Source: an uncultured Phycisphaera sp. (GTDB lineage: Bacteria > Planctomycetota > Phycisphaerae > Phycisphaerales > SM1A02). From it: 57,347 nt of DNA. How positions within the stretch are numbered: position 1 is the stretch's first letter; every line of letters starts with the position of its first letter. The notes beneath the pieces are model-generated. The model saw nothing but the letters and a program-made list of their open reading frames with translations. It was not told the origin of the DNA and did no database searches. Positions 1 through 57,347 of the stretch are shown one piece after another. Where the stretch lies: the NCBI GenBank assembly GCA_937919685.1, contig CALFOM010000047.1:1-57347 (forward strand), in the 5' to 3' direction. A program made the position numbers and the translations under genes.

Positions 1-114
1 GTCATCATGTCATCATGTCATCCATGGTCTCTGCATCGTGAGGCTGAATCGGGAAGATCCCTTATAGACGAGACATCGACGAGACGCTCGACCTTCCCTC
101 TGGACTCGGAACGA

Positions 115-759
115 ATGATATCTTCAAAATCGCTTGAATCCCGACGACGAAAACGCGCTCTCGTCAAAGCCGGAACCGACACGGGATCCGACGTCGAAGC
201 GGCCAGACTCGCTCTGGACGAGATCTCGATCAACGAACTCCGCCGATCCTTCTTCCGCGATGCTGGGGCTTCGGCACTGCGGTTCCACGTCTCGCTTGAT
301 GACGTTCTCGATCATCTGCGATTCGCATTCGACCTCAGCCTGCTTCGGACCGACGCCCTCCGCCGGGTCGCGATCGAACGAATCGCTCAGAACATCGACG
401 AACTCGTGATCGCGATCGCCTGCATCCGAGGCGATGAGAACGCCTGGGCCGAAGGAATCGAGCCGCTGCGTCCCGTACTCATCCGGATGTGTGAACTCCG
501 CGTAAACGAAGTGGACGCCATCCTGCACGCCTCTCGTTTTATCATGGCCGTCAGGAACCGGACATTCGGAAAGGACGGCGAATTCGACGACGGCATTCCG
601 CGTCTTCAGGAGTTCGCGGGAATCCAGCCGCTCCGCTCCTACCTCGGCGGTCCGCTCTTCGCGATCCTTCAAGATCTCATTAAGGACGGCATGGCCGTCG
701 CGACTCGACCGAGCACCGCCGCGCGAGCGACCGCCCGAAATCTCCGACTCGCCGATTGA
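115..759 (+). CDS. ECF-sigma-like protein with region 2 only (fragmentary or specialised)
   Basis: Predicted 214 residues from ATG 115; the frame stays open upstream to position 7, so the start is uncertain. The middle and C-terminal parts resemble the region-2 half of myxobacterial/planctomycete sigma-70 family proteins: a DELVIAIACIRGDENAWAEG segment corresponds to the usual ACARGD block, and PRLQEFAGIQPLRSYL corresponds to the PR-x-x-x-YAG-x-x-x-L-x-x-WL block. The protein stops about 30 residues after this, where the linker and the DNA-binding region 4 should begin, so it cannot be a complete sigma factor. It could be a decayed gene, a sigma-like adaptor or an unrelated helical protein. 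It lies just upstream of a tRNA gene on the same strand. The resemblance is by eye and needs a profile search. Confidence 0.6.
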   Translation: MISSKSLESRRRKRALVKAGTDTGSDVEAARLALDEISINELRRSFFRDAGASALRFHVSLDDVLDHLRFAFDLSLLRTDALRRVAIERIAQNIDELVIAIACIRGDENAWAEGIEPLRPVLIRMCELRVNEVDAILHASRFIMAVRNRTFGKDGEFDDGIPRLQEFAGIQPLRSYLGGPLFAILQDLIKDGMAVATRPSTAARATARNLRLAD

Positions 760-828
760 TCGAAATGCGAGATGCCGCCTTCGATCGCTTCGGATCACAG
801 AAGACCAACCACCCGCCAATCTCCCTGC

Positions 829-856
829 TTGACACCGGCCGGGTTGACTGTAGGCT
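829..856 (+). promoter_or_regulatory. Candidate sigma-70 promoter of tRNA-Phe
   Basis: A perfect -35 hexamer TTGACA (829-834) is followed after 16 bases by TAGGCT (851-856), which keeps the T, A and final T of the -10 consensus. Transcription would begin about 25 bases before the tRNA at 888, a normal tRNA leader length. The -10 is weak. Confidence 0.45.
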
Positions 857-887
857 TCACTTCCTCTCGCCGATCCGGCGTGACGCA

Positions 888-960
888 GGCGGCTTAGCTC
901 AGTTGGTAGAGCACGGCATTGAAAATGCCGGTGTCCCCGGTTCAAGTCCGGGAGTCGCCA
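888..960 (+). tRNA. tRNA-Phe (GAA)
   Basis: A complete 73-base cloverleaf can be folded by hand. The acceptor stem is GGCGGCT paired with AGTCGCC (one G-U). The D stem is GCTC/GAGC with an AGTTGGTA loop. The anticodon stem is CGGCA/TGCCG with loop TTGAAAA, giving anticodon GAA at 921-923. The variable loop is GTGTC, and the T arm is CCCGG-TTCAAGT-CCGGG. The discriminator is A at 960. CCA is not encoded, so it must be added after transcription. Confidence 0.97.
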
Positions 961-1030
961 TTCCCTTCCGCACTCGCCAAGACTGCCGGACGAGATCCAT
1001 CATTCACATCAAGCAACACCCGACCGGACC

Positions 1031-1540
1031 TCAGTCCGCATCGCCGATGCCTCGCGCCGACAGGTTGCTTGAGAGCATCTCGAGTTCTTCCAGAACCACC
1101 GCCGCGTCCAATCCAGGCATCGGATACGAATGATTCAATGCCTCCGCCATCGCCTCCGGCTGGATCAGCAGGAAATAGACCGGGAATGGAATGACCTTGG
1201 TGGCGAATCGGAGCGCCCTGGCCATCTGCTTGTTGGTCGTGGTGAGAACGAGGGAACCTTCGTCCCAGCACACCGGAACGATCCGGAATTGCCAAGCCTG
1301 CCGCGTCGTAATCACATTGAGGACCGAAGGATCCTGCCGACTGAAGTCCGGCGTGATTCCCTCGGTCAGGACGCTGTACTGCTCGACCCACGCCCCCTCG
1401 ACGACCTCCGGCAAAATGCCGAAGAGCCGCTCGCAGATCGAACCGAACGGTTCGGTCCGATGCGCCTGAACCGCGAGGACCTCTGCCACCTGGGCTTCGG
1501 TCAACAGACCCTGACGTACCATCAGTTCACCTAGTTTCAT
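1031..1540 (-). CDS. Standalone GspE/MshE N-terminal (MshEN-like) domain protein
   Basis: 169 residues from ATG 1540, chosen because GGAGGAGAAT lies just upstream. The whole protein is the N-terminal module of type II secretion / type IV pilus ATPases (T2SSE_N). Residues 2-25 run KLGELMVRQGLLTEAQ and on to VLAVQ, the first 24-residue MshEN motif. After exactly five residues a second 24-residue copy follows (PFGSICERLFG to WVEQ), with RLG degraded to PFG. The C-terminal half has the usual 'FRIVPVCWDEGSLVLTTTN' fold segment ending in a helix. No ATPase domain follows. MshEN domains are known to bind cyclic di-GMP; whether this divergent copy does is inference. It may be a free-standing receptor or a regulator of a pilus-like machine such as the pseudopilin cluster near 34-37 kb. 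Confidence 0.8.
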   Translation of the reverse strand: MKLGELMVRQGLLTEAQVAEVLAVQAHRTEPFGSICERLFGILPEVVEGAWVEQYSVLTEGITPDFSRQDPSVLNVITTRQAWQFRIVPVCWDEGSLVLTTTNKQMARALRFATKVIPFPVYFLLIQPEAMAEALNHSYPMPGLDAAVVLEELEMLSSNLSARGIGDAD

Positions 1541-1736
1541 CTCAATTCTCCTCCCCACACCCTGCCAGCAACGGATCCATCCGACTGCCGAACAAAGGCT
1601 TTCTCCATCTGGTTCATCGACGGTCTGAGCCACCGAATCCGCATTGATCAGGCGAGTGGAGGCCGGTGGACTGACGGTCACACCGGATGCACCGGATTGC
1701 CGTTACTCGGACCCGGCCCCAGAATGCACCAAACGC

Positions 1737-2711
1737 ATGGTTCCTCCAGACCCCATTCCGATGCGAGACGACCACGCCCTCGAGGCAGCGCTCTTCGACG
1801 CCGTCGCCGAGAACGCGATCTCTGAGCGTGACATGAAGGACCTGCTTCATCGGATGAAGTCGGCGCCCCGGGCCCCGCGCCGCGATGCGGTTCGATGCGA
1901 GATTGAAGTGGCGCTCCGGTTCATCGAAGCTGGGAGTCGCGTTCGAGCCGAAGTGACGGGGCCACAGGGACGAAGCGTCGATCTCGAGGTTCACACCCGC
2001 GACTGCATCTTTGCCGTTCATGTCAAACGACTTCAGGTCTCTCCGCTGCCGCTCGGTCCCCTGCCGATCGGGTTCGACGGTCTCGCTTCGATTCCCAGGC
2101 CCTATCTGGTTGGCGTGGAATGGCTGGGATCGGGGGAGCCCGAAGGCCACGTGCTGGCGGCCGCACGGGAATTCTTACTCGGAGCAAGGATCGGTGATCG
2201 ACTCGTGTTGCGCAATACCGCGAGCCGACGGATTGGCGCAATCGAGATCGCAGCCCCGCGGCCGCCCGACCCGGAAGGCACACCCTCCATCAAAATTGTC
2301 GCCGCCGGAAACGCCAACCATGCCAAAGCACTGGTGCGGCGGGCGGGCCGGTTGCTTCGCCGCGCCTATCGCCAGTTCGTCCCTGATCGGGAGAACGTCA
2401 TCGTCCTTGCGGGTGGCGGACCGTCCGCCCGCGACGTCGTGGACCGCGCCGTACTCGGCGGGCACGTGGAACGATGGGACCAGTTCCCACCAAGGCATCA
2501 GCGGGTGGCCCACGGTCGGAACGAGGAAGGCCTCTGGCAGGAGAGACGATTCGAACGTTCCCACCTCGTGGCATGGTGTCCGCTCGCGATTCCGCAGGGG
2601 GCGATCTGGATTCGTGAATCCGGCGTCATCCCCCCGGCGGTCATCGACACGGCTCGCCGAGCCGTCGGCGCGGCGCCCGGTCCGGACGCGCCCTCCAGAA
2701 TCACGTCGTGA
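1737..2711 (+). CDS. Hypothetical protein, possible degenerate PD-(D/E)XK fold
   Basis: 324 residues from ATG 1737; ATG 1761 is an equally possible start, and neither has a clear ribosome binding site. I do not recognise the family. Around residues 55-90 (EVALRFIEAG, then SVDLEVHTRDCIFAVHVKRL) the pattern helix, D-x-E-V strand and hydrophobic-V-K strand recalls PD-(D/E)XK nuclease-like folds. The ExK acidic residue is replaced by His (HVK), so an active nuclease is unlikely. The C-terminal half is rich in Arg and has a WCPLAIPQGAIW stretch. There is no signal peptide or membrane segment. It converges with hflX, with 30 bases between the stop codons, and no terminator is visible there. Confidence 0.7.
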   Translation: MVPPDPIPMRDDHALEAALFDAVAENAISERDMKDLLHRMKSAPRAPRRDAVRCEIEVALRFIEAGSRVRAEVTGPQGRSVDLEVHTRDCIFAVHVKRLQVSPLPLGPLPIGFDGLASIPRPYLVGVEWLGSGEPEGHVLAAAREFLLGARIGDRLVLRNTASRRIGAIEIAAPRPPDPEGTPSIKIVAAGNANHAKALVRRAGRLLRRAYRQFVPDRENVIVLAGGGPSARDVVDRAVLGGHVERWDQFPPRHQRVAHGRNEEGLWQERRFERSHLVAWCPLAIPQGAIWIRESGVIPPAVIDTARRAVGAAPGPDAPSRITS

Positions 2712-2741
2712 CCGCCGACCGTCGGCGATCGCGAAGTCGCC

Positions 2742-4163
2742 TCATTCCGGATGAAGAAGGAGATGCGGCGGGACGCGAGGCATCCGGAAGGTCTCGGCAT
2801 CCGGCCAGAGATGAGCGAGCGCCTCCGGCCCCTGAAGCCCGTCGGCGGTGAAGTGCGGCCCTCCCGCCATGAGCACCTCCAACTGGCGCCGACCGATCCG
2901 CGTACGGATCACCACTGAGCCCGACGTTCCGTAGTCGCGGTCGATCACGTCGGTCCGTTTCTCCACCAGATCGACCAACTTGCCCTCGGAGAGCGGAATC
3001 TCCAGTACGACCTCCCGCATCTCGCCCCGCATCTGCTCAAGGACGCGGTTGGTGAGCAACTCAAGACCTTCGCCGTCTCGAGCACTGGTGACGATCGCAT
3101 CCGGATTGCTCTCGATCCAGGCATCGAGCGTGTCCCCCGGAACGCGTCCCTCGTGGACGGTGGTGCGCAGCACATCCACTTTGTTCAAGATAAGAATCCG
3201 AGGCTGATTCACCGCCCCGATCTCGTCCAATACGCGATTGACGGTCTCAAACTGCCGTGCGGCGGCGGGGTCCGCCACGTCGAGGATCATCAGGAGCAGA
3301 TGAGCGTAGACCGTCTCTTCGAGCGTCGATTTAAAACTGGCCACCAGATGGTGTGGGAGGTCCCGGATGAAGCCGACGGTGTCGGAAATCAGGACGTTGT
3401 TGCCTCCGCCAAGATTCCACGACCCGACTCTCGTACTCAGCGTCGCGAAGAGCATGTCGGCCTCGAACGCGCCACCTTCAGTGAGTCCGTTGAACATCGT
3501 GCTCTTGCCAGCGTTGGTATAGCCGACGAGACCGACGGTAAAATGCTCGTCGCGACGAGTCGAGACCTCACGGGTGCGCCTTGCCTGAACTTCGGCAAGA
3601 TTGCGTTTGAGTTGGACGGCGCGGCGTTGCACGAGGCGACGATCGATTTCGAGTTGCTGCTCGCCGGGACCTCGGGTACCGACCCCGATCGGCGCACCGC
3701 CAGTGACCTGCCCGAGATGGCCCCACATCGCCCGCAGTCGAGGCGCCGTGTACTCCAACTGGGCAATCTCGACCTGCAGACGAGCCTCCTTGGTGGCAGC
3801 CCGGCTCGCGAAGATGTCGAGAATGAGTTCCGACCGATCAAGCACCTTGCACGCGAGGTCTTCTTCCAACGACTTGATCTGCATTGGCGAGAGGTCGTTG
3901 TCGAAGATCACCACCTTCGCCTTCAACATCCCCACCATCGCGGCGAGTTCCTCGACCTTGCCCTTCCCGAGATAGGTCCGTCCCCGCGGACGAACCCGCT
4001 GCTGCAGCAGCCGGCCGGCCACCTGCACGCCCGCCGCCTCGGCCAAGGCCGCCAGTTCCCGGAGCGGATCGCCTTCGTCGGCCACCGTGCTTGGGAGGAT
4101 CACGCCCACCAGAATCGCCGCCTCCTCGTGGATGTCGATGCCTTCGCGGCGGTCGTCCTTCAT
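2742..4163 (-). CDS. hflX: GTPase HflX, ribosome-associated
   Basis: 473 residues from ATG 4163; about 50 further in-frame residues upstream are not HflX-like. The N-terminal HflX domain carries the conserved RGRTYLGKGK segment, followed by the glycine-rich GGAPIGVGTRGPGE linker. The G domain has GYTNAGKST (about 214-222, G1), DTVGF (about 262-266, G3) and NKVD (about 328-331, G4). HflX binds the 50S subunit and splits or rescues stalled 70S ribosomes, notably under heat stress. The length is usual for the family, allowing for a long C-terminal extension. It is monocistronic and divergent from the ctpA operon, with about 180 bases between their starts. Confidence 0.96.
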   Translation of the reverse strand: MKDDRREGIDIHEEAAILVGVILPSTVADEGDPLRELAALAEAAGVQVAGRLLQQRVRPRGRTYLGKGKVEELAAMVGMLKAKVVIFDNDLSPMQIKSLEEDLACKVLDRSELILDIFASRAATKEARLQVEIAQLEYTAPRLRAMWGHLGQVTGGAPIGVGTRGPGEQQLEIDRRLVQRRAVQLKRNLAEVQARRTREVSTRRDEHFTVGLVGYTNAGKSTMFNGLTEGGAFEADMLFATLSTRVGSWNLGGGNNVLISDTVGFIRDLPHHLVASFKSTLEETVYAHLLLMILDVADPAAARQFETVNRVLDEIGAVNQPRILILNKVDVLRTTVHEGRVPGDTLDAWIESNPDAIVTSARDGEGLELLTNRVLEQMRGEMREVVLEIPLSEGKLVDLVEKRTDVIDRDYGTSGSVVIRTRIGRRQLEVLMAGGPHFTADGLQGPEALAHLWPDAETFRMPRVPPHLLLHPE

Positions 4164-4346
4164 GCGTGTAGGGTTTCCTCGAATGGTGAAAAGCGGCGAA
4201 CGTGAGAATCGCCGATCGTAGCAGGGTGGAGAATCTCCCCGCTTCGAGTCTGGATGATCGCTCCGGCGAACGGCGAGGCCTCCCGGGTCCCTATGATCCA
4301 CGAGAGCATTCATCATTTTACACCGCTCAAGTCGACAGGAACCCCG

Positions 4347-5966
4347 ATGCCAGATCCCGAGCGTCCCCGTCCCATCACGAGATTCGGAAACTGGCCCGTT
4401 CCAGTGCTCTGCGGCCTCCTCGCAATCCAGATCCTGGTGACCATCGGCGCCGGCAGACGGGACGATCTGGCCTGGTTCGATCCGATCGTCGACGTGCGAG
4501 CCATGGTGCTCGAGGATTTCGTCGGGGAACCGGATACCGCAAAAATGCAGGAAGCCGCCATCTCAGGCATGCTTGAGACGCTCGATGATCCCTACACCGT
4601 CTGGATCCCCCCCCGACTCGAAAAGGACTTCGACAAGCAGATGCGGGGCTCCTACGTTGGAATCGGCGCCGAGATTGAAGTGGTCGACGACCGACTTCGG
4701 ATCATCAGCCCGCTCGAGGACTCGCCATCACTCGACGCCGGCATCCGCGCCGGCGACGTGGTGCTGGACATCGACGAAACCGATACCCTCGGCCTGAGCA
4801 GTCAAGAGTGCATCGACCTCCTGATTGGTGTTGAAGGAACTCCGGTCACGATGCTCGTTCGACACCTCGACGGCACCGAGGAATCGCTGACGGTCATCCG
4901 TCGCCAGATCGAAACTCGATCCGTCAAGGGCATCCGCCGCGCCGGGGAAGGCTGGGACCACATGCTCGATCCAAATGACGGGATCGGCTACATCCGGCTG
5001 ACGCAGTTCACCGAGCGGACCATTGAGGAGATGCGGGAAGCACTCGATGGACTCGATGCCGCCGGCACCAAGGCGATCATCCTCGACCTCCGTTTCAACG
5101 GCGGAGGCACGCTCGATGGCGCCATCGACGTCGCCGATCTCTTTCTCGATCGCGGCGTGATCGTCTCGGTTCGGGACCGCAACGGCGACGGGCGAAAATG
5201 GACCGCGACCGCGGATGCCGACGATCACCTGATTCCAATTGTGGTTCTGGTCAACGACGGCTCTGCTTCAGCGAGCGAAATCGTCGCCGGGGCCCTGCAG
5301 GACAACAACCGCGCAAAAATTCTCGGCGAGCGTTCGTTCGGCAAGGGATCCGTCCAGGAGGTCCGCCCCCTGCCCGGCGACCGCGGGACCTTGAAGATGA
5401 CCACCGCCCGCTATTACCTTCCCAATGGGCGGAACCTCGATCGGCGTGGCGACGACGAAATCTGGGGAGTCGATCCCGATCCGGGCTTCGTCATCGATCT
5501 CGACAACGCGGGCTACACCCGACTCGTCGAGAATCGCCGACGATACGAACCGATCACTGACGAGACCGACCGTCTCGACGCGAGGTTCGACGATCCGACT
5601 TGGATCGAGCAGGAGATCGAGGACCCACAACTCGCGGCCGCGCTTCGCACCCTTCAGTCGAAATTGACCACCGGCGAGTGGCTCAAGGTCGGCGGCGACC
5701 CCGGATCCGACGCGGTGCTCGCCTCGGAATTGCGCGATCAGATCGCCTATCGCACCCGTCTGCTCGATGAACTGACCAAAACGACCGCCCGGATCGCCGA
5801 ACTCGACGAATCCGGCGCGGTAGAGGCATCGGCCGGATTCGAGATCCGGGACGAGCGTGGCAACGTGATCGGCCGGGTTCCGGACACCGAGGCGGATCGA
5901 ATCGGCGAGTTGCTCGCCGGCACCGCAAAGGCCGAGCCACGGAAAGGTGACGTCGACGAACCATGA
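4347..5966 (+). CDS. ctpA: C-terminal processing peptidase (S41, CtpA family)
   Basis: 539 residues from ATG 4347. The N-terminus has one membrane segment (about residues 15-35, PVPVLCGLLAIQILVTIGAG), so the protease should face the periplasm. A PDZ domain follows (about 95-175, with SYVGIGAEIE and IRAGDVVLDID). The S41 catalytic core has SASASEIVAGA with the nucleophile Ser near 308, and FGKGSVQE with the general-base Lys near 333, the 25-residue spacing typical of the family. These enzymes trim the C-termini of periplasmic proteins. The C-terminal 120 residues are a less conserved helical tail. The stop overlaps the tsaD start by four bases (ATGA), so the two are probably co-transcribed. 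Confidence 0.95.
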   Translation: MPDPERPRPITRFGNWPVPVLCGLLAIQILVTIGAGRRDDLAWFDPIVDVRAMVLEDFVGEPDTAKMQEAAISGMLETLDDPYTVWIPPRLEKDFDKQMRGSYVGIGAEIEVVDDRLRIISPLEDSPSLDAGIRAGDVVLDIDETDTLGLSSQECIDLLIGVEGTPVTMLVRHLDGTEESLTVIRRQIETRSVKGIRRAGEGWDHMLDPNDGIGYIRLTQFTERTIEEMREALDGLDAAGTKAIILDLRFNGGGTLDGAIDVADLFLDRGVIVSVRDRNGDGRKWTATADADDHLIPIVVLVNDGSASASEIVAGALQDNNRAKILGERSFGKGSVQEVRPLPGDRGTLKMTTARYYLPNGRNLDRRGDDEIWGVDPDPGFVIDLDNAGYTRLVENRRRYEPITDETDRLDARFDDPTWIEQEIEDPQLAAALRTLQSKLTTGEWLKVGGDPGSDAVLASELRDQIAYRTRLLDELTKTTARIAELDESGAVEASAGFEIRDERGNVIGRVPDTEADRIGELLAGTAKAEPRKGDVDEP

Positions 5967-7027
5967 GCCTCGCGCCTTCGGGTGACCCGACGAAAATCCT
6001 CGTCCTCGGAATTGAGACGAGTTGCGACGAGACCGCTGCGGCGGTGGTGGACGGATGCGGCCACGTCCGCTCCTCGGTGGTCGCGACGCAGCATGAGCTT
6101 CACGCCGAATATGGCGGCGTCGTTCCGGAGATCGCCAGTCGGGCACATCTCGAACATCTGCTCCCTGTGATCCGCCGCGCCGTTCGCGACGCTGGGATCA
6201 CGCTGGCAGATCTCGACGCGATCGCAGTTGGTCATCGGCCCGGTCTGATCGGCGCCCTGCTCGTTGGAACGAGCGTCGCGAAGGGGTTGGCCTTGGCCTT
6301 GGAGATTCCACTGGTCGGCGTCGATCATGTGCACGCACACCTCGTGGCGGGACTGCTCGACGCACCCCCCGTCGCGTTTCCGAGCCTTGGTCTGGTGGTG
6401 AGCGGCGGCCATTCAAGCCTGTATCTCGTAGAGGATCCGATCTCCCCGATCCTCCTCGGTCGCACCATCGACGACGCGATCGGCGAAGCGTTCGACAAGG
6501 TCGCGGCGATGCTCGGTCTCGGACATCCCGGCGGACCGGAGGTCGAGCGTCTGGCCGCCGGCGGAGATTCGGACGCCTTCGATTTCCCCGTCGCGAATCT
6601 TGGGAAGGACCGCATGGATTTCTCGTTCAGCGGCCTAAAGACCGCGGTGCTCTATGCCGCGAAGGGCCAGCCGGGCAGGACGCCTCCGATCCTTGACGAA
6701 CGGCGTCGAGCCGATCTCGCCGCCTCGTTCCAGTTCGCGACGATCAAGGCGGTGCGTCGGAACCTGCGCCGCGCCTTCGATCGACACCCCGAAGTCGGCA
6801 GTCTCCTCGTCGGGGGCGGCGTCTCCGCCAATCAGGCCGTTCGCGCCATGCTCCAGACCGAAGCGGCGGCCCGCTCGATCGATCTCCGACTCCCGCCGCT
6901 CGAATGGTGCGTGGACAACGGCGCGATGATCGCCGGTCTGGGCGCCAGGCGACTTGCCGCCGGTGAGACCGATGGCCTCGACCTGGCCCCCGCAGCCACC
7001 AGCCGTTCGACGGTCATGCCGGACTGA
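5963..7027 (+). CDS. tsaD: tRNA N6-adenosine threonylcarbamoyltransferase TsaD
   Basis: 354 residues, the usual length. The N-terminal ILVLGIETSCDETAAAVVDG is the ASKHA phosphate-1 motif. HVHAH at about 122-126 supplies the metal-binding histidines, SGGH follows near 147-150, and GGGVSANQAVR and DNGAMIAGLG lie in the C-terminal half. TsaD transfers the threonylcarbamoyl group to A37 of ANN-decoding tRNAs. It is translationally coupled to ctpA by an ATGA overlap and is followed by the release-factor-like gene on the same strand, giving a small cluster that includes two translation-related genes. Confidence 0.98.
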   Translation: MSLAPSGDPTKILVLGIETSCDETAAAVVDGCGHVRSSVVATQHELHAEYGGVVPEIASRAHLEHLLPVIRRAVRDAGITLADLDAIAVGHRPGLIGALLVGTSVAKGLALALEIPLVGVDHVHAHLVAGLLDAPPVAFPSLGLVVSGGHSSLYLVEDPISPILLGRTIDDAIGEAFDKVAAMLGLGHPGGPEVERLAAGGDSDAFDFPVANLGKDRMDFSFSGLKTAVLYAAKGQPGRTPPILDERRRADLAASFQFATIKAVRRNLRRAFDRHPEVGSLLVGGGVSANQAVRAMLQTEAAARSIDLRLPPLEWCVDNGAMIAGLGARRLAAGETDGLDLAPAATSRSTVMPD

Positions 7028-7173
7028 ACCGGCGCGAAACCGATGCGACTTCGATACCTTCAGCAAGCAATGTCTCGCCAAAAACCGGATTTCGATCCGG
7101 ATCCCGTTCGCCGTTGGACCCGAGTGATCCCCTCTTGACCTACCGCCCCCCCTATGTCGATCCGAAGTCGGTG

Positions 7174-7692
7174 ATGCTCGAAGGTGCCCACCCGGCGACT
7201 CTCGATCCCGAAGCGCTCATGAAGCAATGCGAGTTTCGATTCGGCAAGTCCGGCGGACCCGGGGGGCAGAATCGCAACAAGGTCGAGACTGGTGCCTTCA
7301 TCGTGCATCTCCCAAGCGAGCTCCAAGCCAAGGCAACCGAGCGGCGGCAGCAGCAGGTCAATCGGGTGGTGGCCCTGTCTCGACTTCGACTGCGACTCGC
7401 GCTCAAGGTCCGCACCCCGGCAAGCCGCGACCGGCACCAGCCGAGCGATCTTTGGATCTCGCGCCGACAAGGCAATCGAATGCCGGTGAACCCCAAGCAT
7501 CGGGATTACCCCGCCCTGCTCGCTGAGGCCCTCGATGTGATCGTGGTCCGACGGTGGGATATCGCCGGTGCCGCCAAGATCTTTGAAATCACAATGAGCC
7601 AGTTGTCGAGACTGATCTACCACCACCCTCCCGCCTTCGCGATGCTCAATGAAGGCCGGATTTCAGTCGGTCTGCCCCCCCTGCGAAAATGA
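7174..7692 (+). CDS. Release-factor-like protein with GGQ domain
   Basis: 172 residues from ATG 7174; GTG 7171 and TTG 7114 are in-frame alternatives and none has a clear ribosome binding site. The start preceding HPATLDPEALMKQCE fits related proteins best. Residues about 25-45 carry FGKSGGPGGQNRNKVETG, the peptidyl-tRNA-hydrolysing GGQ loop of RF1/RF2 domain 3. The stop-codon recognition domain of RF1/RF2 is absent. The tail (SQLSRLIYHHP and on to LPPLRK) is not the Lys/Arg-rich extension that places ArfB in the empty mRNA channel. It is therefore a peptidyl-tRNA hydrolase of the RF-like/C12orf65-like group, probably for ribosome rescue. It follows tsaD by about 145 bases. Confidence 0.85.
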   Translation: MLEGAHPATLDPEALMKQCEFRFGKSGGPGGQNRNKVETGAFIVHLPSELQAKATERRQQQVNRVVALSRLRLRLALKVRTPASRDRHQPSDLWISRRQGNRMPVNPKHRDYPALLAEALDVIVVRRWDIAGAAKIFEITMSQLSRLIYHHPPAFAMLNEGRISVGLPPLRK

Positions 7693-7816
7693 TCGAAGCC
7701 ATGGCAAACGTCGATAGAGCCATCGTCCGGCCTCGTCATCGACGATGAAAGTACGAACTGAGATGTTCGACCGCTGAAGCCAGACTCTGACCCCGCGGTA
7801 CCGCTACGCTAAAGCG

Positions 7817-9022
7817 ATGGCACACTCTGAAACGAAATCCGACTGGCACCTCGATGACGGGCAACTCCAACGGTTGGTCGAGATTCGACATGACCTCCAT
7901 GCACACCCGGAGATTGGGTATGAGGAACATCGAACCAGCAAGGCGATTCAGGCCGAGCTGACCGACGCGGGAATCGCCCATGTCGGCGGTCTGGCCGGCG
8001 GCACCGGTGTCCTCGCGTGGATTCCTGGGAAGTCGGCGGAGCCTGCGATTGGACTTCGAGCAGACATCGACGCCCTTCCGATCGAAGAGGCGACCGGCCT
8101 GCCCTGGGCATCCACGTATCCGGGACGGATGCACGCCTGCGGCCATGACGGGCATACCACCGTGCTCTTGGGCGCGGCTCGCGCCCTCGCCGAAGAAGCC
8201 GCCGCCGGAACCCTCGAGCGATCCGTGGTGATGGTGTTCCAACCCGCCGAAGAAGGTGGCGGCGGCGGCGAACGGATGGTCCAAGACGGTTGCCTCGACG
8301 GCCGCGTGGCACCGTTCTCCGTCGGAAAGATGTTCGGACTGCATGGCTGGCCGGGTCTTGACGCCGGCATCGTGGGCACCAAGGACGGCCCGCTGCTTGC
8401 GGCTTCGGATCGCTTCGAGATCATCATCGAAGGGGAAGGTTGCCACGCCGCCTGGCCGCATTCAGGGCGTGATCCAATCGTTGCCGCCGCGGCCACGGTC
8501 GCCGGACTGCAGACGATCGTCTCCCGAAACGTGGACCCGCTGGACGCAGCGGTGGTGAGTGTCACCGTGCTCGAATCTGGGTCCGCATTCAACGTGATTC
8601 CAATGTCCGCTCGTCTGGGTGGAACGGCCCGGAGCCTTCGAGCCGAGATCCAAGATCTGATCGAAGCCCGCATCACCGCCGTCGCCGAATCGATCGCTTC
8701 GGCGCACGATTGCAAGGCCACGGTGCGGTACACCCGCGGATATCCCGTGACGGAGAATCATCCGGATGCGACCAATCGGTTTCGGGAGATCGCCCGCGCC
8801 GAAATCGGCGCGGACCGGCTGGTGGAGATCGATCGCCCGGCCATGGGCGGCGAGGACTTCGCGTACTACGGACAAGTCGTGCCAGCCTGTTTCTTTCTGC
8901 TCGGCCAACGGCCGACCGGCGAGGCCACGATGCCCGAGCTGCATTCCCCGCGCTACGACTTCAACGATTCGACGATCGAAACCGGCGTCCGACTGTTCCG
9001 ACGCCTGGCGATGGAGGCCTGA
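7817..9022 (+). CDS. M20-family amidohydrolase (N-acyl amino acid hydrolase type)
   Basis: 401 residues from ATG 7817. Hallmarks are RHDLHAHPEIGYEE (about 24-37), GLRADIDALPIEE (about 79-91), MHACGHDGHT (about 105-114) and VFQPAEEGGGGGERM (the Glu pair near 148), followed by the dimerisation domain and a C-terminal MGGEDFAYYGQ motif. This is the IAA-amino acid hydrolase/hippurate hydrolase/AbgB branch of M20, cytoplasmic metal-dependent enzymes that cleave N-acyl amino acids. The exact substrate cannot be read from the sequence. There is no signal peptide. The gene stands alone, with only a poor ribosome binding site. Confidence 0.92.
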   Translation: MAHSETKSDWHLDDGQLQRLVEIRHDLHAHPEIGYEEHRTSKAIQAELTDAGIAHVGGLAGGTGVLAWIPGKSAEPAIGLRADIDALPIEEATGLPWASTYPGRMHACGHDGHTTVLLGAARALAEEAAAGTLERSVVMVFQPAEEGGGGGERMVQDGCLDGRVAPFSVGKMFGLHGWPGLDAGIVGTKDGPLLAASDRFEIIIEGEGCHAAWPHSGRDPIVAAAATVAGLQTIVSRNVDPLDAAVVSVTVLESGSAFNVIPMSARLGGTARSLRAEIQDLIEARITAVAESIASAHDCKATVRYTRGYPVTENHPDATNRFREIARAEIGADRLVEIDRPAMGGEDFAYYGQVVPACFFLLGQRPTGEATMPELHSPRYDFNDSTIETGVRLFRRLAMEA

Positions 9023-9477
9023 GCAGGCGGCCCATTTTCGTCAGGGTCAACGCCGATCCGGCGAATTCCCACGCCGCAGACCTCGGCCTCGACACCCTCG
9101 GCGGTGAACCCTCTTGGTCCCCCCGAGCGAACGCCAGCATCATCAGCATCATGAGCATCATCAGCATCATGAGCATCATGAGCATCATCAGCATCATGGT
9201 GGCATCGCCCTCCGCGGGCTCTTTCGGGCGGCGGCGGCTCCGCCGGCCCGGCCCAGCCGGGCGGAATGACCAGGAACCGGACTCCGAAAAAGTTATCGGA
9301 CAATCCTCTGGTGAATGCGATCACGACCCTCCCAATGCCGGAACGTCAGGGAACATCGGGTCGGTGAACTGCCCGCAAATTAGAAAAAAACCTCGCCCAT
9401 CTGCCGGAGACGACTATTGTTGTGGTCTGCGGCAGAATCCGCAGATGATCCGTTTTATACCACCGAGAATTCCAGAC
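9023..9477. other. Non-coding gap between amidohydrolase and metalloprotease
   Basis: A 455-base stretch without a convincing gene. It holds the 9-bp minisatellite (9136-9198) and a perfect GC-rich inverted repeat GCCCGGC-CCA-GCCGGGC (9246-9262) without a following T tract. A second hairpin, TCTGCGG-CAGAAT-CCGCAGA (9426-9445), lies just before the metalloprotease start. Both strands are open through the repeat only because the unit is a multiple of three. No clear promoter was found. Confidence 0.6.
9136..9198. repeat. 9-bp minisatellite, seven units
   Basis: Seven head-to-tail copies of AGCATCATS, where the last base alternates C,G,C,G,G,C,G. The array is perfect apart from that position. 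It is intergenic, downstream of the amidohydrolase and upstream of the metalloprotease. Copy number may vary between strains. Confidence 0.95.
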
Positions 9478-11781
9478 ATGCTTCGATTCGACCAGCGTCA
9501 GAAAACCGCACGATTTCTTGCGCTCTCTTCGGCGATCGGCCTCGGCCTTTTGACGCTGGAAGCATCTTCTTCCGGTGACCGCCGTCCCACCCTAGAGACT
9601 CGCCAGACGTCGATCTCGCAGGTCATTCCGCCCGCCGACGTGGTACCCAGTCCACTTCGTCGCATCGGCGAGGACAACGGCACGTCGATCGAAGTCGCCG
9701 TCGATCCGGTGCTTTTGGAACAGGCCCGCCGGGCCGCCGAGGTGACCGGTCAAGTCCGCTTGGGCAACATCGAAATTCCGGGAGGCGGGTCGGTGAACCT
9801 CGACCTCACCCCCATTGACCCTTTTACGAGCGACGCGGTCTTTCTTGCCGTTGATGCTGGTGGCATCGAACGACACATCGACCGGCCGACGATCTTGGCC
9901 CTCGGTGGCACAGTCGAAGGCGCGGCGGGCAGCGATGCCTTTATTAGTTTCGGGCCGTCCGGGGTCGAAGGTTGGATTCGAGTCGACGACGTCGCTTTCG
10001 GAATCTCTGACGGGGTCGCCAACGGCCCGATCCTCATCCATCGATTGGACGCGCTGCCAGCGATCGACCCGGAGTTTCTCCAAGGCTTCTGTGGCGTCGA
10101 CGAAATCAAGCAGCCGTTCCAACTGATGAACGATCCTCGAGACGACGGATCCGACCCTGCCGCCGGCGGCGGCATCGCAGGAATCGAACCCGGGAGCTGT
10201 CGCCGAATTCAACTCGCAATCGAAACGGATCAAGAACTCCTCGGCATCTTTGGCGGCGACGAATCTGCCGCGATGAGCTACATCGGAACCCTCATTGCGG
10301 CGACGTCGCACATCTACATCCGGGATCACAACACCCGGGTCGCGGTGAACTGGTCACGCCTTTGGACCGACGAAGATCCTTGGAACGCCGGCAATACCGG
10401 TGACCAACTGTCGCAGTTTCGGAACTACTGGGAGACCAACATGGGCTTCGTCCAGCGAGACCTGACCCATTTTCTCAGTGGCCGAGGCCTCGGAGGCGGG
10501 GTCGCCTGGCTGAACGCGCTTTGTTCGAGCTTCAACTACGCGGTGAGTGCCAATCTCGGGGGTTCTTTCCCGTACCCGGTCGAACACAACAACGCCGCCA
10601 ACTGGGACCTCTTTGTTTTTACCCACGAGCTAGGGCATAACGTCGGATGCCCGCACACCCACGATATTGGCGTGGACAACTGTGCTGGCGGTGACTGTTC
10701 GGTCTCGCCCAACGGCACGATCATGAGTTACTGCCACACTTGTCCCGGCGGTCTCGCGAACGTCCGGATGGAGTTCTGCCCCGAAAACATTGATCGCGCC
10801 AACTCGCACATCAACTCCGTGCCTTGCGACTACGAAGTCACGCCTGAGACCATCGCGGTGAACGACTTCCGCATCGTCGAGGAAGCCGTCCCAACGTTGA
10901 TCGACGTCCTCTTCAACGATGGCGGAACCGAGTGCGGCCTCGGGAATATCCAGAACTTTGATCCGATCTCCACCGCTGGTGGCACGATCGAACGGGTCGA
11001 AGGCGTGGGCCCAGACGGCCGTGACGTCCTTCGATACACCTCGCCGGCCGGCTACGTGGGGTATGACTTCTTCGACTACGTCAACCGAGCCAACTCAATT
11101 CCGGATACCGGCTCGGTGACGATTCAGATCGAGGGCCTTCTTCCGCCTGACGATCCGACCGGGACCACGCCCGGCATTCTCGCCGCCTACTACGACCTTG
11201 CCCTTCCGTCTGTCCTTCCAGACTTCGACACGCTCGAGCCGTTTGATGAAAGCGTCTGGAGTCGAATCGATTTCGCATCCACCAACGGTGAATTCGCGGA
11301 CACCGGCCGATCGGACAACGTCGGCGTCCTCTGGACCGGATGGATCGATGTACCCGAATCGGGTTCCTGGACCTTCGGCACCGAGTCCGACGACGGAAGC
11401 CGGTTGTGGATCGGTACCCAATTGGTGGTCGAGAACGATGGACTCCACGGCATGCAGGAACGAACAGGATCGATCGGTCTCCAAGCTGGCAAGCACGCCA
11501 TCACCATCGGTTTCTTCGAACGAGGCGGCGGTGCCGGGTGCATCGCCCGTGCCAGTGGTCCGGGCATGTCTTACGGGGTGATCCCTGATGAGATGTGGTC
11601 CTACGGAAGCGGGGAATCGCCTTCTGCGGATCTCAACGGGGACGACATGGTCAATGGTGCCGATCTGGGCTTGCTGTTGGCCGGCTGGGGCGAACCTGGC
11701 CCCACCGATCTCAACGGCGATGGCACCACTAACGGGGCTGATCTCGGACTCCTCCTAGCCGCCTGGACGGCCGGCCCCTAG
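9478..11781 (+). CDS. Secreted zincin metalloprotease with PA14 and dockerin-like tail
   Basis: 767 residues from ATG 9478; ATG 9445 is in frame but sits in a hairpin. An N-terminal hydrophobic stretch (about 12-30) looks like a signal sequence. Residues about 383-393 read HELGHNVGCPH, the HExxHxxGxxH zinc site of metzincins, with HTHDIGVDNC after it and a downstream SYCHTC Met-turn-like region (reprolysin-like, M12B group). A short domain beginning AVNDFRIVEEAVPTLIDVLFND resembles bacterial Ig/cadherin-like spacers. Residues about 567-705 are a PA14 domain (YYDL, WTFGTESDDGSRLWI), usually carbohydrate- or ligand-binding. The end carries two dockerin-like repeats (DLNGDDMVNGADLGLLLAGW and its copy). 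It is likely an extracellular protease held by that tail. Confidence 0.93.
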   Translation: MLRFDQRQKTARFLALSSAIGLGLLTLEASSSGDRRPTLETRQTSISQVIPPADVVPSPLRRIGEDNGTSIEVAVDPVLLEQARRAAEVTGQVRLGNIEIPGGGSVNLDLTPIDPFTSDAVFLAVDAGGIERHIDRPTILALGGTVEGAAGSDAFISFGPSGVEGWIRVDDVAFGISDGVANGPILIHRLDALPAIDPEFLQGFCGVDEIKQPFQLMNDPRDDGSDPAAGGGIAGIEPGSCRRIQLAIETDQELLGIFGGDESAAMSYIGTLIAATSHIYIRDHNTRVAVNWSRLWTDEDPWNAGNTGDQLSQFRNYWETNMGFVQRDLTHFLSGRGLGGGVAWLNALCSSFNYAVSANLGGSFPYPVEHNNAANWDLFVFTHELGHNVGCPHTHDIGVDNCAGGDCSVSPNGTIMSYCHTCPGGLANVRMEFCPENIDRANSHINSVPCDYEVTPETIAVNDFRIVEEAVPTLIDVLFNDGGTECGLGNIQNFDPISTAGGTIERVEGVGPDGRDVLRYTSPAGYVGYDFFDYVNRANSIPDTGSVTIQIEGLLPPDDPTGTTPGILAAYYDLALPSVLPDFDTLEPFDESVWSRIDFASTNGEFADTGRSDNVGVLWTGWIDVPESGSWTFGTESDDGSRLWIGTQLVVENDGLHGMQERTGSIGLQAGKHAITIGFFERGGGAGCIARASGPGMSYGVIPDEMWSYGSGESPSADLNGDDMVNGADLGLLLAGWGEPGPTDLNGDGTTNGADLGLLLAAWTAGP

Positions 11782-11858
11782 AACGACGCCGCCCCCTATC
11801 AGAGGCACTGTCGAAACCCGCAAAAAATCATTTCCAAGATCCAAGCGCGAATTCGCTG

Positions 11859-11887
11859 TTGGCATCAGAGCCCGAGTTCGCTACACT
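11859..11887 (+). promoter_or_regulatory. Candidate sigma-70 promoter of rplKAJL
   Basis: TTGGCA (11859-11864) and TACACT (11882-11887) are separated by exactly 17 bases, each one or two bases from consensus. Transcription would start near 11894, leaving a leader of about 105 bases before rplK. The leader includes a good GGGAGG ribosome binding site close to the ATG at 11999. Confidence 0.6.
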
Positions 11888-11998
11888 GCCCGGCTCAACT
11901 CAAACCGCAAGCACTACTGGGCTGCGGCGACCACTTGTCCGGTCGCTGCCTCCGGGGCCTCCGAAGAGGAGCCGGATCCTGGTGGGAGGTAGAAAATC

Positions 11999-12424
11999 AT
12001 GGCCAAGAAGGTCACCAAAGTATTCAAAATCATGGCACCCGGCGGCAAAGCGACGCCTGCGCCACCCATCGGTCCCGCACTTGGCGCCAACGGCGTCAAT
12101 CCGGGCCAGTTCGTCACCGCATTCAACGATCGAACGAAGGACTTAAACGGAAAGATCGTGGGCTGTGTCATCACCGTCTACGAAGACCGGTCCTTCGACT
12201 TCGAAATCAAGGCCTCACCGGCCTCTATCCTCATCAAGACCGCGCTCAATCTCGAGAGCGGTTCGAGTGAGCCCCATATCAAGAAGGTCGGCACGCTCAC
12301 TCAGGACCAGCTCCGGGCGATCGCCGAAGAGAAGATGCCGGACATGAACTCGGGCAGCATCGAGACCGCGATGAAAGTCATCGCCGGTACGGCTCGTTCC
12401 ATGGGCGTCGAGGTGGAGAACTGA
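11999..12424 (+). CDS. rplK: 50S ribosomal protein L11
   Basis: 141 residues, the standard length. It opens AKKVTKVFKIMAPGGKATPA and continues with PPIGPALGANGVN, the proline-rich N-terminal domain signature, then the C-terminal rRNA-binding domain ending in AGTARSMGVEVEN. L11 with 23S rRNA forms the base of the GTPase-associated stalk. It is the first gene of a four-gene ribosomal operon, preceded by GGGAGG, and is followed after two bases by rplA. The usual upstream partners secE and nusG are absent. Confidence 0.99.
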   Translation: MAKKVTKVFKIMAPGGKATPAPPIGPALGANGVNPGQFVTAFNDRTKDLNGKIVGCVITVYEDRSFDFEIKASPASILIKTALNLESGSSEPHIKKVGTLTQDQLRAIAEEKMPDMNSGSIETAMKVIAGTARSMGVEVEN

Positions 12425-12426
12425 TT

Positions 12427-13104
12427 ATGCCGAAGTTCACCAAACGACAGCAAGCCAATCTCGAACTCGTCCCAGAGACCCCCGTCTCCGCTGCAGAGGC
12501 CATCAAGGTTCTCAAGAGCTTCAAGGAGACGAAGTTCGATCAGTCAATCAACGTGGTCGCGAGCCTCGGAATCAATCCGAAGCAGGCCGATCAGGCACTT
12601 CGCGGATCGATCTCGATGCCCAAGGGGATCGGCCGGTCCGCTCGTGTCATCGCATTTTGCAACAGCGACAAGGTTCCTGGAGCGATTGAGTCCGGGGCCA
12701 TCGAGGCCGGTTGCGAAGAACTCGTCGCGAAGGTAGCCGGCGGCTGGACGGAATTCGATGTGGCGATCGCCAGCCCTGACGTGATGCGGTTCGTTGGAAC
12801 GCTCGGAAAGGTTCTGGGCCCGAAGGGTCTGATGCCGAGTCCGAAGGCGGGCACCGTGACGCCGGATGTCAAGACAGCGGTCGCGGAGTTCGCGGCTGGC
12901 AAACAGGAGTACCGGAACGACGATGGCGGAAACGTCCATATCGTGGTCGGGAAGATGAGTTTCTCCGAGACAGACCTCTTGGAGAACCTCATGTTCTTCA
13001 TCGAGACCGTCGAGAAGATCAAGCCGGCCGCCGCAAAGGGCCTGTACTTCAAGAAAGTCGTGGTCTCCGGCACCATGACCCCTGGCGTGCAGATCGCCCT
13101 CTGA
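12427..13104 (+). CDS. rplA: 50S ribosomal protein L1
   Basis: 225 residues, close to the family norm. It contains the L1 signature region KVLGPKGLMPSPKAGTVTPD and the flanking domain-I strands (SINVVASLGINPKQADQALRG). L1 forms the mobile L1 stalk at the E site and in many bacteria represses its own operon by binding the leader mRNA. It starts two bases after rplK and ends 19 bases before rplJ, so the three are one transcription unit. Confidence 0.99.
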   Translation: MPKFTKRQQANLELVPETPVSAAEAIKVLKSFKETKFDQSINVVASLGINPKQADQALRGSISMPKGIGRSARVIAFCNSDKVPGAIESGAIEAGCEELVAKVAGGWTEFDVAIASPDVMRFVGTLGKVLGPKGLMPSPKAGTVTPDVKTAVAEFAAGKQEYRNDDGGNVHIVVGKMSFSETDLLENLMFFIETVEKIKPAAAKGLYFKKVVVSGTMTPGVQIAL

Positions 13105-13123
13105 CCCTCGCTGGAGCCCAACC

Positions 13124-13669
13124 ATGAGCAAACCCGTCAAGGAAATGATCATCGACGAATACCGACGCCGTTTCGAAAACGTCGGCGGTGGCGTCATCCT
13201 TCAGATTCGTGGCATGGATGCGTTGGAGAACAATGAGTTCCGCAACGAACTTCGCAAGAAGTCCATCCATATCACCGTCTTGAAGAACACACTCGCCAAG
13301 AAAGCGTTCGCCGGCACCGATCTTGAGGTGCTATTCCCCGCATTGACGGGGCCTGCAGCGCTCGCCTTTGGTGCCGAAAGTCCCGTGGACGTCGCTCGCG
13401 AAATCGTCGATTGGGCCAAGAAGGTCAAGGCGCTCGAACTCTGCGCGGCGTCGATCGACGGCGTGTACTTCGAAGGGGAGGCCGGCGTGAAGGCGCTCGC
13501 CAAGTTCCCGACCCGTGCGGAGGCACAGTCGACCGTGGTCACCATCCTCCTCACCCCCCACCGCAACGTCGTGGGCTGCGCCAAGAGCCCCGGTTCGAAG
13601 TTGATGAGCGTCGTCAAGTCGCTCGAGGAAAAGCTCGAAGACGGAGAGGTCATCGCCAAGGTCGGATGA
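13124..13669 (+). CDS. rplJ: 50S ribosomal protein L10
   Basis: 181 residues. The N-terminal rRNA-binding domain has the expected pattern (ILQIRGMDALENNEFRNELR, then ITVLKNTLAKKAF). The C-terminal helix, which carries L7/L12 dimers, is represented by the SVVKSLEEKLEDGEVIAKVG end. It is slightly longer than the 165-175 residues usual elsewhere. It lies between rplA and rplL, with a 126-base spacer before rplL that is unusually long for this operon and contains a small hairpin. Confidence 0.98.
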   Translation: MSKPVKEMIIDEYRRRFENVGGGVILQIRGMDALENNEFRNELRKKSIHITVLKNTLAKKAFAGTDLEVLFPALTGPAALAFGAESPVDVAREIVDWAKKVKALELCAASIDGVYFEGEAGVKALAKFPTRAEAQSTVVTILLTPHRNVVGCAKSPGSKLMSVVKSLEEKLEDGEVIAKVG

Positions 13670-13742
13670 CCGATGCGACGATCGAACCCTCACTCATTTT
13701 TTGTCCCTTTCCCGCCGCCCTGACTGGCCCTTTTGGGTTAAA

Positions 13743-13758
13743 GCTCGAATGTTCGAGC
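13743..13758 (+). promoter_or_regulatory. Hairpin in the rplJ-rplL spacer
   Basis: GCTCGAA-TG-TTCGAGC is a perfect inverted repeat (functionally a 5-bp stem with a six-base loop) about 40 bases before rplL. It has no T tract directly after it, so a processing or attenuation role is more likely than termination. Function is inferred from position only. Confidence 0.35.
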
Positions 13759-13795
13759 CCTCTTGGGGGGCAACACAAGTGGAACGGAGTTTCCA

Positions 13796-14218
13796 ATGTC
13801 CGAAGAAGCAACTCAAGCAACTGAAGCAAAGACCTTTGACGCAAAGATCACCAAGATGGGCGACGAGATCGCCGGTCTGACCCTCAAGGAAGCTGTCGAC
13901 CTCGCCGACTACATGAAGGACGCCTACGGCATCGAGCCCGCTGCTGGCGGCGCCGTCATGATGGCTGGTGGTGGTGACGGCGACGTTGATGCCGGCGAAG
14001 CCGAGCAGACCGAGTTCGACGTGATCCTCGAAGCCGCTGGCGACAAGAAGATCCAGTGCATCAAGGCGGTCCGCGAAGCGACCGGCCTCGGTCTCAAGGA
14101 GGCCAAGGCAATCGTCGACAGCGCCCCCATGGCGGTCAAAGAGAAGATCACCAAGGACGAAGCCGAAACCCTCAAGACCCTTCTCGAGGAAGCCGGCGCG
14201 ACCGTCGCGATCAAGTGA
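13796..14218 (+). CDS. rplL: 50S ribosomal protein L7/L12
   Basis: 140 residues from ATG 13796, preceded by ACGGAG. The N-terminal dimerisation domain ([26 protein letters not shown]) is joined by an Ala/Gly hinge ([17 protein letters not shown]) to the C-terminal factor-binding domain ([20 protein letters not shown]-like, then [20 protein letters not shown]). The C-terminal domain recruits translation GTPases. It is longer than the usual 120-130 residues because of N-terminal and hinge extension. It is the last gene of the operon and is followed by a strong terminator instead of rpoB. Confidence 0.99.
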
Positions 14219-14258
14219 TCGGAGCGGCATTCGCCGCCTCAATCAGGTGAAGATTCAT

Positions 14259-14295
14259 CAGCGACCCCGCCTTGAAGGCGGGGTCGCTGTCGTTT
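14259..14295 (+). terminator. Terminator of the rplKAJL operon
   Basis: A perfect 13-bp stem (CAGCGACCCCGCC / GGCGGGGTCGCTG) with a TTGAA loop, followed by TCGTTTC. The stem is very stable but the T tract is poor. It lies about 40 bases after the rplL stop. Confidence 0.75.
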
Positions 14296-14347
14296 CAAGG
14301 CCGGCATTCCCAATTTACCCTCGATGTGGCGGGTTATCCTTCTGAGC

Positions 14348-16024
14348 ATGACATCGAACTCCATCCGACTTATTCGATTGATTCCTGTCTTCCTGATGCT
14401 GATCGCGATGACGTCGACCGTCCGGGCTTCGTCCTCGGATAGGCCGATGAACCTTGTCTGGATCTCGGTCGAGGACATGAGTTCTTGGCTCGGCTGTTAC
14501 GGCGATGCCACCGTGCCCACACCGAACGTGGATCGACTCGCCACCGAGGGCATCCGCTACCTCAACGCCTTCGCCACCACGCCGGTCTGTGCGCCCTCCC
14601 GTTCGACGCTGATCACTGGCAAGTGGCCCACCGAAATCGGATCGATGCACATGCGCACCGGCAACCAGAGTCGTGCGGCGCTGTCGCGAAATCCCGAGGC
14701 ATACGCGGACATTCCGAACTACGAGGCGGTTCCGCCGTCGGAGGTCCGCTGTTTTCCAGAGTTACTTCGAGCCGAAGGCCGCTTCTGTACGAATCGCAGC
14801 AAGACCGACTATCAGTTCAAAGCGCCCGCGACGACCTGGGATCGCACGGGCGGAAAAGCCCATTGGAAAGGCCGAAGAACGGCTGATCAGCCGTTCTTCG
14901 CAGTATTCAATCTGACCGTGACCCATGAGAGCGGCACCTTCGCCAAGCAGTCCCGAGAACCGAAGGTTGCCGACCCTGCATCCGTGGCCGTCCCGCCCTA
15001 TTACCCCGACACCCCGACGGTCCGTGACGACATCGCCCGCACCTACGACAACATCGCCGCGATGGATCGGCAGGTCGGGAGGATCCTGAAGGAACTCGAA
15101 GACGCGGGAGAACTCGAGAACACCGTCGTGATGTTCTTCAGCGATCACGGGGTCGGTCTCCCTCGAGGCAAGCGCTGCATCTATGACTCTGGCACCCGAA
15201 TTCCGTTGATCATCCGATGGCCGGCGGCGATGGACCGCCGAGGGGTCGATGACCGCGTGGTCTCCTTCGTCGACTTCGCCCCCACCGCCCTGTCCATCTG
15301 CGGCATTCGCCCGCCGATCTGGATGTCTGGTCGCGCCTTTGCCGGGGAGTACACCGCCCCCGGAACGGGGTTCGCCTTCCTCCACGCCGATCGAATGGAC
15401 GCCGTCCTAGATCGCACTCGCGCCGTCACCGATGGCCGGTACCGCTACGTGCGGAATCTCATGCCATCGCGGCCTCGACTCTACAACGTCGCCTACGCTG
15501 AACAAATTCCGATGATGGCCGACATCCACGCCCTCCGAGCCTCTGGTGATGCGACCACTGATCAGTGGCAACTGGTGGATGGCACCAAGCCCGCGGAAGA
15601 GTTCTACGACACCGCCTCCGACCCACATGAAGTCAGAAATCTCATCGCGGATCCTTCGCAGACCGAACGGATCACTCGTCTTCGCGCGACGTTAGCGGCG
15701 TGGATGCAGGACACCGGCGATCTCGGACTCCTCTCCGAGGGCGACATGGTGCGACGGCACCTCTGGCACGGCGCTCCGCAGAAGCCAGCCACCGCACTGC
15801 CCACCCTCGCGATCGAGATCATCGATGGACGTCGCCACGCGGTCGTCGAGTGCGAGACTGAAGGCGCCTCACTCGGCTGGCGTCTCGAAGGTGAGTCGAC
15901 GTGGCATCTCGTCGATGGACCGATCCGGCTGCCGGATGACGCCACGAAGATCGAAGTCCTCGCCCATCGCATCGGGTACGTCCCTCGGACAAGCACTGGG
16001 CCAGTCTCCCCCGTCGTGGAGTGA
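14348..16024 (+). CDS. Secreted sulfatase (heparan N-sulfatase/arylsulfatase-like)
   Basis: 558 residues from ATG 14348. A typical signal peptide (LIRLIPVFLMLIAMTSTVRA) precedes MNLVWISVEDMSSWLGCYGD. The formylglycine motif CAPSRSTLITG begins at about Cys 81, and Cys in the C-x-P-S-R context is modified to formylglycine in active sulfatases. FFSDHGVGLPRGKRCIYDSGTRIP is the metal/substrate segment seen in N-sulfoglucosamine sulfohydrolase-like enzymes. The early metal site reads ED, not the usual DD. The likely role is periplasmic or extracellular desulfation of algal or animal polysaccharides, common in marine planctomycetes. The C-terminal about 80 residues form an extra small domain. The next gene is the RiPP-like precursor, 88 bases downstream. 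Confidence 0.95.
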   Translation: MTSNSIRLIRLIPVFLMLIAMTSTVRASSSDRPMNLVWISVEDMSSWLGCYGDATVPTPNVDRLATEGIRYLNAFATTPVCAPSRSTLITGKWPTEIGSMHMRTGNQSRAALSRNPEAYADIPNYEAVPPSEVRCFPELLRAEGRFCTNRSKTDYQFKAPATTWDRTGGKAHWKGRRTADQPFFAVFNLTVTHESGTFAKQSREPKVADPASVAVPPYYPDTPTVRDDIARTYDNIAAMDRQVGRILKELEDAGELENTVVMFFSDHGVGLPRGKRCIYDSGTRIPLIIRWPAAMDRRGVDDRVVSFVDFAPTALSICGIRPPIWMSGRAFAGEYTAPGTGFAFLHADRMDAVLDRTRAVTDGRYRYVRNLMPSRPRLYNVAYAEQIPMMADIHALRASGDATTDQWQLVDGTKPAEEFYDTASDPHEVRNLIADPSQTERITRLRATLAAWMQDTGDLGLLSEGDMVRRHLWHGAPQKPATALPTLAIEIIDGRRHAVVECETEGASLGWRLEGESTWHLVDGPIRLPDDATKIEVLAHRIGYVPRTSTGPVSPVVE

Positions 16025-16112
16025 TTCATCGGTCGAAGCCAGACGTCTGATCCGCGATGACAGCCCCACCCCGCGGCGTCCGAAATGGGTTTCTACGGCC
16101 AACGCCGCGTTC

Positions 16113-16433
16113 ATGGGCGGTGATCCTTCGACGGTGGTCGCTGACTTGATCGCTGCAGGGACGGCTCCCCCGTCTCCTCGCTGCTTTGACTCGACGGTGG
16201 CCGTCGGTGCCAGGTACGACTCCCTGGCCGAGTACGACATGCCGGTTCCTGATGGGATGAATGTCAAGGTGGTGGAGAACGCTGACAACTGCGTACATAT
16301 CACGATGCCTGCAGCGCCCGTCGGTCACCTGCAACTCTCAGATGAAGAACTGAGCAATGCGGCGGGGGGTATATGCGATACAAGAAAGCAGTCGTGTATT
16401 CAGCCAACTAAATACATCGGTTGTCCTGGGTAA
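16113..16433 (+). CDS. Putative NHLP-type RiPP precursor peptide
   Basis: 106 residues from ATG 16113, the only in-frame ATG between the sulfatase stop and the leader motifs; no ribosome binding site is visible, so the start is uncertain. The segment VPDGMNVKVVENADNCVHIT, then MPAAP and LSDEELSNAAGG, matches the nitrile-hydratase-like leader peptide (NHLP) pattern: VPEG-x-x-VKVVENT-x-D-x-VHL-x-LP and L-S-DEEL-x-x-x-AGG. The Gly-Gly is the expected cleavage site. The 20-residue core ICDTRKQSCIQPTKYIGCPG has three Cys plus Thr and Ser, suitable for thioether or disulfide rings. The core DNA has 26 G/C of 60, much lower than the surroundings. A terminator follows 17 bases after the stop. No modification enzyme or transporter lies in this window. 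The family call is by motif; the product is inferred. Confidence 0.72.
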   Translation: MGGDPSTVVADLIAAGTAPPSPRCFDSTVAVGARYDSLAEYDMPVPDGMNVKVVENADNCVHITMPAAPVGHLQLSDEELSNAAGGICDTRKQSCIQPTKYIGCPG

Positions 16434-16449
16434 GAGTTGCGTGCACATG

Positions 16450-16476
16450 CTGGCTGAAGAGCCGCAGCCAGTTTTT
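16450..16476 (+). terminator. Terminator of the RiPP-like precursor gene
   Basis: A 7-bp stem CTGGCTG/CAGCCAG with an eight-base loop is followed directly by TTTTT. It lies 17 bases after the stop at 16433, which supports the precursor being a transcribed gene. Confidence 0.75.
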
Positions 16477-16613
16477 AACTCTTTGAAACGGCGATTTCAA
16501 AAGACTAAAGACGATGACTGAGCAGAAGAACCAACTCGCGTCCCGGTTTGCGGCGTGCTGGTCTGGCGATTGAAGAATTGGTTTGGCCGAGTCGGGTCTT
16601 CAAAGAAATCACG

Positions 16614-16648
16614 AACGCCGCATCTCTCACAGGTGTGGCGTTTTTCGT
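16614..16648 (+). terminator. Second terminator-like hairpin, plus strand
   Basis: AACGCCGCA pairs with TGTGGCGTT (one G-U) around an 11-base loop, followed by TTTCGTTT. No gene lies directly upstream on this strand apart from the RiPP-like precursor, which already has a terminator, so this may end a small RNA or catch read-through. Confidence 0.45.
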
Positions 16649-16649
16649 T

Positions 16650-16679
16650 TGTGAACGCTTCTCGTGTGAACGCTTCTCG
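16650..16679. repeat. Perfect 15-bp tandem duplication
   Basis: TGTGAACGCTTCTCG occurs twice head to tail with no mismatch, in non-coding DNA. No function is apparent. Confidence 0.9.
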
Positions 16680-16763
16680 CCACGAGCACAAAACGACCTG
16701 TGGATGAACCGGGGCGGCGACGAGAAAACGCGGGTAGACCGTAGAGCCCCCACCGCCCTATGG

Positions 16764-16796
16764 AAAACCGGCGGCCCCCGAAGTGGGGACCGCCGG
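16764..16796 (-). terminator. Terminator of the promoter-distal flagellin gene
   Basis: Read on the minus strand, CCGGCGG-T-CCCC pairs with GGGG-C-CCGCCGG (one internal mismatch) and is followed by TTTTCC. It lies about 30 bases after the flagellin stop at 16827. Confidence 0.75.
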
Positions 16797-16826
16797 CTGG
16801 TGGATTCCAATTGAGTCGGCTTTCGA

Positions 16827-18344
16827 TCAGCCGAGGAGCGAGAGCACGGCCTGCGGGCTCGAGTTGGCCATGGCCAGCGACTGGATGGCAGCCTGCTGGA
16901 GGATCTGTCCGCGAGTCAGCGCCGCGGTCTCGGCCGCGAAGTCGGTGTCACGGATCTGGCTTTCGGCTGCTGCGGTGTTCTCAAGAGCGATACCGAGCGA
17001 GCTGATGGTCGAACCAACGGTGTTCTTCTGGAACGCACCGAGTCGGCCACGGAGGCTGGAGACCTGCTTGATGGCGTCGTCGATGACCGACTGAGCCTTC
17101 GAAAGGTCACCGTTCTGAACGTTGCTGATGCCACCCGACTTAAGGTCGGAGAGGAAACCGCTGCTTCCCGAACCAAGGTTTCCCGTGGTCACGGTCTCGA
17201 TACCGAGGGAGACCTTTCCGGCGAGGTCCACGGAGGGAGCAAGATTGAAGTTCGCACCACCACCGGTGATGCTGAACGACGAGTTGCCGCCGTCGGTGTT
17301 GGCGGAGGAACCGATGGTGATCGAAACGTCAAAGCCGGCGCTCGAGACGCGAGCGGTCAGGCCGTTCGTAGTGGCCTGAGTACCGTTGATCAGGACGGTG
17401 GCGTCGGAACCCCAGATCGAACCGGTGTCTTCGGTGCCTGCGAAACTGCCAGGTCCGTCGATCGCCTCGCCGATGAAGCCGGCTGAGGGGTTGCTGTCGT
17501 CGGTGGTGCCATCGTTGAGTTCCTTGACTCGAACGAACGACTCGGAACCGAACTCCTGAGCATCGACCCGAATATAGGCGCCACTGAGGCTTGCTGTGAC
17601 ACCAAGCTGGTCAGCGAACGAGTTGACCGCCGACTCGATGTCGCTCGCGGCGGTTTCGTCGGCGAAAGTGAACTGCTGACTTCCCTTGGTACCGGTGATC
17701 TCGATGGTGTACGAGGCAAACTGAGTACCAGAACCGTCACCGTTTGAATCGCCGGCATTGAAGACGCCGCCCGAAGTCTGGATCGCGATCGCGCCGGTGG
17801 TGGCCGCGTCGACCACGGTCACATCGACCGACATGGCGGTACCGTCATCGGCGAGCTTCGCGGCATTGATGGTGACGTCGGTCAACTCAGACGAATTGAT
17901 GTTCTCGGTCGAGTAGTCGAAGTTGCCGTTGAGCAGCTTTTCGCCCTGGAAGGCCGTGGCGTTGGCGATACGATCGATGGTCTGAAGGATCGAATCGATC
18001 TGCAACTGGTTGGCGGCCTTCTCTTCCGAGGAGACGCCAGCTTCGTTGGCGGTCGACGACACCAGCGACTGGAGTTCGATCAGAAGGTTCGAAACCTCCT
18101 GAAGGCCGCCTTCGGCGACATTGACGACCTGCTCGGCACGCTCGGCATTGTTGATTGCGGCGTTGATCGCGGCCTTTTCACTGCGAAGGTTTTCACTGGC
18201 GATCAGGCCAGCCGGATCGTCCGCACCGCGGTTGATCCGAAGGCCGGTGGAGAGCCGCTGAAGGCTCTTGTTGAGGCTCATGTTCTGCGAACCGAGGGTT
18301 CGCTGAGCGACCATGCTGGAAATGTTCTGATTGATGCGACTCAT
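16827..18344 (-). CDS. fliC: Flagellin, copy 1
   Basis: 505 residues from ATG 18344, with GGAGGACACC just upstream. The N-terminal D0/D1 segment is classical (SRINQNISSMVAQRTLG, then LQRLSTGLRINRGADDPAGL). The C-terminal D0/D1 ends in AAESQIRDTDFAAETAALTR and SSPQAVLSLLG. Residues about 190-400 form the variable surface domain and carry repeated FxxxDETAASDIESAVN-type flagellin insert elements (FlaN/FlgL-hypervariable-like). It self-assembles into the filament after export. It resembles copy 2 at both ends but differs in the middle, so the two are paralogues. It has its own leader of more than 200 bases, a candidate sigma-54 site and a terminator, so it can be expressed separately from copy 2. 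Confidence 0.97.
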   Translation of the reverse strand: MSRINQNISSMVAQRTLGSQNMSLNKSLQRLSTGLRINRGADDPAGLIASENLRSEKAAINAAINNAERAEQVVNVAEGGLQEVSNLLIELQSLVSSTANEAGVSSEEKAANQLQIDSILQTIDRIANATAFQGEKLLNGNFDYSTENINSSELTDVTINAAKLADDGTAMSVDVTVVDAATTGAIAIQTSGGVFNAGDSNGDGSGTQFASYTIEITGTKGSQQFTFADETAASDIESAVNSFADQLGVTASLSGAYIRVDAQEFGSESFVRVKELNDGTTDDSNPSAGFIGEAIDGPGSFAGTEDTGSIWGSDATVLINGTQATTNGLTARVSSAGFDVSITIGSSANTDGGNSSFSITGGGANFNLAPSVDLAGKVSLGIETVTTGNLGSGSSGFLSDLKSGGISNVQNGDLSKAQSVIDDAIKQVSSLRGRLGAFQKNTVGSTISSLGIALENTAAAESQIRDTDFAAETAALTRGQILQQAAIQSLAMANSSPQAVLSLLG

Positions 18345-18354
18345 GATGTGGTGT

Positions 18355-18395
18355 CCTCCGTGAACAGGCCCGAGCGAGGTGTCCCCTATTGCTCG
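18355..18395 (-). promoter_or_regulatory. Possible CsrA target in the copy 1 flagellin leader
   Basis: On the minus strand CGAGC/GCTCG (18395-18371) closes a loop containing GGGGACA. It is followed by the ribosome binding site GGAGGACACC (GGAGG at 18359-18355). Two GGA motifs, one in a hairpin loop and one overlapping the ribosome binding site, are the usual CsrA arrangement. csrA and fliW lie a few genes upstream. Binding is inferred. Confidence 0.4.
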
Positions 18396-18447
18396 AACCA
18401 CCCGAGTTTTGACCGGCCTCAAAGCGTCTTTGGCCGATCCAGTGACG

Positions 18448-18468
18448 CCCCCCGCAACACGCGGGGGG
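18448..18468 (-). promoter_or_regulatory. Stable hairpin in the copy 1 flagellin leader
   Basis: CCCCCCGC-(five bases)-GCGGGGGG is a perfect 8-bp GC stem, within the transcript predicted from the sigma-54 site. There is no T tract after it, so it may stabilise the mRNA or influence translation rather than terminate. Confidence 0.45.
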
Positions 18469-18590
18469 ACCAGTCATCGGGACGGATCCTCCGCATCCGA
18501 CTGTGTTGTATTGCCCGGCGGCCTCCGGCCTCCGCTCCATGCTGCCTTCGTCCGCAATGGAACGTGGCTGCCGAAAACTCATCGAACCGA

Positions 18591-18606
18591 AGCAAGTGTG
18601 AATCCA
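18591..18606 (-). promoter_or_regulatory. Candidate sigma-54 promoter of flagellin copy 1
   Basis: On the minus strand TGGATTCACACTTGCT has the invariant GG and GC at the right spacing (GG-N10-GC) and a perfect TTGCT -12 box. The -24 box keeps TGG but not CAC. Transcription would begin near 18580, giving a leader of about 235 bases. Confidence 0.4.
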
Positions 18607-18735
18607 CAATCGGATGAGGAACCGCGCGAAATTCGCCGCAGATTCATTGGTCAACGATCGGGGACGCGCAAAAAACGAACGGTCTGATTCCTCTCCGGCC
18701 TTGTTCAAGGCCCGAATGGAGATTTCGCGCAAGAA

Positions 18736-18761
18736 ACGACCCCCTCCGAGGAGGGGGTCGT
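18736..18761 (-). terminator. Terminator of flagellin copy 2
   Basis: A perfect 12-bp stem (ACGACCCCCTCC / GGAGGGGGTCGT) is followed on the minus strand by TTCTTG. It lies about 40 bases after the stop at 18800. Confidence 0.8.
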
Positions 18762-18799
18762 GATTAAGAGTCTCTTCTTGCCGTGAGGCGAACCTCTCG

Positions 18800-20284
18800 C
18801 TACTGGAGTAGCGCGAGGACGTTCTGAGCCGAGGCATTCGCCGTGGCCAGCACCGACGTACCAGCCTGAGTCAGAATCTGAGCTCGGGTCAGTTTGGCGG
18901 TCTCCTCTGCGAAGTCGGCATCGCGGATCTTCGATTCGGCCGCCGTGATGTTCTCCAGACCGATCTGGAGACTTCTCACGTTGGTCTGGAGCGTGTTCCG
19001 CTCGAACGCGCCGAGACGTCCACGGAGTACGGAAACTTCCGTGATGGCATTCTCAAGGATGTCGCTCGCCGCACTGAAGTTTCCAGAGAGCAGTGAATTG
19101 TCCTTGCCTCCGACGATGCTGTCGAGGAAGTACCGGATGCCTTCGATGGTCGAACCACCGATTCGAGTCGCAGAGATCGACTGCACCCCGACACCAATGC
19201 TTTGAGTCGCGGAGATGTTCGGGCCCAGTTGGAACTGAGCGCCCCCGCCCGTGATCGAGAATTGGCTCTGCGTCCCAGCCACCGCGGTCGCGAATGCCTC
19301 GGTCAGGTCCAGTTCCATGGTCAGTGCCGGCGTGTTCAGAGAGATGCTCTGACCGTCGCCCACCGCGAGGACACCATTCACCACGGCCGCGACGTCGAGA
19401 CCTTCATCCCTCGTGGCAGCGGTTCCACTCGCCGCATCGAAGGTGTTGAAGTCGCCACCACCCGCTCCGAGTCTGGACACGGAGACGAACTCATTGGAGC
19501 CGAAACTCGTGGAATTGAATTCGAGCCCCGCGGTCTGATCGAGTGGATCCACCATGGTCGCAGTCACGCCAGTGGTGTCCTTGAACGTGTTCACGGCCGC
19601 TGCGATGGCGGACATCGCGGTGCCGGATACGAACGAGATCGACTGCACCCCCAGGTTGCCCGCGATCTCCACAGTCACATCTTCTTGGATGGTCCCTGGA
19701 TCGGCGCCGGTGACGTTTCCGGAGAGGAAGAGCGAAGCGGTCTCGGCAGGATCGACGATCTCAATGCCGACATCGATGCTCCCGTTGGCCCCGAACTGGA
19801 CGCCATTGACCTGGACGCCGGCAATATCCGTCGAGTCCACACTGCTGGTCGTGTAGTCCAGATTTCCGTTGAGCAACTGAAGGCCCGCGAAACTGGCGGT
19901 ATTGGAGATCCTGGTGATCGATCCGATGGCAGAGTCGATCTCGAGCTGATTCGCCTCGATCTCTTCATCGCTCACCCCGCCGGTATTGGCGGCCTGCACG
20001 ACAAGACTCTTGATCGAGTTGAGAAGATCCGCCACCTCGGCGAGGTAACCCTCCGTCGTGGCGATGACGGAACTCGCACGCTCCGAGTTGTCGATCGCCT
20101 GATCGATGCCTTTCATCTCGGAACGCAGGCGTTCCGACACGATGAGACCAGCAGGATCGTCGGCACCCCGGTTGATCCGGAGTCCCGTCGAAAGCCGCTG
20201 CAGACGGACCGAGAGGTTCTCATTGGTTCGCCCGAGGTTGTTCCGAGCAATGAGAGAAGAAACGTTGGTATTGATCCGAGCCAT
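18800..20284 (-). CDS. fliC: Flagellin, copy 2
   Basis: 494 residues from ATG 20284, with GGAGGATCATC immediately upstream. The N-terminal region (ARINTNVSSLIARNNLGRTN, then LQRLSTGLRINRGADDPAGL) and the C-terminal region (TAAESKIRDADFAEETAKLT, then ASAQNVLALLQ) are typical flagellin D0/D1. The central domain contains elements such as QEDVTVEIAGNLGVQSISF also seen in copy 1. It follows csrA by 82 bases on the same strand. A hairpin with AGGA in its loop lies directly before the ribosome binding site. Having two flagellins allows a mixed or spatially graded filament, which cannot be decided from the sequence. Confidence 0.97.
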   Translation of the reverse strand: MARINTNVSSLIARNNLGRTNENLSVRLQRLSTGLRINRGADDPAGLIVSERLRSEMKGIDQAIDNSERASSVIATTEGYLAEVADLLNSIKSLVVQAANTGGVSDEEIEANQLEIDSAIGSITRISNTASFAGLQLLNGNLDYTTSSVDSTDIAGVQVNGVQFGANGSIDVGIEIVDPAETASLFLSGNVTGADPGTIQEDVTVEIAGNLGVQSISFVSGTAMSAIAAAVNTFKDTTGVTATMVDPLDQTAGLEFNSTSFGSNEFVSVSRLGAGGGDFNTFDAASGTAATRDEGLDVAAVVNGVLAVGDGQSISLNTPALTMELDLTEAFATAVAGTQSQFSITGGGAQFQLGPNISATQSIGVGVQSISATRIGGSTIEGIRYFLDSIVGGKDNSLLSGNFSAASDILENAITEVSVLRGRLGAFERNTLQTNVRSLQIGLENITAAESKIRDADFAEETAKLTRAQILTQAGTSVLATANASAQNVLALLQ

Positions 20285-20290
20285 GATGAT

Positions 20291-20321
20291 CCTCCGTGAA
20301 TTCGGCTTGAATCCTGCCGAA
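20291..20321 (-). promoter_or_regulatory. Possible CsrA target in the copy 2 flagellin leader
   Basis: On the minus strand TTCGGC-AGGATTCAA-GCCGAA (20321-20301) shows AGGA in the loop of a perfect 6-bp stem. It is followed by ACGGAGGATC, in which the ribosome binding site itself contains GGA. This two-site layout is typical of CsrA-repressed flagellin leaders. Confidence 0.45.
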
Positions 20322-20366
20322 AGCAACCCGGGGCATGTCCCTGCCCGCGGTCGATTCGGTCGTGCT

Positions 20367-20669
20367 TCAGGCGGTCACCCGCCGGATGTCGGTCCCTGCG
20401 ACGAGTCGCGTGGCCGAAGGCGGGACGGTCCCGCCCTGATTCACTCGCGGGAACGCCCCGGAGTGAAACACCTCCAGACCGCCGCGGATTGCGGCAGCCT
20501 GCTCATTTTCCATCCGAATCGCCTCGTAGACCTCCTTGCGGTGGACCGAGACGCTTGAGGGGGCGGAGATGCCAATCCGCACCTTGTCCCCTCGGATGTC
20601 GACGATGGTCAGTTCGACGTCATCACCGATCATGATCGTTTCATCACGCTGTCGAGAGAGCACCAGCAT
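20367..20669 (-). CDS. csrA: Carbon storage/translation regulator CsrA with C-terminal extension
   Basis: 100 residues from ATG 20669, preceded by AGGAAGGAG. Residues 1-60 are canonical CsrA: MLVLSRQRDETIMIGDDVEL, then TIVDIRGDKVRIGISAP and VHRKEVYEAI. CsrA dimers bind GGA motifs in mRNA leaders and repress or stabilise the transcripts. Most CsrA proteins are 61-75 residues; here about 35 extra residues follow (GGLEVFHSGAFPRVNQGGTV and on), without known motif. It sits between fliW and flagellin copy 2, the context of the CsrA-FliW-flagellin partner switch, in which FliW sequesters CsrA when flagellin has been exported. Confidence 0.96.
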   Translation of the reverse strand: MLVLSRQRDETIMIGDDVELTIVDIRGDKVRIGISAPSSVSVHRKEVYEAIRMENEQAAAIRGGLEVFHSGAFPRVNQGGTVPPSATRLVAGTDIRRVTA

Positions 20670-20785
20670 GTGCCGGCTCCTTCCTTGGATACCCGTCGTG
20701 CCCCACTCCGTGGAACCGGGTCTCGAACTCGTGGGGTCTGCCCCCGGGCCATTGCCCGGCGGCCTTACACTTCTGAATCACTCGA

Positions 20786-21232
20786 TCACGCGGAAATGGC
20801 TACCGGGGCCTCTGCGACCCGAAGGAGTTCATACCGCGTGCTCCATTTCTTGTCCGCCAGCACCAACTGCATGCCGGTGCAGCCGTTCACGTTCACCACC
20901 AAGGGCCCCTGAAGATTGGCGCTCAGCACGTCTTCTCGCTTGTTGACGACCACCAGAACCTGGGCATCACCGATCTCCGTCATTCCAAGATCTTCCATCT
21001 GCTCGCGGCGGATGTTGGCCTTGTAGTCGGGAATCCAGAGTGCCGGATCGGTCACGACGAACGCGAGGTCCGGCGTTTCGGTCGATTGCAGCCAGAAGAA
21101 GACCCCCTGCTCGTCCGGTTGTAGTAACACGAAACTCGTGTAGCTCGAAAAACCGAGCATGCCGGATGGGAAGTTGATTACGCGTGCGTCGTCGATTTCG
21201 ACGCTTCCAAAACGAGTTGTCTCGAGTTGCAT
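20786..21232 (-). CDS. fliW: Flagellar assembly factor FliW
   Basis: 148 residues from ATG 21232, with AGGAG upstream; ten more in-frame residues exist but lack a better site. Typical FliW features are INFPSGMLGFSSYTSFVLLQ, FFWLQSTETPDLAFVVTDP and PLVVNVNGCTGMQLVL. FliW binds CsrA allosterically and also binds flagellin, so free flagellin releases CsrA to repress flagellin mRNA. The gene lies between flgL and csrA on the same strand, the arrangement seen in many flagellated bacteria. Confidence 0.96.
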   Translation of the reverse strand: MQLETTRFGSVEIDDARVINFPSGMLGFSSYTSFVLLQPDEQGVFFWLQSTETPDLAFVVTDPALWIPDYKANIRREQMEDLGMTEIGDAQVLVVVNKREDVLSANLQGPLVVNVNGCTGMQLVLADKKWSTRYELLRVAEAPVAISA

Positions 21233-21369
21233 GTCGAGGGCTCCTGAAATACCGACCTCCAATCCTTGGTTCCCGCCGGATCCGTCCGGCGTGGACTTCC
21301 TGTCCTCGAACCCTCCCAGTCGGTGGAGAAGAGTTCGGTTTGACGCCTTCCGGCGTCTGGTTCGTGTCG

Positions 21370-23358
21370 CTACCGGAGAAAGTCCAGCAACGTGAGTCTC
21401 GTGATCTGGCCGGCGGTCGTGAGCCCGGCCTGCAACTGCTGCTGCAATTGCGAAAATCGAATCGCGGCATCGGTGAAGTCGAGATCCTGCAGGGTCGACT
21501 TCAGGCTGAGGTCCTGGACCCGGAGGTCCTCTTCCCGGCTGACGGCGTCTTGAACCCGTCGAGCCCTGACGCCGACCTCGGCCCTGGCCTCGATCGTTCG
21601 AGTGATGTCCGCTTCCAGTCTTTGAGTTGCAAAAGAGATGCCAGCTTCGTCATCCGCCATCAGGGCATCGCGAAGCGCCTTGAGGTGCCCAAACACCCCT
21701 TCCACGGCAACCATCGCGCGATCTTCGCCTGCAAGAGTTGCGCCGCTGCTCGACCCGAGAATGCCTAGATCACGCGCCGCGGAACTTCCGTTCTGGGCCG
21801 TCACTTGAAGGTCGGCGTCCCCGACCGTGAGATCGCTCAACTCGATGCCGTTTCCGTTCACTGCCAGTCCCGCATCGAACTCACTCGGAACCGCGATCCC
21901 TGCGGCGACCGCGGCCGTATTGAGGGCGTCCAGAACATCCTGAACGGTCTCGGCGCCGGCCAGATCGACCTCGAAGGATCGACCGTCGTGCAGGCCGATT
22001 GAGAAGTCGACATCCCGAGATGGATCGGGGGCACCAGTGACCGGATCGAACGAGCCACTCACGATGCCGACCCCGCGACCATCATTGAAGTCGTCGAGCC
22101 GAGTGCTTCCCGCAAAACTCCGGATTCCGAGTTGCGTGGCGGTCGCTCCCCCCGAGACTTCGGAGATCGCGAGCGATCCGCCGGAGAGTTCGTTCTTGAA
22201 GGAGATTCGATCACCCGACTCGCTGAGTTCGACCCGAACTCCGATGTCGAGAAGTTGGACCTGATTCCGCAGATCCGCCAGAGTGGTCACGCCGGAGAGA
22301 TCCAGTTCTCGAACCTGACCTGCATTCTCGAGCCGGATCGTCCCGAGCGGAACGTCCACGCCGTCCAGTGCGCCGATCTCCGTGTTCCAGGTCAATCGCG
22401 GCTGCAGATCGTCGCCGAGCGTCGGTGTTCCGCCGAGAAAACTCCCCACCAGACCGAGGTCGGCCGCAGCCGTGCTCTCATCTGGGTCCTCGATGACGAT
22501 CGACGTGCCTGCTGATCCGCTCACTCGGAAGCGATCTCCGGAGGCCGGATCGAGATCGATCGTGGCACCGGGATCCAGCGTCTGAATGGCTGCTTCGAGC
22601 GTGCTGCGAACATCCTCGACGGTGATGGCTCCGCTCAGATCGACCTCGATTGGAACTGAATCCACCATGACGGAGATCGGGCCGGGACGGACCCCAAGCC
22701 CGCGTACCCCTCCGAGATCGGACAGCAGTGTTTCGGGGGACGCATTCGGGTCAAGATCCCGATCTCCTTCGATCCGAGCGCTTAGGGCACCAAAAACTTT
22801 ATCGCCCGCGATGGTGACCGGCGTGGAGGAGCCGAGACCGAGATCGGTGATCATTCCATCTCCGGAACCGGCATACTGGATCCCGCCGAAGTTCCCGTTG
22901 AACGGTTGAGTTCCGACCGCCGAACCCGCGAACAGGAACATCCCCCGATGCTCGCGATTCCCGAGTGACTGCATGCCGTCAAGGATCGAATCGATCACCA
23001 ATGCCTGATTGCGACGAGTTTCGGTATCGCTCCCGACTCCAATCTGCGACAGGCCGACGCCCTTGGCCTGAAGAAGGAGATCGCTCATCTCGGCCATCGC
23101 GGAATCGACAGATCCGAGCAAGGAAGATGCTTCGGACAGATTTCGGACCCGTTGTTCACGACGTTCCAGCAGATCGTCGAGCACGCTGATGGTGCTTGCG
23201 AAGACTGGGTTCTCACTCGGACGACTGACTTCACGTCCGGAGGACAACTTGATCTGCAACTCGAGCAACTGGCTGTTGCTGCGATTGATCGAACTCAGCA
23301 TCGTCTGCGAGGAGAGCAGGTTGGGCACGCGGCCGAATACGGATGAGATGCTGTTCAT
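21370..23358 (-). CDS. flgL: Flagellar hook-associated protein 3 (FlgL)
   Basis: 662 residues, about twice the length of enterobacterial FlgL. The N-terminal flagellin-like domain has LLSSINRSNSQLLELQIKLS, then SGREVSRPSENPV; the C-terminal D0/D1 helix ends QITRLTLLDFLR with SLKSTLQDLDFTDAAIRFSQ. Residues about 180-560 are inserted and contain repeated beta-rich units (GSFDPVTGAPDPSRDVDFSI, GVDVPLGTIRLENAG and others). FlgL forms the junction between FlgK and the filament. The inserted domain probably protrudes from the junction. It follows flgK by 19 bases. Confidence 0.93.
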   Translation of the reverse strand: MNSISSVFGRVPNLLSSQTMLSSINRSNSQLLELQIKLSSGREVSRPSENPVFASTISVLDDLLERREQRVRNLSEASSLLGSVDSAMAEMSDLLLQAKGVGLSQIGVGSDTETRRNQALVIDSILDGMQSLGNREHRGMFLFAGSAVGTQPFNGNFGGIQYAGSGDGMITDLGLGSSTPVTIAGDKVFGALSARIEGDRDLDPNASPETLLSDLGGVRGLGVRPGPISVMVDSVPIEVDLSGAITVEDVRSTLEAAIQTLDPGATIDLDPASGDRFRVSGSAGTSIVIEDPDESTAAADLGLVGSFLGGTPTLGDDLQPRLTWNTEIGALDGVDVPLGTIRLENAGQVRELDLSGVTTLADLRNQVQLLDIGVRVELSESGDRISFKNELSGGSLAISEVSGGATATQLGIRSFAGSTRLDDFNDGRGVGIVSGSFDPVTGAPDPSRDVDFSIGLHDGRSFEVDLAGAETVQDVLDALNTAAVAAGIAVPSEFDAGLAVNGNGIELSDLTVGDADLQVTAQNGSSAARDLGILGSSSGATLAGEDRAMVAVEGVFGHLKALRDALMADDEAGISFATQRLEADITRTIEARAEVGVRARRVQDAVSREEDLRVQDLSLKSTLQDLDFTDAAIRFSQLQQQLQAGLTTAGQITRLTLLDFLR

Positions 23359-23377
23359 GGAATCATGCTCCGCTTGC

Positions 23378-25084
23378 TCAGGCGATGCTGAGAAGGACCT
23401 GCATCGTTTCGTCGATGACCGAGATGAACCTTGCGGCGGCTTGGAACTGCCTTTGAAGAGTCATGAGATCGATGGCTTCCTCGTCGATGCTCACCCCGCT
23501 CACCGCCTGATTCTGTGCTTCCAGACTCTCTCGGACCAGATGGCTCGATTCGAGTTTGTTCCGGGCCGCGCCGGTTCGAACCGCAAGACTGTTGACCGAG
23601 GTCTGCCATTGCTCTCGAAGACTCCGTCCGTTGAAACTGGAAAGAGATGCGTTCTCCAGATCGACGATTTGTAAGACGGCGCCATTCCCGCCCGGCGTGA
23701 AATCGAAGGATGTGGCGAGGAGGGATGGATCGTCGAGCAACGACTGATCCACACGAATCTTGGCGGCGTTGGAACCCGTGAAGAAACCATTCACCCCTAG
23801 CGCGGCGAGTGCTCCGGATGAATCATCGGAGAATGCGATTTGATGACCGTCTGCGGCATTGATTCGGAATTCGCCGGACGGCCCGATCGATGCGGTCGCA
23901 TTTGCCACGCCAAGCTCGACGTTGATGCGATCAACGAGATCCTGCAAGCTCATGTTCTCGGGATCGACCGCGACCTGATAGGTGTCTCGCAACCCGGTCG
24001 AGGAGTTGACCACGTGCAACTGGAAGACGCCGTTGCGAACCTCCCACGGCACACCAGAGGCGTCCGCATTGAGCGCCTCGGCGGCATCGATGCCGGTCAC
24101 GGAACCGATCGCCTCGGTCCGGTGGTGAACCCCCTGCCCCTGGGAATGGATGGAGTTGACCTGAAACGCGAGTTGGGACGCGAATTCGTCGATCGTCTCC
24201 ATCGCCGGGAGGATCGTCTCCTCACGCTGCTGTTGGAGGGCGCCGATGGACCCCGATCGAATGTCGAGCGTCGTCCCGTCCTCACGCACCCGGATGGAGA
24301 CCTCGCTGCCGTTCGCCCCGTTCTGCGTTCGCATCGTGATCCCGCGGCTCTCGCCGGCAAGCACCACAGGGATCGAACCAACGAGAATGTCGATGCTTCC
24401 GTTCTGCTGCTCGACCGTATCGACCTCGATGAAGTTGGACAGTTCATCGATCAGCTGGTCGCGACGATCCCGAAGACTGTTGGCACCGCCGCCCGAGCCT
24501 CCGGCCCCACCCTCGGCCATGGAGATCTGACTGTTCAACACCGCGATCTGATCGAGGAGTCCGTCCGCACGTTCCACGGAGACCGAAAGCGCCCGGTCCG
24601 CCTCCTCCCGAAGGGTTCCATACTGGTCCCGCAGGAGATTGATGTGATCGGTGAGACTGACACCCTGCTGGACGACCACCGTCCGCACCGCGTTGTCGAG
24701 CGGGTTGTTTGCCAGTTCGCTGAAGGCGTTGAAGAACGCCGAGAGCTTGGAAGAAAGATCGTTATCGGTGAGTTCGTTCTGAATGTTCTCGACCGCAGAT
24801 AAAAACCGCTCGTCGATCGTCGCCGAATTCTGGTCACTGATGGCGTCTCGCAGTCGGGACTGCAATGCGGTGTCGATGGCGCGGTTGATCGTCGCCAGTG
24901 CGACTCCGGTTCCTACGAACTGGTTGCGTCCGATTGGGCTTGACCGATTCGGCGACAGTCCGGCGAGCTGTCGGTGATACCCGGGTGTCGCGGCATTGGC
25001 CATGTTGTTGCCGGCCACGCTGATCGCAGCCTGGCTGGACAACATCGCCGATCGGCCGATCTGGAGAGCTCCGTTCAGTCCCAT
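23378..25084 (-). CDS. flgK: Flagellar hook-associated protein 1 (FlgK)
   Basis: 568 residues. The N-terminus has the rod/hook-type helix and motif (LQIGRSAMLSSQAAISVAGN, then NMANAATPGYHRQ). The C-terminus ends VSIDEEAIDLMTLQRQFQAA, then ARFISVIDETMQVLLSI, the FlgK/FlgE terminal domain. FlgK caps the hook and joins it to FlgL. The family length is normal. It lies between flgN, its export chaperone, and flgL, its structural partner. Confidence 0.97.
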   Translation of the reverse strand: MGLNGALQIGRSAMLSSQAAISVAGNNMANAATPGYHRQLAGLSPNRSSPIGRNQFVGTGVALATINRAIDTALQSRLRDAISDQNSATIDERFLSAVENIQNELTDNDLSSKLSAFFNAFSELANNPLDNAVRTVVVQQGVSLTDHINLLRDQYGTLREEADRALSVSVERADGLLDQIAVLNSQISMAEGGAGGSGGGANSLRDRRDQLIDELSNFIEVDTVEQQNGSIDILVGSIPVVLAGESRGITMRTQNGANGSEVSIRVREDGTTLDIRSGSIGALQQQREETILPAMETIDEFASQLAFQVNSIHSQGQGVHHRTEAIGSVTGIDAAEALNADASGVPWEVRNGVFQLHVVNSSTGLRDTYQVAVDPENMSLQDLVDRINVELGVANATASIGPSGEFRINAADGHQIAFSDDSSGALAALGVNGFFTGSNAAKIRVDQSLLDDPSLLATSFDFTPGGNGAVLQIVDLENASLSSFNGRSLREQWQTSVNSLAVRTGAARNKLESSHLVRESLEAQNQAVSGVSIDEEAIDLMTLQRQFQAAARFISVIDETMQVLLSIA

Positions 25085-25094
25085 GTCGAGCTCC

Positions 25095-25661
25095 TCAAGT
25101 AGTCAGGTCAAGACCGCTCGCGAGGGCTGTCCCATCGCGGAGTCGTCCTTGACGTCCATAGACCCCGGTTCCGGAGAGCGCCCCGGTGACGCTCTGCACG
25201 ATGCCCGCCATGTGACGAGCGAGCGACTCGGTGGCCGAACGCACCACCGAGTTTTCCTTCTTGGCCTGATCCACCAGACCGCGAAGCTGCGCGGCAAGAA
25301 CCGCCAGCTTTGTTCCTCGCTCGCCGCCGAGGGCGTCCACGATCCCCGAGATGGCGGATTCGGAGTCGAGGCCGAGTGATGCCGCGAGCTGACGACCTTG
25401 TTGCTCTCGCTGCAGATCGAGACGATGCAGTCGATCAATGATCTTCTCCTCCACCGCCGCGATGTCTGGCACTCGAGCAAGATCCGCTCCTCGGATCGCG
25501 TCGCGTTTGCGAGCGATCGCTTCGAGGAAGCGGCGATAGCCTTCGACCTGCGTCGAAAGCGTCTCTTCGAGCCCGCGCAGCAGCACTGGCGAGGTGTCGA
25601 CGACAAGATCGCCCTCCTCGGCCGCCGGTCCGTTCGATGATGGAAGTCTCGACTGGTTCAT
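25095..25661 (-). CDS. flgN: FlgN-like flagellar export chaperone
   Basis: 188 residues. The protein is almost entirely helical and has the FlgN pattern: a long coiled N-terminal half (LEETLSTQVEGYRRFLEAIA, then EEKIIDRLHRLDLQREQQGR) and a C-terminal amphipathic segment (LAVLAAQLRGLVDQAKKENS) that binds FlgK and FlgL. FlgN chaperones have low sequence identity, so the call leans on position directly before flgK. The start overlaps the flgJ stop by four bases (ATGA). The N-terminal 20 residues are probably disordered. Confidence 0.85.
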   Translation of the reverse strand: MNQSRLPSSNGPAAEEGDLVVDTSPVLLRGLEETLSTQVEGYRRFLEAIARKRDAIRGADLARVPDIAAVEEKIIDRLHRLDLQREQQGRQLAASLGLDSESAISGIVDALGGERGTKLAVLAAQLRGLVDQAKKENSVVRSATESLARHMAGIVQSVTGALSGTGVYGRQGRLRDGTALASGLDLTT

Positions 25662-26137
25662 GCGGTGAGCCCCGTTTCGATTCGCGTGATCGGCTCCGGC
25701 GGAGTTCCGCCGGCCACCCGTTGAAGCAAGCTGCGTTCCACGGCTTCAACCACGTCGAAGCGATGGGCGTCGACGACCCGGTCGGCCATCGCTCGATCCA
25801 CGAGATGGCCGAAACGTTTCTCTCCCGTCCCCGGAGCGAACATGCCGCCGGGCTGGGCCGATTCTCTCGCCTCTCGAAGCAGCGGCTCAATGAATGCGTC
25901 CGAGACGAGCCTTCGAGCGGCGACCGCCACCAGTCCCTTGTGGGTTCCGGCTTCGGGAGCGTCCGCGTCTCCTCCGAGACGGCGGACCATGGCCCGAAGG
26001 AAGGACGCCTGGTCGTCTCCCTTTGGCGCCACCTCTGGCGTTCGTTCGACACTCATCGATTGACTCGAAATCGGTCCCGCCCACTGCTGGCCGAACCCCT
26101 TCGGAAGGTTGCTCGAGATGGCTTCGATGGCGCTCAT
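25658..26137 (-). CDS. flgJ: Rod-binding protein, FlgJ N-terminal type
   Basis: 159 residues. The core (ARRLVSDAFIEPLLREARES, then GGMFAPGTGEKRFGHLVDRA) matches the FlgJ rod-cap domain with its F-x-x-L-L-R-x-x-R-x-S pattern. There is no C-terminal muramidase domain, as in many non-enteric bacteria, so a separate enzyme must open the peptidoglycan. The start overlaps flgI by four bases and the stop overlaps flgN by four bases, so translation is probably coupled through flgI-flgJ-flgN. Confidence 0.82.
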   Translation of the reverse strand: MSAIEAISSNLPKGFGQQWAGPISSQSMSVERTPEVAPKGDDQASFLRAMVRRLGGDADAPEAGTHKGLVAVAARRLVSDAFIEPLLREARESAQPGGMFAPGTGEKRFGHLVDRAMADRVVDAHRFDVVEAVERSLLQRVAGGTPPEPITRIETGLTA

Positions 26138-27321
26138 CCGTTGAGATCCTCATCGACGAAGCGGCCATTGATGCGGCCCATCAGGCACATCTGCTGCAAT
26201 ACGGCGGCTTGATCCACGGTCGGCATCATCAATCGATCGAGTTGCTGCTTGAATGCCAGCAACGATCGCCGAGGGGTCTCGGTCCCGCTGATGGCGATGA
26301 ATCGTTCGGTCTCGATCCGCGGATTCTGAATCGTGGGTTCGGCTTCGGGCGAGAGCGTCTGGATGGTCAGACCGTTCACCGTGATCGCGGTATCCAGCAG
26401 TTCCGTATTCGCGGAGATGGTGAGCGTGCCGCGACTTCGAGACCAGCGGATCTCCGCCGGGGTTTCGATCTGACCGAAGTCCAGATAGAAGGCGAGAACC
26501 TCGGCGGCGAGGGTGAGTGGTCCGTAGTCGGAGTCGTTGGGGATGTTGATCAGGATCATCCCGTCGCCTTGCATCGAAGCGACCTCGGCGTACCCCCGAC
26601 CGGACAGGAATCCCTGCTCGGACATTTTGTCGTTGATCAGGTCGACAAGTTGCTTGGTGACCACGACCGTCCGGAAGGCGGGCTTGGTGATCTGCAGATT
26701 GAAACTCGTTCGGTCGGTGTAGACCTCTCGAAGACCCGCCGGCATTCCCAGACTGCGAGCACCCTCGCGGATTCTGCCATCGAGTGGACGGTCCTCCGCA
26801 TCGGGAACTTCGATCCAGCCGCCAGCGAAGGCCACCACGGGGAATGGAAGGGCCTTGCCATCGAGATCCCGATAGACGTCCGATTCCGCCCGCTTCAGTG
26901 GAGTCGTCCAGAGTCGGCCTCCCGCGAGCGAGGTCGCACCTCCACCGCCACCGACGACCTGGCAGTCGAAACTCATGCCATCACTCCACATGTTCGGGAG
27001 TTTGGCGGTCACCATGACCAAGGCCACACCTTCACCACGATTGATCGCCTCGATCGGTTCATTGCCGAGCCCAGCGGTGGAAAGCCGTTGGGCATAGAGG
27101 GTGGCTGCGGCGTAATTGCCTTTGGAATCGCCGGTTCCGGAGAGGCCAGTGACCAGTCCGACGCCGGAAATGGCTTGGGTTTGCGCGAAATCGGCGGTGA
27201 GCAGCGTTTGAAGCTGGCTCTGGGCTGAGGCCGGTTGCACGAGTTGAACCCCGGCGAGCGCAGACAACGCGCCGACGAAGAGCGGAATGAGACTTGAAAT
27301 GCGCAGATAGTGCGTCTTCAT
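26134..27321 (-). CDS. flgI: Flagellar P-ring protein FlgI
   Basis: 395 residues from ATG 27321, with GGAGGATC upstream and a cleavable signal peptide (LIPLFVGALSALAGVQLVQP, then ASAQ). FlgI hallmarks include GVGLVTGLSGTGDS, a variant of the usual family motif, and DRTSFNLQITKPAFRTVVVT. It forms the periplasmic P-ring around the rod, which implies an outer membrane and peptidoglycan layer. It is the first gene of the late flagellar block, with a sigma-54-type promoter just upstream. The usual companions flgA and flgH are not adjacent. Confidence 0.95.
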   Translation of the reverse strand: MKTHYLRISSLIPLFVGALSALAGVQLVQPASAQSQLQTLLTADFAQTQAISGVGLVTGLSGTGDSKGNYAAATLYAQRLSTAGLGNEPIEAINRGEGVALVMVTAKLPNMWSDGMSFDCQVVGGGGGATSLAGGRLWTTPLKRAESDVYRDLDGKALPFPVVAFAGGWIEVPDAEDRPLDGRIREGARSLGMPAGLREVYTDRTSFNLQITKPAFRTVVVTKQLVDLINDKMSEQGFLSGRGYAEVASMQGDGMILINIPNDSDYGPLTLAAEVLAFYLDFGQIETPAEIRWSRSRGTLTISANTELLDTAITVNGLTIQTLSPEAEPTIQNPRIETERFIAISGTETPRRSLLAFKQQLDRLMMPTVDQAAVLQQMCLMGRINGRFVDEDLNG

Positions 27322-27351
27322 GCGGATCCTCCGTAATAGACGCTTTGGAGA

Positions 27352-27367
27352 GGCACACGGCGTGCCA
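27352..27367 (-). promoter_or_regulatory. Sigma-54 promoter of the flgI flagellar operon
   Basis: On the minus strand TGGCACGCCGTGTGCC matches TGGCACG-N4-TTGCW in 11 of 12 non-spacer positions bar the first T and last base of the -12 box; the seven -24 bases are perfect and the GG-N10-GC spacing is exact. Transcription would start near 27341, about 20 bases before the flgI ATG and directly ahead of its GGAGGATC ribosome binding site. Confidence 0.7.
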
Positions 27368-27496
27368 GTTCGGCGGCGATGGTCGAACCGAGCGACGCCG
27401 AAAATCGACGACGGCATCGCCATCCCCTACTCTTCGCCGGTGCCCAATCCGCCGTCGAAGCCAGTCAATCCGGTCCCAGCTGCCCGATCGCTACCG

Positions 27497-29596
27497 ATGA
27501 TCTGGCTTCTCGTCCCTTTGGTTACGGCCACCATGCTGATCCTTGGGGCCCGCTCCGATGATGCGGCCACGGGCCTGCTCGCCATTGGAATCGTCGTCGA
27601 GGGGATCTGGGCGCCTGGCCTCTGGCTCCTGGCCGCGGCCGGCGTAGGTTCCGGGCTCGCGTGCCTGCTGGAGCGACGTCACGAGACCGGGTCCCGACCG
27701 GCGGGTGTCCTGCAGACCTGGGCCTTGGGCGTCGCCGGAATGCTCGCGATCGATCTCCTCCTCGGACTCACTGGCAGCCTCACCGAGACCGGAGCGATCC
27801 GCGTCCTCACCGGTCTGCTCGCGGTGGCCGGACTCTGGTCATTGCGGCGAATCCGCCCGAAGACCGTAGGAATCGGACTCGCGGCCGCCATCCCGATCGG
27901 CACCCTCCTCCTCGCGGCGGCCAGTACACCAGGATGGCTTTGGGGAACCGAATTCGGCGGTTACGACGCGTTGTCCTATCACCTGCAACTTCCCCGGGAA
28001 TGGTGGCTCGCCGGGGCGATCATCGAAACACCACATAACGCCTATGGCTACCTGCCCAATGGCGTCGAGGCGGCATTCCTGCACGTGATGACAATGATCG
28101 GCGACCCAGATGCCGCGGCGGTTCCGTGCCAGTTGCTGGTGGCGTGCGTGACCATGCTCGCGGCGGCCGCCACCGGAGAACTTGCGGTGGCGATGCTCGG
28201 TCGCCATGGGGCGTCCGAAGACCGAAGCCTCGTCCGACAACTCGGGTTCGTCGCCTTGCTCGCCACGCCCTGGGTGATCGTCGTGGGTTCGCTCGCGTAC
28301 GACGAAGCGATCGTGCTGCTGCTCGCCACCACCGCCTTCACGGTGATTCTCGAAGAAGGACGTGGCGGAGCCGGAAGTTCGATATCTGCCTCGCCGACAT
28401 CGAATCTCCGCATCGGCGCCTGGCTCGGCATTCTGCTCGGTGGCGCCGTTCTGGCGAAGGCCTCCTCCGGACCGCTGGTCGTGATCCCGGCCTTCATCGC
28501 AGCCGCCTTGTTGATTCCACGCCGTGCCTGGTTCCCGATCGTGCTCACCACCACGATGGCGGGAGTGGTGATCTGCGGCCCCTGGCTGATCCGGAATCTC
28601 GCCTGGACGGGCAATCCGATGTTTCCCTTTGGAAGTTCGATCTTCGGCTCGGGAGACTGGACTGCCGAACAGATCGGGCGATTTGCCGCCGGTCACCACG
28701 GAGACGGAATGATCGCCGGGCTGCGAGCAATCGGATCGGAGTTCCTCTTCGAAGACTGGAATTCACCGAGCGGCGTCGACCCGCAACGACTGCAATGGGC
28801 CTGGCTTCCGCTCGCCGGGCTTGTCGCGTTGTCCGCTCTTTCGGTTCGCAGAAAGGGACGTGGCATCGCGTTGGCGATCCTCTGCTCGGTCGTCGCCATG
28901 ATTCTGATCTGGGCTTTCTACTCGCACGCCAAGGCTCGTTTCCTTCTCCCCGCCGCACCACTGCTTGCCGCGGCGGTGGCGATCATCGCGACACGAATGC
29001 GCTCCGATGCCCACGTGATCATTCGAGGCCTCACCGTGATGCTCGTGTGGCTGGCCGCCGGTTCACCAGCGATCGTCTATGCCTTCGAGCGAGATGGACT
29101 TCCCGCGGTCGGCGTGGATCAGGCGGCACTCTTCGATGGAAGTCTGGAAGCAACCGCGTACGAACAAGCTGGAGTCGCCGGCCGGGTGGAATTGCTCGGC
29201 AACGCGAGCCCAGCGTTCATTCTCAACCACCGACTCCCGGAGACGGCACGGATTCTCCTCTTGGGGCGGAGCGATCCGTTTCACTTCGATTTCACTGGCG
29301 AGCCGGAAGGCCTTCCGCGAATCAGCTACCAGACAGTCTGGACTCGCGGGCCTTTCGAGGAAGCCATCGCCGCAGGTGATGCGAAGGCATCCACGGATGC
29401 TCAGGTCGCTGCGGCGATCGATCGCCTCAGGTCGGCGGGATTCACCCATCTCTTCATACAGTTGTCGATGCTCGATCGCTGGATGCAGGCGGGCTGGCTT
29501 GCCACAGAGCTTCAGCCTCGTTTCATCGAGGCGCTGCTGCGGCAACAGTCGATCACCCGTCGTTTCGGCAACCAGGCATTGCTCATCGAGCTCTGA
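27497..29596 (+). CDS. Large polytopic membrane protein, possible GT-C glycosyltransferase
   Basis: 699 residues from ATG 27497, where the first membrane helix starts; GTG 27440 is an in-frame alternative. At least 12 hydrophobic segments can be seen, for example MIWLLVPLVTATMLILGA, LASVVAMILIWAF-like helices and LTVMLVWLAAGSPAIVYA. After the fourth helix a luminal-type loop reads WGTEFGGYDALSYHLQLPRE, resembling the D/E-containing first loop of GT-C (ArnT/PMT-like) enzymes, where an acidic residue acts in lipid-sugar transfer. The C-terminal about 170 residues are soluble. The likely role is glycosyl transfer to envelope or surface protein. It is divergent from flgI, which raises flagellar glycosylation as a speculation only. 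Confidence 0.75.
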   Translation: MIWLLVPLVTATMLILGARSDDAATGLLAIGIVVEGIWAPGLWLLAAAGVGSGLACLLERRHETGSRPAGVLQTWALGVAGMLAIDLLLGLTGSLTETGAIRVLTGLLAVAGLWSLRRIRPKTVGIGLAAAIPIGTLLLAAASTPGWLWGTEFGGYDALSYHLQLPREWWLAGAIIETPHNAYGYLPNGVEAAFLHVMTMIGDPDAAAVPCQLLVACVTMLAAAATGELAVAMLGRHGASEDRSLVRQLGFVALLATPWVIVVGSLAYDEAIVLLLATTAFTVILEEGRGGAGSSISASPTSNLRIGAWLGILLGGAVLAKASSGPLVVIPAFIAAALLIPRRAWFPIVLTTTMAGVVICGPWLIRNLAWTGNPMFPFGSSIFGSGDWTAEQIGRFAAGHHGDGMIAGLRAIGSEFLFEDWNSPSGVDPQRLQWAWLPLAGLVALSALSVRRKGRGIALAILCSVVAMILIWAFYSHAKARFLLPAAPLLAAAVAIIATRMRSDAHVIIRGLTVMLVWLAAGSPAIVYAFERDGLPAVGVDQAALFDGSLEATAYEQAGVAGRVELLGNASPAFILNHRLPETARILLLGRSDPFHFDFTGEPEGLPRISYQTVWTRGPFEEAIAAGDAKASTDAQVAAAIDRLRSAGFTHLFIQLSMLDRWMQAGWLATELQPRFIEALLRQQSITRRFGNQALLIEL

Positions 29597-29613
29597 GCGA
29601 TCCCTCGACCGAA

Positions 29614-30093
29614 TCAGTCTCCCTCAACACCGTCCGGATCCCAGGGCATGGGTCGAATCTCGGGAAGACCCAGGTGATTTCGATCCAACCACGCGCCGAA
29701 TCGGACTCTGCAATTCGGACAATCCGTGAGATGTGGATTGATCTTCGCATGGCACGCGTGGCAATCTCCCAGGTGATGCGCCACACACGGCACCCGTTTC
29801 GCCACCGTCCAGAGTTGGCCGGTGGTCGGGCCTCGGAGGATCGTGTTCCGGGTCACCCGACTTTCGTCGATCATCGCCAAAAGCCGCTCGTAGGCGATTC
29901 CCGGCCGGAAAGGCTGGTTCTCATCCCGAACAAACCACGGCCCCATCTCGTTCTGGGTCGCCTGACGACTCAAGGGCGAGAATTCCCCCGCACACGAGGC
30001 ACACGATGCGGCCATGGCCTGTGCCTTCCCGCAATACGGGCAGATCACGATCTTCGCCTTCCCGGCTCGACCATCTACGACAGGTTCGCTCAT
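29614..30093 (-). CDS. Zinc-ribbon protein with GYF-like domain
   Basis: 159 residues. The N-terminal zinc ribbon has CPYCGKAQ and CASCAGEF pairs. A middle segment (GPWFVRDENQPFRPGIAYER to TRNTILRGPTTGQLWTVAKR) resembles the GYF_2/DUF4339 type, which commonly begins 'WF-R' and contains 'TLVRGP-T-GQW-A'. A second ribbon has CHACHAKINPHLTDCPNC. Such proteins are common but poorly characterised in planctomycetes, and the domain is thought to bind proline-rich peptides or other proteins. It converges with the membrane protein, with 17 bases between them, and is divergent from the parvulin-like gene. Confidence 0.75.
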   Translation of the reverse strand: MSEPVVDGRAGKAKIVICPYCGKAQAMAASCASCAGEFSPLSRQATQNEMGPWFVRDENQPFRPGIAYERLLAMIDESRVTRNTILRGPTTGQLWTVAKRVPCVAHHLGDCHACHAKINPHLTDCPNCRVRFGAWLDRNHLGLPEIRPMPWDPDGVEGD

Positions 30094-30157
30094 GGCGAGA
30101 GCCTACGGGCAATCACGCCCCTTGACGAATGTCCCTCGATCATGGGACGCTCGCGGC

Positions 30158-31150
30158 ATGACCGTTCACCGCAACCTTCGCAAGTCGCCCACGCTTTCTG
30201 CGGCCGGTCGCAGTCCCCACCGTGGAATCCTGATCGCCGGTTTCCTACCACTGCTTCTTCTGGGATGTCAGTCCTCGGGCAGTGCCAAGGTGCCGGCCGG
30301 ATCGCCGATGGCCCCTCCGCCGCCGAGGCCTAGGCCGATCGCGACGATGGACCGCGACCGGATCACCATCGCGGACATCGAACCAGAGATGCTCGAAGCG
30401 ATCGGAGGCCGAATCGTTCAGGAGTACGTCCTTGACGTGATGCTCGCCCGCGCCGCAGCCCGAAGAAGCATCGTCATCGAGGCCGAGGATCTCGAGCAAG
30501 AGCGTTCGATGCTCCTCGCCAATCTGGCCGACGATCCGGATCGAGGCGAGCGCCTGCTGGGGGAACTTCGACGACGCCAGGGACTCGGGCCGATCCGCTT
30601 CGAAGCCTTGTTACGACGCACAGCCCTGCTGCGTCGACTGGTGGCTGAAGACGTCGAGATCTCGGAGGCCGCCCGCCGCGGCGCTCACGATCTCCGACAT
30701 GGCCCGAAACGAACCACTCGAATCATCGCCGTCGAAGATCTTCGAACCGCCTCAGACGCGCGGGCCCGCATCGTCGCCGGTACTCCGTTTGCGACGGTGG
30801 CGGTCGAATCCAGCCTCGATGCTAGTGCCGCTCGCGGGGGGCTTTTGGCGCCGATCAGCAGGCTTGATCCGTCCTGGCCCTCCGCGTTCCGCAGGACGGT
30901 CTTCGAGAGCGAGGTCGGGGGCCTTTCTGATCCCGTCCAGATCGATGGACGGGTCCTGATCGTGCTCGTTGAATCGGAAAGACCCGCCACGGGTGTGACG
31001 TTCGAAGCCGGGCAGGCCATGGCCGAAGCTGATGCCAGACTTGCGGTTGAACGCCTCCTGATGGACCGACTGGCTCGACGGCTCGCGCCCGAAGGACAGG
31101 TCAAGGCGTTAGATCCTTCGCTTCGCTGGAGTCTCTCTCCGATCGAATGA
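30158..31150 (+). CDS. Parvulin-like peptidyl-prolyl isomerase lipoprotein
   Basis: 330 residues from ATG 30158. The N-terminus has a lipobox (FLPLLLLGC), giving a membrane-anchored lipoprotein, followed by a Pro-rich linker. Residues about 60-180 are helical, like the SurA/PrsA chaperone domain. Residues about 185-280 fit a PpiC/parvulin domain (TRIIAVEDLRTASDARARIV, GTPFATVAVESSLDASAARG, GLSDPVQIDGRVLIVLVES). The classical parvulin signature is only partly conserved, so isomerase activity is less sure than the fold. A role in folding exported proteins is likely. It converges with lptG. Confidence 0.8.
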   Translation: MTVHRNLRKSPTLSAAGRSPHRGILIAGFLPLLLLGCQSSGSAKVPAGSPMAPPPPRPRPIATMDRDRITIADIEPEMLEAIGGRIVQEYVLDVMLARAAARRSIVIEAEDLEQERSMLLANLADDPDRGERLLGELRRRQGLGPIRFEALLRRTALLRRLVAEDVEISEAARRGAHDLRHGPKRTTRIIAVEDLRTASDARARIVAGTPFATVAVESSLDASAARGGLLAPISRLDPSWPSAFRRTVFESEVGGLSDPVQIDGRVLIVLVESERPATGVTFEAGQAMAEADARLAVERLLMDRLARRLAPEGQVKALDPSLRWSLSPIE

Positions 31151-31168
31151 TCGCGAAGAGATGTTTCG

Positions 31169-32281
31169 TCACGTCTTGAGGTAGGCAAGACGGCCAAACG
31201 CGATCGGCAGAAGAAGCACCACGGGAAGAAACGCACCGACCCCCGGTGGGATTCCGGTGAGCGAGATCGAGGTCGCGGCGAGCGTCCCGATCAGGATGGG
31301 AATCGTCAGTGCCGAGGCCTTCACGCACTGCACGAGCATGTTCGCCGATGCCGTTCGGATGAGAAAGAACGGGGTCACGATGGCCATCACCAGAAGATTG
31401 ACCAGCGCCCCGCTGAATCGTCCGAAAATCACGCGGTCGAGGCCACCATCATTCGATGCGCCTTCATCGCGCATCGCCCGAAGTTGCGATATCGACAGCA
31501 TTTGGGCGAAGTTCGCACTGCGACGAGCGAGGAGTTTGCGGGGCGAGAGATCGGTCTCCCAACGATCGATCCCCGCCCGAACTGCCACGCGGCCGTCGCT
31601 GGCGGCGGCCGTTCCAAGAATCTGTGCATTCTCGAGTTCCCATGCCTCGGCGTCCGGATTCCAGCTCGCCGATGTCGCGGTGATGCGTTCCTCGGCAACT
31701 CCCGTCGCACCTCTTCGCAATACCAGGAGCGTGGTCGCCGTCCCCGCGTTGGGATCCACGGCGTCGGCGTACATCAGATCGCCGGCCGCATCTCGAGCCA
31801 GCGACACCTCGAACGTCTCGAGGCCGGGTTGGAGAATCCGCTCGTGAAATCGCGCCAGACGGGTCGCGAGTCGGGGCAAGATCAGTTCTTGATCGGCGAG
31901 TTGGAGCAGGACCAGAAGCACCTGTCCGGCCATGATCACCGCGACCACTCGATGCAATGGGATACCGGCGGCCATGATCGCCACCAGTTCCCGGCTCCGG
32001 TGCATCTGCACGATCGTGAAACCGGCCGCCGCAACGCCGACGAGGCCGACCATGAACGCGTAAAACTGAAAAATCCGTGGGCCGTGAAAGTCGAGTACGC
32101 CTTCGATGAAGACCAGCGGATACCACCGACCGTCTCGGTCGGCCACCATTTCCGCGGCTTCCAGAAACTCGTCGAACTGGACCACGACGTCGATCGAGAT
32201 GGCGAAGATGAACAACAGCCCGAAGAGAAGCACGAAGTTGCCGAAGAACCGGGCCATGATGTGTCGGTCGAGGAGGATCAT
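31169..32281 (-). CDS. lptG: LPS export permease LptG/LptF family (YjgP/YjgQ), second gene
   Basis: 370 residues from ATG 32281, preceded by GAGGAGGATC. It has the family topology: three N-terminal helices (LLFGLLFIFAISIDVVVQF, AFMVGLVGVAAAGFTIVQM, VVAVIMAGQVLLVLLQL), a periplasmic beta-jellyroll region (about 130-270) and three C-terminal helices. MHRSRELVAIMAAGIPLHRV is the LptFG motif before helix 3. With LptF and the LptB ATPase it extracts lipopolysaccharide from the inner membrane. It follows its partner by 10 bases. LptB is not in the window. Confidence 0.88.
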   Translation of the reverse strand: MILLDRHIMARFFGNFVLLFGLLFIFAISIDVVVQFDEFLEAAEMVADRDGRWYPLVFIEGVLDFHGPRIFQFYAFMVGLVGVAAAGFTIVQMHRSRELVAIMAAGIPLHRVVAVIMAGQVLLVLLQLADQELILPRLATRLARFHERILQPGLETFEVSLARDAAGDLMYADAVDPNAGTATTLLVLRRGATGVAEERITATSASWNPDAEAWELENAQILGTAAASDGRVAVRAGIDRWETDLSPRKLLARRSANFAQMLSISQLRAMRDEGASNDGGLDRVIFGRFSGALVNLLVMAIVTPFFLIRTASANMLVQCVKASALTIPILIGTLAATSISLTGIPPGVGAFLPVVLLLPIAFGRLAYLKT

Positions 32282-32291
32282 GATCTTCGTC

Positions 32292-33917
32292 TCAGTTTCT
32301 TCGCAATCGCCACCAGGCGGCGATGCAGGAACCGCCGAGCAGCAGATTCCCCGACCAGATGAGAAGATACCCGGCTGGCGTAGGTCCACGACGCAGGGAC
32401 TGCTCTCCACCGGAGATCAGAACGATGTCGAGAATCGCCGGCACGAACGCGATGGCATAGACGGTCAACGGAGGCGACCCACGAAGTCTGATCGCGAGGA
32501 TCGCGCCAAGCAGAAGCAGCAACGGTCCGGTGCACGCTTGCGCCATCCGCTGCTGCATCCGTCCGTCGATGTCCCAGAGGACCCGTTGTGCCGCAGTGTC
32601 GAATCTCTCGATGGCGAGGACGATCTGCTTCCCAAGGGCGGGGAATCGGGTCGTCGTTGAATCGATCGCTCGCGCCGCCGCCAAGATCTCGGTCGGCGTC
32701 TCCGGTCGCTCGGGTGCCGCCACGGACACCGGCAGCGTGAGACCTTGAATTTCCGCCGGCCAACGAACGTTGGATCCCGGCCCGTCGTCGATCGGCGAGA
32801 GCCCAGACAACTCCAGATCGAAGACCATTCGGCCGTCTCGCCAATCCTCGGTCAGTACAAGCGACGAAGCGCGAACTCGATGGCGATCCGAGGCCCCGCC
32901 GCTCTTCTCGATGACCGGCGCTTCAAGGGTGAAGGCGCCATTTTTCTGGCTCACACTTTCCGCGGAGATGATCCGCCATGTGACACTCCGTCCCGCATCG
33001 TCGAATTCGACCCGTCGACCAGCATCGAGCGCCTCCGCCAGATGCCGAAGCGACGCTTCCCGCACCAGCAGATTGCGGATCGCGTCCACGTTGGGCCTTA
33101 GGTTCGGATATTCCTCTGGGGCCGCTTGGACTTCGAACATCTCAGGCAGCGTGAGCATCTTCACACCCAATTTGAATCCACGACCGAGTTCGATCGCCCG
33201 CGGCTCGGCGGTCGGGACCCGCACCAGAGATCCATCACCTGATCGAAAAACGGTCGCCTCACCGAGCACGAGCTTCAGGATCGACCGCCCTTCCAGCCGG
33301 TAGAGATCCATGGTCGCATACTCCGCGGTGAACTCCGTCTCCGGTCGACCTTGCTCGTCCACTTGCAGCGCCGCGACCCCGACCAAGACCAGCCTCGTAT
33401 CGGCTTGCGATCCTTCGGGCGTTTCCTGAACCAGGACCTCGTCGGCGTAAATCCTGGTGTCACCAAGCGTGAACGCCTCGCCTCGTTCGACCGACGAGGC
33501 GAGCAGCCGCGTGACATCATGTGCGAGCAACGTTTCCATCCGGGACCAGAACACCGGAACGAGGAACTCGACCAGCGCGAGCATGACGAGCAGGAGCACC
33601 GCCGCCAGTATGAAGATCGGCCGAAAGATTCGCAGTGGCGAGAGACCGCACGAATTCATGGCGAGGATTTCGTTGTCGCCAGCCAGTCGATGCATGACCA
33701 GCGTGGCTCCGAATCCGGCGGCGAACGGCAACGCGTACTCCATCATCGGAACCATCGCGAAGATCACGTACTGAAGAATGTCCGCCCCGCCGAGCAGATT
33801 CCGGGAGAGCGGCTTGATCGCCGTACCGAATGCGATCACCGCCACGAGGATGGTGGCGGTGAGCAGGATCGTCTTGAGGAGTTCTCCCGCCATGTAGCGG
33901 GTGAGCAGTCCGGGCAT
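32292..33917 (-). CDS. lptF: LPS export permease LptF family (YjgP/YjgQ), first gene
   Basis: 541 residues from ATG 33917; the frame is open further upstream but that sequence is not LptF-like, whereas MPGLLTRYMAGELLKTILLT starts exactly as the family does. Three N-terminal helices are followed by the motif MHRLAGDNEILAMNSCGLSP, a long periplasmic region (about 130-440) and three C-terminal helices. The periplasmic jellyroll is enlarged compared with the about 360-residue Escherichia coli protein. It acts with the following gene in lipopolysaccharide transport, showing that the organism has an asymmetric outer membrane or a related glycolipid export system. Confidence 0.9.
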   Translation of the reverse strand: MPGLLTRYMAGELLKTILLTATILVAVIAFGTAIKPLSRNLLGGADILQYVIFAMVPMMEYALPFAAGFGATLVMHRLAGDNEILAMNSCGLSPLRIFRPIFILAAVLLLVMLALVEFLVPVFWSRMETLLAHDVTRLLASSVERGEAFTLGDTRIYADEVLVQETPEGSQADTRLVLVGVAALQVDEQGRPETEFTAEYATMDLYRLEGRSILKLVLGEATVFRSGDGSLVRVPTAEPRAIELGRGFKLGVKMLTLPEMFEVQAAPEEYPNLRPNVDAIRNLLVREASLRHLAEALDAGRRVEFDDAGRSVTWRIISAESVSQKNGAFTLEAPVIEKSGGASDRHRVRASSLVLTEDWRDGRMVFDLELSGLSPIDDGPGSNVRWPAEIQGLTLPVSVAAPERPETPTEILAAARAIDSTTTRFPALGKQIVLAIERFDTAAQRVLWDIDGRMQQRMAQACTGPLLLLLGAILAIRLRGSPPLTVYAIAFVPAILDIVLISGGEQSLRRGPTPAGYLLIWSGNLLLGGSCIAAWWRLRRN

Positions 33918-34145
33918 GCGCCCATGGTCGCCAACCGACGGCCAACTCGCAAGCCATCCCCGGAGGATGGCTCCCTGATCTCGGACGTCGGATGATCCCA
34001 ACTGTGTCAAATGCGCGTTTGAAGTAGTACCGAGAACACCTCCAAACACGTCGATCGACCGCTGAATACCGGGGGCCGAGGGCATCGATCCGATACGAAG
34101 AATGGCTGGAATCATCTTTTGGAGTACCAGACCAAGGAGGAGAAA

Positions 34146-34595
34146 ATGAGCGGACCTCGTCCCCGGGTCGCCCTGCGCGGCCTGACCCTCATCGAATCGG
34201 TCATCGCCACCGCGATCCTTGCGATAGCGATCACCGCGGTGTTCTCCGCCGTGGCCTCGGGCCGGGCTCACGCCGATCTGGCCGCCGAGGACCTTGCCTC
34301 GACGGTCGCCGCTGAAGATCTTCTTGCCCGGGTTCTCCAAAGCGACCCGGAGACCCTGATCGACTGGAACGGCCACTTCGAGTCGCCGTCGAAACTAGTC
34401 GACCGCCAGGGATCACTGCTGGGGTCTGCGGTGCAGCGAGTCGGCCGAAGAGTACGCGTGGAAGCCACTTCTCAATCCTTCATCGACGGCGATCCCGTTC
34501 CCGGCTGGTTGGTCACGATCGAGATGACGAACGCTCACGATCGACCCATTCACGCGATTTCCCGATGGATCCCGACCCCGGAGGACGACGAATGA
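34146..34595 (+). CDS. Pseudopilin, type IV/II prepilin-like (GspI-like)
   Basis: 149 residues from ATG 34146, preceded by AAGGAGGAG. The type III signal RGLTLIESVIATAILAIAIT has Gly at -1 and Glu at +5, the prepilin peptidase and assembly signature, followed by a single hydrophobic helix. The small C-terminal domain is acidic. In type II secretion and competence operons the second minor pseudopilin (GspI) has this size. The stop overlaps the next start by four bases (ATGA). Confidence 0.85.
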   Translation: MSGPRPRVALRGLTLIESVIATAILAIAITAVFSAVASGRAHADLAAEDLASTVAAEDLLARVLQSDPETLIDWNGHFESPSKLVDRQGSLLGSAVQRVGRRVRVEATSQSFIDGDPVPGWLVTIEMTNAHDRPIHAISRWIPTPEDDE

Positions 34596-35203
34596 GCCGA
34601 CGCGGCTTCACCATGATCGAGCTCCTCCTTTCACTCGCGATCACCGCGGTCGTCGCCGCCGGTGTCGCCGCCATGCTTGGTGGTCTCGCCACTGGAATCG
34701 CGCTCGGAAGTGACGCCCGTACCGGCCTTCTGGCCACCGCCGCCACGCACGGACGCCTGGTCGAGGAACTCGTGGACACCGGATGTGTCCTCGCGATCAA
34801 GGACGACGACGCCGTCTTGTGGAAGGGCGATCTGACTCCGGGCGGCCTGATCGAGCCCAGCGAACTCCGTTGGATCACCTTCGATCCGGAACGCGGGGAA
34901 CTGTACCGATCATCGATCCGTTTCCCGGAAGACTGGTCGACAATCGATCGGCTCACCTTCGATCGACCCATCATCCGTGCCAGCCAGCTTTCGGCGGAAT
35001 GGAATCGAGCCGAATCGAGGGGCATTCTCGAACACGAGATCCTCGCAGACGGCCTGCTCTTCGCTCGGTCGAGTGCGCCCACCCCATTTATCGAAGCGAC
35101 GGAATTCCGGATCGACCTCACCTTCGATCTCGCCACCGGTCCGGTCGAAGCCACCACGGTGATCATCTGCCACGGCGATCAACCATCGGAATGGAACCCA
35201 TGA
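34592..35203 (+). CDS. Pseudopilin, GspJ-like
   Basis: 203 residues from ATG 34592. The prepilin signal RRGFTMIELLLSLAITAVVA is near the start, with Gly before Phe as the cleavage site and Glu at +5. The length and position after a GspI-like protein match GspJ. The remainder is a soluble beta-rich domain with no recognised motif. Its stop codon is overlapped by the next ATG (ATGA at 35200-35203). Confidence 0.85.
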   Translation: MSRRGFTMIELLLSLAITAVVAAGVAAMLGGLATGIALGSDARTGLLATAATHGRLVEELVDTGCVLAIKDDDAVLWKGDLTPGGLIEPSELRWITFDPERGELYRSSIRFPEDWSTIDRLTFDRPIIRASQLSAEWNRAESRGILEHEILADGLLFARSSAPTPFIEATEFRIDLTFDLATGPVEATTVIICHGDQPSEWNP

Positions 35204-36726
35204 ACATGCATTTTTCGAGACCACGCCGACGCGGAGCGGCTCTGATGCTGGTGCTCATCGCCCTCGCGATCGGCCTCCTCATGGTCGCGACGTTCCTCGA
35301 CGGACGGCAGGAGTCCGCTCCGGTCGCCGATCGGATCTCCGCGGCCTCGATGGCGAGACGCACTGCAGAGAGCGGACTTGATCTGGCGGTGGCTTCCCTT
35401 CTCCGATCCGATGATTGGCGAGCCGCCCTGACCAATGGCGCCTTTGACGGCTCCTTCGAGATCGCTGACGGAAACTGCAAGGTCCGGATGACGGATGCGA
35501 ATACCAATCAGGCTCCGAATGATGCGACCCTTCGCCTCCTGGTGGCGTGCACTGCCAACGTCGATGGCCTCGCCATCGTCGCCGAGCAGACGGTTGACGT
35601 GGGGCCGGCCGAACAACCTCTGAACCTCGGCTTCGGCGAAACAGCCTTGATCGCAACCCAAAGGATCCGGGTTCGAAACGACGCGGCGCTTCTTTCCTGG
35701 GCGCCTCGAGCTCTAGACACCGAATTCAGTGCACCGCTCGTGGTGGGGACCTTGGACGGAGACGCCACCGGCTTCGAACTCGGCGATGCCGCCGTCGCCG
35801 CCGGCCTCGAGGTCCTGATGGTGGACTCACGTCGGTTCGATTCGGAGGTCGAGCTTCCCGGAGCGAGGTTGCTCCCGGGACCGCTTCCTCAACTGGATGC
35901 TCCTCGAGTTCCTTCCGCCACCGACGGACGGATCGAAGCGGGGCTGGAACTCGATTCGGCGCCGCGCATGGACATCGATGCCGCATCTCTGCGGATCGGA
36001 TCGAACGCAAGCATCACCATCAACGAAGATCGAGTCCTTCACAGTCGAGGCGACTTCCAGATCGACCCCGGCGCGACGATCGACGTCGCTCGCGGAACGC
36101 TGGTGATCACCGGAGACGAGCATGTGACGATCCATCGCGCCTCGATCACCGCGGCGCCGGGAGCCCGAGTACTTATCCGCGGCGGCAAGAGCCTTCGGAT
36201 CACGGACTCGACGCTCGGCCCCGAAGGCGCCACCGTGGGATCGCTTTCCGCCGATGGAATGCTACCGACCGATACCGATGTGACCGGGGTGCTCGTAACC
36301 GGCGACCAATATTCAACGATCATCATCGACGGCGAATCGATGGTCACCGGCGTAATCGTCGCCCCCGAAGCGGAAGTCCGAGTCATGGGAGATGCACTGG
36401 TCCACGGGCGGATCGTCGCCGAACGGATCGAACTCGGTGATCGGTGCATCGTCTTTGCGATGCCCGATGACGGCCGAATCGTCGGCCTGACCTCCCGAGT
36501 CGGACCTCATCGAACCATAGAGGGCGGACTCGTCCCAGCGGTCTGTCGCCCCGACCGACTCGATCCCATCGTCGTATTGCAGATCGCCTCCGAACTCGGC
36601 GTACCAGCCATCGGTTTGGAAGAAGTCACATACCCTCCTGAGGCTGAAAAAGGCCGAAAATGGAGGCACCCACAACTCGTGAGGTTCCACCGAAGATGGC
36701 GCATGGCCCGAGGGAATGACCGATGA
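35200..36726 (+). CDS. PilX/GspK-like protein with beta-helix-like repeat domain
   Basis: 508 residues from ATG 35200. The N-terminus RPRRRGAALMLVLIALAIGL is the PilX/GspK-type helix that lacks the +5 Glu, followed by ARRTAESGLDLAVASLL, the conserved segment of these minor pilins. Residues about 250-430 contain short beta-strand repeats (GSNASITINEDRVLHSRGDF, HVTIHRASITAAPGARVLIR, VTGVIVAPEAEVRVMGDALV) that look like a right-handed beta-helix. The usual GspK alpha domain is absent. It is the tip-like component of the operon. Its stop overlaps the next start by four bases. Confidence 0.8.
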   Translation: MNMHFSRPRRRGAALMLVLIALAIGLLMVATFLDGRQESAPVADRISAASMARRTAESGLDLAVASLLRSDDWRAALTNGAFDGSFEIADGNCKVRMTDANTNQAPNDATLRLLVACTANVDGLAIVAEQTVDVGPAEQPLNLGFGETALIATQRIRVRNDAALLSWAPRALDTEFSAPLVVGTLDGDATGFELGDAAVAAGLEVLMVDSRRFDSEVELPGARLLPGPLPQLDAPRVPSATDGRIEAGLELDSAPRMDIDAASLRIGSNASITINEDRVLHSRGDFQIDPGATIDVARGTLVITGDEHVTIHRASITAAPGARVLIRGGKSLRITDSTLGPEGATVGSLSADGMLPTDTDVTGVLVTGDQYSTIIIDGESMVTGVIVAPEAEVRVMGDALVHGRIVAERIELGDRCIVFAMPDDGRIVGLTSRVGPHRTIEGGLVPAVCRPDRLDPIVVLQIASELGVPAIGLEEVTYPPEAEKGRKWRHPQLVRFHRRWRMARGNDR

Positions 36727-37202
36727 ATCAACGCGGCGTGACGATGATCGAGATGGTCGCGGTGATCGCGGTGCTCTTGGGCATCACCGGCGCAGCGATT
36801 CCGTTGCTGGGCAATGACGCCGGATCGAGGCTCGGCGCCGCCGCCATGATGTTGCGGGACGATCTCGAACAGGTGCGTTATCGAACGCTCGCCGATCCTT
36901 CGAATCCTCTTGCGCTAATCATCGACGGACATGGTCGGGGATGGCGGATCACGCCGCTCGACGAAACCGCTGAACCCATCGAACGACTTGATGGCGAGCT
37001 CTGGGAGATCACCTTTGGTGAAGGCCGTGCGACCGGATTCGAGAACGTCCGGATCGAATCCGATGCCGGCATCATCTGGTTTGACGGCCGCGGCGTTCTT
37101 GGCCTGGGCGCGAAACCGATCTTGCGGCTTTCGCTCGATGGGCAAGCGAGAACGCTCGAAATCGGCCTGGTCACCGGGCTGGTCAAGATCCGCGTCCCGT
37201 GA
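36723..37202 (+). CDS. Pseudopilin, GspH/FimT-like
   Basis: 159 residues. The prepilin signal NQRGVTMIEMVAVIAVLLGI has Gly before Val and Glu at +5. The rest (AAAMMLRDDLEQVRYRTLAD, ILRLSLDGQARTLEIGLVTG) is the GspH/FimT pattern: helix plus small beta domain. It closes a tightly overlapped four-gene pseudopilin operon. The assembly ATPase, platform protein and prepilin peptidase are not in this window. Confidence 0.87.
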   Translation: MNQRGVTMIEMVAVIAVLLGITGAAIPLLGNDAGSRLGAAAMMLRDDLEQVRYRTLADPSNPLALIIDGHGRGWRITPLDETAEPIERLDGELWEITFGEGRATGFENVRIESDAGIIWFDGRGVLGLGAKPILRLSLDGQARTLEIGLVTGLVKIRVP

Positions 37203-37266
37203 ACACGCCGAGGGTGGCGGATCCGATGAGCCGCCGGACCGGCAGGCGAACTTCATTCACGCTTGA

Positions 37267-40140
37267 TCAACGGACTTTGGAACGATCCTCGCGGTTCTTC
37301 TCCCTGCCAAGGAGCAGTTCTCGCAGATCGAGAAACGTGATCGTGCCGTCGCCGTCCGCATCATGGGGATCGAAGCGATGTCGAGCGGATTCGCCGAGAC
37401 GGGCCAGCACGTCGAACAGCAGGTTCTGACTGGCTTGCTCGGTTGCGATCCCCGTTTGCACACGATCTCTCTTCTCGCGAGGACCACCGTGTGACAGACC
37501 TTCGGGACTTCCCGAACTGGCCCACTCCCCCGCTGGCGGAATCGAATTCGTTCTCGAAGGGATCTCGACCGAGATTCGCCGCAAGACGAGCGCAGAGACG
37601 AGTTCATGATGTTCGTCTCCAAGCTGGAAACGGGTCGGTGCAACCGCATGCACGATCGGCAGCGAGACCTCGGCCGGTACGGATCCAAGACTTCCCGCAG
37701 CAACCACGGCGAACTTCATCGAGCCTTCACTTCGTCGCAGTCGAATGTCGATGGTGTCTCCTCGATTCAAACGCAGACCGTGAATCTCCGCAAGATCCCA
37801 TTGCTGATCCCCCACCAGCGAGTCGACAAAGATGGTGCCGCTGGTGACTCTCCATCGAACCCGTACGAATCGGCCCGGGCCAAACTCGAACGTACACAGA
37901 GGCATGAACTGGATTCGTCCTCCCAGGGAGTAGTCGATCCCTTCCGGCGGAATCTGCATTTGAACATCGACGGCCCAGGTATCCGCTCGGATCGCCAGCG
38001 GCTGAGAAATCCGACTTGGAGGAACAATGCCGCCAGGCGTCGGCCCGCGCGGCCAGTCGGGCATCCCACAACCCTCGGTCAGACTTCGAAACATCAGGAG
38101 AAAGTCCACGGTTGGCTGGGCATCACCACCCGGACTTGAAATCGCGACGCTACAAGTGGCGGGAGCATCTTGCGTCGTGGTCCATACGTCGTAGTAACTC
38201 CATTCCCGCGTGGCGACAACGGTTTGAGTCCGGTCGCTCAAGATGCCGGCTCGATTGACCCGGTTCAGGAGACGCAACTTGGAGCTAAGCAGATTGCAGA
38301 CCTTCACGTGGAGGTTGGCTGAGAAAGCGCCCTTCCCTGGCTCGTACTCACGCGGATCCTGCAAGAGCGCGGTGAGCAACTGATTCGAGACCACGCTGGA
38401 GGGACTGCCAGTCACCCGATAGATGACCGCATCTGGGGCAAGACCCTCGCCAAGACCGAACGGCACTTGATCCATTGCGAGGCGGGTCACCGTCATTCCC
38501 GCGGTAGGTACCACCACTGCCGGGGCTCGATGCCGTCCGAGATCGTCGCGAAGCAGATCGACGCCGCCCGGGCGGACAAGCAGTCCCGCCTGAACCCGAT
38601 CCTCCGAGGGAATCGTCGCCGCAAAGATCCCTCGCACTCCGACGTTCTTGAATCGATGCACCCGAAGCCCGCCGTCAACCAGGAACGGAACGCCAGATTC
38701 CTCCATGTCATCGGGAAGCCTCGCCACCGTCGCGAAGTCATCCCCGTTGTGGCTGAGAAGTACCCGCGTGTACTCGTCGTAGCCCGACGGGTCGAAGACC
38801 TGCCGCGCCACGATCGGGCCTTCGGACTCCGGCGCCGTCCGATGGAGCCAAGAGACCGTGTTGCCTGAGAGGCCGTCCGTGAAGGCGCCGGGCTGAACGC
38901 CGATCAGCCCTTCGAAAACCGGTGGGGAGCTCGGCTCTGCCGGCACGTCCAATCCGAGGATTCCTCCCGAAACATTGTCTGCGCCGCAGAGGAGTCGATT
39001 CGGGTCATTGGAGGGACAGCAACTCCAGAACTGATTGCAAGTCACTTGAGCGACCCCGTCATCGAGGTCTCCCTGCCATCGGGGAATGACGGTCCAATTG
39101 GAGAGGTCGGTGTAGTTCTCCCAATCCTCGCATTTCAGAAGCGCCACCCGGCTCTGTTCGCCGTCTCCGATGGCGAGGACCACGCCGTTGGGCGTCCAGC
39201 CTGCGACATGAAAATGCTCGCCGTAGTTCTGCCAACTGGAGTGGATCTCGACCAGTGGATCGATCGTCCACGCGGCGCCGACATGGAGCCGTCGAGCCCT
39301 GAAGATCCCGCATTGACCACCGGTGGCTTTCCGAGTGCCGGAATGCCCCATGTAATCGACAAGAGGAACGAACGCTTCCTTGAAGTCCGCGGTCCGTTCG
39401 GTCGGATAATAGGAGGACATGCTGCTGATGTAACCGCGTTGAAAAAGGTGCGCCTCAGGATCGACCGGATCCGGCATGTCCTGCCGATCGGTCCATTCCC
39501 ATTCGCCATCGGCGTCCTCCTGCAACGCTGCGATCGTGACGCCCCGAATCACCCATTCCTGCTCGCCACTTCCGTCGTCGGACTTCTCCAGAACACTGTG
39601 CTGAAGCATGAAGAGCATGCAGCCCGGCAGCATCGTTCCGCTCGCGATTCGATACCCATGATCCGCCTGTTCAAATTCAGTCCCGACGAACGTGTCGTTG
39701 ATGTACTCGCCGTTCCATGCTCGTTGCATCGAGATCCGATGATCTGAAGGCCGGTTGGTGTCCGCGGAATTCCAAATGGAGAGTTCGAGCCTGGCTCGAT
39801 CGAATATCGCGACCCGAGACTGCGTCCCGTCTCGGGACTTCCCGCTGAGCACCACCGAAGCCGTCACTGGGAAGTCATCGTGAAGTCGCCATGGTCCGGC
39901 GTTCAGTCCGTTCCTTGCCCGATCGAAGAGTCCGTCGCCCACGGGAACCTCGATCCCCCGCTCAGAATCCCAGATAGGAACACCATGGTCGATCGAAATC
40001 GGCGGCAACGTGGACTTGATTTCCCCGTCGAATACGACCTCTCGGCGCACCGCATCTTCTTCCGCGACTGCGACGGTCGCGATAAGGGTCACAAAGATGC
40101 GAGCCAGGATCCGGACCGGATCGATGCGTCGATCAAACAT
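37267..40140 (-). CDS. Large secreted protein with terminal EF-hand-like motif
   Basis: 957 residues from ATG 40140, with GGAAAGGGAAT upstream and a signal peptide (ILARIFVTLIATVAVA). I do not recognise the main domains. The N-terminal half (about 30-520) has W-rich beta segments (GPWRLHDDFPVTASVVLSGK, WTDRQDMPDPVDPEAHL, WTPNGVVLAIGDGEQSRVAL) consistent with a beta-propeller or sialidase-like fold. The C-terminal half resembles a concanavalin-type jellyroll (WRVTSGTIFVDSLVGDQQWD). The end carries one dockerin-like calcium loop, HDADGDGTITFLDLRELLLG. It is most likely extracellular. Confidence 0.8.
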   Translation of the reverse strand: MFDRRIDPVRILARIFVTLIATVAVAEEDAVRREVVFDGEIKSTLPPISIDHGVPIWDSERGIEVPVGDGLFDRARNGLNAGPWRLHDDFPVTASVVLSGKSRDGTQSRVAIFDRARLELSIWNSADTNRPSDHRISMQRAWNGEYINDTFVGTEFEQADHGYRIASGTMLPGCMLFMLQHSVLEKSDDGSGEQEWVIRGVTIAALQEDADGEWEWTDRQDMPDPVDPEAHLFQRGYISSMSSYYPTERTADFKEAFVPLVDYMGHSGTRKATGGQCGIFRARRLHVGAAWTIDPLVEIHSSWQNYGEHFHVAGWTPNGVVLAIGDGEQSRVALLKCEDWENYTDLSNWTVIPRWQGDLDDGVAQVTCNQFWSCCPSNDPNRLLCGADNVSGGILGLDVPAEPSSPPVFEGLIGVQPGAFTDGLSGNTVSWLHRTAPESEGPIVARQVFDPSGYDEYTRVLLSHNGDDFATVARLPDDMEESGVPFLVDGGLRVHRFKNVGVRGIFAATIPSEDRVQAGLLVRPGGVDLLRDDLGRHRAPAVVVPTAGMTVTRLAMDQVPFGLGEGLAPDAVIYRVTGSPSSVVSNQLLTALLQDPREYEPGKGAFSANLHVKVCNLLSSKLRLLNRVNRAGILSDRTQTVVATREWSYYDVWTTTQDAPATCSVAISSPGGDAQPTVDFLLMFRSLTEGCGMPDWPRGPTPGGIVPPSRISQPLAIRADTWAVDVQMQIPPEGIDYSLGGRIQFMPLCTFEFGPGRFVRVRWRVTSGTIFVDSLVGDQQWDLAEIHGLRLNRGDTIDIRLRRSEGSMKFAVVAAGSLGSVPAEVSLPIVHAVAPTRFQLGDEHHELVSALVLRRISVEIPSRTNSIPPAGEWASSGSPEGLSHGGPREKRDRVQTGIATEQASQNLLFDVLARLGESARHRFDPHDADGDGTITFLDLRELLLGREKNREDRSKVR

Positions 40141-40440
40141 GCAGGATTCCCTTTCCGTCAGACTGATGATGGGCCCGTTCGAGGGCCTAGGCAACATTTC
40201 GAGACGAAAGAACGCAAGGAAATTGGAATCGCACCACATGGTCCGAGAACCTTCCAGCACACCAGGGCCCAAAACCCGAGCGCGGGAATCACCGAATTCG
40301 ATCGGTCATTCCCGCGTCAATCCACGAACGGCATCATATTGGGCCGATGGGCTCAGAATCAGCTGGCGGCGGCCGCCTTGCCGCAAGAACAGGATGCCGG
40401 CGGATTCACCTCGGCATTCCGCCAGGCACGCTGGACGACT
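40141..40440. other. Non-coding spacer upstream of the 957-residue gene
   Basis: 300 bases between the 957-residue gene and the regulator, both on the minus strand. It contains a 15-bp inverted repeat (40281-40316) and a GGCGGCCGCC palindrome, but no gene. No clear promoter was found. Confidence 0.5.
40281..40316. repeat. 15-bp inverted repeat, possible operator or hairpin
   Basis: CGCGGGAATCACCGA and TCGGTCATTCCCGCG are separated by ATTCGA, with one mismatch. It lies between the NtrC-type regulator stop and the 957-residue gene start. TTTT follows after about seven bases on the minus strand, so it could also act as a weak terminator for the regulator. Confidence 0.5.
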
Positions 40441-41832
40441 TCAGCGAAGTCCGTACTCCTTGAGCTTCCGGTAGAGCGTCCGTTCCCCGATTCCCAGGAG
40501 ATTCGCCGTCTGTTCGCGATTCCCAGCGGTGAGCGCGAGGGTCTGACGGATCGCCTCCTTCTCGAGTCGATCTAACCCAACGCCCGCGAGCGAACCGATG
40601 CTGGTGGCATCATCATCGCCGTCCGTGGTCCGAATCTCCTCCGGGACATCCCGGACCTCGATTCGGTTCTCGTCGCAGGCGATGACCATGCGGTGGACGG
40701 CATTGAAGAGTTCACGCACGTTTCCAGGCCAGCCGTAACTCACCATCCGCAACATCGCCGGCTCGCTCACCACCGGAATCGACCGTTCCATCTCGGCGGC
40801 GAACCGGCCCGCGGCATGATTGACCAGGAGAGGGATGTCGTCACGACGGGCGCGAAGTGGCGGAATATTGATCTCCACACCTCGAATCCGGAAGTAGAGA
40901 TCCTCTCGAAAGCTCCCGCTTGTGGACATTTCCTTGAGATCCCGATTCGTGGCACTGACGAAACGGACATCCGCCTTGCGGGCGTCGTTGGACCCCAGAC
41001 GGATCACCTCGCCACTCTCCAGGACTCGAAGGAGTTTCGGCTGCATCGGCAGTGGCATGTCCCCGATCTCGTCGAGGAAGAGTGTCCCGCCATCGGCGTA
41101 TTCGAACACGCCTTCTCGATCCCGATCCGCGCCGGTATAGGCGCCGCGAACGTGTCCGAAGAGCTGGTCTTCGAGCAGGCTCTCGCTCTGGCCCGCGGTA
41201 TTGAACGTCGCGTACCGCTTCTTGGCACGTTTGCTCCACTTGTGGATCGCCGCGGCCACCAATTCCTTGCCCGTGCCACTCTCGCCGGTAACGAGCACCG
41301 GAATCGTGCTCGGTGCGACCTTGCGGATCGACTGGACGACCTGCCGGATCCCGGCTGAGTCGCCAATGATCCCCTCGAAGCCATAGGCCGCATCCAACTG
41401 GCCCTCCAGCCGGACCGTCCGGTGACGGAGCAGCACCGTTTCTGCTGCCCGGTCGACCAAATTTCGAAAGACCACCAGATCCAACGGCTTCTCGATGAAG
41501 TCGTACGCGCCGCCTTTCAGCGCCGCCTTCGCGGTGGGTACGTCCCCGTGGGCAGTCACCAGGATGGTCTCGGCGTCCGGTTGGTGTTCCTGAACGAGGG
41601 CCAGAACCTCGAGACCAGCGGTCTCGTGTTCCATGACGAGGTCCGTCACGACCACGTCGAACGCCCCGTGAAGAAGCTCGTCCCGAGCCGCTTCAAGGCC
41701 GTTGACGATGGTGCACACATGACCGGGTCGACGCAGCGACTCCGCCATGACTTCAGCATGTTCGATCTCGTCGTCGACGAGCAGGACCTGGGCTCGAAGC
41801 CCGCTGTTAAATTCTGAGTCTCGAGTCCGCAT
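40441..41832 (-). CDS. Sigma-54-dependent response regulator, NtrC family
   Basis: 463 residues. The receiver domain has LLVDDE (17-22), phospho-acceptor Asp 64 in VVTDLVM, and Lys 115 in IEKP. The AAA+ domain has Walker A GESGTGKE (183-190), GAYTGA (230-235, the Tyr variant of the sigma-54 GAFTGA loop) and Walker B GGTLFLDEIGDM. The Fis-type helix-turn-helix is at the end (GNREQTANLLGIGERTLYRK). It activates sigma-54 promoters when phosphorylated. The partner histidine kinase is not adjacent. It is divergent from murC. It may control the sigma-54 flagellar promoters at 27.3 and 18.6 kb, but that is inference. Confidence 0.96.
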   Translation of the reverse strand: MRTRDSEFNSGLRAQVLLVDDEIEHAEVMAESLRRPGHVCTIVNGLEAARDELLHGAFDVVVTDLVMEHETAGLEVLALVQEHQPDAETILVTAHGDVPTAKAALKGGAYDFIEKPLDLVVFRNLVDRAAETVLLRHRTVRLEGQLDAAYGFEGIIGDSAGIRQVVQSIRKVAPSTIPVLVTGESGTGKELVAAAIHKWSKRAKKRYATFNTAGQSESLLEDQLFGHVRGAYTGADRDREGVFEYADGGTLFLDEIGDMPLPMQPKLLRVLESGEVIRLGSNDARKADVRFVSATNRDLKEMSTSGSFREDLYFRIRGVEINIPPLRARRDDIPLLVNHAAGRFAAEMERSIPVVSEPAMLRMVSYGWPGNVRELFNAVHRMVIACDENRIEVRDVPEEIRTTDGDDDATSIGSLAGVGLDRLEKEAIRQTLALTAGNREQTANLLGIGERTLYRKLKEYGLR

Positions 41833-41930
41833 GCAGAGGATTGTAGAAGGACTCGGCCTCGGACCGGAGAACGACTTTCATCCCGGTGGTTACCGGCTGC
41901 GACAACGGACCCCTTCTCGCCGATAGACTC

Positions 41931-43451
41931 ATGACCATGCCTCCTTCACCGACGCCTTCCAATGCACCCCAGCCGATGACCGCAGATGGTCAGGATCCGA
42001 CCTTTCACGGTCGTCGCGTCCACTTCATCGGCATTGGGGGCTCTGGCATGAGCGGCCTGGCCCGCCTGGTGGCGGATCGTGGCGGGGTCTGCACCGGCAC
42101 CGATGCGTCAGAGAATTCCGCGGTCGAGTCGCTCCGAACTGCTGGCATCCAGGTCCTGACCGGAAACGCCGCGGTTGGAATCCCGGAAGATTGTGAGCTC
42201 GTGGTCGCCAGCGCCGCCATCCCCCCCGATCACCCCTCCAGAGTGGCCGCGGCGAATCGGGGCATTGAAATCCTGAGTTACGCCGAAGCCGTCGGCCGGG
42301 CGATGATCGGCCGGACCGCGGTTTCGATCGCCGGAACCCACGGAAAGAGCACGACCACGTCGATGCTCGCACACGTCCTGGTGAGATGCGGGCTCGACCC
42401 GAGTTTCATCGCCGGCGCCAACTGTCCGCAGATCGGCGGCGGTTCACGGGTGGGGGCGGATCGTCTCCCAAATCATCCGGACCCCAACGATGTCGGTGAT
42501 CGACCCGGAATCTTCGTGGCGGAGGCCTGCGAATTCAATCGGTCGTTCCACCACCACCGACCGACGATGGCCTTGATCAACAATGTGGAAGAGGATCATC
42601 TCGACTTCTACGAATCGATCGACGAAATCGTCAGGAGTTTCCACGACTTCGCTCGCCTCCTTCCCTCGGCCGACCTCGGCGGCAGACTTCTGATCGCACA
42701 TGAGGGTGGTCACCGCCGCGAGATCTCGGCAGGACTGAGTTGCGGCGTTCGGACGTTCGGCTTCTCACCGGCCGCCGACTTCCAAGTTTTCTTCGACGCG
42801 GTCGCCGGCAGAATCGGAATCCTCGACAGCGGCGCCTTCGTCGCCGAATGGGACTCCAGTCTCCCGGGCCATCACAACGCCCTGAACGCCGCCGCCGCAG
42901 GCATCCTCGCCCACTGGCTCGGCGCCGCCTGGGATGAGATCGCCGCCGCCCTCGCGGATTTCGAAGGCGTCGATCGCAGAATGCAGTTCCTGGGCACGAT
43001 GCCGACCTCCGACGGTGGACAAGCACGCGTCTTCGACGACTATGGACATCATCCCAGCGAGTGCGAAGCGACCCTGCAGGCGTTGAGAACCGCCGAGCGT
43101 CCGCAACGACTGATCTGCGTTTTTCAGCCGCATCAGCACAGCCGAACCCGATTCCTCCTCGAGCAGTTCGCCCATTGTTTTTCGCAAGCGGATCTGGTGC
43201 TCGTGCCAAGGATTCACTTCGTCCGAGACAGCGAAGAGGAACGACGTCTGATCTCCGCCGGCGATCTCGTCGAACGGCTTCGAGACCACGGAACCTCCGC
43301 GATGCACGTGCACCCCTTCGGGGCGATCGTCGAACATCTAGAGGCGATCGGCCGGGACGGCGACCTCATCGTGGTCATGGGCGCGGGCCCCGTCTGGCAG
43401 ATCGGGCGTGGCGTCGTGGACCGAGCCGTGCACGGCGGCGACTCGACGTGA
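41931..43451 (+). CDS. murC: UDP-N-acetylmuramate-L-alanine ligase MurC
   Basis: 506 residues from ATG 41931; ATG 41937 is an alternative. The N-terminal Rossmann domain has HFIGIGGSGMSGLARLVADR. The ATP-binding loop SIAGTHGKSTTTSML lies near 131-145. EACEFNRSFHHHRPTMALIN and DYGHHPSECEATLQAL follow, as in MurC. It adds L-Ala to UDP-MurNAc, the first step of peptide-stem synthesis. The stop overlaps the murB GTG start by four bases (GTGA). Presence of the whole Mur pathway indicates peptidoglycan, now accepted for planctomycetes. Confidence 0.97.
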   Translation: MTMPPSPTPSNAPQPMTADGQDPTFHGRRVHFIGIGGSGMSGLARLVADRGGVCTGTDASENSAVESLRTAGIQVLTGNAAVGIPEDCELVVASAAIPPDHPSRVAAANRGIEILSYAEAVGRAMIGRTAVSIAGTHGKSTTTSMLAHVLVRCGLDPSFIAGANCPQIGGGSRVGADRLPNHPDPNDVGDRPGIFVAEACEFNRSFHHHRPTMALINNVEEDHLDFYESIDEIVRSFHDFARLLPSADLGGRLLIAHEGGHRREISAGLSCGVRTFGFSPAADFQVFFDAVAGRIGILDSGAFVAEWDSSLPGHHNALNAAAAGILAHWLGAAWDEIAAALADFEGVDRRMQFLGTMPTSDGGQARVFDDYGHHPSECEATLQALRTAERPQRLICVFQPHQHSRTRFLLEQFAHCFSQADLVLVPRIHFVRDSEEERRLISAGDLVERLRDHGTSAMHVHPFGAIVEHLEAIGRDGDLIVVMGAGPVWQIGRGVVDRAVHGGDST

Positions 43452-44398
43452 TCCGAACCTCGCGAAGCCTCTTCGGCGACCTCGACGTCCAAGTCGAGGC
43501 GGACGCGCCGATCGGCGTTTCAAGTTGGTTCTGCACTGGTGGAACCGCCGACTTCCTGATCCGTCCAAACACCATCGAGGCCCTCGCCGAATTGATCCGG
43601 CGGTGTCGACAGATCGAGACGCCACTTCGAATCATGGGCGAAGGTGCGAATCTCCTCGTGGACGACGACGGCGTCCCGGGCATCGTCGTACGGCTCGACC
43701 AGGCGCCATTCAAGTCGCTCGAAAGCAACGTCGAAGGCAATGTCGAACTCGTCCGCGTCGGAGCCGGCGCCGACCTCTCCAAGACGTTGATGACGCTCTC
43801 GAGAACCGGGCTCGCAGGACTCGAACCGTTGATGGGGATTCCAGCATCGATCGGAGGCGCGATCCGAATGAACGCCGGCGGGGCCTTCGGAGAAATCGGT
43901 GATGTCGTGCATGCGGTGGCCTGTCTGGACGCTCGAGGCGAATTGCAGGTCTATCCAGCCGATCAACTCCGGTTCGAGTACCGCCGCACCAACATCGTCG
44001 ATCCGGTCGTGCTCTGGGCCGCGTTCAAGGTCGAACCGACCGACCCCATCGCGCTTCGAACACGGATCAAGGAGATCGCGGCCTACAAGAAGCGCACGCA
44101 GCCGCTGTCCGAGAAATCCGCCGGATGCATGTTCCGAAACCCCAACGATCCTTTGACCGGCGAGCGAGTTTCGGCGGGCAAACTGATCGACCAGGCCGGG
44201 CTCAAGGGGCTCCGGGTCCGCTCCGCGGAAGTCTCCTCGCGACATGCCAACTTCATCACGATCGATCGCGGCGGCAAGGCCCGGGACGCCATCGAACTCG
44301 GAGATCTCGTTCGCCGTCGGGTGCTCGATGCCTGCGGCATCGAACTCCAACGAGAGGTCGTCGTCTGGCGAAGGGACGAATCCGACTCGACGGATTGA
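43448..44398 (+). CDS. murB: UDP-N-acetylenolpyruvoylglucosamine reductase MurB
   Basis: 316 residues from GTG 43448, which overlaps the murC stop and is the first start before the domain. The FAD-binding region (SSWFCTGGTADFLIRPNTIE, PLRIMGEGANLLVDDDGVPG, GLEPLMGIPASIGGAIRMNA) is typical. YRRTN supplies the substrate contact, and the catalytic proton-donor position reads SAGCMFRNP with Cys in place of the usual Ser, a known MurB variant. It makes UDP-MurNAc using NADPH. It follows murC and precedes ddl, the dcw gene order. Confidence 0.97.
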   Translation: MIRTSRSLFGDLDVQVEADAPIGVSSWFCTGGTADFLIRPNTIEALAELIRRCRQIETPLRIMGEGANLLVDDDGVPGIVVRLDQAPFKSLESNVEGNVELVRVGAGADLSKTLMTLSRTGLAGLEPLMGIPASIGGAIRMNAGGAFGEIGDVVHAVACLDARGELQVYPADQLRFEYRRTNIVDPVVLWAAFKVEPTDPIALRTRIKEIAAYKKRTQPLSEKSAGCMFRNPNDPLTGERVSAGKLIDQAGLKGLRVRSAEVSSRHANFITIDRGGKARDAIELGDLVRRRVLDACGIELQREVVVWRRDESDSTD

Positions 44399-44435
44399 AC
44401 GCAAGGACGTCGGCCCCATATGAGATCATCTGCAA

Positions 44436-45377
44436 ATGCCTGAAATCCGATGCATCACGGTCCTGATGGGTGGCCCGGACGCTGAGCGACCGATCAGTAT
44501 TCAGTCCGGCGCGCAAGTTGCGGCCGCACTGCGTCGGCTCTCTGGATTCGCGGTGACCGACCATGTCGTCGACCGTCCAGATACCGTGGCCCTTGCCGCG
44601 CTTCTCGCGGAGGATGGCGCCGATGTGGTGTACCCGATTCTCCACGGAAGTTGGGGGGAAGGTGGCGAACTCCAGTCGTCTCTGGACGAGATCGGCATTC
44701 CATACGTCGGGAGCGGATCCGAAGCATCCGCCCTCGCGATGGACAAGATGGCGACGAAATCGAAAGCGATTGCCATCGGCGTTCGAACACCAGCCGCGTG
44801 CATGGTTCCGCGAGACGGCACCATTGATCTTCCACTCCCCTTCGTCCTCAAACCAATCAACGAAGGTTCGAGTGTCGGCGTTCGGATGGTCACCGACCTC
44901 ACCGAACTCGCCCCGATCCTCGACGAGCTCCGAGCTTCGCACGCCGGATTGATGGCCGAGTCCTACGTTTCCGGCCGCGAGCTGACCGTCACCGTTCTCG
45001 AGGAGGAAACGCTGCCCCTCGTCGAAATCGAGGTCAGCAGCGGCTTCTACGACTACGAGGCGAAGTACATTCGGAACGACACTCGTTACACCGTCGCACC
45101 GCCGCTCCCCGACGGAATCGAGGCCCGGATGGCCGCCGATTCCCGAAAGCTCTTCGACGCGCTGGGCTGCCGGGACGTGGCCCGCGTGGACTGGCTCCTT
45201 GACGACTCGGCGAGCGAGGGGCCGCGGGCGTGGATGCTCGAAGTGAACACGATTCCGGGGATGACTTCTCATTCGCTGGTTCCGATGGCGGCCGCGGCCC
45301 GCGGAATCGACATCAGCGAACTCTGTCGCCGACTCGTGGAATCCGCCCTCGCTCGCGGGACTGCCCCGACCGAATGA
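44436..45377 (+). CDS. ddl: D-alanine-D-alanine ligase
   Basis: 313 residues. ATP-grasp motifs are plain: ITVLMGGPDAERPISIQSGA (N-terminal), LHGSWGEGGELQSSLDEIGI, FVLKPINEGSSVGVRMV, and MLEVNTIPGMTSHSLVPMAA with the metal-binding Glu/Asn pair. It makes the D-Ala-D-Ala dipeptide for the peptidoglycan stem. The gene follows murB by 37 bases, consistent with one operon. Confidence 0.96.
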   Translation: MPEIRCITVLMGGPDAERPISIQSGAQVAAALRRLSGFAVTDHVVDRPDTVALAALLAEDGADVVYPILHGSWGEGGELQSSLDEIGIPYVGSGSEASALAMDKMATKSKAIAIGVRTPAACMVPRDGTIDLPLPFVLKPINEGSSVGVRMVTDLTELAPILDELRASHAGLMAESYVSGRELTVTVLEEETLPLVEIEVSSGFYDYEAKYIRNDTRYTVAPPLPDGIEARMAADSRKLFDALGCRDVARVDWLLDDSASEGPRAWMLEVNTIPGMTSHSLVPMAAAARGIDISELCRRLVESALARGTAPTE

Positions 45378-45422
45378 GCAGTTTCTGCGGCTGGAACCGC
45401 CAAACGGTCGATTCCAGACGAC

Positions 45423-46367
45423 ATGGCCTCAAGACGTTCCACCCGATCAAGACGCACCTCGTCCCCCCCATCCTCGAGCGACGAGGGCCTGCTGGTCCGG
45501 ATCACCGATCGCATCGGCCTCGGCCCTCGAGCCTTGCTTGGATGCCGGGTCGCGGGCTGGTTTCTCTTCATCGCGATGATCGTCGCGGGAGGCACTCTGG
45601 GCATCCCGAGTTTGCGGCAACGGGCGATGGCACGAGACCTTCAGATTAGTTCGCCGATCGACGTCGTATTCGACGCGCCACCCGCATGGCTGCTCGGCGA
45701 CGGCACGCTGCATGATGAACTCGCCGACACTGTGCGAGCTTCGATCGGTGAAGATCGGTCACCGGCGCTGCGGTCGGGGCTGGAACGATCGAAGAAGGCT
45801 CTGGAGCAAACTGGCTGGTTCGAGTCGGTCGATCAAATCCAGTGGATCGGCCCGCGGACGGTGAGGATCGATGCGATCTGGGTCATTCCCGCCGCCTTGG
45901 TGCGCGGCATCCTACCGGGTGGTGAGCCGCGAGCATTCCTCGTTGATTCCAAGGGCCGCCGTCTTGAAAACGACTACGAGATCCTGACCAACGGGCTCCC
46001 GGAACTCCCGGTGATCAAGGGGGCCAGTCGATCGAATCCGCCCAGTCCAGGCGATCGCTGGGGGGACGACGTCGACGCCGCCTTGTCCCTCCATGCGGAG
46101 ATACGGAATGCCAGTTGGTACGGGCTCATCGAATCGATCGACGTCCGAAGGTATCTCGAAGACCGTGAACTGGACCTGAGGACTCGACGGAGCACGATCA
46201 ACTGGGGGCGCCCACCGGGCAACGCCACGATCGCCGAGGTCAGCACACGCGACAAAATGAAAATGCTGGACTACCTCGTGGAGATCGACGCCCTCGATAC
46301 CAGCGGACTCGTGGACATTCGAACCGGAAACGCGGATCTGGTGTACGGCCAACCATCGGGCGGCTAG
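45423..46367 (+). CDS. FtsQ/DivIB-like membrane protein
   Basis: 314 residues. A basic cytoplasmic tail (ASRRSTRSRRTSS) is followed by one membrane helix (about 45-65, AGWFLFIAMIVAGGTLGIP) and a periplasmic domain. Residues about 100-150 (SKKALEQTGWFESVDQIQWI, RTVRIDAIWVIPAALVRGIL) are POTRA-like: 'leu-e-pwVesA-V-R-wP-tl-I-v-E-PvA' in ordinary FtsQ. A beta domain follows (LVDSKGRRLENDYEI). The sequence is divergent, but its place after murC-murB-ddl is exactly that of ftsQ. In other bacteria FtsQ links FtsB/FtsL to early divisome proteins. The call is by fold pattern and position. Confidence 0.7.
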   Translation: MASRRSTRSRRTSSPPSSSDEGLLVRITDRIGLGPRALLGCRVAGWFLFIAMIVAGGTLGIPSLRQRAMARDLQISSPIDVVFDAPPAWLLGDGTLHDELADTVRASIGEDRSPALRSGLERSKKALEQTGWFESVDQIQWIGPRTVRIDAIWVIPAALVRGILPGGEPRAFLVDSKGRRLENDYEILTNGLPELPVIKGASRSNPPSPGDRWGDDVDAALSLHAEIRNASWYGLIESIDVRRYLEDRELDLRTRRSTINWGRPPGNATIAEVSTRDKMKMLDYLVEIDALDTSGLVDIRTGNADLVYGQPSGG

Positions 46368-46409
46368 CCGCGAACCGGGAACGCGAGACGCCGCACGACG
46401 CCCCCGCGT

Positions 46410-47096
46410 ATGCTCGATCGAATGCCGCTCGGACGCCGACATCCACCCCTTCCCATTCCCCGGGGACTCGTCTTCGCCGCCAGTGGCTGGATCACGGTCT
46501 CCTGGGTCTTCGCGATGGGCTTGGAGCCGCCGTTGCAACCGAGTTCTTCCGTCTACACCCCGGCGGCAAGAATGCTCCTGATCTCGCTGGTCATCGGCGG
46601 CATGATCGGCTGGCCGCTGGTCAGACTCTGTTCCGCGATCCCCAAACGTCCGATCGCGGCCGCCCTGCTGGACCTCGTCTCCTTGATCGCGCTGCTGCAA
46701 GTCATGCTCTGGCCGTTGCGACTCGTGACTTCGTGGCCGATCGCCCGGACGGCACTGATCGACGTCCACGGGATGGTCTGGCTGTTGATCACGGGAGGCG
46801 TGGTGGGTCTCGCCACGGCGAGAGAAGGAGCGATCCGCGTCTGGATGATGCTGCTTCTCGTCACCTGGCTCGGTCTCCCGCCTCTTCTTTCGAACCTTCT
46901 CGACCTGCCCCCGATCGTCGCGTCGATCTCGCCCTTGTCCCATGTCTGGCTTCTTGCCTCGGGAGGCCCCGCGTCCCTACCCCCCGGAGCCTGGCAGTTC
47001 GCCATCGTGGAACTGGCCGTCGCCATGGTTCTTTGGTGGGCCGCATTCCCCTCTCGATCGACGGCGAAGGTGGCGAATTCCGGACCGAGCCGGTAG
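46410..47096 (+). CDS. Hypothetical integral membrane protein
   Basis: 228 residues with about six membrane helices (for example GLVFAASGWITVSWVFAMGL, MLLISLVIGGMIGWPLVRL, LLDLVSLIALLQVMLWPL, VWLLITGGVVGLATA, WMMLLLVTWLGLPPLLSNLL, FAIVELAVAMVLWWAA). I do not recognise the family. It follows the ftsQ-like gene by 42 bases and is followed by a terminator, so it ends the murC operon. The place where ftsA or ftsZ would be found is taken by this gene. Confidence 0.75.
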   Translation: MLDRMPLGRRHPPLPIPRGLVFAASGWITVSWVFAMGLEPPLQPSSSVYTPAARMLLISLVIGGMIGWPLVRLCSAIPKRPIAAALLDLVSLIALLQVMLWPLRLVTSWPIARTALIDVHGMVWLLITGGVVGLATAREGAIRVWMMLLLVTWLGLPPLLSNLLDLPPIVASISPLSHVWLLASGGPASLPPGAWQFAIVELAVAMVLWWAAFPSRSTAKVANSGPSR

Positions 47097-47121
47097 CCTG
47101 CCTTGAAGTCGATCGACTATG

Positions 47122-47148
47122 GCCTCGCCCTTCGGGCGGGGCTTTCTT
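47122..47148 (+). terminator. Terminator ending the murC-murB-ddl operon
   Basis: GCCTCGCCC-TTC-GGGCGGGGC is a 9-bp stem (one G-U), followed by TTTCTT. It lies 25 bases after the membrane-protein stop and before greA. Confidence 0.8.
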
Positions 47149-47219
47149 CACCCGCTGCGATTCTCGCCGCTCCCCCCCCCAGATGGATCCCGCCTACCGC
47201 GATCCGCCCGGAGACGAAG

Positions 47220-47684
47220 ATGGAATTCATCACCCAGGCCGACAAGGACAAGATTCAGAGCGATCTGAAAGAACTCTATCTCCGGGGGAAGGAGATCATC
47301 TTGCGAATCGCCGAGGCTCGGGCGCTCGGAGACCTTAAAGAGAACGCGGAGTACCACGCGGCCCGAGAGGATCAGGCCTTCAACAACGAGCGGATCAAGC
47401 AACTTGAAGAACGTCTGAAGACGGCCCAAGTCACCGACGATATGGACATTCCCGACGACGTGGTCTTCGTCGGTGCGACCGTGCGTCTGAAGGAAGTCGC
47501 AAACGGAGACGAGGATCTCTATAAGATCGTCGGAACCGCCAGCAACGACTTCTCCCTCGACTACATCGAGGTGACCACCACGAGCCCGCTTGGATCAGCC
47601 CTCATGAAAGCCAGAGTGGGCGACATCGTGCGCGTGGACCTTCCCAAGGGACCGACCCAGTTCGAGATCCTCGAGATGGTGTGA
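47220..47684 (+). CDS. greA: Transcription elongation factor GreA
   Basis: 154 residues from ATG 47220, with CGGAGACG upstream; the longer upstream frame runs through the terminator. The N-terminal coiled coil has [20 protein letters not shown], the tip motif with Asp and Glu that assists RNA cleavage by polymerase, followed by [17 protein letters not shown]. The C-terminal FKBP-like domain has [20 protein letters not shown]. It rescues backtracked RNA polymerase. It stands between two terminator-bounded units and precedes the cardiolipin synthase. Confidence 0.97.
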
Positions 47685-47790
47685 TCCGGTCGGATCCGAT
47701 CTGGCCTGATCTGGCCTGATCAAGAGAATCTGGCTGGCAGCAGGTTCACCACACGGGAGAAGACGCATTCTCGAATACGTTCTCAACCTC

Positions 47791-49242
47791 ATGAGCACGG
47801 CGAATCTCGTCGGCGAGGCCCTGATCGTCGCGGAATTCGCATTCCGAGTCAGTCTGGTCATCATGATCCTCAGCCGTCGGCGGATCGAACCGGCGACTCG
47901 GCTCACTTGGATCATCCTGCTCCTGGCGCTCCCGCTCATCGGCAGCATCATCTTCCTTCTGGTCGGCCAGACTCGATTCGGCAGGCAACGAATCGAGCGA
48001 CATCGTCGGATCGTCGACGCCCTCGCGCGACCGGAGGTTCATGCCAGCGCTGATCCCGGAACCTATGCCGTCAGTTCGCTTGAATCAGCGTCTCTTCGCA
48101 TCGCACGGCTGGCCGAACTCGTCAGTGACTCCGGCCCGGTCCTCGGAAACGAGATCGAACTCTTCAGCGATACGAATCGAATCCTCAAAGGGCTCGAGGC
48201 AGACATTGACGCGGCCCAAGAACACTGCCACCTCGAGTTCTTCATCTGGCTGGATGACGCCGCGGGCGTCAAAATCGGCGACGCACTCAACAGAGCCTCC
48301 GCTCGGGGGGTTCAATGCCGAGTCCTCGTCGACGGTGTCGGAAGCAAGGCGTTCTTGCGATCCGCCCTCTGTCGGAAGATGCGAGCTGGCGGGGTACAGG
48401 TCGTGAACGCCCTTCCTGCCAACGCGGTTCGCGCTCTGTTCTCCCGACTCGATCTTCGCAATCACCGGAAGATCGTGGTCATCGACCGGGGACTCGCGTG
48501 GACGGGAAGTCAGAACCTGGCCGAGGCGAGTTTCGCTCCGAAACCGGAGTTCGCGCCGTGGGTCGACTGTGCCGTTCGCCTCCAAGGACCGGCGGCGAAG
48601 GAACTGCATCTACTCTTCGTGGAAGACTGGTATCTCGACACCGACGAGTCGCTCGTCGACCTTCTGATGACCCCGGTGCCCCTGCGACCCAACGGCGTCG
48701 CCGCCCAGGCGTTCGGAACCGGACCAAACTTCCAGAATCTGGCGGCGACCCAGAGTCTGCAGTCCTTCATTCACGAAGCCAAGAGTCAGCTCGTCATCAC
48801 CACCCCCTACTTCGTGCCCGACAACGCCACCGTCGTAAACCTCGCGACGGCGGCCAGACGCGGCGTCGAAGTGCATCTCGTCGTGCCTCGCCGCAACGAT
48901 TCGTTCCTCGTCGGGCTCGCCAGCCGATCAAGTTACGGAACACTCCTTGAATCGGGCGTGCAGATCCACGAATTCGAAGGCGGCCTGCTTCACGCCAAGA
49001 CCATCACGCTGGATCGCGAAGTCAGCCTCGTGAGTAGTGCGAATCTTGATCGACGCAGCCTGTTCCTGAACTTCGAAGCAGGCCTCTACGTCTACGACCA
49101 GGACTTCACCAGCCAACTCCGGTTCCTGCAGCAGTCCTACATCGAGTCGAGTCGGGAAGTCGATCCTGCCGAATGGAACAACCGCGGCGTCAGGGCCCGC
49201 CTCGCCGAGAACGCTGCCGGCCTGCTCTCCCCCCTGCTCTGA
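47791..49242 (+). CDS. cls: Cardiolipin synthase (phospholipase D family)
   Basis: 483 residues, the usual length. Two N-terminal membrane helices (about 1-55) have the PLDc_N pattern with a TRLTWIILLLALPLIGSIIF segment. Two HKD sites follow: HRKIVVIDRGLAWTGSQN in the first and HAKTITLDREVSLVSSANLD in the second. The enzyme condenses two phosphatidylglycerol molecules, or a related pair, to cardiolipin at the inner membrane. Spacing to greA is about 105 bases and includes a short 10-bp direct repeat. Confidence 0.95.
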   Translation: MSTANLVGEALIVAEFAFRVSLVIMILSRRRIEPATRLTWIILLLALPLIGSIIFLLVGQTRFGRQRIERHRRIVDALARPEVHASADPGTYAVSSLESASLRIARLAELVSDSGPVLGNEIELFSDTNRILKGLEADIDAAQEHCHLEFFIWLDDAAGVKIGDALNRASARGVQCRVLVDGVGSKAFLRSALCRKMRAGGVQVVNALPANAVRALFSRLDLRNHRKIVVIDRGLAWTGSQNLAEASFAPKPEFAPWVDCAVRLQGPAAKELHLLFVEDWYLDTDESLVDLLMTPVPLRPNGVAAQAFGTGPNFQNLAATQSLQSFIHEAKSQLVITTPYFVPDNATVVNLATAARRGVEVHLVVPRRNDSFLVGLASRSSYGTLLESGVQIHEFEGGLLHAKTITLDREVSLVSSANLDRRSLFLNFEAGLYVYDQDFTSQLRFLQQSYIESSREVDPAEWNNRGVRARLAENAAGLLSPLL

Positions 49243-49259
49243 CCCATTTCGAATCGGTC

Positions 49260-49691
49260 TCAGTTCTTGCGACGCCGACCGGTCGCCGAAAGCACGCTTT
49301 CTAACGCGCTGATGGCTTCCCGGATCTCGCGTCGATCGGCATCATCGACCTTGCCGTCGCTCATCGCGGCGATCGCTTCAGCGCATTCTCTGATGGCGTT
49401 GAGCGTTGCATCCTCGTCATTGATCGTTCGAACGAAATGCCCGCCCATCTCGCCACAGATGAAGTCGAGGGTCCGATCTCCCGCTTCCACTTCCGCCGAC
49501 TGAAACGCCTTGATCAGCCGTTCGATCGGGTTGGGCTGGACCGCGTTAAGAATACGGTTCACCTGTCTCGTAGAAAGCCCCATCGCCGCGCTGAATCGCT
49601 TGACGCCGACGCTTTCGACCAATGCGGCGAAGTGCTCGAGACAGACCGTCTCGAAGCGATGATGGGCCGGCGTTGCTTTGGAGTCATCCAT
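49260..49691 (-). CDS. CII-like helix-turn-helix protein
   Basis: 143 residues from ATG 49691, with GAGGAAA upstream; it overlaps the end of the UnbV gene by eight bases. The middle segment (GVKRFSAAMGLSTRQVNRIL to NPIERLIKAFQSAEV) looks like an HTH, and LDFICGEMGGHFVRTINDED matches the conserved 'L-x-W-L-C-x-x-x-G-G-x-F-V' region of phage CII/CP76-like regulators that are common in planctomycete chromosomes. A helical C-terminus (LNAIRECAEAIAAMSD) suggests oligomerisation. It is probably a DNA-binding regulator; its targets are unknown. Confidence 0.75.
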   Translation of the reverse strand: MDDSKATPAHHRFETVCLEHFAALVESVGVKRFSAAMGLSTRQVNRILNAVQPNPIERLIKAFQSAEVEAGDRTLDFICGEMGGHFVRTINDEDATLNAIRECAEAIAAMSDGKVDDADRREIREAISALESVLSATGRRRKN

Positions 49692-51468
49692 CAGGTTTTC
49701 CTCTGGTGATTCGAGTCCGTGTTCCCGGTTGGACCGCCACGGTTCGGGAGACTCCGTCTGGCCACCGTACCTCCGCGACCAAGGGCAGCACCCGATCTTC
49801 GACCGAGAGTCCGAAGTGCGCTTCGGGTGACGCCGTCGACTGAAATGGCCCCCCTCCCCTGATCCATCGGTACTGCGTCGACGCGCCCGCACGCAGCCGA
49901 ACCTCCGCCCCGAGCGCCGGAACCGGCTGAATCACGACCCAGTCGTCGGTTTGATCATGGAGATTTTCGAGCAATCGAAGGGGACCATTTAACTCCAGCA
50001 CGACGACGTCGACGTCACCATCAAGATCAAAGTCCGTGAAGACCGCAGCTCGGTCCCGATGTGCTTCGAGCAGCCAGGGGTTCTCCGCGACGAGCCCGGC
50101 GAAGGTTTCTTTTAGAGGGTCGACGAACACGAATCGTTTTCCGTCCCGCCGCCAGAGACCGGGAGGTTGCGCATACGGGCTGTCCATGCTCTCTACGGTC
50201 GCCTGTGGATAGACATGGCCGTTGACGACCAACACGTCCTCGTCACCGTCGTGGTCGAGATCCGCGAACTCTGTTGCCCAACCGAGTTGCTGTCGGGACC
50301 CTTCGGCCAGTCCCGACCGACGTGTCCGGTCGTCGAAGAAGCCATTGAGGTTCGCGTGCAGGGTGTTGGTATCGCTGGAGAAGTTCGTCGAGAACACGTC
50401 GGGGGTCCCGTTGCCATCGACGTCTCCGACCGCCATCCCCATGGTGGCCTGGGAATCGCCCTCCTGATTCGTCGCCGCACCGCTCTTGATACCGATCTCT
50501 TCGAACTTCCAATCACCGAGATTCCGATGCAGTTGGTTCCCTTGACTGTCGTTCCCCACCAGCACGTCTTGCCGGCCGTCACCGTCGAAATCGAGCATCG
50601 CGAGATTGAGCCCGAATCTGGCCGCCGCACCGACCGGGCGTCGCTCGAAGCGATCACCGAGGTTCTCGTACCATCGATCTCCTCGGGCGGGAATCCCTCG
50701 CGGCCCGGACAGCACCTCGACCCCGCGGAAACTCGACGTCGGGAACGGTTTCAGAGGATCGAATTCGAGGTACCCCACCGCGACCAGATCGAGATCACCA
50801 TCTCCGTCGAGATCACCCAGTCCCATCGAGGTCGTCCACCCGGAGTCGTCGTCCAACCCCCAGACGGCCGTGGCATCGGCGAAACGCCCGTCGCCCTGGT
50901 TCAACCAGAGTCGGTCCACGCCGAGGGTTCCGATCAATATGTCGTCCCGACCATCGTCGTTCACATCGCCGACCGCGACCCCGAAACTCCAGGCGTGATG
51001 GTCTTCAAGACCGCTTCCCTCGGTCGCATCCTCGAATGCAAGTCGCCCGGTCTCCACTGAGAGGTTCCGGAGAAGCCGGGCCCCTGGACCTTTGGCTGGT
51101 GATTCGAGTGTCGCACCGTTCGGCACGATCAGATCCAGATCTCCGTCCTGATCGAAGTCGATGAGCCCGAGGCCGCCGCCCTTGACCTCGACGATCTGGG
51201 TCGACGGATCTCGTCCGCTGGTGGTGCGCACATCCGCGAGGCCGGCATCTATCGACGCATCCCGCAATCGAATCGAAACGCCGCTCGTCGTGACCGACGA
51301 TTCTGATTTCTCGGGCGACGATTCGACGTTCACCGATTCGCGGTCGGCCGGCGGCGGCGAAGGCGACCGGTCGCACCCCGCGATCGCGAAGACCAGGAGC
51401 ATCCCGATCGAAACGAGGGCGAAGCACGAACCGATGATCGATCGTCCGGGAAGATGGCGATCATTCAC
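49684..51468 (-). CDS. FG-GAP/UnbV (ASPIC) repeat lipoprotein, CRTAC1 family
   Basis: 594 residues from ATG 51468, overlapping the TPR gene stop by four bases. The N-terminus has a lipobox (MLLVFAIAGC). Residues about 90-450 contain at least five FG-GAP/VCBS repeats of the D-x-D-x-D-G-x-x-D-L-(I/V) type (DFDQDGDLDLIVPNGA, DVNDDGRDDILIGTLG, DLDGDGDLDLVAVGYL, DFDGDGRQDVLVGND, DVDGNGTPDVFSTN), forming a calcium-bound beta-propeller. The C-terminal about 90 residues are the ASPIC/UnbV domain (GAEVRLRAGASTQYRWIRGG, AHFGLSVEDRVLPLVAEVRW). It is a secreted, lipid-anchored protein, probably involved in recognition or binding. Confidence 0.93.
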   Translation of the reverse strand: MNDRHLPGRSIIGSCFALVSIGMLLVFAIAGCDRSPSPPPADRESVNVESSPEKSESSVTTSGVSIRLRDASIDAGLADVRTTSGRDPSTQIVEVKGGGLGLIDFDQDGDLDLIVPNGATLESPAKGPGARLLRNLSVETGRLAFEDATEGSGLEDHHAWSFGVAVGDVNDDGRDDILIGTLGVDRLWLNQGDGRFADATAVWGLDDDSGWTTSMGLGDLDGDGDLDLVAVGYLEFDPLKPFPTSSFRGVEVLSGPRGIPARGDRWYENLGDRFERRPVGAAARFGLNLAMLDFDGDGRQDVLVGNDSQGNQLHRNLGDWKFEEIGIKSGAATNQEGDSQATMGMAVGDVDGNGTPDVFSTNFSSDTNTLHANLNGFFDDRTRRSGLAEGSRQQLGWATEFADLDHDGDEDVLVVNGHVYPQATVESMDSPYAQPPGLWRRDGKRFVFVDPLKETFAGLVAENPWLLEAHRDRAAVFTDFDLDGDVDVVVLELNGPLRLLENLHDQTDDWVVIQPVPALGAEVRLRAGASTQYRWIRGGGPFQSTASPEAHFGLSVEDRVLPLVAEVRWPDGVSRTVAVQPGTRTRITRGKPDG

Positions 51469-52394
51469 GGCAAGTCCTCCTTCGAACTTGCGTCCGACTC
51501 CGACGTCGAATCGGTGTCGTCCAAGGTCGCACCCACTCTGATTCTGGCCTGCTGTTCCTCGTACCTCGCCCGCTCGGCTCGCTCGCCGTCTCCCAGTCGA
51601 TCCATCGCCCGCGCGAGTTTCGCCCAGCCTTCGTAGTGATCCGGAAACTGGACAATGCCCTTTTGAAAGGAAGCCTGCGCCTCTTCAATTCGATCGAGTT
51701 CCCAATACGCATCACCCCGGCGAATGAGCGCCTTGGCAAGGTCGCGGCGGCGATCGGGAGTCGTCTGAGTGAGCGCGATCGCAGATTCAAACGCCGGGAG
51801 CGCCGCTTCCGGATCCCCGCTCTCGAGGAGCGCGACGCCCAGTCCGAAGTGAGAATCAGCCTCACCCGGCATCACCTCCAGATGAGATCGAAAGGCGGCC
51901 GCAGCGGCTTCCGGGCGACCGAGATAGAACAGACACCAGCCGCGAAAGTGGTCGGCATGCCGGCGCTCCCGAAAGCGACGGCCAGACTCGAGCGCCCGGT
52001 CGAGCTCGACGAGTGCCGATCCGTATCGCTTCTGCTTCTGCAGGGCGATGCCCAGAAGGAATCGAAGCCGATCCTGCTCCGAATGTTCGTCGACCTCGCC
52101 CCTCAAGAGCTGCTCCGCCTGTTCATAACGGCCTGCATCGAGCAGCCCAAGAGCCGTCTCGGCCAGCCGCGTCTCTTCCAAGACCGCAGGATCCGGGTTA
52201 TCGGGAGATACCGCGTCCGTGCCAACAGCCTGCCCGGCAACATCGGCACGTGGCCCAGCCGCCGGGCGGATCGATGGATCGACCGGATCGACCGGATCGC
52301 AACCCGCCGCACCGAAGACGAAAAGAACGCACAACGACCCCAAAAAGGCTGTTCTGGGCCCGAAACGCCGTTGAAGACCACGCAAAGGACTCAT
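51465..52394 (-). CDS. TPR-repeat lipoprotein
   Basis: 309 residues from ATG 52394, preceded by GAGGAGGGATC. The N-terminus has a lipobox (GSLCVLFVFGAAGC). Residues about 80-280 carry tetratricopeptide repeats (ALGLLDAGRYEQAEQLLRGE, ALQKQKRYGSALVELDRALE, CLFYLGRPEAAAAAFRSHLE, ALLESGDPEAALPAFESAIA, AYWELDRIEEAQASFQKGIV). TPR lipoproteins often pair with UnbV/ASPIC proteins, and here the genes overlap by four bases (ATGA), pointing to a joint complex in the periplasm or at the surface. Confidence 0.92.
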   Translation of the reverse strand: MSPLRGLQRRFGPRTAFLGSLCVLFVFGAAGCDPVDPVDPSIRPAAGPRADVAGQAVGTDAVSPDNPDPAVLEETRLAETALGLLDAGRYEQAEQLLRGEVDEHSEQDRLRFLLGIALQKQKRYGSALVELDRALESGRRFRERRHADHFRGWCLFYLGRPEAAAAAFRSHLEVMPGEADSHFGLGVALLESGDPEAALPAFESAIALTQTTPDRRRDLAKALIRRGDAYWELDRIEEAQASFQKGIVQFPDHYEGWAKLARAMDRLGDGERAERARYEEQQARIRVGATLDDTDSTSESDASSKEDLP

Positions 52395-52888
52395 GATCCC
52401 TCCTCTGACGCCCTGAGGCCGACCCGAAAACTCGACCGATGCGGCCCTCATTCGGTCCCTTTATTGCCAAGAACAGGGATCGAAGTCAGCTTTCCTTCGT
52501 CTCTAGATTGGACCGAAGGCGTGTTGTGCGGAACAATAGAGGGCGACGATCTCATTCTGAGAGCCTATCTCCTAACGCCGGGCAGCCAGCGGAGTCCGCC
52601 GCGAGAATTCGGGAGCGAGCCGTCTCAAGGGTGTTCGCAGAGACGATCGAGGAATTCAAGGGCCAGTTTCAGGGATGCGTTTCAAAGAAGAAGAGGCGAC
52701 GCCTCCATTCAATATGCTTGAAAGATGCTTGAAAGGGCGATCCAGCATGATCGCGGGACGGTATGAATACAGGATGGTATGAATGACAGATACCACCAAT
52801 GGCTTCGGCCTTCCGGAAGATCGACGGAATCCACCGTCGATCAAGACTCGAACTCTCATTGCCGACGGCCTTAGGAGCGTTTCGTCCG
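52395..52888. other. Divergent non-coding region with short repeats
   Basis: 494 bases between two divergent genes. It contains a perfect 11-bp tandem repeat ATGCTTGAAAG (52714-52735), a 9-bp direct repeat GGTATGAAT (52760-52768 and 52776-52784) and a small GAGGC-GAC-GCCTC hairpin (52693-52705). No gene or clear promoter is seen; it should hold promoters for both directions. Confidence 0.5.
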
Positions 52889-54583
52889 ATGGAAATTGAA
52901 AAGAAGAGCATCAACACGATGGCTCTCGTCCTCGCCACCTTGCTTGCATGCACGCTTGGATCGGACGCGGCCTTGGCCGATCCGCCGCAGCCGCAGCCCT
53001 CCATCGGCGCTCCCATCAATGGCCTGAACCGAACCGAACTCGACCGTTTTTCAGCCGGCAAGGCCCTTTACGGGACGCCGCTGCTGATTGAAGACGGTCT
53101 TGGCCCCGTTCTGAACAAGAGCAACTGCCGCTCCTGCCATTCCAATCCGGATGGTGGCCCCGGCAACATTTTGGTGAATCACTTCGGCATGGTCGACAAG
53201 GGCGAATTCACCCCACTTCCTGGTGGCACCCTGCTGCAACTGGTCGCCATCAGTTCGGGTTGCGAGGAAACACTCCCCCCGGAAGCGAATTTCACAACCA
53301 ACCGAGTCACCCCCGGAATGCTCGGCTACGGTCTCGTCGAAGCGATTTCAGATGCCGACATCGTCGCGAACGAAGACCCAGACGATGTCAATTCGGACGG
53401 GATCAGTGGCCGAGTTCACTGGGTCCCGACATTTGGAACGGATGATCCTGGCGAACTTCGCGCTGGCCGATTCGGCTGGAAGTCGATCGTCGCCAACGTG
53501 ATCACTTTTTCCGGTGATGCGGCCTTGAACGAGATGGGCTTGACCAATCAAATCTTCGGCGAAGAGACCGCACCGAACGGCGATCTCGAACGCTTGGCAC
53601 TTTGCGACGACGTCGCGGATCCCGAAGATCATCCTGACCGGCAGGGCTTTACCTTCGTCGATCGGGTCACCCAATTCCAACGCTACCTCGCCCCTCCCCC
53701 GCAGGCTCCGCGAAGCGGCATGTCCGGCGAGACGGTCTTCAACACGTTCGGATGCAACGCCTGCCACACGAAATCCTTTACGACCGGCACGCTGACCACC
53801 GACGGCTTGGCACTCGAGTCTGCCCTTCGCAACAAAGTCGTCCAACCCTACTCCGATTTTCTGCTCCACGACATGGGATTGCTTGGCGACGGCCTTCCTC
53901 AAGGTGATGCGTCTGGGAATGAATTCCGAACCACCCCGCTGATGGGCGTCGCTCGACGGCTTTCGATGCTCCATGACGGCCGCGTGAATAGCGGCCCGAT
54001 CGAGGACCGACTGCATCAGGCGATCAGCCTGCACGGGCCTATTGGTGAGGGCGCGAATGCCGCCGCCGCCTACCTCGACGCCACCAAGGACGACCAGTAC
54101 GCACTGATCGCGTTCCTGAAGTCGCTCGGCCGAACAGACTTCGATCAAGACGAAGACGATCTCATCACGCTCCAAGATTTCGAGACGCTTCTGGCGTGTT
54201 CGCAGATCGACGTGGTGATCTCGCCTGACGACGCCTGCGGCATCAGCGACGTCAACCAAGACGGGCTGATCGATCTGGTCGACTTCGATTCGTTCCTCCT
54301 TGCCTACGAGGGCGCCAACGGTGACTGCAACGGCAACGGCGTCACCGATCTCGAGGAGATCTTCCTTGGCGCGACCGACGAAGACGGCAACGGCGTTCCG
54401 GATGACTGCGTGGCCTGCCCCGGAGATTTCAACGAAAATGGTGTCGTCGACGGCGGCGACCTTGGTCTCATGCTCGTCGCCTGGGGGACCTGTACCGGGT
54501 GTCCCGAAGATCTCAACGGAGATGGAAGCGTCAATGGTGCCGACCTCGGCCTCATGCTCGTTGCTTGGGGCGTGTGCCCTTGA
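52889..54583 (+). CDS. Di-heme cytochrome c peroxidase-like (DHOR) protein with dockerin-like tail
   Basis: 564 residues from ATG 52889 with AGGAG upstream. A signal peptide (MALVLATLLACTLGSDAALA) targets it to the periplasm or outside. Two c-type heme sites are visible, CRSCH (about 80-84) and CNACH (about 289-293). The body matches the di-heme oxidoreductase/thiol oxidoreductase family (GNEFRTTPLMGVARRLSMLH, QAISLHGPIGEGANAAAA, YALIAFLKSLG). The end contains calcium-loop sequences (SDVNQDGLIDLVDFDSFLLA) and two dockerin-like repeats (FNENGVVDGGDLGLMLVAWG, DLNGDGSVNGADLGLMLVAW). Substrate unknown; an electron-transfer or oxidase role is inferred. Confidence 0.93.
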   Translation: MEIEKKSINTMALVLATLLACTLGSDAALADPPQPQPSIGAPINGLNRTELDRFSAGKALYGTPLLIEDGLGPVLNKSNCRSCHSNPDGGPGNILVNHFGMVDKGEFTPLPGGTLLQLVAISSGCEETLPPEANFTTNRVTPGMLGYGLVEAISDADIVANEDPDDVNSDGISGRVHWVPTFGTDDPGELRAGRFGWKSIVANVITFSGDAALNEMGLTNQIFGEETAPNGDLERLALCDDVADPEDHPDRQGFTFVDRVTQFQRYLAPPPQAPRSGMSGETVFNTFGCNACHTKSFTTGTLTTDGLALESALRNKVVQPYSDFLLHDMGLLGDGLPQGDASGNEFRTTPLMGVARRLSMLHDGRVNSGPIEDRLHQAISLHGPIGEGANAAAAYLDATKDDQYALIAFLKSLGRTDFDQDEDDLITLQDFETLLACSQIDVVISPDDACGISDVNQDGLIDLVDFDSFLLAYEGANGDCNGNGVTDLEEIFLGATDEDGNGVPDDCVACPGDFNENGVVDGGDLGLMLVAWGTCTGCPEDLNGDGSVNGADLGLMLVAWGVCP

Positions 54584-54746
54584 ACCCCATCGCTCAAGAC
54601 GGCGATTCAGTACGCTAATAAGGGGATCGTCCCCGGTTCATTCAATTTTTCGGCATCATCGACGCCGAAACGTCCGCAGACCAATTTGAGGTCCGAGTCA
54701 ACCCGACCTCACATCCGCAGACCGCGGAACTCACCAGGAGAGCCAG

Positions 54747-57236
54747 ATGCAGCTTGGTAACAGAATCTTGATCGGCCTTAACATCGTCGCGGCAACCATG
54801 ATCGCGACTTCGGCGTCGGCCCAGTGGGTCGAATTCACCGAAGCGACCGATGACCGACTCGTCCTCGACGACATCTACCTCGTCAACGACAACATCGAGA
54901 AAGACTTTGCTTGGGCCGATTTCGATCGAGACGGGTTCACCGATCTCGCGGTGGCTCGCAAGTTCCCCGGTTCTGTCGAAGGTGGCGCCAAGAATCTGCT
55001 CCTGATGAATGAGGGCGGCGTCCTGGTCGACCGCACCGATAATTATGCGATCAGTTCGAGCACGGATGGCGACGTCGGATTCCTCCAGCAGACCAACGAC
55101 CGCGACATTAAGGTCCTTGATGTGGACAATGACGGTTGGCCGGATCTCGTGACGTCCACGACGATGAGCGACAATCTGAACGCTCGGCTCGGCCAGCCTC
55201 GCATCTACTACAACCTCGGTGACGATGCCAACGGCAACTGGCGCGGATTCCGTTTCGACGACGACCGAATCCCAGTCCTTTTTGCCAAGAATGGTAGCTC
55301 CGCCAACCCGCGAGCCTGCGCGATCGCGGTCGGCGACGTCACCAACGACGGCTACCCCGATATCTACTTTGTCGACTACGACACGCCGGAAACCAGTGGC
55401 AACGTCTGCATCGACCTGAACATGGATGGCGATACCAACGACGTCGTCGACGGCGTTTCCGAGTGCAATCCGAGTCCCGGTGAAACCGCCAGCGACGATT
55501 ACGACGGAAAACTCCTGGTCAATCTCGGCGCGGCGAATCCCGGCTACTTCTACGACAGCACGACCACGATGATGACCTCCGGGCAGTTGTCGATGGCGTT
55601 CGGTAACGAATGCGTCATTCGCGACGTCAATGGTGATGGGCTCAACGACATCATCCGAGTGAACACCCTCACCTCGGGCCAGGACATCGCGGTGCTCTAC
55701 CAGACCAACGGCAATACCTTCATCGGTCCTTCCACGGTGACGAATGGTGCGCCCTACGGCATGAACGCCGCCGACCTCAACAACGATGGCCGAGTTGACA
55801 TTCTCAGCGCCGACGATGGTCAAGATGCGTACATGATCAACAACGGAAACAACAGCTCGGGCATCGCGACCTGGACCCGTTACACCATTGCCGACAGTCT
55901 CGGCGAGTTTGGAAACTCAATCCAGATCGCAGACCTTAACGGTGATGGGTGGAAAGACGTCCTGATCGCCGATGTCGATTCGGATCTCCCACCGTTCTGC
56001 CCTGACTCGGGCCGCCGGATGCACATCTACCGAAACACCCAGAACACCAGTTCCTTGCTCGACGAAGATGGATTGGTGCTTCCCCTCTGGGCGCTCGACT
56101 CCACGTATGACGCCGCGCCGATCGACCTCAACAACGATGGCGCGATCGACTTGGTCATTGGCGCCTGCTACGGCTTCAGCGTATGGATGAACAACCCGCC
56201 GATCAGACTGGAATTCGTCTTCCCCAATGATCTCCCCGGAGCCGTCCTTCCAAACTTCGAAACACCGATCGACTTCCAGATCGATGCAATCGGTTCGGAA
56301 CTCGAATCCGGTTCCGCCAGCCTCTGGGCATCGATCGATGGTGGCGACTTCACCGAACGCCCCGCGACCGGCAAGGGTGGCACCTTCATGGCGACACTCC
56401 CGGCAGTCGACTGCGGGCAGACCCTCGAGTACTACTTCACGGCGAGAAACCTGGCCGGCACAACCTTCCGAAACCCGATCTCCGGCGTGTACTCGGTCGA
56501 CGTCCAGACCGATGTCGTCATTCTCTTCGAGGACGACATGGAATCGGGAACCAATGGTTGGACCACCGAGGCAGATCCCTCGACCACTGCAGGATTCTGG
56601 GAACTCGCCGTACCAGTGGGAACGGTCAACGCCGGCATCGAATTCGCCCCCAGCGCTGATGCATCCACCAACGGCACCCGATGCTGGGTGACCCAGAACG
56701 GTGCCCCCGGCGGATCCGCAGGAACCGCCGACGTCGACAACGGCCCGGTCACCCTCACCTCGCCGACGTTCGACCTCTCCAGCGGGAACGCGAGTCTCAG
56801 TTTCAACTGGTGGCTCGTCAATGATGACGCCGGAACTCCGACCGAAGATCCACTCTCCGTCCAGTTGACCAACGGCGGTCCGTGGGTCGAGGTGATGAAC
56901 TTCGCCAACGGTTCACCGGGATGGAACTTCGCGTCCATTGATGTGGCCAGCCACATCGAGCCGACGTCGACCGTCGCCATTCGGTTCATCATCGCCGACT
57001 CGCCCAACAACTCGCTCACGGAATGTGCCATCGACAACCTCGTCATCGACCGAATCGAGTGCGAGTCCGGCCCGATCTGCCCCGAGGACATGAACGGGGA
57101 CGGGACGGTCAATGGTGCGGATCTTGGTCTGTTGCTGGCTGCCTGGGGCACCGATGCGGCTGACTTCAACGGTGACGGCACCACCAACGGTGCGGACCTC
57201 GGCCTGATGCTGGCCGCATTCGGCTCTGATTGCTGA
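54747..57236 (+). CDS. Secreted FG-GAP repeat protein with dockerin-like tail
   Basis: 829 residues from ATG 54747 with CAGGAG upstream. A signal peptide ends ATSASA. Residues about 40-480 form FG-GAP/VCBS beta-propeller repeats (WADFDRDGFTDLAVARK, DVDNDGWPDLVTST, DVTNDGYPDIYFVDYD, DLNNDGRVDILSADDG, DLNGDGWKDVLIAD, DLNNDGAIDLVIGACYG). Residues about 590-770 (LFEDDMESGTNGWTTEADPS and on) are a jellyroll-like carbohydrate- or protein-binding domain often next to such repeats. Two tail repeats follow (MNGDGTVNGADLGLLLAAWG, FNGDGTTNGADLGLMLAAFG). It is probably extracellular. A strong terminator follows. Confidence 0.93.
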   Translation: MQLGNRILIGLNIVAATMIATSASAQWVEFTEATDDRLVLDDIYLVNDNIEKDFAWADFDRDGFTDLAVARKFPGSVEGGAKNLLLMNEGGVLVDRTDNYAISSSTDGDVGFLQQTNDRDIKVLDVDNDGWPDLVTSTTMSDNLNARLGQPRIYYNLGDDANGNWRGFRFDDDRIPVLFAKNGSSANPRACAIAVGDVTNDGYPDIYFVDYDTPETSGNVCIDLNMDGDTNDVVDGVSECNPSPGETASDDYDGKLLVNLGAANPGYFYDSTTTMMTSGQLSMAFGNECVIRDVNGDGLNDIIRVNTLTSGQDIAVLYQTNGNTFIGPSTVTNGAPYGMNAADLNNDGRVDILSADDGQDAYMINNGNNSSGIATWTRYTIADSLGEFGNSIQIADLNGDGWKDVLIADVDSDLPPFCPDSGRRMHIYRNTQNTSSLLDEDGLVLPLWALDSTYDAAPIDLNNDGAIDLVIGACYGFSVWMNNPPIRLEFVFPNDLPGAVLPNFETPIDFQIDAIGSELESGSASLWASIDGGDFTERPATGKGGTFMATLPAVDCGQTLEYYFTARNLAGTTFRNPISGVYSVDVQTDVVILFEDDMESGTNGWTTEADPSTTAGFWELAVPVGTVNAGIEFAPSADASTNGTRCWVTQNGAPGGSAGTADVDNGPVTLTSPTFDLSSGNASLSFNWWLVNDDAGTPTEDPLSVQLTNGGPWVEVMNFANGSPGWNFASIDVASHIEPTSTVAIRFIIADSPNNSLTECAIDNLVIDRIECESGPICPEDMNGDGTVNGADLGLLLAAWGTDAADFNGDGTTNGADLGLMLAAFGSDC

Positions 57237-57268
57237 ACAAGCCCGTCGATGATCCCAATGAGAAACAG

Positions 57269-57296
57269 ACCCCTGCCGCAAGGCAGGGGTTTTTCT
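57269..57296 (+). terminator. Terminator of the FG-GAP protein gene
   Basis: ACCCCTGCC-GCAA-GGCAGGGGT is a perfect 9-bp stem with a tetraloop, followed by TTTTCTT. It lies about 30 bases after the stop at 57236. Confidence 0.93.
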
Positions 57297-57347
57297 TGTC
57301 ATTCTCGTCATGGTCGGCATGGTCGAAATGGTGACGACCGAAACACG

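What the first reader, a model, noticed from the sequence alone, without database searches (positions are those of the whole stretch)
16113..16433. Orphan NHLP-type RiPP precursor next to a sulfatase
The C-terminal two thirds of this small protein follow the nitrile-hydratase-like leader pattern (VPDG-MNVKVVEN-x-x-x-x-VHI-x-MP, then LSDEELSNAAGG) and end in a Gly-Gly site plus a 20-residue core with three Cys and several Thr/Ser. That is the architecture of precursor peptides for ribosomally made, post-translationally modified natural products. No radical SAM, YcaO, lanthionine synthetase, peptidase-transporter or second precursor lies within the window, so it would be a precursor acted on in trans, as known for some dispersed precursor families. 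Few planctomycete products of this kind are described.
Basis: partly seen in the sequence, partly recalled or inferred. Interest (0 to 1): 0.8.

Follow-up and report, generated by a model that had tools for sequence, protein, structure and literature searches.

The report
Broken lanthipeptide precursor fused to transposase
The small gene is the back half of a peptide-antibiotic-type precursor, broken and fused to the tail of a jumping-gene enzyme, and it points to uncultured planctomycetes whose precursor genes are scattered behind remnants of that jumping gene and served by one distant modifying enzyme.

Summary
The leader/GG/core sequence is real, but this ORF is not an intact precursor. Only the last 49 leader residues (16224-16370) and the 20-residue core belong to the NHLP family (TIGR03793 positions 35-77, 33.9 bits, below the 50.9 cut-off). 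The first 37 residues come from the 3' tail of an IS200/REP-type (Y1) transposase gene, in that gene's frame, joined at about 16224. Promoter, ribosome site and the leader's front half are lost. A second relic (MTEQKNQLASRFAACWSGD*) follows at 16514-16573.
In the genus, 7 of 8 genomes carry 5-14 leader matches, with near-constant leaders and random-like cores: a prochlorosin-like layout.
New here: of 26 transposase tails with readable sequence downstream, 24 have a leader start on the same strand, 22 of them 54-118 bp away (a biased set). In 151 family genomes strong matches to this transposase occur in four genera only, all with leaders. This suggests precursors were spread as transposase-linked cassettes; a lanthipeptide/TnpAREP link in picocyanobacteria is known to me only as a preprint title.

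The parts
14324..16024 (+). sulfatase gene (566 aa) upstream; its 3' side is the insertion site
   Evidence: ORF; PF00884 119 bits; orthologues
16044..16223 (+). remnant of the 3' coding end of a Y1/REP-type transposase gene (tnpA tail)
   Evidence: window 16053-16175 vs G003:C53 tnpA ORF, ungapped 78%, E 6.5e-22; protein 16044-16136 vs tail of G001:C119, 17 of 31 identical, E 1e-9 for the pair; 16176-16223 only through other copies of the repeat, e.g. G007:C44
16152..16184 (+). GC-rich palindrome (REP-like) inside the tail; related hairpins recur elsewhere in the genus
   Evidence: DNA fold z -2.9; other copies
16113..16433 (+).
16224..16370 (+). C-terminal 49 residues of an NHLP leader ending LSDEELSNAAGG
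   Evidence: TIGR03793 positions 35-77, 33.9 bits; PDB 8tb1 match E 3.9e-5; paralogues
16371..16430 (+). 20-residue core ICDTRKQSCIQPTKYIGCPG
   Evidence: sequence; most DNA alignments to other precursors stop at 16369-16379, two run across it at 72-75% overall
16449..16472 (+). terminator-like hairpin after the broken precursor
16482..16653 (+). miniature precursor relic unit (ribosome-site region, leader start, hairpin), a dispersed repeat in the genus
16514..16573 (+). 19-codon ORF MTEQKNQLASRFAACWSGD*: first 16 leader codons, then a shared deletion junction
16613..16643 (+). terminator-like hairpin of the miniature unit
16827..18422 (-). flagellin-like ORF on the other side of the insertion site (context; named by eye, not searched)
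   Evidence: ORF

Best explanation
The window carries a decayed member of a dispersed family of class II lanthipeptide (lanA) precursor genes of a planctomycete genus. Many family members stand in a small cassette: the 3' end of a Y1/REP-type transposase gene (tnpA), about 100 bp with the presumed lanA promoter, the lanA gene (81-residue NHLP leader, Gly-Gly, hypervariable core) and often a hairpin terminator. A cassette inserted between a sulfatase gene and a flagellin-like gene in the ancestor of part of the genus. In this lineage a deletion then joined the tnpA tail to leader codon 33, removing promoter, start and the front half of the leader, so the visible ORF is an in-frame fusion. A second, internally deleted copy follows it. 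Intact precursors elsewhere in the genome are inferred to be modified in trans by the single LanM (contig C250) and cleaved at Gly-Gly and exported by the NHLM/C39 exporter (contig C226). Shown from sequence: homologies, frame, junction, dispersal, position behind tnpA tails. Inferred: that TnpA moved the cassettes, that this copy is silent, and all chemistry.
For: Leader half only, with breakpoint. Transposase frame. The orthologous site in G003 has leader codons 14 onward and another core; G006 has tail and miniature relic only; G002 and G005 have 12 bp between sulfatase stop and flagellin-side terminator against 739 here. Linkage: 41 distinct tail places in 155 sequences; 15 lie within 92 bp of a contig end; of the other 26, 24 have a leader-like start downstream on the same strand, 22 at 54-118 bp. 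Intact tnpA 83 bp before a leader start in L263. From the leader side: a tail within 600 bp upstream for 15 of 114 starts, opposite strand 1, downstream 2. Family scan: tnpA profile at 113 bits or more in 7 of 151 genomes, genera g1, g7, g14, g29; the next score is 68.0; leaders occur in those four genera. Control: 0 of 23 generic transposase loci hold a leader (best E 0.86). System: LanM 518.6 bits, cut-off 304; exporter. Leaders 74%, cores 16.7%, shuffled cores 15.8% identical (35 of 38 precursors found). No promoter-like site.
Against: The back half is not visibly decaying: no stop or frameshift, and against 12 near paralogues its private codon changes are one amino-acid change and three silent ones; so the break is recent, or the fusion is still used. 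No target-site duplication or clean cassette ends were found; left ends are ragged (by eye). The tail/leader count comes from loci mostly fetched for leaders or tail DNA, sequences overlap in part, several sites are orthologous, and the weakest tails have E 0.004-0.006. From the leader side 99 of 114 starts had no tail with the single query. No tnpA match in G002, G004, G005, and only short pieces in G006 and G007, although leaders occur in all of these but G002. TnpA had no significant sequence match in the PDB (best E 0.92) and falls under the NF047646 cut-off. The relatives named are almost all titled MAG.
Confidence: 0.75

Rival explanations
1. The ORF is a working precursor: the transposase tail serves as a replacement N-terminus, transcription reads through from the sulfatase gene, and the LanM and C39 exporter recognise the retained leader end.
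For: Open frame across the junction, intact LSDEELSNAAGG end, Cys/Ser/Thr core, no decay of the back half. For one NHLP enzyme, the brominase SrpI, the folded part of the leader was dispensable (PMC12455567, passages seen).
Against: No promoter-like site, no ribosome site that I can see. Leader lost up to residue 32; in MprE7, another NHLP precursor, deletion of residues 1-37 nearly abolished modification by a YcaO enzyme (PMC12455567, passages seen). The fusion frame is not present in G003 or G006.
Confidence: 0.12
2. The relic is as described, but dispersal of precursors is due to ordinary recombination and segmental duplication; tnpA is only a hitch-hiking neighbour.
For: Ragged left ends and no target duplications; tandem arrays of precursors, e.g. 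G013:C22 and G005:C123; tnpA not found in some genomes with leaders; most leader starts without a tail in the single-query test.
Against: The tail lies at a tight distance before leaders at up to about 20 sites (my grouping of the 24 by contig and flank) in several genera, and strong matches to this tnpA occur only in leader-bearing genera.
Confidence: 0.3
3. Assembly artefact: a chimeric join between tnpA-tail DNA and another precursor in a bin full of repeats.
For: Cassette copies often end contigs, so repeats do break these assemblies.
Against: The left side continues into the right sulfatase tail and the right side into the orthologous miniature relic and flagellin side, as in G006 and, on two contigs, G003. 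Only a few bases are shared at the junction (by eye).
Confidence: 0.05

Closest known systems
Prochlorosins / synechococsins (ProcM and SyncM systems of marine picocyanobacteria)
   Same: One class II LanM and several precursors with conserved leader and hypervariable core; precursor genes can be scattered over the genome (PMC10783134, passages seen).
   Different: Leader is NHLP, not Nif11; host is a planctomycete; 1-18 leader matches per leader-bearing genome against 29 and 79 precursors; here many precursors sit directly behind transposase tails.
NHLP/Nif11 precursor families and NHLM exporter (Haft et al. 2010, PMC2887384, passages seen)
   Same: Leader family TIGR03793 and exporter set TIGR03794/03796/03797, with paralogous precursor families.
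   Different: 'planctomyc' does not occur in that paper's text; ABC1 and ABC2 here fall just under the curated cut-offs; most precursors are on other contigs than the exporter.
TnpAREP transposases and REP palindromes (PMC8266576, passages seen)
   Same: Y1/HUH catalytic domain; REP-like palindromes nearby; 4er8 among the fold matches, rank 11.
   Different: C-terminal extension of roughly 150-170 residues; 54.2-66.0 bits against a cut-off of 80 for NF047646; its 3' end stands before lanA genes.
[quoted passage not shown]
   Same: Judging from the title alone (reference 39 of PMC10783134): the same kind of linkage.
   Different: Not held, so not compared; this case is another phylum and another leader family.

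Membership tests
NHLP-leader RiPP precursor (TIGR03793) | Full leader scoring over the curated cut-off of 50.9 bits | tested here: not met
   33.9 bits, positions 35-77 of 77; the paralogues on C137 and C210 score 69.7 and 67.9
NHLP-leader RiPP precursor (TIGR03793) | Leader end with Gly-Gly site followed by a variable core | tested here: met
   LSDEELSNAAGG then ICDTRKQSCIQPTKYIGCPG
NHLP-leader RiPP precursor (TIGR03793) | Modification enzyme and C39 exporter in the genome | tested here: met
   LanM at G000:C250 (518.6 bits); exporter at G000:C226 with Peptidase_C39 108.4 bits
Prochlorosin-type system | Single LanM with several unlinked precursors, constant leader, variable core | tested here: met
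   one LanM match in 7 of the 8 genomes with any (G005 has two)
Prochlorosin-type system | Nif11-type leader | tested here: not met
   NCBIfam best match of the window ORF is NHLP and no Nif11 model is listed at E up to 1
Prochlorosin-type system | Lanthionine rings shown in products | not testable with these tools
   needs expression and mass spectrometry
TnpAREP (REP-associated tyrosine transposase), for the neighbouring tnpA | Y1/HUH transposase domain | tested here: met
   PF01797 46.5-55.3 bits for L258, L259, L263 and 53.6-54.4 for G000, G001, G003, cut-off 23; invariant SNHVH and RYIHGNP (that these are catalytic motifs is recalled); IS200-type folds and 4er8
TnpAREP (REP-associated tyrosine transposase), for the neighbouring tnpA | NF047646 score over cut-off 80 | tested here: not met
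   54.2-66.0 bits
TnpAREP (REP-associated tyrosine transposase), for the neighbouring tnpA | Acts on its own REP hairpin | not testable with these tools
   palindromes lie in some tails; activity unknown

The most novel reading that the evidence does not exclude
A Y1/REP-type transposase carries lanthipeptide precursor genes behind its own 3' end and scatters them, intact or as miniature internally deleted units, over planctomycete genomes: a transposase-driven peptide library served by one LanM.
Probability: 0.45. Interest if true: 0.75.

Novelty: new variant of a known kind. Interest (0 to 1): 0.56.

Why it matters
How prochlorosin-like systems come to have many unlinked precursor genes is, as far as I know, open. 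Here the upstream side of many precursors still holds the end of one specific transposase gene, in several genera, together with miniature derivatives and a site with and without the insertion. That makes the spreading mechanism directly testable. It also brings the NHLP leader family and a planctomycete genus into one-enzyme, many-substrate lanthipeptide biosynthesis, and warns that ORFs with a Gly-Gly leader end may be broken cassettes.

Tried and rejected
Nitrile hydratase fragment: rejected; TIGR01323 17.1 bits against 33.9 for the NHLP leader, and a Gly-Gly end. Frameshifted full leader: the three frames upstream show no front half (by eye). Intact orphan precursor: see rivals. Codon test for decay of the back half: uninformative. 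Search for clean cassette ends, empty sites and target duplications at three other sites: flanks were found, but contigs end there or flanks differ; no duplication seen. Structure model of TnpA: only the catalytic domain is confident (mean pLDDT 52.6; residues 1-8, 127-165 and 181-297 under 50). TnpA against PDB sequences: nothing significant. First tail/leader count, from the leader side with a single tail query, gave 15 of 114; the count quoted in the summary is from the tail side with four queries. That count leaves out four rows that repeat a place already listed (L146, L166, window, L180). Core statistics leave out 3 of 38 precursors whose Gly-Gly was not parsed. Literature: 8 searches, of which 33, 34 and 51 list every paper found and the others only 15-25 of 28-912. 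In these listings I saw no title on NHLP/LanM precursors in Phycisphaerae, nor on TnpAREP with lanthipeptides beyond the one reference; that is a statement about these listings only. PMC7794033 was looked at for planctomycetes (passages): only a mention of distant homologues of another lanthipeptide class.

Full report
WHAT IS IN THE WINDOW. The ORF 16113-16433 is real. Read from its 3' end it has a 20-residue core with three Cys, a Gly-Gly site, and 49 leader residues that match the NHLP leader family TIGR03793 at positions 35-77 only (33.9 bits, E 2.2e-8, cut-off 50.9). In DNA, 16223-16370 is up to 88% identical to full-length precursors of the same genus, 69-93% over all matches. Intact precursors of the genus typically start like MTEQKNQLASLFAACWKDEALKARFMSDPKAV; the window copy lacks this front half, and no other frame holds it. 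The leader begins at codon 33, at 16224.

WHAT THE FRONT OF THE ORF IS. DNA 16049-16228 is a dispersed repeat of the genus. In genome G003 it forms the 3' part of an open reading frame for a Y1 transposase. In protein, 17 of 31 residues agree with the transposase tail of G001:C119 (E 1e-9 for the pair), and GGDPSTVVADLIAAGTAPPS matches the end of the G003 frame at 15 of 20. The G003 contig stops there; the last 16 residues before the junction are tied to the tail only through other copies of the repeat, such as G007:C44, which reads on into the conserved tail end. So the 'N-terminal third' is transposase tail, with a REP-like palindrome in it.

THE SITE IN RELATIVES. The sulfatase has orthologues in G001, G003, G006, G007 (82-84%) and G002, G005 (70%). 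G002 and G005 have 12 bp between the sulfatase stop and the flagellin-side terminator; the window has 739. G006 has tail, promoter region and a 19-codon miniature relic. G007 has a tail and a variant of the same relic before its contig ends. In G003 one contig stops in the tail, and another begins with leader codon 14 of a precursor with a different core (KTLPGAISPRPGADYNVTCC), followed by the same relic and the flagellin side; that the two contigs meet is inferred. G001 ends inside the gene and G004 has only a weak match. The simplest history is insertion of a cassette in the ancestor of G000, G003, G006 and G007 and later loss of the front half here.

THE MINIATURE RELIC. At 16514-16573 stands MTEQKNQLASRFAACWSGD*, the first 16 leader codons joined to a short stop-bearing piece and a hairpin terminator. 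A scan limited to short ORFs lists twelve copies, at about eight sites by my grouping, in G000, G003, G006 and G007; 11 of the 12 have the SGD* ending and one KDG*. Because the scan asked for a short ORF, the kept frame is partly built in; a diverged copy in G007:C10 reads on. This looks like one internally deleted precursor that was copied.

THE SYSTEM IT CAME FROM. Own genome (254 contigs, 97% complete): five leader matches, two over the cut-off (C137, C210), the window copy, and two more partial ones. C123 is a relic (stop at codon 3); C217 is cut by its contig start and runs into other sequence after about 40 residues. One LanM of 1126 aa on C250 (TIGR03897, 518.6 bits, cut-off 304). Exporter on C226: HlyD-like TIGR03794 159.9 bits (cut-off 156.2), C39-peptidase ABC TIGR03796 829.7 (853.3), ABC TIGR03797 680.3 (709.4), TolC-like protein. 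Of 61 genomes (own included) 11 have leader matches; within the genus 7 of 8, with 5-14 each. LanM occurs in 8 of 37 genomes, all of which have leader matches; G004 (68% complete) and G014 (one weak match) have leader matches without LanM, and G002 has neither. A near full-length exporter ABC also occurs in G008 without leaders or LanM. Among 35 precursors with a parsed core (of 38 found, several genera), leaders are 74% identical on average and cores 16.7% (15.8% after shuffling); 11 of 35 cores have no Cys, so those cannot form lanthionine rings. Named relatives are, by their titles, nearly all MAGs of Phycisphaerales or other Planctomycetes. That they are marine, and that AG-333-L23 (L215, L258, L263) is a single-cell genome, I take from the style of the isolate names (recalled; the AG-333-L23 title says MAG).

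LINK TO THE TRANSPOSASE. With four tail queries on 155 sequences (1.406 Mb; none wholly contained in another, partial overlaps remain) I find 41 distinct tail places, four repeated rows dropped. Fifteen lie within 92 bp of a contig end. Of the other 26, 24 have a leader-like start downstream on the same strand: 22 at 54-118 bp, one at 300, and the window at 377 (its own precursor start is lost; the start found is that of the miniature relic). The two exceptions are in G002, which has no leaders, and G001:C119, where a degenerate MTE*KNRLQ is visible by eye. This set is biased: most loci were fetched for leaders or tail DNA, and some sites are orthologous. From the leader side the link is partial: with a single tail query, 15 of 114 leader starts have a tail within 600 bp upstream on the same strand, against 1 on the opposite strand and 2 downstream. 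The less biased test is: over 151 genomes of the family, strong matches to the transposase profile (113 bits or more) occur in 7 genomes of genera g1, g7, g14 and g29; the next score is 68.0 and the weaker rows cover mostly the catalytic part, apart from two tail fragments in G006 and G111. Leaders were found in these four genera (g8 has one weak leader match and no such transposase). None of 23 generic transposase loci has a leader within about 1.5 kb (best E 0.86). In L263 an intact tnpA lies 83 bp before a leader start at the contig end.

MECHANISM. Most likely the tnpA-tail/lanA cassette was spread by this Y1 transposase or with its help; intact precursors are modified in trans by the one LanM and exported by the C226 system; the window copy is silent. 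The first clause is an inference from position; no cut sites or target duplications were seen, and tnpA was not found in every genome with leaders. The last clause rests on the missing promoter, ribosome site and leader front. For another NHLP precursor, removal of residues 1-37 nearly abolished modification by a YcaO enzyme, while a brominase did not need the folded part (PMC12455567, passages); what this LanM needs is unknown. The retained half shows no decay, so a recent break or residual use cannot be excluded.

NOVELTY. One LanM with scattered precursors is known from picocyanobacteria (PMC10783134, passages), NHLP leaders and exporters from PMC2887384 (passages). A lanthipeptide/TnpAREP association is the title of a preprint I could not read. 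Not seen in the listings of my eight searches, five of which were capped: the planctomycete NHLP version, the fixed tnpA-tail/lanA order, and the miniature derivatives.

Noticed in passing
window 16514-16573; G006:C25, C28, C41, C22; G007:C158, C160, C76, C188, C103; G003:C4; G000:C112: Dispersed 19-codon ORF made of the leader start with an SGD* (once KDG*) ending, 12 copies in a scan limited to short ORFs. Could be a decoy peptide rather than a dead relic.
   Followed up: partly
L037:4204-4665; L044, L045: Open frames holding two leader matches: a 153-aa protein next to LanM in G005, and 199-codon frames at G003:C15 and G001:C320.
   Followed up: no
L085:1055-2356 and 2482-3432 (G000:C226): JmjC_2 (89 bits) and weak, sub-cut-off sulfotransferase-like genes beside the exporter; possible tailoring enzymes.
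   Followed up: no
L037:8255-9337: DUF7005 gene (171 bits) between exporter and LanM in G005.
   Followed up: no
G006:C3:36439-36831: Five copies of the REP-like palindrome at about 89-bp spacing.
   Followed up: no
G000:C128:7106-7833: 99% identical to G006:C28 over 728 bp while other stretches compared between these two genomes are about 80-90%; recent transfer or a misbinned contig.
   Followed up: no
G000:C127 end; G006:C14:138052-138225: Copies of the tail repeat that also carry DNA resembling the 3' end of the window's sulfatase gene, as if flanking DNA moved with the cassette.
   Followed up: partly
G005:C123 and C133: The LanM/exporter cluster is present twice with the same protein lengths; the bin has 6% contamination, so possibly two strains.
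   Followed up: no
G006:C25:59277-60962: The sulfatase match in G006 contains a TAA stop.
   Followed up: no
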